Part shown: piece by piece, positions 1-34,761 of the stretch
Layout: each line of letters opens with the position of its first letter
Numbering within the stretch: position 1 is the first letter of the stretch
IMG/VR virus record: IMGVR_UViG_3300020001_000003
Location: 1-34,761 of that record
Origin: a virus
Direction: 5' to 3' (one strand)
DNA: 34,761 nt
Translations under genes and position numbers: made by a program
Notes under the pieces: generated by a model
The model's database searches: none
Told to the model about the DNA's origin: nothing
The model's input: the letters and a program-made list of their open reading frames with translations, nothing else

Positions 1-191
1 ACAACGACGAGCTCGGCTCGGCGATCGTCACCGCCCTCAAGCAGCGCAAGTCGGAGATGACGGCCTTCTCCGAATTCACGATCGAGCGTTCCCACACCGG
101 CTCGGCCGAGAGCTACCGCGTCCAGGTGATCACCGAAGAGCACGGCACCGGGCCGCACATTCACATCGGCGTCAAGCGGGTGTCGCTGTGA
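1..191 (+). CDS. C-terminal fragment of an unrecognised protein
   Basis: An open frame runs from the window edge to TGA at 189-191 and gives about 62 residues, so the N-terminus lies outside. The tail contains a short His-x-His stretch (GPHIHIGV), which is loosely reminiscent of the C-terminal metal-binding end of M15-type cell-wall peptidases. That reading is weak without the rest of the protein. It overlaps the next gene by 4 bases (GTGA), so the two are probably translationally coupled. Because a wall-hydrolase-like gene and a holin candidate follow, a lysis or tail role is possible, but I do not assign one. Confidence 0.6.
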   Translation, partial: NDELGSAIVTALKQRKSEMTAFSEFTIERSHTGSAESYRVQVITEEHGTGPHIHIGVKRVSL

Positions 192-892
192 GGCGCCCGG
201 AGAACAGAGCGGCCGCGCATATCCCGGTCGCGCCGCGCAAGCGCCTCGAGCGGATCTCGGCGACGATCAAGGCCCGCAAAAAGAACCGCGAACGCAAGCG
301 CCGGCTCAAGCAGGGCCACCGCGCCAAGCGGGAAGCTCGAGCGATCCGCCGGCTGCGTCGCGAGGCCAAGCAGATCCTCGCCTTCCTCTCGGCGCCGCGG
401 GTGATGTTCGACTCGGTCACCGTCGCGGAGATCCCCGCCGACTCACCCGCCGCGCTCGGCTACGTAGGAGGCTCCTGGCCGACCTTCGAGAACGGTGAAC
501 TGCGCAAGCGCTGCCCGCACGCCCGGCTCGTCTCGGTCGCCGTCTCGACCGCCCACGAGGCCGAGGAGCTCGACATCGAGCCCGGTGACGCGAGTCCCAA
601 CGACGCCCCCGGCTTCGTCCGCCGCGAACACGGCAACGGGGTCGAGCGGCCGGGCCTCTACGCCGCGGTGTCGGAAATGGTCGACGTCCTCAACGCGCTC
701 GATCAGGCTGGCATCCACCCCGACGAGTACCGCATTCACACCGCCCACATCGGGGCCGGGAAGCACCTGTGCGGGCCGTCGACGTGCGGCCTGCTCTCGG
801 TCAAGGCCCACTCGACTCAGTGGACCTTTACCAGCGGCGGTCACAACCGCGACGAGTCCGTAGTCCGGCCGGCCTTCTGGGTCGGTCGGTAA
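188..892 (+). CDS. Glycoside-hydrolase-like protein, lysin candidate
   Basis: This 234-residue protein starts at GTG overlapping the previous stop. The first ~78 residues are extremely Arg/Lys-rich. A globular domain then begins at MFDSVTV and contains GYVGG, a DIEPGD motif and conserved Asp/Glu positions. This pattern matches the glycoside-hydrolase-like domain (DUF1906/Rv2525c type) found in many actinophage genomes. The usual C-terminal 'WT..GG...D.S.V' ending is also present. Position next to a two-helix membrane protein suggests a role in wall degradation, but these domains also occur in virion proteins. An internal ATG near 404 would remove the basic extension; GTG at 188 is preferred because of the GTGA overlap. 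Catalytic activity is not proven by sequence. Confidence 0.7.
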   Translation: MRRPENRAAAHIPVAPRKRLERISATIKARKKNRERKRRLKQGHRAKREARAIRRLRREAKQILAFLSAPRVMFDSVTVAEIPADSPAALGYVGGSWPTFENGELRKRCPHARLVSVAVSTAHEAEELDIEPGDASPNDAPGFVRREHGNGVERPGLYAAVSEMVDVLNALDQAGIHPDEYRIHTAHIGAGKHLCGPSTCGLLSVKAHSTQWTFTSGGHNRDESVVRPAFWVGR

Positions 893-913
893 CCCAGCAA
901 CCAAGGAGACAAG

Positions 914-1450
914 ATGCTCAACACCATCATCGACAAGGTGCAGGCGACGTTCCCACCGAACCGGGTGGTGATCCTGCTCGCCGGCCTGATCACCGCCGTC
1001 TCGAGCACCGCCTCGGCCTGGCTCGCGGCGCACTTCCCCGGCCTCAACCTGGGGACGGTGGAAATCGCCGGGGTGCTCGGGGCGGCCGCGCTGATCACGA
1101 TCCGTCTGCTCGACCGCTGGATCGACCAGTGGCAGCACCACGAAAACATCAACGTGCAGGCCGACCTCGAAGGACAGCTCGACGGCTTCGTCGACAGCCC
1201 GGAGGCGCAGGCCTTCTTCGTCGCCCTCGGTACCTTCCACGGCCTCGGGGAGGCGCTCGCCACCCTGCGCTCGAAGGTCGAGACGGGTGACCTCTCCTAC
1301 GAGGAGCTCGCGCAGGAACTCGGGCACTTTGGCCAGGTGATCTCGGAGTTCATCGCCGATCACCCGGTCGAGATCCCGCCACCCGCAGTAGCGGTAGCCT
1401 CTCCTCCCGCGGAGGCCGTTCCTCCCGCGGCCCCGCAACCTGCCGAGTGA
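914..1450 (+). CDS. Holin candidate, two-helix membrane protein
   Basis: This 178-residue protein follows a good ribosome site (AAGGAGA). Residues ~16-40 (VVILLAGLITAVSS..) and ~47-66 (VEIAGVLGAAALITIRLL) form two predicted membrane helices. A long acidic soluble region and a Pro/Ala-rich tail follow. Size, hairpin topology and position directly after the glycoside-hydrolase-like gene fit an actinophage holin. Holins are diverse, and any small membrane protein would look similar, so the call is based on context. The next gene starts at GTG within its stop codon region (4-base overlap). Confidence 0.6.
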   Translation: MLNTIIDKVQATFPPNRVVILLAGLITAVSSTASAWLAAHFPGLNLGTVEIAGVLGAAALITIRLLDRWIDQWQHHENINVQADLEGQLDGFVDSPEAQAFFVALGTFHGLGEALATLRSKVETGDLSYEELAQELGHFGQVISEFIADHPVEIPPPAVAVASPPAEAVPPAAPQPAE

Positions 1451-1839
1451 ATCGGGCGCAGTTCGTCGTCAAGGGGCATCCCGCGCCGAAGGGCTCGAGG
1501 GTGTTCCTTGGCGGCTCTGCGTCCAAGGAGTCGAGCGACAACTGCAAGCCCTGGGTTGAAGCGATCGCGATGTCCTGCCTCGGGCAGCGGCCCAAAGGCA
1601 TCGGGCTCCTCGAGCCCCCCTACGAGGTCGGCCTGCGGTTCGTGATGCCGCGGCCGGCGGGACCGAAGTACGACTGGCCCTCGGCGGACGGGGATCTCGA
1701 CAAGCTCGCTCGAGCGGTCCTCGACGGGTTGACGCAGGGCGGGTTGATCGTTGACGATCGCCACGTGGTGCAGCTCGACTGCTCCAAGGAGTTCGCCGGC
1801 CCTGGCAAACAGACCGGAGTGTCGATCGTGATCCTGTAG
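1447..1839 (+). CDS. rusA: RusA-type Holliday junction resolvase
   Basis: The 130-residue protein has the RusA family layout. It opens with 'F.VKGHPAPKGSR', continues with the Asp-rich block DGDLDK (D81, D83, D85), and then LDGL...IVDDRHV with D103/D104. These acidic residues bind the catalytic Mg2+ that cleaves four-way DNA junctions. In phages this enzyme resolves recombination or replication junctions before packaging. The GTG start overlaps the holin candidate stop by 4 bases. It lies away from the main recombination block at 9582-12015, yet is probably functionally linked to it. A Rho-independent terminator follows at 1889-1918. Confidence 0.85.
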   Translation: MNRAQFVVKGHPAPKGSRVFLGGSASKESSDNCKPWVEAIAMSCLGQRPKGIGLLEPPYEVGLRFVMPRPAGPKYDWPSADGDLDKLARAVLDGLTQGGLIVDDRHVVQLDCSKEFAGPGKQTGVSIVIL

Positions 1840-1888
1840 CCTCTTCTTCTTCGGGGATTCCCTTCGGGATCTCGTTCATGCGGCACGA

Positions 1889-1918
1889 GCCTCTCGCCTT
1901 CGGGCGGGGGGCTTTTGT
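1889..1918 (+). terminator. Rho-independent terminator, UUCG tetraloop
   Basis: A 10-bp stem (GCCTCTCGCC / GGCGGGGGGC, two G-U pairs) closes a TTCG loop and is followed by TTTTGT. It sits 50 bases after the resolvase stop and should end the 188-1839 transcript. Confidence 0.8.
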
Positions 1919-2078
1919 CGTTCTGGGGCGCTGCTACGCTCCCCGGCGAGCTAACGGTCGAGCCTTGGGGTGATCGGGTTCAGTCCGGTGACAATCACTC
2001 ACCGGGGCACTGTCCGCCCATATGCACTCGACAACTTGTTTCGAGACGGGGCTCCCGCGAGGGGGCCTCTTCTCGTTC
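1919..2078 (+). other. Possible small RNA between two terminator-like hairpins
   Basis: This part of the 332-base gap (1840-2171) has no convincing ORF. An extended -10-like TGCTACGCT lies at 1932-1940, just after the first terminator. A hairpin with arms CCGGTGA/TCACCGG follows at 1985-2005, then a CTCGA/TCGAG hairpin. A second terminator-like stem (GGCTCCC, GCGA loop, GGGGGCC) at 2050-2067 has a pyrimidine-rich tail. Together they would define a transcript of ~125 nt. The -35 is poor, so this is an inference. Confidence 0.3.
2050..2078 (+). terminator. Second terminator-like hairpin
   Basis: A 7-bp stem GGCTCCC/GGGGGCC (one G-U pair) closes a GCGA tetraloop at 2057-2060. The tail TCTTCTCGTTC is T-rich but interrupted. 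It lies between the first terminator and the gene at 2172, so it would insulate that gene or end a small RNA. Confidence 0.5.
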
Positions 2079-2124
2079 TACGCACTTTGCGGGGTCGACG
2101 GAGGCGCGTGTCCACATACTCGGG

Positions 2125-2130
2125 TAGGTT
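2125..2130 (+). promoter_or_regulatory. Weak -10-like element (TAGGTT)
   Basis: TAGGTT lies 42 bases before the ATG at 2172 and downstream of the second terminator-like hairpin, where a new promoter is needed. No good -35 is visible at 17-18 bases. The position makes sense, but the sequence support is thin. Confidence 0.3.
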
Positions 2131-2171
2131 GCCTCAGTCCCATTAACCAATCCTCCCGAAGGGAGCAACAT

Positions 2172-2720
2172 ATGAAGTTGAAAGTGCAGGTAGACGACGG
2201 CGGCGGCGCCTATGTCGCGGCGATCGACCCGGCCTCGGGCGAGCACCGCAAAGCGGCCTCGATCGGCAAGGGGCAGGAGCTCGAAATCGAGCTCGCCACG
2301 GTGACGGGGTTCGACGACATCAGCTTCGGCGAGGTCGTCGCGACCGGCGTCGACGCGCCCGGCGGTGGCAACGAAGGCTCTCCGGTCGAAACGCCGGCAG
2401 ATCCCCCGGCGCCCGGCGAGCCGCCCGCACCGGACGCACCCCCGGCCGGCGAAGGCGACCAGGGCGGCGGCGAAGAGCCGGCACCGTCGACGTCGGCCGC
2501 GTCGGAGAAGCCGCTGTACCTCGTCGACGGCGAGACGCAGCCGGTCGGCTTCGAGGCCTCGGGCCTCGAGACGCCGAGTGGGCAGACCCTCTACCACTTC
2601 GCGGGTGACACCGCGGGGCAGTCGGCGACGGGCAATGCCGACGCGGTGAGCGTCTACGCCGACGCCGACGACAACGAGAAGCCGGTGCAGCCGGCGGCTC
2701 CGGCCGAGTCCTCGGCCTGA
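2172..2720 (+). CDS. Two-domain hypothetical protein with Pro-rich linker
   Basis: The ATG at 2172 is chosen over upstream in-frame starts because CGAAGGGAGCAAC precedes it. The 182-residue product has a small N-terminal domain (~1-58, MKLKVQVDDGGGAY..) of a kind common as a stand-alone protein in actinophages. A Pro/Ala/Gly/Glu linker (~60-112) follows. The C-terminal domain ends in a PLYLVDGE...QTLYHFAGD...YADADDN pattern. The function is unknown, and the layout suggests a fusion of two small phage modules. The protein is strongly acidic. The following gene starts at ATG overlapping the TGA by one base. Confidence 0.75.
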   Translation: MKLKVQVDDGGGAYVAAIDPASGEHRKAASIGKGQELEIELATVTGFDDISFGEVVATGVDAPGGGNEGSPVETPADPPAPGEPPAPDAPPAGEGDQGGGEEPAPSTSAASEKPLYLVDGETQPVGFEASGLETPSGQTLYHFAGDTAGQSATGNADAVSVYADADDNEKPVQPAAPAESSA

Positions 2721-2914
2721 TGCACCCGAGCACCGAACAGATCCTGCGTCACTTCGACTACGACCATCTCCCTGAGAAGTTGCAGGAGGTAAGCCGGCCG
2801 ATCTGCGAGCTCGCTCACCAGATGGCCAAGGATCTCCCGAGTGGTCCCGAGCTGACCACCGGGTTGCGCAAGTTGCTCGAGGCCAAGGACTGCCTCGTGC
2901 GCGCCGCGCTGTAG
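2720..2914 (+). CDS. Probable Acb2/Tad1-family cyclic-nucleotide sponge
   Basis: The 64-residue protein reads as two helices joined by a short turn. It has the recognisable pattern MHPST..ILRHF.YDHLPE.LQEVS.P....AH.MA..LP.GPELT.GLRKLLEAKDC.VRAAL. This pattern is shared by many short actinophage proteins placed in the Acb2/Tad1 hairpin family. Characterised members form hexamers that bind cyclic oligonucleotides. By doing so they block CBASS and/or Thoeris signalling in the host. The family call comes from memory of the sequence pattern, not from a search. The gene overlaps the upstream stop (TGATG) and is followed by a long hairpin. Confidence 0.65.
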   Translation: MHPSTEQILRHFDYDHLPEKLQEVSRPICELAHQMAKDLPSGPELTTGLRKLLEAKDCLVRAAL

Positions 2915-2935
2915 TAGCCTCACCGACGACGAGCC

Positions 2936-2981
2936 GCCCCGTCTCTCCCCCTGGTACTTAAGGCCAACGGGAGAGCGGGGC
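2936..2981 (+). terminator. 13-bp hairpin after the sponge gene
   Basis: Arms GCCCCG-T-CTCTCCC (2936-2949) and GGGAGAGCGGGGC (2969-2981) pair over 13 bp with a single T bulge, and the loop is 19 nt. There is no U-tract, so this is either a non-canonical terminator or an mRNA-stabilising stem. Confidence 0.5.
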
Positions 2982-2999
2982 GCTCGCCGTTCTGGGGGG

Positions 3000-3005
3000 T
3001 AAGAT
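3000..3005 (+). promoter_or_regulatory. -10 element TAAGAT placing transcription start at an ATG
   Basis: TAAGAT is a good actinobacterial -10. Seven bases lie between its last base and the A of the ATG at 3013, which predicts a leaderless mRNA. The -35 region is not recognisable. Confidence 0.5.
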
Positions 3006-3012
3006 GCCGGCC

Positions 3013-3213
3013 ATGCTCAACGGCTACGACATCGTCCGCACCGACCGCCAGATCGAAATCCTCTGCTCGACCAACGGCGAGTGCCGTGCTCGAGCGATCC
3101 TCGAGAGCCACACCGGCCAGATCGAGCACGTCGACGTCGAGCCCAGCGAGTTCGGCCGCGAGGCGATCGCCATCCTGGCGATGCTCTGCATCCCGATCTC
3201 TCCCGCCGACTAG
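3013..3213 (+). CDS. Small hypothetical protein, probably leaderless
   Basis: This 66-residue protein has no recognised domain. It shows alternating strands followed by a hydrophobic C-terminal helix (AIAILAMLCIPI). There is no ribosome site before the ATG at 3013, but a TAAGAT -10 sits at exactly the spacing expected for transcription to begin at that A. Leaderless translation is common in actinobacteria. An alternative ATG at 3004 adds three residues but lies inside the -10. Codon use (GC-rich third positions) supports real coding. Confidence 0.6.
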   Translation: MLNGYDIVRTDRQIEILCSTNGECRARAILESHTGQIEHVDVEPSEFGREAIAILAMLCIPISPAD

Positions 3214-3268
3214 TCCGGCCCGCCGGACTCTTCGCACTTCCGTCCGCCGGCTTCGGTTCCCTTCGGCG

Positions 3269-3472
3269 ATGCCGTCGCAGGCCGAACAGAACCGCACCCT
3301 CGCCGCGCTCGCCCTACTCGCCGAGATCCGCGACACCGGGAAGACGTCGTCGAAGAAGGGCCTGGCGATTGCCACGGCCCACGGCCACGTCTACGACCCG
3401 CACGTCGACGGCCGCCGTCGCCTTACCCCTGTGGGGCGGGCAAAGCTGGCAGCGGCGCAAACTGCCGCCTGA
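3269..3472 (+). CDS. Small hypothetical protein, tentative
   Basis: A 67-residue frame has an N-terminal amphipathic helix (RTLAALALLAEI) and a C-terminal RRLTPVGRAKL segment that resembles the end of a winged-helix or HTH protein. No clear ribosome site precedes the ATG. Its last 50 bases overlap the tail of a better-supported leftward gene (3423-3677), so one of the two may be spurious in that stretch. The function is unknown. Confidence 0.4.
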   Translation: MPSQAEQNRTLAALALLAEIRDTGKTSSKKGLAIATAHGHVYDPHVDGRRRLTPVGRAKLAAAQTAA

Positions 3473-3677
3473 GCTCGGCGACCAGGACGACACCCTCTTC
3501 GCCGAGGGCGTTGCCGTGGAGAGCGAACCAGCGCGTTCCCTCCTCGTTGACGAGTTCGACCGTGTAGAGGCGGTCGCCGCCACTGCCCCGGATCGGCTCC
3601 GAGTAACAGTCGAGTAGGTCGCCGGGGCCAGCGGCCAGGACCGCCAGCATCAAGAGTCGTGCCTCCTCGACGGTCAC
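3423..3677 (-). CDS. Hypothetical protein, last gene of small leftward operon
   Basis: This 84-residue protein starts at GTG overlapping the upstream stop by 4 bases (GTGA). It begins with a helix (EEARLLMLAVLAAG). A beta-rich stretch with YTVELVNEEGTRWFALHG follows, and the protein ends in a Pro-rich tail. No family was recognised. The longer in-frame leftward ORF upstream reads as Arg-rich shadow sequence and was excluded. It is the fourth and last gene of a coupled operon descending from 4425. Confidence 0.6.
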   Translation of the reverse strand: MTVEEARLLMLAVLAAGPGDLLDCYSEPIRGSGGDRLYTVELVNEEGTRWFALHGNALGEEGVVLVAELRRQFAPLPALPAPQG

Positions 3678-3826
3678 GCCGGCCAGCGTCGACCGGCCAG
3701 GAAGGCGACGAAGGCGACGAAGAGGATCGTCACCCCGAAGCGGAAGTCGCGGCTGCCCCACTCGACGGCAACGAAGGCGATCGAGCACATGCCGATGATC
3801 GACAGCCTGGGGATCTCGGCTCTCAC
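3674..3826 (-). CDS. 50-residue two-helix membrane protein
   Basis: Starting at GTG (3826), immediately after the upstream TGA, the frame gives two hydrophobic segments. These are LSIIGMCSIAFVAVEW and FGVTILFVAFVAFLAG, joined by a short charged turn, and the protein ends RRWPA. The GTGA overlap with the next gene supports translation. Tiny hairpin membrane proteins in phages may act as holin-like, superinfection-exclusion or lysis-regulating factors. The position, far from the lysin and next to regulators, favours a host-interaction role, but this is inference. Confidence 0.55.
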   Translation of the reverse strand: MRAEIPRLSIIGMCSIAFVAVEWGSRDFRFGVTILFVAFVAFLAGRRWPA

Positions 3827-4081
3827 TCAGTACCCCCGCTCTTTGTAGGTCACCGGCTGCTTCGAGAGCGGCCAGTCGGGCGGGTAGACGTCTTCTTGGA
3901 AGCCTTCCTGGCCGGCGCTCCATTCGTCTTCGTCGACGGCCCACCCGTTGTCGACTTGCAACCGCTTCCGGTGGCCGCGGTGCTCTTCGGCGAAGACGCC
4001 GATGCCGGCGCTCTCGTGGCCGCGCAGCATCCCCATCTGCACTTTGCAGTCGAGACACCGCGCGGCCAGGTTGAGCCCCAC
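3827..4081 (-). CDS. Hypothetical protein with CxxC pair
   Basis: This 84-residue product starts at GTG (4081), three bases past the upstream stop. It contains RCLDCKVQMGM near the N-terminus and a His-rich stretch (EEHRGHRKR). These could supply a single zinc site, though only two cysteines are visible. The second half is acidic and aromatic (VDNGWAVDEDEW..). No family was recognised. Tight spacing within the 4425-3423 operon supports co-expression with a winged-helix regulator. Confidence 0.55.
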   Translation of the reverse strand: MGLNLAARCLDCKVQMGMLRGHESAGIGVFAEEHRGHRKRLQVDNGWAVDEDEWSAGQEGFQEDVYPPDWPLSKQPVTYKERGY

Positions 4082-4083
4082 GG

Positions 4084-4425
4084 TCAGCCTGCCGGTGAGT
4101 AGGTCCGGCCGTCCTTCTTGACGATGCCTTCCTTCTCGAGATCCCCGAGGAGGCGGTAGAGGTAGTTCGGCTTGATCTTCATCGCCTTGGCGATGTCGGA
4201 CGCGGAGATCCCCGGCGTCTTCTTGATCAGCTCGACGGCCTGATCGGCGCGGGTGCCGCCGACTCGGTTGCGGCGTCGACGACGCGGCTGGGTGGCGCGT
4301 GCTGGCGCTCTGCCGTTGCTCGAGCCGAGGGCCTCCATCGCCCTCTCGACGCGGGTCTTCTCCTCGTCGAGCTCGGTGAGCCGCGTGCCCAAAAGCTCGC
4401 GGACCTTCTCGGTAGTTGCTGACAT
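4084..4425 (-). CDS. Winged-helix DNA-binding protein with coiled-coil N-terminus
   Basis: The 113-residue product has three parts. Residues ~1-35 form a coiled coil, ~36-60 are very basic (QPRRRRRNRV), and ~60-113 are a winged helix with PGISASDIAKAMKIKPNYLYRLLGDLEKEGIV. Such proteins are frequent in actinophages and probably bind DNA as nucleoid-like or regulatory factors. The start is set by ACCGAAGGGAGCAAAG before the ATG. It is the first gene of the leftward operon and diverges from the recombinase at 4541. A GTGTACAC palindrome lies in the shared promoter region. Confidence 0.75.
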   Translation of the reverse strand: MSATTEKVRELLGTRLTELDEEKTRVERAMEALGSSNGRAPARATQPRRRRRNRVGGTRADQAVELIKKTPGISASDIAKAMKIKPNYLYRLLGDLEKEGIVKKDGRTYSPAG

Positions 4426-4458
4426 CTTTGCTCCCTTCGGTTTGCTGGGGCGCGAACC

Positions 4459-4487
4459 TTACCCTATTCGTGTACACATGGTGATAC
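4459..4487 (+). promoter_or_regulatory. Divergent promoter region with GTGTACAC palindrome
   Basis: For rightward transcription, TTACCC (4459-4464) and TGATAC (4482-4487) are 17 bases apart. For leftward transcription, TAGGGT or TAAGGT -10 elements overlap the same stretch. The palindrome GTGTACAC (4470-4477) lies between the rightward -35 and -10, a classic repressor position. The same octamer recurs at 17688. Confidence 0.5.
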
Positions 4488-4502
4488 TCTGCCGCCGAGT
4501 CG

Positions 4503-4519
4503 CCGGCTACAGGAGCCGG
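4503..4519 (+). other. 6-bp hairpin in recombinase leader
   Basis: CCGGCT and AGCCGG are perfect inverted repeats separated by ACAGG, 21 bases before the recombinase ATG. It could be an operator or a translational control hairpin; the sequence cannot distinguish these. Confidence 0.4.
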
Positions 4520-4540
4520 GGCCTGACCGAAGGAGATCCC

Positions 4541-5140
4541 ATGAGTCGACCCGACCTCACCACCCCCTGGGCGGATCGAGGAGAATTGCGCAAGCTGCTC
4601 CTCGCCGCCCGCGACGTCAACCCCCGCGACTTCCTACTCGTCGCCCTGCTCGGGCTCAACGGCCTGCGCGTCTCCGAGGCCGTAGGAGCCAACGTCCCCG
4701 ACCTCGGCAGCTCCGGCGGCCATCGCACCCTCCGCGTCACCCGCAAGGGCTCCAAGCGCGGCGTCGTGCCCCTGGCCCCGATCGTCTGCACGGCGGTCGA
4801 CGAGTTCCTCGCAGGACGCTCTGTAGGGCCGCTCCTGCCGCGTCTGCACAGCTCGGGAGTGGTGATGGACCCCTTGGCCGGGATCTCGCGGCAGACGGCC
4901 TACGAGCGCATCCGCTTCCTCGCCGATTGGGCCGGGGTCAATCCCGAGCTCTCGCCCCACTCGTTGCGCCGCAGCTTCGTCACCCTCGCCCTACAGGACG
5001 GGGTGCCGCTCCATCAGGTGCAGCTCGCGGTCGGCCACTCGAACCCGGCGACGACGATGATCTACTTCAAGGACGCCGCCAACCTCGACGACAATCCAAC
5101 CTTCGAGTTGGCTAAGTCTCTAGTTGGAGTGGAGGCTTAG
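4541..5140 (+). CDS. int: Tyrosine recombinase, catalytic domain only
   Basis: The 199-residue product contains the full tyrosine recombinase catalytic set. This comprises R43 (GLRVSE), K69 (TRKGSKRG), H140 and R143 (SPHSLRRSF), H166 (VGHSN) and Y175 (MIYFKD). It would cut and rejoin DNA for integration or for resolving dimers. The start at 4541 is supported by CCGAAGGAGATCCC. At under 200 residues it lacks the usual N-terminal arm-binding and SAM-like core-binding domains of phage integrases. The ORF can be extended upstream, but that would read through the promoter region. No attP core can be identified nearby without a host sequence. Confidence 0.85.
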   Translation: MSRPDLTTPWADRGELRKLLLAARDVNPRDFLLVALLGLNGLRVSEAVGANVPDLGSSGGHRTLRVTRKGSKRGVVPLAPIVCTAVDEFLAGRSVGPLLPRLHSSGVVMDPLAGISRQTAYERIRFLADWAGVNPELSPHSLRRSFVTLALQDGVPLHQVQLAVGHSNPATTMIYFKDAANLDDNPTFELAKSLVGVEA

Positions 5141-5141
5141 G

Positions 5142-5513
5142 GTGAGGGAGAACCTGCCGCCTCGCCAATACGCTGAGCAGGTACTCGGGAAGGGCGCCTC
5201 GAGCGAGCAGCTCGACGAGCTCTTCTTCCGCTTACACGCCGCGGCGCATCCGGTGGTGAAGCACGACGTCGTCGCCGAAGTCGAGATCCGGGGGGTGTGG
5301 TGGCACAACCTCAAGCGCTGCACCGTCGAGATCTACGACCACAACCCCTCGACGTTCGACGGGCCGCCGGCCGCGACGATCGCCTCGGGACAAGCGCTCT
5401 GCTCGCCGGGTGACCAGTGGAGCAGGAGCCGCGGTGTGACGATCGCCTTCGGGCGGGCGCTCACCAAGCTCCGGCTCGAGGTCGAGGGGGTGCGCCATGC
5501 CGCCGCTGCCTAG
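5142..5513 (+). CDS. Hypothetical protein of a common actinophage type
   Basis: The GTG at 5142 is preferred over TTG at 5124 because GGAGTGGAGG lies at proper spacing and the upstream gene ends one base earlier. The 123-residue product has an N-terminal helical region and a C-terminal stretch with KRCTVEIYD and ASGQALCSPGDQWSRSRGVTIAFGRAL. A similar 'C.P.D.F.R..G..IALGRAL' ending is frequent in small actinophage proteins of unknown function. It is co-transcribed with the recombinase. Confidence 0.65.
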   Translation: MRENLPPRQYAEQVLGKGASSEQLDELFFRLHAAAHPVVKHDVVAEVEIRGVWWHNLKRCTVEIYDHNPSTFDGPPAATIASGQALCSPGDQWSRSRGVTIAFGRALTKLRLEVEGVRHAAAA

Positions 5514-5730
5514 AGGCACGTGCATCGCCTGCGCTCGAGACGTCGCCATGCGCAATAGCGGCGTCACCCGCGAGCACAGGCACTACAAAACCGGCCGAGT
5601 CTGCCCCGGCTCGTCGATGCGCTCGAGGGAGCGGATCGACGCGAGGGCCGACGCCAGTGACCGCGAGCGCAAGGTCGCTCGAGCAACGCCGATTGTGCTA
5701 CTTCGACCGAAGGGTGAGAGCCTGACTTGA
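5497..5730 (+). CDS. Small Cys/His protein, possible zinc-binding
   Basis: The 77-residue product begins at ATG inside the end of the previous gene (17-base overlap). It carries CIACARD near the start, then H and C residues (REHRHYKTGRVCPG), a pattern suited to a zinc ribbon or HNH-like fragment. The rest is basic. The function is unknown. A strong promoter for the next gene (TTGACG at 5727-5732) overlaps its last codon. Confidence 0.5.
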   Translation: MPPLPRGTCIACARDVAMRNSGVTREHRHYKTGRVCPGSSMRSRERIDARADASDRERKVARATPIVLLRPKGESLT

Positions 5731-5756
5731 CGCCTAAGGTCTGATTGCTATAAGGT
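5727..5756 (+). promoter_or_regulatory. Strong promoter TTGACG-N18-TAAGGT
   Basis: TTGACG (5727-5732) and TAAGGT (5751-5756) are separated by 18 bases and are close to the actinobacterial housekeeping consensus. This is the clearest promoter in the window. It drives the wHTH gene at 5807. Confidence 0.75.
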
Positions 5757-5765
5757 TCCCGCGTC

Positions 5766-5786
5766 GTCGGTGCTAGGGGCACCGAC
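5766..5786 (+). promoter_or_regulatory. 8-bp perfect inverted repeat, operator candidate
   Basis: GTCGGTGC and GCACCGAC flank TAGGG, starting just after the expected transcription start of the 5727-5756 promoter and 20 bases before the wHTH start codon. The placement suggests autoregulation by the wHTH protein. A simple mRNA hairpin is the alternative. Confidence 0.55.
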
Positions 5787-5806
5787 CTTGAACGAGGAGA
5801 TCCAAA

Positions 5807-6103
5807 ATGAGCAACGCAGCAACGCTTGATTTCGAGAAGATCGGTCGCCGGTTGATGCACCCGACGCAGCAGGCGATCCTCTACGCGATGTCGGAAGGCG
5901 GGGGCCAGGTGCTCTCGCCCAACCTGCTCTCCGCGCAGCTCGGCGAGGCGCTCGGAAACGTCAGCTACCACGTGAAGGTGTTGGCCGGGCTCGACGGCAC
6001 CGCGAAGAAGCCGGGCAAGTTCACTGCCCACCCGCTGATCGAGCTCGTCAAAACTGAGCCGCGCCGCGGTGCCGTCGAGCACTTCTACGCCCTGGCGCCG
6101 TGA
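5807..6103 (+). CDS. ArsR-like winged-helix regulator
   Basis: This 98-residue protein has the look of a compact ArsR/HTH_20-type winged helix. It includes MHPTQQAILYAM at the N-terminus, a recognition helix in SPNLLSAQLGEALGNVSYHVKVL, and RGAVEHFYALAP at the end. The 'VSYHVKVL' recognition segment and the 'G..EHFY' wing are hallmarks of that group. It lacks metal-binding cysteines, so it is not a metal sensor. Its own strong promoter and an inverted repeat imply autoregulation. It may control the early or lysogeny switch, but its targets cannot be read from sequence. Confidence 0.8.
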   Translation: MSNAATLDFEKIGRRLMHPTQQAILYAMSEGGGQVLSPNLLSAQLGEALGNVSYHVKVLAGLDGTAKKPGKFTAHPLIELVKTEPRRGAVEHFYALAP

Positions 6104-6261
6104 GCGACCGGCCCTTCGACTGGCGCCGCGATTGCCCGCTTGACGTCGCTCGTCGGGTCTTCCGGCCGATCGCCGGCAGCGGCCGCGGGAAGGAGATCTC
6201 GATCGCTCCTCGCCGCAAATTGCAGGGTCGCGACTTGACGCCGCGGTCGACGTCGACGTAG
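6100..6261 (+). CDS. Small basic protein, tentative
   Basis: A 53-residue frame starts at GTG overlapping the regulator's stop by 4 bases. It begins SDRPFDWRRDCPLDVARRVF and is Arg-rich throughout. The overlap and a terminator shortly after it support the call, but no family was recognised and the composition is low in information. Confidence 0.45.
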   Translation: MSDRPFDWRRDCPLDVARRVFRPIAGSGRGKEISIAPRRKLQGRDLTPRSTST

Positions 6262-6298
6262 GTTCGATCGGCCTCAAGCTAGCTCCCCTGCCGCAACC

Positions 6299-6329
6299 AC
6301 GGGCCGTCCTTCGGGGCGGCCCGTTTTTC
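6299..6329 (+). terminator. Strong Rho-independent terminator
   Basis: An 11-bp stem (ACGGGCCGTCC / GGGCGGCCCGT, one T-G pair) closes a TTCG loop and is followed by TTTT. It ends the regulator transcript before the replication operon promoter. Confidence 0.9.
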
Positions 6330-6377
6330 GTTCCGTCCGCGGAGCCGCCTAGCTTCCCCGCCGTGATTCAGGATCAC
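6327..6377 (+). promoter_or_regulatory. Promoter and small palindrome before the replication operon
   Basis: TTCGTT (6327-6332) and TAGCTT (6350-6355) are 17 bases apart. They are followed by GTGATTCAGGATCAC (6363-6377), a 5-bp palindrome with a 5-base centre. The -35 overlaps the end of the preceding terminator, an arrangement common in compact phage genomes. The elements are moderate matches only. Confidence 0.45.
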
Positions 6378-6394
6378 AAGATGCGAGGAGAGCG

Positions 6395-7198
6395 GTGACG
6401 CGAAAGGCCGTCCAGTTCGACGACCCCGTCCTCCAAAAGGGCTTCACTCAAGTCCCCAACGTGATCCTCCGCGACGCCTCTCTCTCGGCCGGCGCGCGCC
6501 TTACCTACATCATGCTCTCGAGCTTCGCGTGGCAGACCGACGAGTGCTGGCCGGGTCAAACGACACTCGGCAAATTGGTCGGCGTCGGGGACCGCCAGAT
6601 CCGCAAGTACCTCGGCGAGCTCGAGCAGGCGGCGTTGCTCGAGGTCACCCAGCTGGGGCTACAAAAACCCAACCTCTACACCCTCTTTGGTGCCGATCCT
6701 GACCGGACCTGTGGTTCCGGTCCAGACCGGACCTCTAGTTCCGACGAAGAAGACGCAGTGGAAGAAGACTCAGAAAACCCCCCTCCCCCTACCAGCCCTT
6801 CCGTCAAATCGAAGACGACCGAAGAAATCGAGTCGGTTTGGGCGACGTACGTTTCTGTAATGAATCCCCGCGGCCGGGGCAAGGGGCTCGACCCCGAGGC
6901 GCGCAAGCTGATCCGCGAGGCCCTCAAGGTCGCCGACGCGGCCGAGCTCAGCCGGGCGATCGAGGCCTGCGGCCGGAGCGACTTCCACATGAAGCGGGGC
7001 AAGTACAAAAACCGGCCGGGCGGCAAATACAACGCCCTGGCGCAGATCATCAAAGCCCGCCGCGGCCGCAACGAGACGACGCGCTCGCGGGTCGAATGGT
7101 GGCTCGATCGCGCCGACGAGTTCGACGCCGGCAAAGAGGTCACCTTCGACGTCAACGCCGAGGCCGCCCGGATCAAGGCCGAGCAGGAGGCCGACTGA
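6395..7198 (+). CDS. HTH replication initiator or helicase-loader-like protein
   Basis: The 267-residue product opens with an HTH domain of the replication-initiator type (~10-95), with LSAGARLTYIMLSSFAWQ, CWPGQTTLGKLVGV and RQIRKYLGELE. An acidic Pro-rich linker (~108-135) follows. The helical C-terminal domain (~136-230) resembles phage replisome-organiser or loader proteins. It probably binds the phage origin and delivers the helicase encoded next. The GTG start is chosen for GAGGAGAGCG. The next gene's ATG overlaps the stop (TGATG). Confidence 0.75.
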   Translation: MTRKAVQFDDPVLQKGFTQVPNVILRDASLSAGARLTYIMLSSFAWQTDECWPGQTTLGKLVGVGDRQIRKYLGELEQAALLEVTQLGLQKPNLYTLFGADPDRTCGSGPDRTSSSDEEDAVEEDSENPPPPTSPSVKSKTTEEIESVWATYVSVMNPRGRGKGLDPEARKLIREALKVADAAELSRAIEACGRSDFHMKRGKYKNRPGGKYNALAQIIKARRGRNETTRSRVEWWLDRADEFDAGKEVTFDVNAEAARIKAEQEAD

Positions 7199-8568
7199 TG
7201 GGGCACGTTGTCGTCGAGCCCGCCACGGCCGACGTGCCGCCGCAGAACATCGAAGCCGAGGAGTCGGTGCTCGGGGCGATGCTCGTTGCCGAGCCGGCGC
7301 TCAAGATGGTGCGGACCGAATCCGGCCTGACCGCCAAGCACTTCTACCTCGATCGCCACCGCGAGATCTTCGACGTGATCGTCAAGGTGGCCGAACGCAC
7401 CGGAACCTGTGACGAGCTCCTCGTTGGCAACGAGCTCCCCGACCTCAAGCTCTACGTCTCCGAGCTCGCGGCCAAAGTGCCGGCGGCCGGGAACGCGATG
7501 CACTATGCGGCGATCGTCCTCTCGGCGGCCAACTACCGGGCCAAGCTCGAGGGCGCGCAGACGATCCTCGAAGGCGTCCGCGAGCGCCTCGACGAGGAGA
7601 CGTCGGCGCGGCTGATCCGCGAGGGGATCGCGCTCGCCACGGCGGACTTCACGATCGACTCCGAACGGACGTCGGGGCAGGAAATCCTTGAGGAGATCTT
7701 CGACAGCTTTGAACGCGACACCGAGGGCGAGGTAATGGAGCTGCCGTGGTCGGAGCTCAACGAGTGCGTGATGGGCGGCTATCGCCGGAAGCAGATGTCG
7801 GTCTTCGCCGGGTGGGAAAACATGGGTAAGAGCTTTGCTCTCGACCAGATGCTCGGCGGCTTCGACGAGCAGGGTTTCAAATGCGCGATCTTCGCAACCG
7901 AGATGGCCCGCGAGGAGAGGGCGGCCAGGTGGTTGACGGCGAAGACGGCGGTGCCGCTCGAACGCATCCTGCGTAACCAGCTCGAACCGAAGCACATCTC
8001 TCGCCTGCTCGAAGCCGCCAACAAATACGGCCGCCTGCCCTTCGACTATTTCGAGTGCTACGACTGGAGCGCCGACCGGATCTGCGAGCGGATCGTCTAC
8101 GGCGGCTACGACGTCGTCGCGGTCGACCCGGTCACCGAAATCCCCGGCTTCGAGAAGGCCGAGACGGCGGCCGCGATCACCCGGCGCTTCAAGCAGATCG
8201 CCTCCCGCGCCAACTGTCACGTGATCCTCGTCGCCCACCTGAACAGGTCGCGGGTGAAAGACCTCAAGGGCGTGCTGCCGCGGCCGCTCAACGTCGACCT
8301 CAAGGGCTCCGGCACCCTCGCCCAGGCGGCCAACGCCGTCCTCTTCCTGCACCGCGCCCAGGACGAGGACGCGAACGTGCTGCCGACCGGCGAGATCTAC
8401 TTCGGCAAGGTCCGCAACGGCTTCAAGAAGTCGATCCCGGTCGCCCAGAACAGCCGGACCCTGCAATTCATGTGGATCAAGCCCGAGCCGGTCCACGAGC
8501 AAGAGGCTCTCGCGGTCGGCAACGTCGCCGAGCCGCCGCCCGGACACGACCAACGGAAGGACGACTGA
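7198..8568 (+). CDS. DnaB-type replicative helicase
   Basis: The 456-residue product has an N-terminal DnaB-like domain (PPQNIEAEESVLGAML, residues ~14-29) and a RecA-like C-terminal ATPase. Walker A is GWENMGKS (205-212) and Walker B ends in VVAVDP (D310). HVILVAHLNRS further on corresponds to the DnaB 'H...LSR' sensor region. It would form a hexamer and unwind DNA at the phage fork. No primase or DNA polymerase is seen in the window, so these are supplied by the host or lie outside it. Confidence 0.9.
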   Translation: MGHVVVEPATADVPPQNIEAEESVLGAMLVAEPALKMVRTESGLTAKHFYLDRHREIFDVIVKVAERTGTCDELLVGNELPDLKLYVSELAAKVPAAGNAMHYAAIVLSAANYRAKLEGAQTILEGVRERLDEETSARLIREGIALATADFTIDSERTSGQEILEEIFDSFERDTEGEVMELPWSELNECVMGGYRRKQMSVFAGWENMGKSFALDQMLGGFDEQGFKCAIFATEMAREERAARWLTAKTAVPLERILRNQLEPKHISRLLEAANKYGRLPFDYFECYDWSADRICERIVYGGYDVVAVDPVTEIPGFEKAETAAAITRRFKQIASRANCHVILVAHLNRSRVKDLKGVLPRPLNVDLKGSGTLAQAANAVLFLHRAQDEDANVLPTGEIYFGKVRNGFKKSIPVAQNSRTLQFMWIKPEPVHEQEALAVGNVAEPPPGHDQRKDD

Positions 8569-9107
8569 TGCTCGAAAAGTCCGAGGCCCAGCGCAAACGC
8601 GAAGCCGAGCGGGAGAAGCCGGTGAAGCGGAAGAGGCGGTCGCCGATCACCCTGATCCCAGGGAGCGGCAAGCCCTTCTCGAGGAAACGTCGCGTCGTGA
8701 TCGACGACTCGCCGCCGGCCTCCGACGATCCCCCGCGGCTCCTCCGCGCCAGTCCCCACAGCGCCGACTACGACGCGATCCGCAAGAGCTTCGATGAGGA
8801 AGGGGTGCCGCGGGATCTGCACGACCGGGGCGCCGACGCCGACGCGGCCGAGGAGAGCGCCTACACGTCCTCGCAGAGCTCGGCGATTGCCGGCGAGCCC
8901 GAGGCCGTCTCGAGGGAGGCCCAGGAAGAAATCACCCGCCGCGCTCGAGAGAAGAAGGAGCGGGTTGTGATGTCGCCCCTCTACGCGATCGACAAGGAGC
9001 TCGAGAAGCTCGAAAAGGCCGGCCACTACAAGCCGGGCAAGATCCGCTTCATCCGCAAGTTGCTCAACCAGCTCGGCGAGGACGCGATGCGATCGGCGGT
9101 CGAGTGA
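8568..9107 (+). CDS. Hypothetical charged protein
   Basis: This 179-residue protein has a very basic N-terminus (EAEREKPVKRKRR) and a disordered acidic middle. It ends in a helical region (PLYAIDKELEKLEKAGHYKPGKIRFIRKLLNQL). The ATG overlaps the helicase stop by one base and the next gene starts within its stop. It is probably an accessory replication or recombination factor, judged by position alone. Confidence 0.65.
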   Translation: MLEKSEAQRKREAEREKPVKRKRRSPITLIPGSGKPFSRKRRVVIDDSPPASDDPPRLLRASPHSADYDAIRKSFDEEGVPRDLHDRGADADAAEESAYTSSQSSAIAGEPEAVSREAQEEITRRAREKKERVVMSPLYAIDKELEKLEKAGHYKPGKIRFIRKLLNQLGEDAMRSAVE

Positions 9108-9352
9108 ACCCCTCGGCGCCGAAGGTCCAGTGCCCCTTCTGCCTCGGCCATCCGAGGGTGAAGCCGGACGGCACGATGTACGCCCACGATTGGGGCCGAC
9201 CGGGGATGCGGAAGCGCTGCCCCGGCGCCGGCAGGACGAAGGACGACGCGAAGGCCGCAAAGTCGGAGGGTCCGCCCTACGAGGTTCTGTCCGGCCGGCC
9301 GGAGAAGGTAGGGGACCGACCCCCCCAAGTCCGACCCGAGGACATTTTCTGA
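9104..9352 (+). CDS. Zinc-ribbon-like small protein
   Basis: The 82-residue product starts at GTG within the previous stop. It has CPFCLGHPRVKPDGTMYAH followed by RKRCPGAG. This CxxC...H...C layout is typical of actinophage zinc-finger peptides located in replication operons. The C-terminal part is disordered. Binding of DNA or RNA is plausible but unproven. Confidence 0.65.
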   Translation: MNPSAPKVQCPFCLGHPRVKPDGTMYAHDWGRPGMRKRCPGAGRTKDDAKAAKSEGPPYEVLSGRPEKVGDRPPQVRPEDIF

Positions 9353-9585
9353 TGCCGAATTGCCGCGACTGCAAGGCCCCGATCAAGTTCGCCCGTCTCG
9401 GCGATCGGGTGATCCCCGTCGACGCCGAGAGCGACTGCCACGAGGGCAGCTTCGTCCTCTTCCGCGACTTCGGGGTGCTGTCGGCCCGGCCCGCTCGGTT
9501 GCCCCGCGACTACTCCCGGCCACGTCACCGCCACCACTTCGACACGTGCAAAACCCGCCTCTACGGAAAGGCCTCCCAGCGATGA
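9352..9585 (+). CDS. Small protein with Cys/His motif
   Basis: The 77-residue product opens MPNCRDCKAPIKF, continues with GDRVIPVDAE, and ends in PRHRHHFDTC. The CxxC near the start and HHxxxxC near the end suggest one zinc site. ATG overlaps the upstream TGA, and the next ATG overlaps its own TGA, so the genes are tightly coupled. The function is unknown. Confidence 0.65.
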   Translation: MPNCRDCKAPIKFARLGDRVIPVDAESDCHEGSFVLFRDFGVLSARPARLPRDYSRPRHRHHFDTCKTRLYGKASQR

Positions 9586-10724
9586 TCCGCATGATCAGCT
9601 TCACCGAGTCCGGCAACCTGCTCACCTGTCAGGCGCAGTGGGATTTCAACTACGGCGGGTACCTGGCCGGCGACTGCCTCAAGCCGAAGACGGTGCCGGT
9701 GATGTTGCAGGAGGGCAGTGCGTGGGGAGCCGGCGTCGCCGCCTTCCACGCCGCGCTCGAGGACAAGCTCGACGCCGGCATCATCGCCCTCACCGCGTCG
9801 CTCGACAAGGAGGCCAAGAAGCTCGAGGCCAAGGGCTTCTACAACGCCGACGAGCACCGGCAGATGGCCGCGAAGCTGCGCTCCCTCCTCGAGCAGTACG
9901 CCGAGGAAGAGGAGACGCGCCCAGTGCCGCTGGCCGGCCTCTCGGGCCTCGAGCAGGAGCTCGTCGTGCCGCTGCCGAGCCGCTCGGGCAAGGGTGACTC
10001 GAGCATCTACCGCTTGCAGGTTTTCTTCGACGGGGTGCTCGGCGAGGAGGTCGCCGACCTCGTCGAGTTCAAGCTGCGCGGCAAGCTCTCGCCGCTCGAG
10101 CTGATCGTCAACTCGAGGCAGATCCGTTACTACGCCTGGGCCTACCAGCGCGAGCACGGCATCCCGGTCCGCTCGGTGATCGTCGACGAGCGACTCAACG
10201 AACAGCCGAAGCCGGCGCGCTGGGTGAAGCCGAAGAAAAAGGACGAGGGGATTGTCGTCGACCCCGACCAGGCGCAGGAGCTCGGCGCCGCCTACTCCGA
10301 GAAGGAGCTCGAGATCTACAAGGGCGACGAAGGCAAGCTCGCCCGTCGCACCGTCTCCCACGCGAAGGATCAGATGACGACGGCCGAGTCCTACCTCGAG
10401 GCCTGCGGCAAGGCCGGCGTCGAGCCCGAGCCGGAGACGCTCGAGGCGATCGGCAGTCGGCGTTGGTCGCAGCGTGAGCGCGTCTTCCTGACCGAGCGTG
10501 AGATCGAGGAGAGCGGCACGGAGCTGATCTCCCTCGGCCGCCAGGTGGCAGCCCTCGACTCCGGACAGACCTACCCGGTGCGGAACGTCAAGCCGCAGAA
10601 CTGCAACGGCTGTCGCTTCCGCGAGATCTGCAACGACCCCCACGACAAAGAGCTCGTCGACTCCCTGTTTGACAGGCGGCCGCCGAAGCGCAATCGCACC
10701 GAAGAGGAGGTAGTCCCCGTATGA
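9582..10724 (+). CDS. Cas4/RecB-type PD-(D/E)XK nuclease
   Basis: The 380-residue product has a PD-(D/E)XK core: FFDGVLGEEVADLVEFKLRG supplies the active-site Asp and Glu-x-Lys. Cys16 (LLTCQAQWDF) and a C-terminal cluster C341, C344, C350 (NCNGCRFREIC) match the 1+3 cysteine arrangement that holds an iron-sulphur cluster in Cas4 and AddB-like nucleases. It likely resects DNA ends to give single strands for the Sak4-type protein encoded next. Its length exceeds typical Cas4 because of inserted helical segments. ATGA overlaps couple it on both sides. Confidence 0.8.
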   Translation: MIRMISFTESGNLLTCQAQWDFNYGGYLAGDCLKPKTVPVMLQEGSAWGAGVAAFHAALEDKLDAGIIALTASLDKEAKKLEAKGFYNADEHRQMAAKLRSLLEQYAEEEETRPVPLAGLSGLEQELVVPLPSRSGKGDSSIYRLQVFFDGVLGEEVADLVEFKLRGKLSPLELIVNSRQIRYYAWAYQREHGIPVRSVIVDERLNEQPKPARWVKPKKKDEGIVVDPDQAQELGAAYSEKELEIYKGDEGKLARRTVSHAKDQMTTAESYLEACGKAGVEPEPETLEAIGSRRWSQRERVFLTEREIEESGTELISLGRQVAALDSGQTYPVRNVKPQNCNGCRFREICNDPHDKELVDSLFDRRPPKRNRTEEEVVPV

Positions 10725-11521
10725 GTCTCACGTTCGTAGAGCCCAGCGCTGTCGCCCCGACCATGTTGAACATCTTGCTCTATGGCCCCGGCGGCACCGG
10801 CAAGACCGTCAACGCCTGCTCAGCCCCCGGCCCGATCTTGGTCGGCAACGCCGAAGGTGAGAGCGCCCTGCGCTTCGCTCGAGGCAAGTGGGGCGACGAG
10901 AAGATTCACGAGAAGGCGATCACGTGCGCCAAAGATCTCGACGACATCTTCGTCCACGTGCGGGAGGGTTGCGAGGAGAAAACGCTCGTGATCGACTCGG
11001 TCGGCGAGGTCTACCAGCGCCTCGTCGAGGGGCTCGCCGGCAGCGGCCGCGCGTCGCTCCAAAACTACGGCGACGTCAACACCAAGATCGAACGGTTCGT
11101 CAGGGCGATCAAGGATCTGCCGATCAACGTCGTGCTGATCGCCCACGAGCAGCTCGACGAGGACGACGGCGCCTCGATCAAGCGGCCGGCGACCGGCGGG
11201 AAGAAGCTGCCCGAGAAGCTCGTTGCCGCGGTCGACGTCGTCGGTTACTGCGCCGTGCTGCCCGAGTCGGAGGACGCGCCTCGCCGCTACGTGGCGCAGC
11301 TCGTCGAAGCCAACGGCCGGCGGGCGAAGGACCGCTCGGGCTCGCTCGGCAAGCTCCGCGACATCGACCTGAGCGAGTGGATCCCCACCGCCGTCGAGGC
11401 GATGTCGGGCGCCCAAAAGGAACTGACCCCGGAGCCCGAGGCCGCACCGGCCGAGGAGGCAAAGCCCGAGGCGAAAAAGACGTCGGCCAAAGATGGCGGC
11501 GACAAAAAGGGAGGTAAATGA
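10721..11521 (+). CDS. Sak4-type RecA-fold ATPase
   Basis: This 266-residue protein has Walker A GPGGTGKT (22-29) and Walker B LVIDS (89-93), followed by INVVLIAHEQ. The size and layout match the AAA_24/Sak4 group of phage single-strand annealing or recombinase proteins. The last ~40 residues are an acidic and Lys-rich tail. It sits between a Cas4-like nuclease and an SSB-like protein, the usual Sak4 neighbourhood. Its role would be to anneal or exchange strands during phage recombination. Confidence 0.85.
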   Translation: MSLTFVEPSAVAPTMLNILLYGPGGTGKTVNACSAPGPILVGNAEGESALRFARGKWGDEKIHEKAITCAKDLDDIFVHVREGCEEKTLVIDSVGEVYQRLVEGLAGSGRASLQNYGDVNTKIERFVRAIKDLPINVVLIAHEQLDEDDGASIKRPATGGKKLPEKLVAAVDVVGYCAVLPESEDAPRRYVAQLVEANGRRAKDRSGSLGKLRDIDLSEWIPTAVEAMSGAQKELTPEPEAAPAEEAKPEAKKTSAKDGGDKKGGK

Positions 11522-12015
11522 TGGGCTTCAAAATGAGCCTCGACGACGTCGAGCCTTGGAAGGGCGGCGGCTTGATTCTTCGTGCTGGCAGCCATCCGGT
11601 TCGCGTCGTCGACGAGGAAATCAAGGAACCCGGCAAGGACGGCTATGAGGGCGATCACCCGGTGGTGATCCTCACCCTCGAGGCGACCGGCGGCGAAGAA
11701 AAGGGTGGTGAAATCCGCGATTGGGTTCACATCACCCAGGAGGCCCTCGGCCGCGTCGCCCAGATCTACGAGGCCTTCGGGGTCGAGGTTCCCGGCGGCG
11801 AGTTTGAATGGATCTCGTGCAAGGGCAAGCAGGCCAAGGCGGTCGTCCGCGAAAAGCCCGGCCGCAAAGACCCGAGCAAAACCTTCTCCGAGGTACAGAG
11901 CTACGTCGCCCTGGCCGAGGGTGAGGCCGCCGCCGTCGAGCAGCTCAAGCAGGAATTCGGCGCCACCGAGATCCCCGGTGCCGGCGGCGGCAAAGACGAA
12001 GACATTCCCTTCTAG
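11518..12015 (+). CDS. Single-stranded DNA-binding-like protein
   Basis: This 165-residue protein reads as an OB-like beta domain (GGLILRAGSHPVRVVDEEIKE...PVVILTLEAT). It ends in GGGKDEDIPF, the acidic hydrophobic tail by which SSB proteins recruit partners. It resembles the DUF669-like ssDNA-binding proteins that accompany Sak4 in phages. Two starts overlap (ATGATG at 11518); the first overlaps the upstream stop. I did not see the canonical SSB fold motif, so the call relies on tail and context. Confidence 0.7.
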   Translation: MMGFKMSLDDVEPWKGGGLILRAGSHPVRVVDEEIKEPGKDGYEGDHPVVILTLEATGGEEKGGEIRDWVHITQEALGRVAQIYEAFGVEVPGGEFEWISCKGKQAKAVVREKPGRKDPSKTFSEVQSYVALAEGEAAAVEQLKQEFGATEIPGAGGGKDEDIPF

Positions 12016-12018
12016 CTG

Positions 12019-12561
12019 ATGGCGGCGAAGCTGACCCCCGAGGAGCGAGCGGCCAAGAAGGCGTTCGCCGTCGAGGCCAAGATCAAGAAGGGAACGGGGG
12101 CGATCAAGCAGGTTTGGATCGCCCTCGCCGGCTACCTTCACGACTTCTATTCCGAGCGCATGTGGACCGCGCTCGGGTACGAGAAGTTCGAGGAGTGGCT
12201 CGGCACCCCGGAGATCGGGTTGAAGCGCTCGCAGACCTACCAGTTGATCGAGGTCTACGAGGAGCTCGTCGTCAAGCGGGGCGTCACCCAGGAGGAACTC
12301 GGCGAGCTCGAGATGTCGAAGCTCGCCGTGGTGCTGCCGGCGCTGCGCAAGGGCGACGCCGAGCTCGAGGACGTGCTCGCCGACTGCGAGTCGCTGTCGC
12401 GCTCGGAGCTGCGAGAGAAGTACGGCCAGTCGGTCCCGGCCGAGCGAATCCCGCTGACCGAGTGTGAGGACTGCGGGAAAATGTGTCGGGCTAAAACCGA
12501 GCCCGAGGCGGCCGCGGTCGACCCGAATCAGATCGCATTGGAGGAAACCGATGCCGCGTAA
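12019..12561 (+). CDS. Helical DNA-binding-like protein with C-terminal Cys motif
   Basis: The 180-residue product has a core of LGYEKFEEWLGTPEIGLKRSQTYQLIEVYEEL, a pattern seen in phage and plasmid proteins related to DUF3102 and ParB-type HTH domains. A Cys-rich CEDCGKMC follows near residue 150. The downstream gene at 12661 repeats the same 'W..WL......R.QAY' scheme, which suggests that the two arose by duplication or act together. Regulation of the operon or DNA binding is likely. Confidence 0.65.
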   Translation: MAAKLTPEERAAKKAFAVEAKIKKGTGAIKQVWIALAGYLHDFYSERMWTALGYEKFEEWLGTPEIGLKRSQTYQLIEVYEELVVKRGVTQEELGELEMSKLAVVLPALRKGDAELEDVLADCESLSRSELREKYGQSVPAERIPLTECEDCGKMCRAKTEPEAAAVDPNQIALEETDAA

Positions 12562-12664
12562 AAATCCCGATCGAGTGAGGCCGATCCGCCGCTCGAAGAA
12601 GTGGAAGCGGCGCCAGCGCAAGGCCGTCGATCAAGGGCGTGTGGTCGAGGAGAAGGCAAGGTGA
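12551..12664 (+). CDS. 37-residue basic peptide
   Basis: This frame starts at ATG 11 bases inside the previous gene and ends in a GTGA overlap with the next. About 40% of its residues are Arg or Lys (PRKNPDRVRPIRRSKKWKRRQRK). The double coupling supports translation. It might contact nucleic acid, but nothing more can be said. Confidence 0.45.
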   Translation: MPRKNPDRVRPIRRSKKWKRRQRKAVDQGRVVEEKAR

Positions 12665-13401
12665 CGACGACCGAGGTAGCGCTCAAGGCTGGGCCGTCCC
12701 TAGACGAGCGTGCCCGCCGGATCGCCGGCTACCACACAGAGGCCGAATCGCATCGGGCCGCGTTTGAAGAGAACGCGATCCGAGCCGGCGAGGAGCTGAT
12801 CGAGGCACAGGAACAGTTGGACGCCGATCCTGGGTCTGGTCTCTGGGGAAGATGGCTTGACGAGAATTTCCCCGGCACCCGCAATCAAGCGTACGACTAC
12901 ATGCGTCGTGCTCGCGAATTTCAGGACGCCGAGATCACCGTCGGCGTGCGGAAGTGGTGCGAGAACGCGAAGCGCAGTCACGAGGCGTACAGGGCACGCA
13001 ATCTCGAGGAACATAACCGAGGCATTCTGAGGGAAAGTGCGCTTAACCTCCGTCAGGGTGTTGGCCTGACCTACGAGGAGATCGCCGAAGAGCTGGGGGT
13101 GTCGCGCGGCCAGGCGTATCGTCTCGTGGAGGGGGCACGTAGGAACGAGGAGGAACGAGAGGCCCGCAAGCGCTCTGCCGCTGCCGTGAGGGCAGCAGAG
13201 ACACGCAAGGTCCGCAAAGCCGTCAAGAAGGCAGGCGTCGCCACCGCGGAGCTGTACGCGATGGCCGAACGGATGCAGGACGTCCTCGCCCAGGCGCACG
13301 ACGAGACCAGCGACCCCGAGGCGCGAAGAGCGCTTGACCTCGCCGGCCAGCACTACCGCAAGATGCGCGACGAGATCGTCCGCGCCCTCGCTGTCTCGTG
13401 A
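12661..13401 (+). CDS. HTH protein, DUF3102-like plus sigma-like HTH
   Basis: The GTG at 12661 overlaps the upstream stop and is chosen over an upstream in-frame ATG. The first half of the 246-residue product has GEELIEAQEQL and WGRWLDENFPGTRNQAYDYMRRAREF, a DUF3102-like region. Residues ~135-165 hold an HTH (GLTYEEIAEELGVSRGQAYRLVEGARR) like region 4 of sigma factors or resolvases. The last third is a long helix. Codon choice is more mixed than in its neighbours, hinting at separate ancestry. A transcriptional regulator is plausible. Confidence 0.7.
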   Translation: MTTTEVALKAGPSLDERARRIAGYHTEAESHRAAFEENAIRAGEELIEAQEQLDADPGSGLWGRWLDENFPGTRNQAYDYMRRAREFQDAEITVGVRKWCENAKRSHEAYRARNLEEHNRGILRESALNLRQGVGLTYEEIAEELGVSRGQAYRLVEGARRNEEEREARKRSAAAVRAAETRKVRKAVKKAGVATAELYAMAERMQDVLAQAHDETSDPEARRALDLAGQHYRKMRDEIVRALAVS

Positions 13402-13799
13402 AGCGCCCGTCGCCGCCTCGTTGGCTGACTCTCAGCTTCCACGAGGCGGCGATGCGGCGGGCGCGGGGACTGCGGCTGTCGTGCTTCCTGGCGCCCTACG
13501 ATCCGCTCGAGCAGCCCTGCTACGGCCGCTGGGAGGCGTTCCACTTCTTCGGCCGCCAGGAAGTCCGCAACTCTCCCGCCCTCTACGGCCTCGAGCGCGA
13601 TTTCGTGGAGCTGATCGAATGGGACGGCAGGAACGCCGGGCTCGCCTGTGAGGGGCACCATAGGCGCTTTGACAGCCACGCGACTCCAGGGCTTGTCGTC
13701 CCCGCAGCGGCGCTCCCAGGGGATGTCGTGGAGTTCATCTACGACTGGGGCTTGGAGTCGGAGGCCGAGCGTCGGTTCGTCAACTTCATCCGCTACTAG
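13398..13799 (+). CDS. HNH-like putative nuclease
   Basis: The 133-residue product starts in a GTGA overlap. It has PCYGRWEAFHFFGRQ, then WDGRNAGLACEGHHRRFDSHATP, and ends in a helical AERRFVNFIRY. The Cys...His...Cys..HHRR..H arrangement follows a layout that recurs in actinophages and is reminiscent of HNH nucleases. It precedes a GIY-YIG-like gene. Catalytic function is inferred from residue spacing only. Confidence 0.6.
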   Translation: MKRPSPPRWLTLSFHEAAMRRARGLRLSCFLAPYDPLEQPCYGRWEAFHFFGRQEVRNSPALYGLERDFVELIEWDGRNAGLACEGHHRRFDSHATPGLVVPAAALPGDVVEFIYDWGLESEAERRFVNFIRY

Positions 13800-14408
13800 A
13801 TGGCGAAGACGGCAAACAGGATCAGCGCTGGTCGTCGTGCAGTTCGCTCCGCACCGAAGAGCCCACTGGACAAAGCGGCGGCGGTCGAGGTTTGCTGGCC
13901 GCAGGTAGCCGAGCTCTTCGACGCTGCGCGTCGGCTCGACAAGCCGGAGTTCGTCTACTTCATCGGAGAGGGTGGCGATGCTGGGCCAGTCAAGATCGGA
14001 CTCTCTCGCGAACCGATTGGTCGCCTGCGACAAATGCAGACGGGAAACTCGCGCCCTCTCCGGATCGAATACGTGCTGGTCGGCGAACGTGTCTTGGAGA
14101 AGCTCTTGCATGAGGCGTGGGAGCGGTTCGCGATTGCCTCGCCACGGCGCCAGGGCAAAGTGCAGGCCGCACCTGGAACGGAGTGGTTCGAGCCCGAGAT
14201 TCGTGGTGGGCTTTTCCCCGTAGCGGAGCTCGCTGCGAGTCGCCAGGCCGGACTTCTCACCGCTGGGGACGTCGAGCTCGTCGCCCTCGGCCAGGCGGTC
14301 GTCGATGCCCACGCGGAGAAGGGTTTTTCGGTCGTGGGTCGCGAGGAAGTCCGCAGGCTGCGCCAGGGGAGCGGTTATACAGGCTCTCGTGCGTCTCGGT
14401 TGCGTTGA
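13800..14408 (+). CDS. GIY-YIG-family (T5orf172/MUG113-like) protein
   Basis: The ATG directly follows the previous TAG. Residues ~50-115 of the 202-residue product show FVYFIGEGGDAGPVKIGLS and IGRLRQMQTGNSRPL, with a Glu-x-x-Leu-His later. This is the signature of the T5orf172/MUG113 branch of GIY-YIG nucleases. The C-terminal part (GDVELVALGQAVVDAHAEKG..) is helical. These proteins may act as homing or defence-related endonucleases. Codon use is less biased than in the helicase region. A promoter overlaps its last codons. Confidence 0.7.
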   Translation: MAKTANRISAGRRAVRSAPKSPLDKAAAVEVCWPQVAELFDAARRLDKPEFVYFIGEGGDAGPVKIGLSREPIGRLRQMQTGNSRPLRIEYVLVGERVLEKLLHEAWERFAIASPRRQGKVQAAPGTEWFEPEIRGGLFPVAELAASRQAGLLTAGDVELVALGQAVVDAHAEKGFSVVGREEVRRLRQGSGYTGSRASRLR

Positions 14409-14429
14409 CGCCCGCTAGTCAGGTAGAAT
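14400..14429 (+). promoter_or_regulatory. Promoter candidate TTGCGT-N18-TAGAAT
   Basis: TTGCGT (14400-14405) and TAGAAT (14424-14429) are 18 bases apart, reading into the 460-base non-coding stretch. A better -35, TTGACG (14405-14410), is present but only 13 bases from the -10. It would start an untranslated RNA through 14442-14836. Confidence 0.45.
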
Positions 14430-14738
14430 CGCCTCAGCGACGATCCCCCACATACTCGGGGATCTGTCCAAGGGGTCTGGGACCAGTATCTCTGCGTCAC
14501 CCGATCCCGCAAAGAGGATCTCCTCCTCGCCTGTCGCCTGTCGGTTTCCCTGGCCGACGTTCACGAGGCGGCAGGAGTTTTCCAGAGGTCTGCACGGGGC
14601 CGGCTGATCACGGTCGTTAGAAATGCCTCTGCGTCCCTTCGAAAGTGCGGATACGGGACTGCGAACTTCGCCGGGCTCGCCGGTCCAGAGCTCTCGCTGG
14701 GGGGCGCTCGGCAACGGCGCCCGGCGAGGATTTCACAT

Positions 14739-14836
14739 GGCGGTATGGAGCAATTGCGTAGCTCACCTACGAGGGCACACACCTTCCCGGTTGGCCCTGC
14801 CGGAGATGCCGGTTCGACCCCGGCGGCCGCCCACCA
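14739..14836 (+). other. tRNA-like element with T arm, D-arm-like hairpin and encoded CCA
   Basis: A textbook T arm GCCGG-TTCGACC-CCGGC (14808-14824) is followed by GGCCGCC and then ACCA (14833-14836). The 5' strand GGCGGTA (14739-14745) pairs with GGCCGCC (five Watson-Crick pairs, one G-T, one mismatch). GAGC-N9-GCTC (14748-14764) makes a D-arm-like hairpin. The 43 bases before the T arm do not form a normal anticodon arm at the correct spacing. A CCGGT/GCCGG stem (14787-14803) with a 7-base loop is the best candidate, but it leaves ~23 extra bases. It is either a degenerate or expanded tRNA or a tRNA mimic. Confidence 0.5.
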
Positions 14837-14837
14837 A

Positions 14838-14855
14838 CTCCGTAGCTGTCTCGTC
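14838..14855 (+). repeat. 18-bp direct repeat, copy 1
   Basis: CTCCGTAGCTGTCTCGTC begins one base after the ACCA end of the tRNA-like element and lies 13 bases beyond the stop codon of the leftward protease gene. The identical 18-mer recurs at 15284-15301. Confidence 0.85.
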
Positions 14856-14868
14856 CGGCCGGCCGGAT

Positions 14869-15303
14869 TCAGCGGTCGCGCCGGTTGAGTTCGCGCAGTC
14901 CGACCCGTTCGCAGATCGCCGGGATCGCGACGACTTCGGGGTACATGACGTTGCTCGGGTCGGCCGAGTGCTCGAAGCCGAGTAGGTGTCCGACCTCGTG
15001 GATCACCACGGCGCAGGCCCGCTCGAAGTTGCGCGGCGCGGCCAGCGTGCGGCGGACGTAGAGGATGCACGGCGTCGGTTCGGTGGCGATGGTCGCCCAG
15101 CCTTCGGCACCCTCGGGCATCGCCGCGTCGGCGACGATCTCGCGGTCAAGCGACGTGCAGTTGCCAGGTGTCTCGTCCCAGAAGCGGAGCGCGGTGTTGT
15201 AGGCGCGGCCGAGTTCGGGAGTGAACGGCGCCGCCCTCGCTGGCGCGGCCAGCGCCAGGAGGACGACGAGCGAGACGGCGAAGCTCCGTAGCTGTCTCGT
15301 CAC
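14869..15303 (-). CDS. Secreted metzincin/matrixin-type zinc metalloprotease
   Basis: This 144-residue protein starts at GTG overlapping the upstream stop by 4 bases. Residues 2-24 form a signal peptide (basic TRQLR, hydrophobic SFAVSLVVLLALA, then APARA-A cleavage). The mature domain has H102-E103-x-x-H106-x-x-G109-x-x-H112 (VIHEVGHLLGFEH) and M120 in VMYP. This is the extended zinc motif and Met-turn of metzincins such as matrixins. Two or more Cys residues could form disulphides. It is probably exported to degrade a surface or secreted protein. It is small for the family, a minimal catalytic domain, and the gene is bounded by an 18-bp direct repeat. Confidence 0.85.
   Translation of the reverse strand: MTRQLRSFAVSLVVLLALAAPARAAPFTPELGRAYNTALRFWDETPGNCTSLDREIVADAAMPEGAEGWATIATEPTPCILYVRRTLAAPRNFERACAVVIHEVGHLLGFEHSADPSNVMYPEVVAIPAICERVGLRELNRRDR
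15284..15301 (+). repeat. 18-bp direct repeat, copy 2
   Basis: This copy covers the first codons of the leftward protease gene (encoding TRQLRS on the minus strand). With copy 1 at 14838-14855 it brackets a 446-bp unit that contains nearly the whole gene. Confidence 0.85.
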
Positions 15304-15485
15304 GACTTGAACTCGAGATCGAGACGGTCGGCGTGGAGCTTCGACGCCCGGTGTTCGGACGGCCGCTTGCACCACTCGCCCGGCTTCGCCTGACAGGTCG
15401 GGCACGTGAATGAGAGGGGGCAAGGCCCGGCGTCGGCCGCGACCTCACCCCCGCAGAACTCACAGTGTCGCGTTTCCTCGCTCAT
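15300..15485 (-). CDS. Zinc-finger protein of actinophage type
   Basis: This 61-residue protein starts at ATG overlapping the upstream TGA (ATGA). It has two Cys pairs: CEFCGG near the N-terminus and CPTCQAKPGEWCKRPSEHRASKLHADR. The second block 'CP.C.A.PG..C......H....H..R' is a frequent actinophage zinc-finger motif. It may bind nucleic acid. The longer upstream in-frame reading is Arg-rich shadow sequence. Confidence 0.7.
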   Translation of the reverse strand: MSEETRHCEFCGGEVAADAGPCPLSFTCPTCQAKPGEWCKRPSEHRASKLHADRLDLEFKS

Positions 15486-15700
15486 TCGGCCGCCTCTCGG
15501 ATCAGGCGGTTGGCGGTCTGCCTCGGGATCGACGGGCCGGGGATCTGCCGCGCCTCTTCGAGAGTCAGCTCGGGATGGTCGCGGGCCTCGGCCAGCGCGC
15601 CGCCGAGACGCCGCCGCAGTTGCCGACCGCGATCGTCGTGGTCGGCGAGTTCTTGCGCGGTCGCGCCGATCTCTAGGCGGACGGCGTCGGCCGCCCTCAC
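15482..15700 (-). CDS. Helical hypothetical protein
   Basis: The 72-residue product starts at GTG overlapping the previous stop (GTGA) and ends in an ATGA overlap with the zinc-finger gene. It is almost wholly helical, with a likely HTH-like end (TLEEARQIPGPSIPRQTANRLIREA). It may be a small DNA-binding or adaptor protein; no family was recognised. Confidence 0.6.
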   Translation of the reverse strand: MRAADAVRLEIGATAQELADHDDRGRQLRRRLGGALAEARDHPELTLEEARQIPGPSIPRQTANRLIREAAE

Positions 15701-15888
15701 CCCTCCTTCTCCTCCGCGTAGCCCTCAAGCTCGCGGACGACGAGCCGGGTCACGGCGGCCGTCTGCTCGTCGGCGTTCGGTCCCACGGTGGGGAACCCGT
15801 CGATTGCCTCTATGGCCTTCTGCGCGAGCGACTCAGCGAAGCTCGCCCCGACCTTCCCGGCCGTCTCGGTCAGTTCGTTCACGTCCAT
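15697..15888 (-). CDS. Small acidic hypothetical protein
   Basis: The 63-residue product follows a good GAAGGGAGCAACACGA leader. It is helical and acidic (MDVNELTETAGKVGASFAESLAQ.. to EGYAEEKEG). It is the first gene after an intergenic leader that contains a T-arm/acceptor minihelix (15923-15969) and a 10-bp hairpin. The function is unknown. Confidence 0.65.
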   Translation of the reverse strand: MDVNELTETAGKVGASFAESLAQKAIEAIDGFPTVGPNADEQTAAVTRLVVRELEGYAEEKEG

Positions 15889-15922
15889 TCGTGTTGCTCC
15901 CTTCGGTTGGTTTCGGGTACAG

Positions 15923-15969
15923 GGCGGCGCCGGGGAATCGAACCCCGGCCGCTTCTTCCTCTCGCCGCC
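15923..15969 (-). other. tRNA-like minihelix in a leader (acceptor plus T arm)
   Basis: On the minus strand a 7-bp outer stem GGCGGCG/CGCCGCC encloses 14 unpaired bases and a T arm, CCGGGG-TTCGATT-CCCCGG. The loop matches the T-loop consensus TTCRANN. Outer stem and T arm are contiguous, so they would stack as in the top half of a tRNA. No D or anticodon arm fits between them and there is no CCA. Confidence 0.55.
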
Positions 15970-15973
15970 GCAA

Positions 15974-16003
15974 GCGCAGGGTCAGCCCTCGCCGACCCTG
16001 CGC
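15974..16003 (-). terminator. 10-bp hairpin between leftward genes
   Basis: GCGCAGGGTC and GACCCTGCGC pair perfectly over 10 bp around a 10-base loop, 24 bases after the 16027 stop on the minus strand. The 3' flank (TTGCGG) is not a U-tract, so it may be a stabiliser or pause signal rather than a full terminator. Confidence 0.5.
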
Positions 16004-16026
16004 CGTCGTCATATCCGGGCCTCGCA

Positions 16027-16185
16027 TCAGTCCTGCTCTTCGATTTCCGGTTCGCTCTCTTCGAGCCACGCCCCAACATCGGCGTTGCCGTGGAAGACGC
16101 CGATAGCGTCCTCGGCCTGCTTGTCGGCGTCGGCCTGATCGTCGGCGCTGACTTGGATTACGGCCGTGTAGCGATAGATCGGCAT
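16027..16185 (-). CDS. 52-residue hypothetical protein
   Basis: ATG at 16185 follows GGAGGA at good spacing and lies 3 bases after the upstream stop. The product runs MPIYRYTAVIQVSADD, then a helix, then an acidic tail (LEESEPEIEEQD). The pattern suggests a small beta-alpha-beta fold. GC-rich third positions support coding. No function is known. Confidence 0.6.
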   Translation of the reverse strand: MPIYRYTAVIQVSADDQADADKQAEDAIGVFHGNADVGAWLEESEPEIEEQD

Positions 16186-16188
16186 CGG

Positions 16189-16860
16189 TCAGTCCTCCGG
16201 GTAGTGCTCGGGCCGCTCGACGTTGTGACGGTCGAGCACCCCGGCCACCGCTTCCATGAAGTCGGCCGCGTTGCGCCATTCGTCCTCGGTCGGCAGCATC
16301 GCCGCGATCTCTGCCAGCGCCGAGACGGGCGGCTCGGTTTCGTCGGCGTAGGCGACTCGCCCGTCGATCTGCTCGACGATGTTGTCGGTGACGACCAGCC
16401 GCCAAAAGTCGTCCGGTTCCTCGCCGTCCGCCTCGATCTCGCCCTTGCAGACGTGGTCGAAGGTGAAGTCGGCGAACTGCGCCGCGATCTCGTCTGGGAG
16501 CCGCCCGTCTTCCATTTCCTTTTCGACGGTGCAGCCCGGCTTGAGGAACGTGTCGATCAGGTAGACCATCCACTCGGCGGCCTCGTAGAACTTCTCGCCC
16601 TCGTCCCACTCGATCGCGCCGCCACCCTCGCTCGGCACCCACTGGCACCAAAGCCCCGGCTGTCCTGGCGGCGGCTCGTTGTTCTGCTTGATGTCGGTGT
16701 CCGGTCCCTGGCCCATGAAGCCCGCGCCATCGACGAAGTACGGGCCGCGCTCGCGGTCCACGCGCCGGGTCTGGGCGAACTTGCGTAGGTAGGTCTGCTC
16801 GGCCTCGTTGAGTGCCGGCGAGACGCTGACCTCGCCGGAGAAATGCGTCGTGTAGCCCAT
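16189..16860 (-). CDS. Conserved hypothetical protein (YTTHF... type)
   Basis: The 223-residue product begins MGYTTHFSGEVSVSPALNEAE and continues with RRVDRERGPYF, PPPGQPGLWCQWVP and IEWDEGEKFYEAAEWMVYLID. I recognise this as a recurring conserved hypothetical of actinophages and bacteria. The C-terminal ~100 residues are acidic and less familiar. It is cytosolic with many aromatics. The start is set by CCGAAAGGAATCACCG. Its leader carries a minihelix (16911-16952). Confidence 0.75.
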   Translation of the reverse strand: MGYTTHFSGEVSVSPALNEAEQTYLRKFAQTRRVDRERGPYFVDGAGFMGQGPDTDIKQNNEPPPGQPGLWCQWVPSEGGGAIEWDEGEKFYEAAEWMVYLIDTFLKPGCTVEKEMEDGRLPDEIAAQFADFTFDHVCKGEIEADGEEPDDFWRLVVTDNIVEQIDGRVAYADETEPPVSALAEIAAMLPTEDEWRNAADFMEAVAGVLDRHNVERPEHYPED

Positions 16861-16893
16861 CGGTGATTCCTTTCGGTTGGATCGTTCATGTGA

Positions 16894-16908
16894 GCGGGCA
16901 GAGCCCGC
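16894..16908 (-). other. 6-bp hairpin in the 16860 leader
   Basis: GCGGGC and GCCCGC are perfect inverted repeats around a 3-base loop, just 3' (on the minus strand) of the tRNA-like minihelix. Together they form a structured 5' leader for the 223-residue gene. Confidence 0.45.
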
Positions 16909-16910
16909 AG

Positions 16911-16952
16911 AGGCGGCGCGGGGATCGAACCCGCGCAAGCTCCAAGCCGCCT
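16911..16952 (-). other. Second tRNA-like minihelix in a leader
   Basis: On the minus strand AGGCGGC and GCCGCCT make a perfect 7-bp outer stem. Inside are 11 bases and the T arm GCGGG-TTCGATC-CCCGC, directly contiguous with the 3' outer strand. The 5' end overlaps the TAG stop of the upstream gene. The first ~19 bases (GGCGGCTTGGAGCTTGCG) align with the plus-strand element at 14739 (GGCGGTATGGAGCAATTGCG), so the elements look related. Confidence 0.55.
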
Positions 16953-17265
16953 AGACGCTGAGGCCGTGCAGCCCCGAGCGTTCCTCCGCTCGACCAGTCA
17001 CCCCCAGGTGATCGAGATCGTGGTCGTTGGAGCAGTAGAAGCGCAGCTCGCCCTCTAGCGCGCACGGCTGCCCGTCGTAGGTGTCATTGAGGCCGGAGAA
17101 CTCCATATCGGCCACGTCCTCGCCGTCAGCGCTCAGGGCGGTTACGTCGAAGTAGACCTTGCCCGTCGCCTCAATGGTGCCGTCACAGCCCTCTACCGGG
17201 CACGGTGCGCCCTTCGGCTCACCGCCCAGGCCGTCAGCCCCGGCCATCTCTGATTCTGCGTTCAT
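16951..17265 (-). CDS. Hypothetical protein with zinc-ribbon-like Cys
   Basis: ATG at 17265 follows CTACCGAAGGGAGCACC. The 104-residue product has CPVEGCDGTIEATG (Cys pair), a beta-rich middle with YFDVTALSADGEDVADMEF, and later GQPC and RFYCSNDHDLDHLG. This could complete a four-ligand zinc site. It is the first gene of the leftward operon, divergent from the late operon across the 560-base control region. Confidence 0.65.
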   Translation of the reverse strand: MNAESEMAGADGLGGEPKGAPCPVEGCDGTIEATGKVYFDVTALSADGEDVADMEFSGLNDTYDGQPCALEGELRFYCSNDHDLDHLGVTGRAEERSGLHGLSV

Positions 17266-17511
17266 GGTGCTCCCTTCGGTAGGTGCTGCGTTCATGTGCC
17301 ACTGACGGTACACCCTTCGCGTACACGTAGACCACGGATCGCCCAACGTGGACACATGTACTACGCAAGGCACAGTCAGGGCGTCACCACGTAGATGGCC
17401 GCTCGGCTCGACACGCGCGGCGGACAAAGCACGCGCGACCCACCATCGACCAGGCCCACCACCCTTGGCCTGACATAACGCAGGGAATGACAACCCCTCG
17501 TTGGCTCTGCA

Positions 17512-17546
17512 CTTGGTCGATGGTCGATGGTCAGCGAGGGATGGTC
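17512..17546 (+). repeat. Tandem heptamers (GATGGTC)
   Basis: Five consecutive 7-base units read CTTGGTC, GATGGTC, GATGGTC, AGCGAGG, GATGGTC. Three are identical and one is a near match, all in phase. Such iterons can bind a replication initiator or repressor. Confidence 0.5.
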
Positions 17547-17687
17547 ATTGAGCAGGCACGAAGTCGCGCTGACCCTCCTTCCTCGACGGCGCGAATGCAG
17601 GGGGGCGGGGGAGTCCCGAATCCCGGCGCCGCTGCCGTATATATATGGCCCTCCAGCCGTATGAGAATCAGCCCAAAGAGCGGCCTT

Positions 17688-17720
17688 GTGTACACGTTCC
17701 GCCCCCGGACCAGCTAGGGT
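17688..17720 (+). promoter_or_regulatory. Late-operon promoter candidate with GTGTACAC operator
   Basis: TAGGGT (17715-17720) is a plausible -10. At 17 bases upstream the -35 region falls within the palindrome GTGTACAC (17688-17695), the same octamer found in the recombinase promoter region (4470-4477). Confidence 0.4.
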
Positions 17721-17826
17721 CAGCGCCGCCCCCCCTGGGGACATCGGAAGGGCGGCGGTCCGGGCCGTGTTGCCGCCGGGACCAGGGGGGGTCGAACTTC
17801 AATCCAGCGACGTGAGGAGATCCGAC

Positions 17827-18972
17827 GTGAGCGACGATCGTGCAGGGCAGGAAGGTCCGACCCCCGACTTCATCCCCGGTTGGTTCGCGCCCCGCCAGGG
17901 CAACCCCGATCCGGTGACACGCGAGGCCGTCCGCATCCCCGAGGTCGGCGACCACTTCCCGATCACCTTCCTCCGGTCGAGCGAGTCGGTCCACAACCCG
18001 CGTCGGCCCCAGCTCGGCTTCTGCATCGGCAACTCCCGGCACTCCGAGATGGAGCTCGCGGTCCCGCCGGGCTACTGGATCGTCCGCGACAGCGATGGCG
18101 ACCTCGCCAACTGGCGCGACGAGGACTTCAAGGCGAAGTACACCCGCAGCGATCGCGACTGGACCCCGCCGGTCGACCGCGACGTCCCGAGCGGCAGGCC
18201 CGCGGCGGCCGAGCGCAACCTCCACGGCGCGATCTCCGAGGTCGACGCGATCACCCCGAGGGGGCCGCTCCGCGACAACCCGCACCTTCCGCCCGGATAC
18301 GCCGAGAAGTTGACGCGCGAGCTGGCCGAGGGCGAGGGTTGGAGGGGGACGCCGCCAGCGCACGGCACGCGGCGCCGGCTGATCCTCGACACGATCGAGC
18401 GCTACAAAACCGACCACGGCAATCACCCCGCCTCGAGTCAGCTTGCCGACGCCGTCGAGTCCGCCCTCTTGCAGTCGACGATCGCCGACGAGGACTCCGC
18501 GGAGGCGCAGCGCACGATGTTCGAGGCCTACGTCGCGAAGACGCAGGAGGCCCTCCGCGACGACCGCAGCGACGAGTGGGTGCAGCAAGTCGTGATGCGC
18601 GCGATCGTCGCCGGCCAGGAGTGCGACGTGCCCTTCCCCGCCGACGTCGTCGACGCCGTCCTGCGCGAGTTCGACTGCCGGCCGACGCTGCCCCGCCAAT
18701 GGCCGCCGATCCACGGCCGCCTCGAGGACGGCGTCGAGGCCGACCTCTTCCACGAGGACAAGGCCGACGACGAGGACGCTCCTGACGATCGCCAGCTCCT
18801 GCGGACGCAGAGCAAGCGCCTCAAGGAGATCGAGAGCCGCTGCGATCGCCTCCTCGAGCAGCGCGAAGAGGCCCGCGGTGGCGAAGACCACTGGAAGGCC
18901 CAGCGCGACGCCGCGCTCAACCTCCTGCGGTGGCTGATCGGCGACCTGATCGAGAACCGGAGCGACGTCTAG
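17827..18972 (+). CDS. Hypothetical protein, first gene of the late operon
   Basis: The GTG at 17827 (GAGGAGATCCGAC upstream) is preferred; upstream in-frame sequence is low-complexity leader. The 381-residue product has an N-terminal part with PEVGDHFPITFLRSS and VPPGYWIVRDSDGDLANWRDEDF, like the short 'PG.YIV.D.DG....D.F' modules of phage accessory proteins. The middle is helical, and the coiled-coil C-terminus (~335-360) ends in a hydrophobic LLRWLIGDLI. The function is unknown. Confidence 0.7.
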   Translation: MSDDRAGQEGPTPDFIPGWFAPRQGNPDPVTREAVRIPEVGDHFPITFLRSSESVHNPRRPQLGFCIGNSRHSEMELAVPPGYWIVRDSDGDLANWRDEDFKAKYTRSDRDWTPPVDRDVPSGRPAAAERNLHGAISEVDAITPRGPLRDNPHLPPGYAEKLTRELAEGEGWRGTPPAHGTRRRLILDTIERYKTDHGNHPASSQLADAVESALLQSTIADEDSAEAQRTMFEAYVAKTQEALRDDRSDEWVQQVVMRAIVAGQECDVPFPADVVDAVLREFDCRPTLPRQWPPIHGRLEDGVEADLFHEDKADDEDAPDDRQLLRTQSKRLKEIESRCDRLLEQREEARGGEDHWKAQRDAALNLLRWLIGDLIENRSDV

Positions 18973-19100
18973 TGAGCTGGGATTCGACGTGGATCGTCGC
19001 CGGCACGGCGCTCGTGATCGGCGGTGCGGCGCTGCATAGCGGGATCGGCGCGCTGGGCGGCCTGATTCTCGGCTTGCAGTTCTTCTTTGGGGGCGACTGA
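18972..19100 (+). CDS. 42-residue membrane peptide
   Basis: GTG shares its G with the previous TAG. The product (MSWDSTWIVAGTALVIGGAAL.. to FFFGGD) is one long hydrophobic stretch, enough for one or two membrane spans. The junction overlap supports translation. It might be a lysis-related or exclusion peptide, but this is speculation. Confidence 0.5.
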   Translation: MSWDSTWIVAGTALVIGGAALHSGIGALGGLILGLQFFFGGD

Positions 19101-19101
19101 C

Positions 19102-19434
19102 GTGCCGCGCGAACGTAAGCACGGCGAGACGCTCGAGGAGCTCAAGGACCAGGGCGGCGCCCGTCTCCCGAAGGCCAAGCGGCTCGCGCTGCCGCACATC
19201 GTCGAAGAGTTCCTCTCGCTGACGATGTCGCCGCCGGAGAGCTACGTGACGATGTCCCAGCGCAAACAGGCCGAGATCGACCGGGAAATGCTCGGCTTCG
19301 CCAAAGCCCAGGAGAAACTTCGCGAGTTCATCGCCCTCGGCGGTACCGACGCGATCGCCGACCTGGCCGACGTCCGCGACGATCGCCAGCCGCGGCCGCA
19401 GTTGATCGGCAACCTGCGGGTCTGGATGGGCTGA
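19102..19434 (+). CDS. Hypothetical helical protein
   Basis: The GTG at 19102 is one base past the membrane peptide stop. The 110-residue product is charged and helical (LEELKDQGGARLPKAKRLALPHIVEEFLSLTM), with a middle LGFAKAQEKLREFIALGGTDAI. The next ATG overlaps its TGA. No family was recognised. Confidence 0.6.
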   Translation: MPRERKHGETLEELKDQGGARLPKAKRLALPHIVEEFLSLTMSPPESYVTMSQRKQAEIDREMLGFAKAQEKLREFIALGGTDAIADLADVRDDRQPRPQLIGNLRVWMG

Positions 19435-19616
19435 TGGCCGAGCCAACCCGACAGGAGCGAGAAGAGAAGGTGCTCGAGACGGTCCGCGAATGGCTGCCCG
19501 AGCTCGTCGCCCCCGGCACCGTGATTCAGGTCACGGCCTGCGACCCCGGCGAGCACGACGGCGCCCTCTTCTCGGTGACGAAGACGCGCGCCTTCGCCTG
19601 CCGCCGTGGCTCGTGA
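19434..19616 (+). CDS. 60-residue hypothetical protein
   Basis: It starts at ATG within the previous stop. It is acidic and helical at first (TRQEREEKVLETVREWLPEL), then beta (GTVIQVTACDPGEHDGALFSV). No family was recognised. It ends in a GTGA overlap. Confidence 0.55.
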   Translation: MAEPTRQEREEKVLETVREWLPELVAPGTVIQVTACDPGEHDGALFSVTKTRAFACRRGS

Positions 19617-19708
19617 GCGAACTCGCCGAATCGTGCTGGATTCTCTTCGTGCTCGAGGCCGACATCGTCTTCTGGCTCGTCGTCTTGCACCTGATCGGCG
19701 TCCTGTGA
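19613..19708 (+). CDS. 31-residue membrane peptide
   Basis: GTG overlaps the upstream stop by 4 bases and the stop overlaps the next GTG. The product is nearly all hydrophobic (CWILFVLEADIVFWLVVLHLIGVL), a single membrane helix. It is very short, but coupled at both ends. Confidence 0.45.
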   Translation: MSELAESCWILFVLEADIVFWLVVLHLIGVL

Positions 19709-19842
19709 GCTGGCATTGGCTCTTTGACCTCGAGGTCTGGATGATGCGCAACGACCGCGTCACCGCCCTCCCCTGGCGCCTCGCCCGCAAGCCCGTCTCG
19801 GGCCTGACCCGTCGCCTCGAGCGCCGGGGGCGGATGCTGTGA
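19705..19842 (+). CDS. 45-residue basic peptide
   Basis: It starts at GTG in a GTGA overlap and ends in another. It opens with aromatic residues (MSWHWLFDLEVWMM) and ends in an Arg-rich helix (LTRRLERRGRML). Possible membrane-surface binding; the function is unknown. Confidence 0.45.
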   Translation: MSWHWLFDLEVWMMRNDRVTALPWRLARKPVSGLTRRLERRGRML

Positions 19843-20054
19843 TCTCCCTCTTCCACGGCCGCCTTCACATCGCCTGGGGCAAGCGCGAGTGGGAGTTGCA
19901 GGCGAAGACCGAAGGCGGTTACCTGCATTGGTCGGGGCCGCCGTTCCTCACCTACCGCCAGGCCCGCCGCGGGCTCAAGGCGTGGAAGGGCTACGACTTC
20001 TTCGACAACCCGCAGGCCGTCAACGTCAGGACCGGATGGAGGATCAGCGGATGA
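19839..20054 (+). CDS. 71-residue hypothetical protein
   Basis: The GTG start overlaps the previous stop. The product is aromatic-rich (FHGRLHIAWGKREWELQ, GYLHWSGPPFLTY) with a helix (RQARRGLKAWKGY). The pattern suggests a small beta-sheet domain. No family was recognised. Confidence 0.6.
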   Translation: MISLFHGRLHIAWGKREWELQAKTEGGYLHWSGPPFLTYRQARRGLKAWKGYDFFDNPQAVNVRTGWRISG

Positions 20055-20365
20055 ACGATCTCGACCGTACTGCCGGCGGTGTCGCCGAGGAGCTGTCCGA
20101 CCTCAACAGCCTTGCTCGCGAGTACCCGGTCGGCACGGAGGTTCGCTACGTCGCCTTCGGGGCGGAAGGCCGGGGGACCGTCCACGGCGTTTGCTGGGGA
20201 CTCCCTCGCAAGGAGGGCGGCTCGAGGGTGGCGGCGCTCGTGATCGTCTCCTTCCCCTACGGCGGCGTCGGTCAGGTCTACCCCGACGAGGTCGAGGAGA
20301 AAAAGATGGCTGCCGGCGTCGACGAGTGGCCCTACCCCGACGAAGATCCGCCGGACCCGCTCTAG
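20051..20365 (+). CDS. Hypothetical protein with small beta-barrel look
   Basis: The 104-residue product starts in an ATGA overlap. A helical N-terminus leads to PVGTEVRYVAFGAEGRGTVHGV and ALVIVSFPYGGVGQVYPDEV, alternating strands reminiscent of a small KOW- or SH3-like barrel. The C-terminus is acidic. The function is unknown. Confidence 0.6.
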   Translation: MNDLDRTAGGVAEELSDLNSLAREYPVGTEVRYVAFGAEGRGTVHGVCWGLPRKEGGSRVAALVIVSFPYGGVGQVYPDEVEEKKMAAGVDEWPYPDEDPPDPL

Positions 20366-20625
20366 TGGCTTTCGGCCCGATGAAGCGGGGTCCGCAGACG
20401 GACGACCCGCTCAATCGCCAGTTCAAGATCCGCTGCACCGACGACGACCTCGCCGCCCTCAAACGGATGGCTCAGGACGGCGTCACCCTGCCGGCGCGGA
20501 CGATCCCGCCCGACGTCAACAAATCCGAGCTCGTGCGCCTGGCGCTGGGGCTCGACGACCCGCCCGCCACGACCCCCGGCAAGAACGCTCTCGACGAGCT
20601 GACCCGCCGAGTCAAGAGGGGGTGA
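20365..20625 (+). CDS. Small DNA-binding-like protein
   Basis: This 86-residue product starts at GTG on the previous TAG (an ATG at 20380 is the alternative). NRQFKIRCTDDDLAALKRMAQ followed by NKSELVRLALGL resembles a ribbon-helix-helix domain. It might regulate the adjacent packaging genes. Confidence 0.55.
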   Translation: MAFGPMKRGPQTDDPLNRQFKIRCTDDDLAALKRMAQDGVTLPARTIPPDVNKSELVRLALGLDDPPATTPGKNALDELTRRVKRG

Positions 20626-20651
20626 ACCTGACCAACTGAGAGGAGCACCAA

Positions 20652-20825
20652 GTGGGTAAGCGCACCGGACGCGGCAAGCTCGGCTCCGGCCAGCGATTCG
20701 CCGCCCTCGAGAACAGTCTTTCCCACCGCGGCGTCCGCGACCCCGCCGCCCTGGCCGCCTCGATCGGGCGCAAGAAGTACGGCGCCAAACGCTTTGCCCA
20801 GCTCGGCAGTCACGGTCGCCGCTAG
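20652..20825 (+). CDS. Conserved small basic actinophage protein
   Basis: The GTG at 20652 follows GAGAGGAGCACCAA. The 57-residue product (GKRTGRGKLGSGQRFAALE...DPAALAASIGRKKYGAKRFAQL) matches a short basic protein commonly found near terminase genes of actinophages. Its role is unknown; it may bind nucleic acid. Confidence 0.7.
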   Translation: MGKRTGRGKLGSGQRFAALENSLSHRGVRDPAALAASIGRKKYGAKRFAQLGSHGRR

Positions 20826-21622
20826 TGCCAAGGCGCGACTACACGTCGGAGGAAATCGACCTCGGCCTCGCTGCGTTCGCGCTCGAGGGTGGGCGCTCCA
20901 ATCCCGTCGCCAAGCTGCTCAAAGCGGCCGAGCTCAAGATCCCGATCGCCACCCTGCGCGGCTGGGCCTACAACACCCACGCCGAGCGCTACCAGCAGAT
21001 CTCGCTCGAAGTCGAAAAGCAAGTCAGTGCCCGCCTCGCCGACGACTTCCACCGCCTCGCCCGGACCTCGACCGAGCTCTCCGAGGACATCTTGCGTCGC
21101 ATCCGCGAGCAGCTCACCCGCAAAGATCGCGAGTTCGCCGAAGCCGACGCGAAGTTGGCCGACGCCGAGCGCCGGCTCGAGGAGATCAACACCTTCATCG
21201 ACCTCGATCAGCGCGAGCTCGCCTCGACGATCGACCTCCCCGACGTCGACTCCCTGATCGAGGAGATCCTCGGCAACCCCGGCGACCTCGAGCTCGACCC
21301 GATGATGGTCGCCAAGTTGAACGGCGCCTACAAACGCCGGACCGGCATCGTCGAGGAGATCAAGGCCGCCTGGGTCCGCCGCGAGGCCGCCGAAGTGACC
21401 TTCAAAGAGCTGGCGAAACTGCTCCACGAGTCGGCGGTGATGGGCGGCATCTCGACCGAAAAACTGCAACTGCTCACCGGCCAGGCGACCGACCGCGTCG
21501 AACACAGCTTCCCCGAGCTGCAACGGGCGCTCGAGGCGAAGGGCATCCGGCTCAACGTCGGCCAGGGCGCCCCTCGAGCGCTGGCGCCCCCTGTCATCGA
21601 CCTTCCTGCCGGCGATGGTTGA
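20825..21622 (+). CDS. Terminase small subunit candidate
   Basis: This 265-residue protein starts at GTG on the previous stop. An N-terminal helix-turn-helix-like region (YTSEEIDLGLAAFALEGG... IATLRGW) is followed by a long coiled coil (~100-130). It sits directly before the large subunit with an 8-base overlap. The size and layout suit a TerS that recognises the packaging site. Identity rests on position and fold pattern. Confidence 0.7.
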   Translation: MPRRDYTSEEIDLGLAAFALEGGRSNPVAKLLKAAELKIPIATLRGWAYNTHAERYQQISLEVEKQVSARLADDFHRLARTSTELSEDILRRIREQLTRKDREFAEADAKLADAERRLEEINTFIDLDQRELASTIDLPDVDSLIEEILGNPGDLELDPMMVAKLNGAYKRRTGIVEEIKAAWVRREAAEVTFKELAKLLHESAVMGGISTEKLQLLTGQATDRVEHSFPELQRALEAKGIRLNVGQGAPRALAPPVIDLPAGDG

Positions 21623-23243
21623 GCACCTGGCCGAGGACGGGATCGGCGGTGCGGTGCCGCCCGGCTTCGAGCTCCACGTCGACGACCCGGCGATGCTCGA
21701 AGATCCCGAGGTTCTCGCCCTCCTCGCCAAGGCCAACGAGTCGATCGAGGAAAACCCCCTCTATCGCTATGTGCCCCACCCGAGGCAGTTGATCTTCCAC
21801 GAACACCGGGTCAAAACCAAAGCCTTCGTCGGCGGCAACCGCTCCGGCAAGTCGACCGCCACGGTGATCGACTGTCTGATCCAAGCCCTCGATCTCAGCG
21901 CCGTTCCCGAGGCCTTGCGCAAGTACCGGATCTGGCCGGAGGGCACCAAGTTCAAATGCCGCTTCATCACCCCGGACTACGGCAAGCCTTACCAGTCACT
22001 TTTGGAGACGATCCAAGAATGGGTACCACCGTCGCAGTTGAAGGGTGGCTCCTGGGAGACGGCCTACAAGGACAAAGACCACATAGTGCGCTTTGCCAAC
22101 GGTTCGGTCTTCGACTTTATGACGACCGAACAGCCGCCCTCCAAGCACGGCGGCTCGGCGCGTCACCGCATCGTCTGGGACGAGGAGCCGCCCGACACCG
22201 AAGACGGGGAACGGATCTACACCCAGGCCCGGATGCGGATCGCCGACTACCACGGCGACATGCTCTGGGGCTTCACCCCGATCTCCGAAAAGCTCGGCTG
22301 GGTCTTCGACGAGATCCATGACCAGGCGGTCGAAGACGGTGAGCAGATCTCCGAGCGGGTGTGGCTCAACAAAGAGGAAGGTCTGCTCTTGGTTCAGGCC
22401 TCGATCTACGAGAACCCGCACCTGAGCGAGGAAGGCCGCGAAGACGCGATCGCCGGCATCCGCGGTGATCAGAAAGCGGCCGTCACCGAAGGCGTCTTCA
22501 CCAACGCCAAAGGCCTCGTCTACGAGGAGTTCGATCCCCAGGTCGGCGGCATTCACGTCGTGCCCGAAGAGTGGATCGACCGCGAGCTCGTCGCCGGCCT
22601 CGAACACATCGACGGCATCGACCCCGGCCAGGTCGAGAGTGGGATCTTGTTCACCGGGATCGACAAGCAGGGGCGCGTCGTCGTCTACGACGAACTCACC
22701 CTTTCCGGTCGCTCCGCGGTTCCCGAGCACGCCGCCGAGCTGATCTTCCGCAAGCGCGAAAGCTGGGGCCTGCCGGAGGTCTGCAAGTACACGATCATCG
22801 ACCCGGCCGCCAAATCGCGCGACCTCGGCTCGGGCGAGCGCGTCGGCGAGCAGTGGATCACCGCCGGCATCCCGGTCCTCTACGGCAAGAACGACGTCGA
22901 GGCCGGGGTGACCGAGATCCAGCGCCGCTTCGCCCACCTGATCGACGATGGCGAGGGTGGCAAAAAAGCCTTCCCCCTGATCATCATCTCCTCCCGTTGC
23001 GTCGGCCTGATCAAACAGCTTCGGCGCTACCGCAAAAAACCGAAGGAGGACGGCAGCTTCGGTGTGGTCAAGAAGGACGACCACAAGCCCGACGCGCTCC
23101 GCTACATCTGCATGGAGCGCCGGGTGCCGGTCAAACGCAAACGGCGCCACCCGCGCAAGCAGGCGTGGACGCCCGGCACCGCCCCGCCTTACACCCCCAG
23201 CAATGAACGACGCCGCGGCACCGTAATGGGCCGCTTTACCTGA
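21615..23243 (+). CDS. terL: Terminase large subunit
   Basis: The 542-residue product has the packaging motor's ATPase. The Walker A variant GGNRSGKST lies at ~73-81 and Walker B IVWDE at ~186-190. The C-terminal RNase H-like nuclease shows acidic residues in FTGIDKQGRVVVYDEL, IIDPAAKSR and DDHKPDALRY. It cuts concatemeric DNA and pumps it through the portal. The C-terminus is basic (KRKRRHPRK). It overlaps the upstream gene by 8 bases. Confidence 0.9.
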   Translation: MVEHLAEDGIGGAVPPGFELHVDDPAMLEDPEVLALLAKANESIEENPLYRYVPHPRQLIFHEHRVKTKAFVGGNRSGKSTATVIDCLIQALDLSAVPEALRKYRIWPEGTKFKCRFITPDYGKPYQSLLETIQEWVPPSQLKGGSWETAYKDKDHIVRFANGSVFDFMTTEQPPSKHGGSARHRIVWDEEPPDTEDGERIYTQARMRIADYHGDMLWGFTPISEKLGWVFDEIHDQAVEDGEQISERVWLNKEEGLLLVQASIYENPHLSEEGREDAIAGIRGDQKAAVTEGVFTNAKGLVYEEFDPQVGGIHVVPEEWIDRELVAGLEHIDGIDPGQVESGILFTGIDKQGRVVVYDELTLSGRSAVPEHAAELIFRKRESWGLPEVCKYTIIDPAAKSRDLGSGERVGEQWITAGIPVLYGKNDVEAGVTEIQRRFAHLIDDGEGGKKAFPLIIISSRCVGLIKQLRRYRKKPKEDGSFGVVKKDDHKPDALRYICMERRVPVKRKRRHPRKQAWTPGTAPPYTPSNERRRGTVMGRFT

Positions 23244-23253
23244 GAGGAACTCC

Positions 23254-23595
23254 TTGGACCCGAAACTCGTCACCCTGCCCGCCCACAGCTCCAAGCCGCC
23301 GCACACGTGCGTCGTTACCGGCCGTCGCGATGGTCAGGTGATCGACTTCTGCAAGGACTTCAACGGCATCGACCCGCACATCTACATTCGGCGCGAGCGG
23401 GTCGAGCTGGCGGCCGAGACGCTCTGCGGCATGGTCCGCGAGGCCGAGGTCGCCGAGCTCCGCGCCGAGCTCGCGGAGGCCAACGCGGAGGCCGGCCGAC
23501 TGCGGGCGATCGTCTCCGGCGGCGAGGCGTTGTCCGCGGCGGAAGACAGACTGCGCGAGGCGCTCGGCCCCGCACCAACCAAGGAGGATTCGTGA
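23254..23595 (+). CDS. Small head-region hypothetical protein
   Basis: The TTG start is supported by GAGAGGAACTCC. The 113-residue product opens MDPKLVTLPAHSSKPPHTCVVTGR and has IDFCKDFNGIDPHIYI, a type seen beside actinophage terminase and portal genes. The last 50 residues are a coiled coil rich in Ala/Glu. It may be an assembly accessory. Confidence 0.65.
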   Translation: MDPKLVTLPAHSSKPPHTCVVTGRRDGQVIDFCKDFNGIDPHIYIRRERVELAAETLCGMVREAEVAELRAELAEANAEAGRLRAIVSGGEALSAAEDRLREALGPAPTKEDS

Positions 23596-24053
23596 ACAAC
23601 ACTCTGCTCAGTTCCGAACAGCGCACGGCGACGGCGTCGAGCGTCGACCAGACCTCTCCTGCCGGCCTGCGCGGGGTGCTGCTCACCCTCGACGTCACCA
23701 AAGCCCCGCCCAAAGCGAGGGCCGAAAAAGAAGGCGAAACGGCGCCGGAAAAAGCCGAACTCGCCGCCGAAAAAATCGCCGAGGAAGGCACCCTCGTCGT
23801 CTCCCTCGAGCTGCGCGATCCGGCCTCGGGCAAGTACGTCCCGCTGACCGCTTTCGCCGTCACCAAAAAAGCGAAAGAACTGGAAGCCGGCGCCACCCTC
23901 GCCTTCACGATCTACCCCGGCGCCCTCGAGACGGCGGCGATCGCCAACCACGAAGTGCAGGGCCTCGCGTTGCCCGGCAAGTGGCGCGTCAAGGTGACGC
24001 ACTCGGCCGCCGGCAAATGGACCTATTCGGTCGGGGCCTCGGCGCTTCGATGA
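23592..24053 (+). CDS. Hypothetical structural-type protein
   Basis: GTG overlaps the previous stop; AAGGAGGATTC precedes it. The 153-residue product is a mostly beta domain (GLRGVLLTLDVT, GTLVVSLELRDPASGKYVPL, GATLAFTIYPG, WRVKVTHSAAGKWTYSVG) interrupted by a Glu/Lys/Ala-rich helix. It may be a decoration or minor virion protein, inferred from position and fold. Confidence 0.6.
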   Translation: MNNTLLSSEQRTATASSVDQTSPAGLRGVLLTLDVTKAPPKARAEKEGETAPEKAELAAEKIAEEGTLVVSLELRDPASGKYVPLTAFAVTKKAKELEAGATLAFTIYPGALETAAIANHEVQGLALPGKWRVKVTHSAAGKWTYSVGASALR

Positions 24054-24385
24054 CGATCGCCCTCGCCATCGTCTGCCTGGCGCTCGTGGGCCTCCTCGCA
24101 TACCGCGAGAGGGGCTCTGCGCGCGAGCGAGAGGCCGACCGGCTCTTCCGCGAGGCCCTCGAGCGCCGGACGATCGAGGAGCGCCAGGCGGTCGCGGAGG
24201 AGCGCAGGGAGCTCTACCAGCGCATCCAGGCGCCGGAGATCGCCGTACACGACGCCCAGCTCGAGAAGCGGCGAGAGCGTCCTTACGTGCGCCGTGAGCC
24301 GGTCGGCGCCGATAACGATGCCGCCTTCGCCGCTCGCAGCGCCGCCCGGCAGGCCGAGCGCGACGCGGAGGTAAACGGTGGCTGA
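24050..24385 (+). CDS. Membrane-anchored coiled-coil protein
   Basis: This 111-residue protein starts in an ATGA overlap. Residues 2-17 are one membrane helix (TIALAIVCLALVGLLAY), followed by a long charged coiled coil (REREADRLFREALERRTIEERQ). The form resembles an i-spanin-like or tail-accessory protein. Its place between terminase and portal is unusual for lysis. The next gene overlaps by 8 bases. Confidence 0.6.
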   Translation: MTIALAIVCLALVGLLAYRERGSAREREADRLFREALERRTIEERQAVAEERRELYQRIQAPEIAVHDAQLEKRRERPYVRREPVGADNDAAFAARSAARQAERDAEVNGG

Positions 24386-26549
24386 CGTCGCCGAGAAGCC
24401 CACCCAGAGTTCACCGGCCGGCGCTGAGGGCAAGCCCGAGGTCAAAGGCCGGCAACCGATCCCCACCGACGTCGAGCAGCGTCTCAAGCGCGGCCGCGAC
24501 GGGCTCAACGAAGTCGCCGCCCGCCGGCAGCTCGGGATCAAGTTCGCCAACGGCAACCACTTCGCCGAGCTCAACGACGACGGCACCAAAATCACCGACG
24601 TCTCGACCTCGACCACGGCGCTCGGAGGCGAAAAGCCCGACCACCGGGTGCGCCGATCCAACGACATCATCTCGCCGATGCTCAAGCGGAAAATCTCCTC
24701 CGCGACGCAGCGCGAGCCCGAATGGGAATCGACGTCGGTCACCGGAGATCCCGAGGACTACGCCGCCTCGAGGATCGCGATGCGGCTCGCTCGAGCGGGC
24801 TATGACACCTGGGGCTTCCCGATCGCCGAGGAGAAGGCCTTGTGGTGGGCGATGGTCAGCGAGGAAACTTTCGGCCGCGCCGCGTGGAACGGCAACATCG
24901 GCCCCTTCACCGACGTCTCGACCCACCCCGAAGCCGACGTCGAAGACGCCGAAGGCAACAAGCCCTACGAGGGGCTGCCCGATCCCGAAAATCCCGTCTA
25001 TCGCGGCCGCGGTGAGATCGGCATCACGATCTACTCCGGGCTCGAGGTTCTCTGGGAGCCGGGGGTCGACTTCGAGAACAGCCGTTGGTACGCCGTCGAG
25101 CACGTCCGCTCGATCGAGGAGCTCGAAGACGAACCCGACTTCCTCAAGGTGCCGAACGGCAAGCTGCAACCCGACGCTTCCACCGCGGCGAGCGGCCGCA
25201 CCACGGCGCGGGAGAAGAAGGGCTCCAAACTCTGCGTCACCACCGAATATTTCGAGCGTCCCTGCCCGAAGTACCCGAAGGGCCGCTGGCAGACCTTCGC
25301 CGGGGGTCGCAAGATCTTCGAGGACGAGGACTACCCGATGGTCGACGGCAAGGGCCAGGTCGTCGACCGCCCCTGCCTGCGCCGGCTGATCTACGACATC
25401 GACGGCTCCAACGATCGCGCTCGAGGCCTCGTGCAGAAGGTGATCGACGTGGTCCGCTCCTACGACCAGGCGATCAACAAGCAGAGCGAGTACAGCCAGA
25501 TCGGCCTTGTCGCGCAGATCCTCGCCGCCGAGGGGGTGCTGCTCACCGACCCGACTGACGAGCCCGGCCTCGTGGTCGAGTACGACCGCACCCTGGCGAA
25601 CGGTGAAAAGCCCGAATGGCGCGAAAACATACCCTTCCCCTCCGAGCTCTTCGAGATGGAAGAACGGGCCGAGGCTCGCTTCTCCAAAATCACCTTCGAC
25701 CAGGACATTCCCAATCAGGTCGAATCGGGGACGGCGATCAACTCCGTGGTCGAACTCAGCCGCGTCGCCTGGCAGAAGTTCGTCGACGACTTCGACCGCT
25801 TCCGCTCGGGCCTGATGACCGACTGCCTCGTGATCGCCCAGCGCAAGTACGGTCCCGATCGGCTGATGAAGTTCCGCGGCACGACCGGCTGGGAACCTGT
25901 CGGCGACTTCGAGGGCGCCGACCTCCGCGACCAGACCGACGTCGTCGTCAAGCAGTCGGCGACGCAGATGCAGACGCGGCCGCAGATCGAACAGCGGATC
26001 ATGCAGCTCGTCCAGACCTTCCCCGGCGTCTTCCCGCCCGAGGTCGTGATTCAGGCCCTCTCCTCGGCCACCCCGGAAAAACTGATCCAGGGCTACGAAG
26101 AGGACATCGGCCGAGCGCACCGGGTGATCGAGTCGCTCAAGAACGGCACCTTCATGGATCAGCCTCTTCGGCCGGCGCTGCCCGGAGAGGAAGTGCTCGA
26201 GGAAGTCGGCGGGCGCCCGATGGTCCCCGGCTGGCTGCCGCGGCCCTTCGACTCTCTGCCGATCATCAAAGCGGCGATCGAGTTCTGGATGAAGACCGAC
26301 GATTGGGAATCGTCACCGACGAAAACCAAGGACGCCTCGCTCTTCTACTACCAGAAGATCATCGACCTCGAAACGCAGGCCCAGGTGCGCCAGGAAGAAG
26401 TGCAGAATCAGATCGCCGAAGAACAGGGGATGGTGAACGCCGGCAAGGAACCCGGCCCGAAGGTGTCGCCCTCCCTCCCCGGCGGATCTCCCCAGCCCGG
26501 TGGTGGTAACGGTGAAGAACCGCCGACCGCCAACGAACCCGGCCAGTAA
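24378..26549 (+). CDS. Portal protein
   Basis: This 723-residue protein starts at GTG. It follows terminase and precedes scaffold and capsid genes. It includes a wing/clip-like region (DFENSRWYAVEHVRSIEE), a long helical stem region (VIDVVRSYDQAINKQSEYSQ), and a polar Pro/Gly-rich tail. Length is close to the ~725-residue P22 portal rather than the ~450-500 residues of siphophage portals. It forms the dodecameric DNA channel at one capsid vertex. Homology is judged from pattern and position. Confidence 0.8.
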   Translation: MADVAEKPTQSSPAGAEGKPEVKGRQPIPTDVEQRLKRGRDGLNEVAARRQLGIKFANGNHFAELNDDGTKITDVSTSTTALGGEKPDHRVRRSNDIISPMLKRKISSATQREPEWESTSVTGDPEDYAASRIAMRLARAGYDTWGFPIAEEKALWWAMVSEETFGRAAWNGNIGPFTDVSTHPEADVEDAEGNKPYEGLPDPENPVYRGRGEIGITIYSGLEVLWEPGVDFENSRWYAVEHVRSIEELEDEPDFLKVPNGKLQPDASTAASGRTTAREKKGSKLCVTTEYFERPCPKYPKGRWQTFAGGRKIFEDEDYPMVDGKGQVVDRPCLRRLIYDIDGSNDRARGLVQKVIDVVRSYDQAINKQSEYSQIGLVAQILAAEGVLLTDPTDEPGLVVEYDRTLANGEKPEWRENIPFPSELFEMEERAEARFSKITFDQDIPNQVESGTAINSVVELSRVAWQKFVDDFDRFRSGLMTDCLVIAQRKYGPDRLMKFRGTTGWEPVGDFEGADLRDQTDVVVKQSATQMQTRPQIEQRIMQLVQTFPGVFPPEVVIQALSSATPEKLIQGYEEDIGRAHRVIESLKNGTFMDQPLRPALPGEEVLEEVGGRPMVPGWLPRPFDSLPIIKAAIEFWMKTDDWESSPTKTKDASLFYYQKIIDLETQAQVRQEEVQNQIAEEQGMVNAGKEPGPKVSPSLPGGSPQPGGGNGEEPPTANEPGQ

Positions 26550-26643
26550 CAAACTTTCCCCCGAACAAGGGTGTGACAACCCCTCGGGTCAACCAGCGGA
26601 CAAGCTCCGGTCGAGCCCCGCGCCAAATAAGGAGTAACACCAT

Positions 26644-27597
26644 ATGAAGGACAACGCGCCCTCCGACGTCAATCGGAACAAGGCCGTGCCTGAGCCCCTC
26701 CCGATGCTCGACGAGGTTCTGTCGATCGCACCGGGCCTCGAAGCTGGGTGGGAGGCAGAACGCGCCACCATCCCGCCGGGAACCCTCGTCAATGACGGTG
26801 GGGACGCGGCAGGCACCGAGGACGGGGAGCCCGAGGGAGACGTTGAGCCCGGAGGCGGTGAGGAGGAGTCTTTTCTCGACTCCTTCGACCTCGACAGTGT
26901 CGACCCGGCGGCCCGTCCTGCCGTGGAGGCCTTGCAGAAAGAGTGGCAAGGCAACTACACGCAGAAACGACAAGCTGACCGGGAGGAGATTGCCGAGGCG
27001 AGGCGTGAAGCCGAACAGTCGCAGGCCCTGATCGAGGGACTGCGCGACCCATCAACGATGCCCCATTACCTGCGGCTCATGGGGATCGACCTGTCAGACC
27101 CACAGACGGCCGAGTTGCTCGGCCTGAAAGCGGGCGGCGGGGAGATCGACGACGAGCTGCGTTCCCTCCTCGACGACGAGGACGACGATCCCGTTGAGAA
27201 ACGGCTCGCCGCGATCGAGGCCGAGAGGGAGCGGGAAGGCCAGGAGAGGCAGGCTGCCGATGTTGAGCAGGCCCTCGACGATCTGGCCGACCAGGAACTC
27301 GAGAGGATCGAGGGAGCGTGGGGCCGTGAGCTCGACGAAGACGAGGACGCTTTCATCCGCCACCGCGCGGAGGCGTCACCGGGACCGGACGGGCTCCCCG
27401 ACTACGAGTCAGCATCCAAAGTGCTCAAAGGGTTCCTCACCCGCCGCGTGAAAGAGGAACTCGAGCGCCGCTCAGAACCGGGACGTGGGGCACCGGGAGG
27501 TAAGCCCGGCGGCAAAGCGCTCGACCCCAACAATGATGAGGACCGTCTCCAACTCGGCATCGCGGCCGCTGAGAGGGCGCTGGCCTCACAACAGTAG
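26644..27597 (+). CDS. Scaffold-like protein
   Basis: The 317-residue product is strongly acidic. It has a disordered N-terminus, a coiled coil with long Glu/Arg runs (EAERERE..RQAADVEQALDDLADQEL), and a basic-tailed end (SEPGRGAPGGKPGGKALDP). Position between portal and major capsid and this composition fit an assembly scaffold. Codon choice here and in the capsid gene is looser than in the portal. The start is set by TAAGGAGTAACACCAT. Confidence 0.7.
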   Translation: MKDNAPSDVNRNKAVPEPLPMLDEVLSIAPGLEAGWEAERATIPPGTLVNDGGDAAGTEDGEPEGDVEPGGGEEESFLDSFDLDSVDPAARPAVEALQKEWQGNYTQKRQADREEIAEARREAEQSQALIEGLRDPSTMPHYLRLMGIDLSDPQTAELLGLKAGGGEIDDELRSLLDDEDDDPVEKRLAAIEAEREREGQERQAADVEQALDDLADQELERIEGAWGRELDEDEDAFIRHRAEASPGPDGLPDYESASKVLKGFLTRRVKEELERRSEPGRGAPGGKPGGKALDPNNDEDRLQLGIAAAERALASQQ

Positions 27598-27605
27598 GAG
27601 CCTCT

Positions 27606-28814
27606 ATGCAGAACTTCACGGCTTTCCAGGCTGTGATGAAAGACACGTTTCTCAGTGACTCGATCGAGAACTCGGTCTTCGTAGGAAGCCCGCTTCTCGA
27701 TCAGTTCACGAAGCTCACCCCGGACGGTGAAAACGGTGACACTTGCCGTGTTGCCGTCCGCACCGGGCTTTCCGGCGGCTACTCGGCCGTAGGCCGCAAC
27801 GGCTCGTCGGAACTGAACGAAGGCACCAACGTCGTCACCAAACGTGCGGATTACCTGTATTCGCACAACTGGTTCGACGTGATCATCGAGTCCGCTGTGA
27901 TCGACGAATCGGCGACGTCTGCACTGGCGCTCGCCAAGGCTGTCGAGACGGAGCGGCAGGGTGCCGTCGATGGCATCAAGCGGCAGTTGCAGCGGGGCCT
28001 GTTCTCGGACGGGACCGGCGTCATCTGCTCGCTTGCTGACAACGGCGGCGGCAACGTCGTTCTGACCGTCTCGGGTGACGGTGCCAACGCTCTCAAGCGC
28101 GGGCACCTGTACCCCGGACTCAAGATCGACATCGGCACGCTGGCCGCGGAGGACTCCGTCGCGGCCGGTCGGGAAATCACGGCCGTCTCCGTCAAAAACG
28201 GGACGATCACGATTTCCGGGGCCAACGTCGACACCGAAGAAGCCGGCAAATTCTTCGTGTCGATCGCCAACGCCCGCGACGGGGAAGAATCGTTCGAGGT
28301 CGATGGTTTGCTGGCAATGCTCAGCGACACCACGACCTACGGCAACATCTCCCCCGCCGAAGTGCCGACGTGGGCTGCGTTCGTCGATGCGACGGCGCAG
28401 GACGTCTCCACGTCACTCGTCTACGAGCTCGAAGACGAAGTCTTCCAGAGCTCCGGCGAGGAGCCGGATTGGTGCATCGCCTCGGCGAAGCAGATCCGCG
28501 TGCTGAGTGAAGAACTCCAGGCGCAGGTTCGCTTCAACGGTGGCGAGAGCTACAACACCGGCAAGCGCAATGGGCTGACGACCCCGCAGGGCACGCCGAT
28601 CGAGCGTCACTTCGACTGCCTCGATCGCTGCATGTTCATGTTGCGGAAAGCCGACCTCGGCTCGATCCGCAGCAAGCAGGGGCCGCAGTGGGCCTCGCCG
28701 GAGATGATCCGGCACCAGGAGGGAACCACCCGGTTCCGTGGTGACATGTTCTGGCGCCTCAACACCGCCCTCCTGCGTCGCAACACCCACGCGGTGGCGA
28801 CGAAACTCAACTAG
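27606..28814 (+). CDS. Major capsid protein
   Basis: The 402-residue product directly follows the scaffold. It has the look of an HK97-fold capsid subunit. The N-terminal helix (MKDTFLSDSIENSVFVGSPLLDQF) is followed by a beta-rich middle and an insertion of beta strands (~155-235). The C-terminal part ends in RTRF-like features (MIRHQEGTTRFRGDMFWRL). It begins 8 bases after the previous stop with GTAGGAGCCTCT. A strong hairpin follows. Identity is by order and pattern. Confidence 0.8.
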   Translation: MQNFTAFQAVMKDTFLSDSIENSVFVGSPLLDQFTKLTPDGENGDTCRVAVRTGLSGGYSAVGRNGSSELNEGTNVVTKRADYLYSHNWFDVIIESAVIDESATSALALAKAVETERQGAVDGIKRQLQRGLFSDGTGVICSLADNGGGNVVLTVSGDGANALKRGHLYPGLKIDIGTLAAEDSVAAGREITAVSVKNGTITISGANVDTEEAGKFFVSIANARDGEESFEVDGLLAMLSDTTTYGNISPAEVPTWAAFVDATAQDVSTSLVYELEDEVFQSSGEEPDWCIASAKQIRVLSEELQAQVRFNGGESYNTGKRNGLTTPQGTPIERHFDCLDRCMFMLRKADLGSIRSKQGPQWASPEMIRHQEGTTRFRGDMFWRLNTALLRRNTHAVATKLN

Positions 28815-28820
28815 CGGCTC

Positions 28821-28848
28821 GAGGGGCGCCCTGCCGGGGGCGCCCCTC
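28821..28848. terminator. Bidirectional terminator after the capsid gene
   Basis: GAGGGGCGCCC and GGGCGCCCCTC pair perfectly over 11 bp around TGCCGG. It lies between the convergent capsid gene and the leftward 28859 gene. The rightward tail (TCGCTGGTTCTC) has few T's, so it could also be read through in part to reach the downstream late genes. Confidence 0.7.
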
Positions 28849-28858
28849 TCGCTGGTTC

Positions 28859-29179
28859 TCAGGCCGGGTTGTCCCGGCGCAGCATCTTGTGGGCGCGGGC
28901 TTTCGCGTCTTTGCGCTTGCGGTGGTTCCGCTTCGCCTCGAGCTTCCACGTCTCCGGCTTGCCGCTCCTCGAGCCCTTGCCGTAGCCGCGGTAGATGAAG
29001 CTCGCGTAGTAGCCCTTCGGGTCGTCGTCGGCTTGGTCGACCGTCTCGGTCGTCCAGCAGTACATGTTGCCGTTGGCGCCCTCGTAGTAGCGATAGCGGG
29101 GCGGCGTTGAGATCAGCCCGGCTTCTCGCATGTACTGGCCCAATCGTTCACTGATTCGCTGCATCGACTCGTCGCTCAT
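28859..29179 (-). CDS. Leftward moron-like hypothetical protein
   Basis: ATG at 29179 is chosen for AAAGGGAGTCAC; the longer upstream frame has no such site. The 106-residue product has YYEGANGNMYCWTTETVDQ, GYYASFIYRGYGKGSRSG and a basic helical tail (KRNHRKRKDAKARAHKMLRR). It is the only leftward gene in the late block, with its own leader and a terminator, the arrangement of a moron expressed independently of the late genes. The function is unknown. Confidence 0.65.
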   Translation of the reverse strand: MSDESMQRISERLGQYMREAGLISTPPRYRYYEGANGNMYCWTTETVDQADDDPKGYYASFIYRGYGKGSRSGKPETWKLEAKRNHRKRKDAKARAHKMLRRDNPA

Positions 29180-29332
29180 GTGACTCCCTTTGGTCGGGTG
29201 TGTAGTCACATTTTCTCAAACGCACTTTTCACCCCCGACCGTCTCAGGCACAGACTTCCAAAAGTGAAGTGTGTGTTTTGCAGGCTTTCTAAAAATTGCT
29301 TGACACGAAATCCGACAAAGGAGCACCACACG
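29180..29332 (+). promoter_or_regulatory. AT-richer intergenic spacer with promoter-like elements
   Basis: This 153-base spacer is distinctly AT-richer than the rest (ATTTTCTCAAACG, TTTCTAAAAATTGC). It holds TTGACA (29300-29305) without a matching -10. It must contain the leftward start for 29179 and probably a rightward restart. No complete promoter could be assigned. Confidence 0.35.
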
Positions 29333-29704
29333 ATGAAACGCCTCCTCGAGCGCCTCTTTCCGCCCTTCGCTTTCGTCGCCGCTTCCCTGGGCGCGTTGGC
29401 GATCGGCACCCGTCCTCGCAAGAAATCGCCTCCGGGCAATCTCAAGATGACGGTGACGCCGATCACCTTCCCGACCAAATACCTACAGGCCGACAAACTG
29501 ACGCCGGCCAACGTCGGGCTCAAGCACGTGGTCTACGGCTACGCGGTGCTGACCTCGATCAGCAACGGCGTGGTCAACATCGCCAACGTGATCTACGACC
29601 CCACGGCCGAAACCCTCAAGCTCTTCGACGAGACGCCGGCCGAGGTAGCCAACGAAGCGGAAATCAAAAAACCGACCGCGTTGGTCTTCGCGTACGGGAG
29701 GTAG
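29333..29704 (+). CDS. Small protein with N-terminal hydrophobic segment
   Basis: The ATG at 29333 (AAAGGAGCACCACACG) is preferred over an upstream start at 29180. The 123-residue product has a basic/hydrophobic N-terminus (KRLLERLFPPFAFVAASLGALAIG), then a beta-type domain (LKHVVYGYAVLTSISNGVVNIANVIY) that resembles small structural proteins. It may be an anchored or processed virion component. Confidence 0.55.
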   Translation: MKRLLERLFPPFAFVAASLGALAIGTRPRKKSPPGNLKMTVTPITFPTKYLQADKLTPANVGLKHVVYGYAVLTSISNGVVNIANVIYDPTAETLKLFDETPAEVANEAEIKKPTALVFAYGR

Positions 29705-29710
29705 ATCGAG

Positions 29711-30313
29711 ATGCCGAGAACCCCGGCCGGGCTCCATGTGCCGATCTCCCGCGAGGAGAGGATGCGGGCGATCAACAGCCTGCACGAGAAGATGGAGGAA
29801 GACGTCGACGACCCCCAGGCGAAGATCCTCGAGCGCGAGCTGCGCTTGCTCGACGATCGCTGCCGGGTCGTAAAAATCTCAGCCCGAGCCGGGGAGCTTC
29901 CCCCGAAGGCGCGAGCGGCCGGTGTGATCCCCGGCCGCTGGCACATGAAGCTCCTCACCCACCCGGTGAACGCCTACTTCCCGATCACCGGCCCCGATTG
30001 GGAGTACCGCGACCCCGACCTTCACTTCGCCGAGGAGATGAAGGCGCGGGATCTACAGCGCAGCGGTGCACTCGAGGAGATCGAGGACGCCGAAGACCAG
30101 CGGGAACGGGACGCGATCCGGGCCGAACTCCTCGAAGGCGAGCAGCGTGAGGACGAAACCGCGATGGCCTTCCGGGCGGCCAAGCGGGTCAGGGGCGACG
30201 GGGGTGAGCTTCGTCGTACCGATCTCGGCAATGCGCCCCACGTGCCCTACGCGGGCGGGGTGAGCTTCCCGAAGTCGTCCGACTCGGGCCTTCTACTTCC
30301 GGCAGGGGCCTGA
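29711..30313 (+). CDS. Hypothetical protein of the head-tail region
   Basis: The 200-residue product is largely helical and charged. It opens TPAGLHVPISREERMRAINSLHEKME. A GRWHMKLLTHPVNAYFPITGP segment follows, then a long Glu/Asp/Arg helix (EEIEDAEDQRERDAIRAELL). Position between capsid and connector genes suggests assembly or head completion. No family was recognised. Confidence 0.6.
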   Translation: MPRTPAGLHVPISREERMRAINSLHEKMEEDVDDPQAKILERELRLLDDRCRVVKISARAGELPPKARAAGVIPGRWHMKLLTHPVNAYFPITGPDWEYRDPDLHFAEEMKARDLQRSGALEEIEDAEDQRERDAIRAELLEGEQREDETAMAFRAAKRVRGDGGELRRTDLGNAPHVPYAGGVSFPKSSDSGLLLPAGA

Positions 30314-30314
30314 G

Positions 30315-30935
30315 TTGAACCGGAAAGAAATACGCGAAGAGATCATCGGCCTCGGTGCCGAAAACATCGCCAACGACACCGGGGGCGAAGCGCGGATCAA
30401 CCGCTGGATTCAGCAGGCGATCCGCGAGCTCTGCGACTTCAAACCGTGGCCCTTCCTCTTCGCCGAAAAAGAAGGCGCTGCCCCGTTGGCGATCGCCGAC
30501 CTGGGCCACGTGATTGCCGTCTCCGACGTCACCCACCGCAACCCGCTCGATCCGGCCACCCTCAATCAGCTCCTCCTCGGCGACCCGACCCTGTCCGGCG
30601 TCGGCCAGGCCGAATGCTGGTACACCGAGAACGGGACGACGATCAAGGTCTACCCGCCCCCGAGCGGCGGTGGCAACTTCAAAGTGCGCTACCGCAAGGT
30701 GCCGGTGGCGATCGCCGACAACGAAGAACCGATCGTGCCCGCCGACTACCACGATCTGATCGTCACTCGAGTCAGGGTGAAGGTCTACAAGGCGACCGAC
30801 AATTGGGAGGCGGCCTCCGAAGCGTGGAAGGACTACGAAAAGGAGCGTGACGCGATGGTTCACGCCCTGATGAAGCCCAACTACGACAAGGAGCGGCGCC
30901 TGACGCGCTCAGGGCGCGGCGGGGACTATCTCTAG
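30315..30935 (+). CDS. Head-tail connector (gp4-like adaptor) candidate
   Basis: The TTG start lies one base past the previous stop. The 206-residue product begins with a helix (NRKEIREEIIGLG) and RINRWIQQAIRELCD, a typical start for phage adaptor proteins of the P22 gp4 type. It then has a beta-rich middle (IKVYPPPSGGGNFKVRYRKVPV). It ends in two long helices. Position before a gp10-like protein supports a role in closing the portal after packaging. Confidence 0.7.
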   Translation: MNRKEIREEIIGLGAENIANDTGGEARINRWIQQAIRELCDFKPWPFLFAEKEGAAPLAIADLGHVIAVSDVTHRNPLDPATLNQLLLGDPTLSGVGQAECWYTENGTTIKVYPPPSGGGNFKVRYRKVPVAIADNEEPIVPADYHDLIVTRVRVKVYKATDNWEAASEAWKDYEKERDAMVHALMKPNYDKERRLTRSGRGGDYL

Positions 30936-32464
30936 TGCCGACCGCCCCCAAACCGATCCCCTTCACCAACTACGGGGGGCTGATCCTGAGCAAGCCGCTC
31001 GACGACGTCGGCGCCGACAACGCGATCGACCTGCTCGACGTCGATTGGGACAACTCCCTGTCGACGCTGCGCTCGAGGCAGGGCGCGGCCGCGTTCTCGC
31101 CGGCCGACGCCGCCTCGAGCTACGACGCCCTCTTCGGCCACTCGCTCACTCGCCTGATCTCCCGCCGCGGTGCCACGATCCTCGTCCTCAACGAAGAAGG
31201 CAAAGAGGTCGCCGGCAAAACGATCGCCTCCAACGAAAAGCACCTGGCCTTCGCCAAGCTGGGGACGCCCTCGGCCTCCTACACCTACATCGCCGATCAG
31301 GAAAACACCCTCAAGCGCTACGACGGCGCTGACTTCACGAGCCCGACTGCCAAAGTCGGCGAAGTCGCGGCCGGGGCGATGCCGAAGGGCCGCTTCCTGG
31401 CGGTGTGGCCGGACGGCGGCAACCGCCTCGTCGTCGCCGGCACCACCGCGGCGGGAGGCCCCAACGGCGCCATCTCGAGCGGCTCCCACGTGTGGTTCTC
31501 TATGCCGGGCAACGGGGAGGAATACGAACCCACCGCCTACGTGCAGCTCAACCCCGGCGACGGTGAGGAAATCACCGGCTGCGTCGCCTTCGGCGGCATG
31601 ATCTTCGTCTTCAAGGAGACGCGCTGCTTCATCTTCTTCGGCGTCTCCGCGGACGCTGACGGCAAACCCGTCTTCAACTTCCGGTCGGTCGAGCTCGGGA
31701 CTCGGATGCGGACCCCCGGTGCCAAGCGGGCAGAGAACGTGATCGCCGGCAACGACTCGGTCTACTTCGTGGCCGACCACGGCGTGTACGCGACGACCGG
31801 CGCCGAACCTTCCCTGCTCTCCGACGACCTGGCGCCGCTCTCGGAATCGACCCCGCTGCTCGGCCCGATCCTCACCACTCTCGGCACCCGGCGCTGGGTG
31901 AACGGGGCCGGGATCGCCTACATGGGGGAAGCCCTCTACGTGGGCCTCGAAGAAGGCGGCGTCGTCGACCGGGTGATGAAGTTCGACCTGCGCTCCCAGG
32001 CTTGGACGATCTACACCGCGGCGCTCAACTGTCTGGTTGCGTGGATGGAACAGACCAACAACCGGGCGCGGATCTTCTTCTCGGGGACCGGCGCCGGCAA
32101 CCGCCGCGTCTACCTCTACACCCCGGCCACCAACGCCGATGCCTCGGCCGCGGATCTCGACTGTCGCTGGCAGTCAGGGTTCTACGAACTCGAAGATGCC
32201 GACGAAAAGACCTTCGTGGGCTCGAAGCTGTGGGGCACCGGGGAAGTCACGGTGAAGGTCGCCGAGGACTACAAGGCGCTCGGCAAAGGCCAGCTCTACA
32301 AACTCGGGGCCGCCCCGGTGATCGCCCAGGATCAGCATCAGCGAGGGCAGACGGGCACCCTCTTCTCCCACCAATTCTCCGGTGCCGCGCCGTGGTCGGT
32401 GCAGCGCATGGACCGTTACCTGCGGGAGACGCGGGTAGCGGAGACGCAGAAGGCGAGGTCGTAG
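30935..32464 (+). CDS. gp10-like tail hub / stabilisation protein
   Basis: The 509-residue product starts at GTG on the previous TAG. It is composed of repeated short beta blades (TRLISRRGATILVLNEEGK, GRFLAVWPDGGNRLVVAG, HVWFSMPG, GVYATTGAEP, RRWVNGAGIAYMGEALYVGL). The pattern is a beta-propeller like P22 gp10 or other podoviral nozzle proteins. It would sit below the adaptor in a short tail. Presence of this protein is the main reason for proposing podovirus morphology. Confidence 0.7.
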   Translation: MPTAPKPIPFTNYGGLILSKPLDDVGADNAIDLLDVDWDNSLSTLRSRQGAAAFSPADAASSYDALFGHSLTRLISRRGATILVLNEEGKEVAGKTIASNEKHLAFAKLGTPSASYTYIADQENTLKRYDGADFTSPTAKVGEVAAGAMPKGRFLAVWPDGGNRLVVAGTTAAGGPNGAISSGSHVWFSMPGNGEEYEPTAYVQLNPGDGEEITGCVAFGGMIFVFKETRCFIFFGVSADADGKPVFNFRSVELGTRMRTPGAKRAENVIAGNDSVYFVADHGVYATTGAEPSLLSDDLAPLSESTPLLGPILTTLGTRRWVNGAGIAYMGEALYVGLEEGGVVDRVMKFDLRSQAWTIYTAALNCLVAWMEQTNNRARIFFSGTGAGNRRVYLYTPATNADASAADLDCRWQSGFYELEDADEKTFVGSKLWGTGEVTVKVAEDYKALGKGQLYKLGAAPVIAQDQHQRGQTGTLFSHQFSGAAPWSVQRMDRYLRETRVAETQKARS

Positions 32465-32926
32465 ATGGCGACGATTGCAAAGTGGTTCGGTCAGGCGGTC
32501 CTCGGCCAGTTCGGGGCGACGGCCGCGCGGCGAGTCGATTGGGCGAACGACACGATCAAGGTCGCCTTGGTCAAAGCTGCCTACGCCCCCGATCAGGACG
32601 CACACGACTTCTGGGACGACGTCAGCGCCAACGAGATTGCGGGCGGTGGCGGCACCAACTACACGGCCGGCGGCAAGGAACTCAACGAAAAGGCCGTCTC
32701 CTACGACGCCGCCAGCAACACCGTCAGGCTCAAAGCGAAAACGGTGGAATGGAAAGAAGTCACCGCCGAATACCGCTACGCGGTGATCTACAAGGACACC
32801 GGAGTCGCGGGGACCTCCCCGGTCCTGCAATACCTCGACGCGGGCGCCACGCAGAAAATCGCGTCGGGCACCGTGAAGATCGAATGGGACCCGACTGACG
32901 GCACCGCGCGCCTGGTCGTCGCGTAG
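32465..32926 (+). CDS. Conserved minor structural protein
   Basis: The 153-residue product contains VDWANDTIKVALV...APDQDAHDFWDDVSANEI...YTAGGKEL and YRYAVIYKDTG. This set recurs in small structural proteins of many tailed phages and prophages. It is all-beta. It probably decorates the tail or capsid. The ATG follows the previous TAG directly. Confidence 0.7.
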   Translation: MATIAKWFGQAVLGQFGATAARRVDWANDTIKVALVKAAYAPDQDAHDFWDDVSANEIAGGGGTNYTAGGKELNEKAVSYDAASNTVRLKAKTVEWKEVTAEYRYAVIYKDTGVAGTSPVLQYLDAGATQKIASGTVKIEWDPTDGTARLVVA

Positions 32927-32935
32927 GGGGCTCTC

Positions 32936-33859
32936 GTGGCAACGATCGCCGAAGAACTCGCCAAACTCGCGGTCACTGACAACCTCAACCGCAACGAAAA
33001 TCCCCTGGCCGGGGAATGGGTGCTCCTCAAACCCGGCAAACAGAAGGGCAAGTGTGTAAGCGGCGAAGGTTGGACCCCGATTTCCTTGTTTTCGGAAGGC
33101 GCGGACGGGGCCTACTGGAAAAAAACGGGAGCGCTGGTCGGCGGCAGCGGATACGCCGCCTCCCTCTTTCTCCTGACGCAGCTACCGGGGCCGACTGCGC
33201 CCAACCGCTACATCGGCGTCTGGGTCTACCGCGACAAAACCACCCCGGAAACCAAAGAAAACGGTTACTACCTGCGGGTCGAATATCTGAGCGGCGAAGG
33301 TGCCACGGTCGCCCTCAAGCTCAAACTCGAGAAGTGGGTGAACGGCGTCGTCACCGTCCTCAAAGAAGTCGAAACCACGGCGGGCAAATACAAGAAGGAA
33401 TCCCGCTTCGCCCTCGTCGTCGGCGGCGGCAAGGTCTACTGCTTCGCCAGCAAAGAAAAAGCATCGGCCTTTGAACAGGTGCTCGAAGTCGAAGACGCGA
33501 CCTACACCGAAGGCTATTCGGGCCTCCTCGGCAGCGGCACCGGGACCGAGGCGATGCAAAACTTCGCCACCGGCACCTTCAACCTCGAAGAAGAAGCCGG
33601 CGTCCACAAACCGAACTCGGCCACCGTCAACGTCTCGGCGCCGACGCCGGAAATCTCCGCGGCAATCGCGCCCGGCTCGGCCACCGTCAACGCGAGCGTC
33701 CCCAGTGTCGAACTCGCCAGCGGCCCTGCGGCCTCGCCTACCAGCGATCAGCGGCACGGCCTTCCGCTGCCCTTCCCCTCGGTCCTGGCGAACCCTGGCC
33801 GCCTCGGGCCTCCCCGCTTCAACGCCTCCGACCGCAAGACGCTGAGGATCAAGCGCTGA
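32936..33859 (+). CDS. Lectin-like tail fibre or spike protein
   Basis: The 307-residue product (GTG start) has a LamG/concanavalin-type jelly-roll look. Its N-terminus is NLNRNENPLAGEWVLL, followed by AYWKKTGALVGGSGYAASLFLL, YLRVEYLSGEG and ALVVGGGKVYCFAS. The C-terminal ~80 residues hold two copies of a 20-residue segment (NSATVNVSAPTPEIS.. / GSATVNASVPSVEL..). They are encoded by an exact 17-base repeat 60 bases apart. Such domains bind surface sugars, so receptor binding is likely. The C-terminus is basic. Confidence 0.65.
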   Translation: MATIAEELAKLAVTDNLNRNENPLAGEWVLLKPGKQKGKCVSGEGWTPISLFSEGADGAYWKKTGALVGGSGYAASLFLLTQLPGPTAPNRYIGVWVYRDKTTPETKENGYYLRVEYLSGEGATVALKLKLEKWVNGVVTVLKEVETTAGKYKKESRFALVVGGGKVYCFASKEKASAFEQVLEVEDATYTEGYSGLLGSGTGTEAMQNFATGTFNLEEEAGVHKPNSATVNVSAPTPEISAAIAPGSATVNASVPSVELASGPAASPTSDQRHGLPLPFPSVLANPGRLGPPRFNASDRKTLRIKR

Positions 33860-34431
33860 TGCCCGGCATCGAAGACCTCGTCGCGGGAATGGACGAAGAG
33901 GGCCTCCGGCGGGTCCTCGGCGAGCTTCTCTCCTCCAACGCGGCGACGCAAGCCAACTTCGACGAGATCCGCCAGCAGTTCCCGATCTCGGCCGACCAGA
34001 TCGCCAACGACATTCCCACCTGGCAGGAACTCGAAGAAGGCGGCCTTGAACCTCCGAGCCCCGAAGAAGGCGAAGGTGAATCCTTCCAAGAACAGCTTGG
34101 AATCGAAGGCTTCGCCGACCTCGTCTGGGTCGAAGTCGCGGCCAACGGCTCTCTCCTGCGGGGTGGCGACGGGCTCACGATCGAACACCCTTCGACGGGC
34201 CTCTACAAGATCTTCTTGCAGGGCAGCTCTACCTTCGACTACCCCGGCGCCATCCGGGCCTGCACCGCTGAGGCGGCCGCGGGGATTCAGGCGATCAACG
34301 CGAACGTCAATCTCATTACGAGCGAAAAAGGCGTCAAAGGGTACGAAATCCGTCTCGTCGAAAACGTTGCCAGCTCCACGCTGCGCGACTCGAACTTCCA
34401 CTTCTTCGCTGCCAACCTCGGCGCCGAATAA
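33859..34431 (+). CDS. Putative tail fibre-associated protein
   Basis: The 190-residue product overlaps the upstream stop by one base. A helical N-terminus (~1-60) and an acidic linker (EGGLEPPSPEEGEGES) lead to a beta domain. That domain ends ENVASSTLRDSNFHFFAANLG. The 'D..FHF..' ending occurs in C-terminal domains of actinophage fibre proteins. Assignment is tentative. Confidence 0.55.
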   Translation: MPGIEDLVAGMDEEGLRRVLGELLSSNAATQANFDEIRQQFPISADQIANDIPTWQELEEGGLEPPSPEEGEGESFQEQLGIEGFADLVWVEVAANGSLLRGGDGLTIEHPSTGLYKIFLQGSSTFDYPGAIRACTAEAAAGIQAINANVNLITSEKGVKGYEIRLVENVASSTLRDSNFHFFAANLGAE

Positions 34432-34448
34432 CGAAAGGACACACTCAG

Positions 34449-34761
34449 ATGGCACAGGCACTTGGCAACTCTCGAGCTCGAGGTCGCGGCGGTCGCGGCC
34501 GCGGTGGTCTTCCTCCCGGCGCTTCGACGTTGCCCCTGCGGGTCAAGCCGGGGCAGTCTCCGCTCGGCCGCAACGGCGCCGGCAACGGCGGCACCCCCGC
34601 TCCCGGCGGTGGTCGGCCCAACCCGCCCGGCACCGGGATGATGAACCCGCCCGGCCAGGACGGCGGCCGCCCGCAGCGCGGGGTCGGCGCTCGAGGCAAG
34701 GGTCAGGGCGCCGCCAACGGCAAAGGCGTCGGCGTCGGTGGTGCGGCTCTGCCGGGTCCCG
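34449..34761 (+). CDS. Gly/Pro-rich protein, N-terminal part
   Basis: The frame starts at ATG (AACGAAAGGACACACTCAG upstream) and runs off the window. The visible ~104 residues are nearly all Gly, Arg, Pro, Asn and Ala (RARGRGGRGRGGLPPG, RNGAGNGGTPAPGGG). This disordered composition suggests a linker-rich virion protein or an ejected internal protein. The true domain, if any, lies outside. Confidence 0.55.
   Translation, partial: MAQALGNSRARGRGGRGRGGLPPGASTLPLRVKPGQSPLGRNGAGNGGTPAPGGGRPNPPGTGMMNPPGQDGGRPQRGVGARGKGQGAANGKGVGVGGAALPGP

What the first reader, a model, noticed from the sequence alone, without database searches (positions are those of the whole stretch)
14739..16952. Three related tRNA-like elements, two of them acceptor/T-arm minihelices inside mRNA leaders
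Three sites carry a T arm with a consensus TTCRANN loop closed by a GGCGGC/GCCGCC-type outer stem: 14739-14836 (+), 15923-15969 (-) and 16911-16952 (-). In the latter two the outer stem is contiguous with the T arm and only 11-14 bases replace the D and anticodon arms. They lie in the two intergenic leaders of the leftward operon. The first 18-20 bases of the + and one - element align. Acceptor/T-arm minihelices are known minimal RNase P substrates, so an attractive reading is tRNA-like punctuation: cleavage of the operon mRNA at these points. Attachment-site or degenerate-tRNA origins are alternatives.
Basis: partly seen in the sequence, partly recalled or inferred. Interest (0 to 1): 0.8.

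Follow-up and report, generated by a model that had tools for sequence, protein, structure and literature searches.

The report
tRNA-like punctuation in phage operons
Many bacterial viruses place a tiny stripped-down tRNA look-alike between the genes of one long message, most likely so that the host's tRNA-trimming enzyme cuts the message into single-gene pieces; the architecture is shown here, the cutting is inferred.

Summary
Window sites E3 (16952-16911, -) and E2 (15969-15923, -) are tRNA acceptor/T-arm minihelices of a family absent from Rfam. A 12-bp acceptor+T stack (7+5, 6+6 or 5+7) closes on loop TTCRAYT. A short linker usually forms a 2-bp mini D arm with loop UGG. C74 and A76 of the CCA end are often kept. 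Covariation is very strong: 12 of 14 pairs change on both sides, and acceptor pairing holds without being selected for. Changing UGG to UCC in the search pattern removes every structured hit. I found 182 distinct perfect copies in 129 loci, in at least 12 little-related phage groups, and very few in cellular genomes. They sit between stop codon and next start, often in arrays. In cultured Gordonia phage VanLee, 16 of 17 intergenic gaps of 40 nt or more in one operon hold a copy, and 0 of 14 shorter gaps. Rockstar has one. Best reading: tRNA-like punctuation, with host RNase P (perhaps also RNase Z) cutting polycistronic phage mRNA. Cleavage was not tested. E1 (14739-14836, +) is different: a cloverleaf tRNA-like RNA, conserved in relatives, without a normal anticodon arm.

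The parts
16911..16952 (-). E3: tRNA-like minihelix. Acceptor 16952-16946 with 16917-16911, UGG linker 16945-16935, T arm 16934-16918. Its 5' end overlaps the stop codon (16953-16951) of the upstream gene.
   Evidence: R1 match 55.4 bits, E=6e-17 (E3 is in the training set)
15923..15969 (-). E2: tRNA-like minihelix. Acceptor 15969-15963 with 15929-15923, T stem 15948-15943 with 15935-15930, loop TTCGATT. The linker lacks UGG.
   Evidence: R1 match 30.5 bits, E=3e-8, not in the training set; weak mascRNA-like score
14739..14836 (+). E1: cloverleaf tRNA-like RNA with acceptor, D arm GAGC/GCTC, oversized anticodon-like region, T arm GCCGG-TTCGACC-CCGGC, 3' CACCA. Conserved in 10 relatives; a different type from E2 and E3.
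16894..16908 (-). Hairpin GCGGGC-TCT-GCCCGC starting 2 nt after E3; a hairpin 0-5 nt downstream is common in the family.
   Evidence: 52 of 83 elements have one starting 0-8 nt downstream; 12% in shuffles
15974..16003 (-). 10-bp hairpin directly upstream of E2; would lie at the 3' end of the upstream mRNA if E2 is cut at its 5' end.
16951..17265 (-). Gene upstream of E3 (104 aa, unknown)
16189..16860 (-). Gene downstream of E3 (223 aa, phrog_38666, unknown); SD-like GAAAGGA in its leader
16027..16185 (-). Gene upstream of E2 (52 aa)
15697..15888 (-). Gene downstream of E2 (63 aa, unknown); SD-like GAAGGGAG

Best explanation
These are dedicated tRNA-like punctuation marks in phage polycistronic mRNA. 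Each folds into the acceptor/T half of a tRNA: 12 coaxial base pairs from the T loop to the 5' end. A 2-bp mini D arm presents UGG, whose two G's dock on the T loop to form a tRNA elbow. Host RNase P, which reads the elbow and cuts 12 bp away, cleaves at the element's 5' end, at or just after the stop codon of the upstream gene. The downstream gene is left on an mRNA that begins with the minihelix and a hairpin. If RNase Z or another nuclease also cuts on the 3' side, the hairpin becomes the new 5' end. Shown here: structure, covariation, position and arrays. Inferred: elbow formation, RNase P cleavage, any 3' cut, and the effect on mRNA stability or expression of individual genes.
For: Covariation: 99.6% of cells paired, 12 of 14 pairs with two-sided changes, 96 such cells against 26.5 in shuffles. 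Without selecting for acceptor pairing, the acceptor at fixed offset from UGG has 4.88 of 6 pairs, against 1.9-2.6 at other offsets. A UGG-to-UCC control pattern gave 0 of 20 structured hits, against 33 of 48, 28 of 90 and 44 of 122 for three UGG patterns. Total length stays 12 bp while the split varies (T stem 5, 6 or 7 bp in 57, 108 and 17 copies), mini-D paired in 165 of 182, C74 75% with no G, A76 60%. Reversed-sequence control 0, against 322 raw matches. Position: 69 of 78 lie between an upstream stop and a downstream ATG, control 12%. Gordonia phage VanLee: 16 of 17 gaps of 40 nt or more, 0 of 14 shorter. Arrays in L075, L089, L055, L090. Acceptor+T-loop hairpins are cleaved by RNase P at the canonical site (PMC11143913). 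In mascRNA two D-arm G's and the T loop form the elbow read by RNase P and RNase Z (PMC11693755).
Against: No RNA-end or enzyme data. A full CCA is kept in only 12 of 182 copies. N-1 and N73 can pair in about half, which could shift the cut by one base. Copies found with AATGGTT are not clearly better placed between genes than unstructured hits of the same pattern. Two relatives of the window phage (G007, G014) gave no match. E2 lacks UGG.
Confidence: 0.7

Rival explanations
1. Uncut structural element: the minihelix plus hairpin act as an mRNA stabiliser, ribosome insulator or block to exonucleases between genes, with no specific cleavage. The tRNA fold is used only because it is compact and stable.
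For: Same position and downstream hairpin. No cleavage data exist.
Against: A plain stabiliser would not need a tRNA T-loop sequence, UGG, a fixed 12-bp length with a movable split, or C74 and A76.
Confidence: 0.15
2. Trans-acting small tRNA-like RNA: the element is excised (RNase P plus RNase Z, as for mascRNA) and the small RNA itself is the product, for example a decoy for tRNA-binding enzymes or tRNA-targeting defences. Operon cutting is then secondary.
For: Anatomy close to mascRNA; NCCA in 12 copies; multiple copies per genome.
Against: Placement in nearly every gap of an operon and hardly elsewhere fits a cis role. Acceptor sequences vary freely, so no shared trans identity apart from the tRNA elbow.
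Confidence: 0.1
3. Integration (attP) sites or remnants of host tRNA genes left by integration.
For: The window phage encodes a tyrosine integrase (window 4253-5140), and the attP of such phages often carries a tRNA 3' half.
Against: The elements lie about 10 kb from the integrase gene. Many differ in stem sequence within one genome, arrays reach 16 copies, stems covary, and 16 of 35 records searched show no PF00589 integrase match at E<=0.001.
Confidence: 0.02
4. Chance T-arm-like hairpins or intrinsic terminators in GC-rich DNA.
For: GC-rich window; single-sequence folding z-scores are weak.
Against: Found from 25% to 70% G+C. Shuffles give 0.05-0.45 per window, and the reversed-sequence control gives 0 in 4.6 Mb. 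No U run follows E2 or E3.
Confidence: 0.01

Closest known systems
mascRNA / menRNA (Rfam RF01684), human MALAT1 and MENbeta
   Same: Acceptor stem + T arm + reduced D arm whose two G's meet the T loop; embedded in a longer RNA; processed by RNase P and RNase Z (PMC11693755).
   Different: These elements lack any anticodon-like arm, sit between coding regions of phage operons in arrays, and score 21.6 bits against a cutoff of 42.5.
Acceptor/T-stem-loop model substrates of bacterial RNase P (McClain/Altman)
   Same: Same acceptor + T stem + T loop; known to be cut at the canonical site (PMC11143913).
   Different: Those are synthetic; these are natural, have a mini D arm and only a partial CCA end.
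Natural phage RNase P substrates: phage M3 RNA, P1/P7 C4 antisense RNA
   Same: Phage RNAs trimmed by host RNase P (PMC11143913).
   Different: Single small RNAs, not repeated operon punctuation; not the same structure as far as known (own knowledge).
tRNA punctuation of mitochondrial transcripts
   Same: tRNA-shaped marks between genes; excision would release separate mRNAs.
   Different: Mitochondria use functional tRNAs; here the marks are non-decoding minihelices.
RNase P processing of bacterial polycistronic mRNAs (his operon; Alifano 1994, Li & Altman 2003)
   Same: Cutting of intergenic regions in operon mRNA (cited in PMC11143913).
   Different: Those sites are not, as far as I know, a recurrent covarying tRNA-like family.

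Membership tests
RNase P substrate (acceptor/T minihelix type) | 12-bp coaxial acceptor+T stack closed by a T loop | tested here: met
   182 distinct perfect copies; split 5, 6 or 7 bp but total 12
RNase P substrate (acceptor/T minihelix type) | 3' RCCA end | tested here: inconclusive
   C74 75%, A76 60%, full NCCA only 12 of 182; purine at 73 in about a third
RNase P substrate (acceptor/T minihelix type) | Cleavage at +1 by RNase P | not testable with these tools
   No RNA or enzyme data available
mascRNA/menRNA (RF01684) | Reduced D arm with two conserved G's facing the T loop | tested here: met
   UGG mini-D, two pairs in 165 of 182; UGG-to-UCC control 0 of 20. The contact itself is inferred.
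mascRNA/menRNA (RF01684) | Extended anticodon-equivalent stem; Rfam gathering score | tested here: not met
   No such arm in E2 or E3; 21.6 bits against 42.5; no Rfam match at gathering in the window or 9 loci
canonical tRNA | Anticodon arm with 7-nt loop | tested here: not met
   Absent in E2 and E3; ARAGORN finds no gene in most array loci and only an anticodon-less call on E3
phage attachment site | Next to the integrase, single copy, sequence identity to a host tRNA rather than covarying stems | tested here: not met
   About 10 kb from the integrase gene, multiple different copies, covariation; identity to a host tRNA not tested
bacterial Y RNA (Ro-associated) | Ro/TROVE protein encoded in the same genome | tested here: not met
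   TROVE found in 1 of 36 records, VanLee only; no Rfam match
tRNA punctuation (mitochondrial type) | tRNA-shaped element at gene borders | tested here: met
   69 of 78 between stop and ATG; 62 of 182 overlap a stop-like triplet by one base; VanLee 16 of 17 gaps
tRNA punctuation (mitochondrial type) | Element is a functional tRNA, excised to release mRNAs | tested here: not met
   No anticodon arm in E2, E3 or the other minihelices; excision not testable

The most novel reading that the evidence does not exclude
A previously undescribed, widespread RNA class: phages of many lineages, in hosts that include Actinobacteria and probably other phyla, use non-decoding tRNA minihelices as general cut marks. 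The host RNase P then converts long phage transcripts into single-gene mRNAs with protected ends, a viral equivalent of mitochondrial tRNA punctuation built from half-tRNAs.
Probability: 0.6. Interest if true: 0.93.

Novelty: new variant of a known kind. Interest (0 to 1): 0.87.

Why it matters
It would be a general post-transcriptional device of phages that annotation does not see: no Rfam family, mostly invisible to ARAGORN. It would make each gene of a phage operon its own mRNA by borrowing the most universal RNA enzyme of the host. It gives natural minimal tRNA-like substrates that test how RNase P reads the elbow and the 12-bp ruler. It can be tested now in cultured phages (VanLee, Cafasso, Rockstar). 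It may be useful as a compact part for splitting synthetic operons.

Tried and rejected
DNA-level search of phage records with the window: no match. Marine isolates with weak DNA similarity to L055 (Pelagibacter HTVC033P and HTVC103P, virus AG-345-E15) carry no element in the stretches read. A pattern scan of 84,980 prokaryote genomes gave mostly unstructured coding matches, for example one conserved in Amycolatopsis and Prauserella; structured hits were L100 (weak, haloarchaeal, uncertain), L120 (same sequence as phage L072) and L121 (sister of phage L081). The CM on about 1,190 genomes of three phyla found hits in 7, some of unclear context. Considered and rejected: attP site, intrinsic terminator, chance hairpin, real tRNA, Y RNA. 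Single-sequence folding energy was not informative. The position test on the AATGGTT set gave no clear signal. Literature searches found no description; subscription papers and most preprints are not covered, so prior description cannot be excluded.
Full report
1. What is in the window. The window is a 34,761-base virus record with no DNA match in the phage collection. Its terminase finds 16 relatives at 79-94% protein identity. A rightward early operon (DnaB-like helicase, Sak4-like protein) meets a leftward operon of small genes of unknown function. E3 (16952-16911, -) lies between the 104-aa gene 17265-16951 and the 223-aa gene 16860-16189. Its first two bases are the last two bases of the upstream stop codon. 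E2 (15969-15923, -) lies between the small gene 16185-16027 and the gene 15888-15697. E1 (14739-14836, +) lies between the two converging operons.

2. Not chance. Structured scans expect 0.05 to 0.45 hits per shuffled window. The seven relatives with DNA upstream of the terminase carry one or two minus-strand minihelices at the same places and one plus-strand element, with different stem sequences.

3. A large family. A DNA pattern built on the linker and T loop hit 50 stretches of viral contigs, far outside the window's group. A structural scan then revealed arrays: about a dozen in L075, six or seven in L089, five in L055 and in L096. A covariance model (R1, 18 sequences) matched 44 of 46 virus records, with 14, 10 and 8 matches in the richest. 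In the window it matched E3 (E=6e-17, in training) and E2 (E=3e-8, not in training). By shared proteins (two or more) these records fall into 12 groups. Across everything fetched there are 182 distinct copies with all 12 pairs and UGG, in 129 loci spanning 25-70% G+C. Reversing the same sequences gives none.

4. Anatomy. The scan asks for a 12-bp acceptor+T stack and finds that the split moves: T stem of 5, 6 or 7 bp in 57, 108 and 17 copies. The loop is TTCRAYT in nearly all. The linker of 8-16 nt starts with a 2-bp mini arm whose loop is UGG; the two pairs form in 165 of 182 (AA/TT, CT/AG, CA/TG, AT/AT, GA/TC, TT/AA). The first three were also search patterns; the others were not. After the acceptor, position 74 is C in 75% and never G, and position 76 is A in 60%. 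A full NCCA occurs in 12, mostly in L075. A hairpin of at least 5 bp follows in 52 of 83, against 12% of shuffles, and then the ribosome-binding region. In the window this hairpin is 16908-16894. A few neighbours have a third arm (L089 at 3049, L075 near 2475, G051 at 48966), which suggests a continuum from whole tRNA-like RNAs to minihelices.

5. Covariation, with bias controlled. On 18 diverse copies, 99.6% of cells are paired, 12 of 14 pairs show two-sided changes, and 96 cells changed on both sides against 26.5 in shuffles and 21-31 in slid structures. Those rows had been chosen by pairing, so a second test used only T arm plus upstream UGG, with no acceptor criterion. The acceptor at the fixed offset has 4.88 of 6 pairs, 48 of 73 perfect, and the pair columns show many different Watson-Crick pairs; other offsets give 1.9-2.6. 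A third test changed UGG to UCC in the search pattern: 20 hits, none structured, against 33 of 48, 28 of 90 and 44 of 122 for three UGG patterns. UGG is therefore part of the element, as an elbow-forming D-loop mimic would be.

6. Position. Of 78 testable copies, 71 have an upstream ORF stop within -40 to +9 nt (28% at random positions) and 69 have both that stop and a downstream ATG (12% at random). In 62 of 182 a stop-like triplet ends on the first base of the acceptor. In the AATGGTT set this signal is not clear, so not every member need be punctuation.

7. Cultured phages. Mycobacterium phage Rockstar has a copy at 45110-45064 (-) between gp76 and gp75 (E=6e-17, not in training); Isca carries it too, and Phantastic matches over the same stretch at 99.5%. 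Gordonia phage VanLee is the clearest case. In its leftward operon (genes 163 to 132), 16 of the 17 intergenic gaps of 40 nt or more hold a copy and 0 of the 14 shorter ones do; the exception is the 362-nt first leader. The VanLee copies have 14 different T stems and 7 acceptors. Gordonia phage Cafasso carries about eight copies.

8. Mostly viral. A pattern scan of 84,980 prokaryote species genomes left only three structured loci of this type. The covariance model hit 7 of about 1,190 genomes in three phyla at E<=1e-6. Some of these are short repeated elements in actinobacterial chromosomes.

9. Mechanism. The features kept across very different phages are T loop, UGG elbow, 12-bp distance, and C74 and A76, while the stem sequence is free. 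RNase P reads just such features: model acceptor/T-stem-loop hairpins are cut at the canonical site, and bacteriophage M3 RNA and C4 RNA are natural substrates (PMC11143913). In mascRNA, two G's of a reduced D arm and the T loop form the elbow recognised by RNase P and RNase Z, and the RNA is not aminoacylated (PMC11693755). The simplest mechanism is therefore cleavage of the operon mRNA at the 5' end of each element by host RNase P, at or just after the stop codon, possibly with a second cut before the downstream hairpin. Neither cut has been shown. A distant relative by terminase (27% identity), ctEqG8 (MW202795), carries real tRNAs between small genes, two of them with the 3' end almost touching the next ATG, an apparent natural analogue with complete tRNAs.

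10. E1. In eleven phages of the window's group E1 keeps acceptor GGCGG/CCGCC, a D arm, a T arm whose stem changes in a compensating way, and a large variable region where the anticodon arm should be. About 150 nt upstream are also conserved. It may be a separate tRNA-like RNA at the end of the rightward operon; its function is not resolved.

11. Standing. No Rfam family matches and no published description was found in the open library. Subscription papers and most preprints are not covered. I rate it a new variant of a known kind: tRNA-like RNase P substrates and tRNA punctuation are known, but a repeated, covarying minihelix used as operon punctuation by many phages is not, as far as I could find.

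Noticed in passing
window 14600-14740 (+): About 150 nt upstream of E1 are conserved in relatives (GGGGGACCGGC-TTGCTGGGGCCGG and CGGCGCCCGGTGAGGA blocks), perhaps a longer non-coding RNA ending in E1.
   Followed up: partly
window 4253-5140 (+): Tyrosine integrase (PF00589), so the window phage is probably temperate; its attP was not located.
   Followed up: partly
window 14869-15303 (-): Small protein with an HEVGHLLGFEH motif, probably a secreted zinc metallopeptidase; no PHROG match.
   Followed up: no
window 14836-14853 and 15282-15300: The sequence CTCCGTAGCTGTCTCGTC occurs twice, just after E1 and at the start of the metallopeptidase gene; a related stretch lies inside E1 of some relatives.
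   Followed up: no
L126 (MW202795, phage ctEqG8) 22962-26124: Four complete tRNA genes interleaved with small genes; the tRNA-Arg and tRNA-Lys 3' ends lie 2-3 nt before the next ATG, suggesting tRNA punctuation with full tRNAs.
   Followed up: partly
L456:815, L458:816 and L451:46715: Veracruzvirus phages share a GGATCGG/CCGATCC hairpin followed by a T run and a TTGACA promoter box; two of the three contain a T-arm-like inner hairpin. It looks like a terminator before a promoter.
   Followed up: no
L134, L135, L136, L137: Actinobacterial chromosomes carry a few ATGGTCGCA-type copies in 12-bp register, one genome with two; prophage remnants or a cellular relative of the element.
   Followed up: no
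L454 (VanLee) record 65454-67367: Gordonia phage VanLee encodes a Ro-like (TROVE) RNA-binding protein next to a tRNA-Arg; it is the only one of 36 searched records with TROVE.
   Followed up: partly
L359 1082-1779 (-): Five copies spaced about 150-200 nt apart with nearly the same acceptor (CGAGC), too close for ordinary genes; perhaps a tandem non-coding array.
   Followed up: no
L100 (Halolamina rubra) 6006 (+): A weak copy at the stop codon of an ORF in a haloarchaeal genome, 11 of 12 pairs; if real the family reaches archaea.
   Followed up: partly
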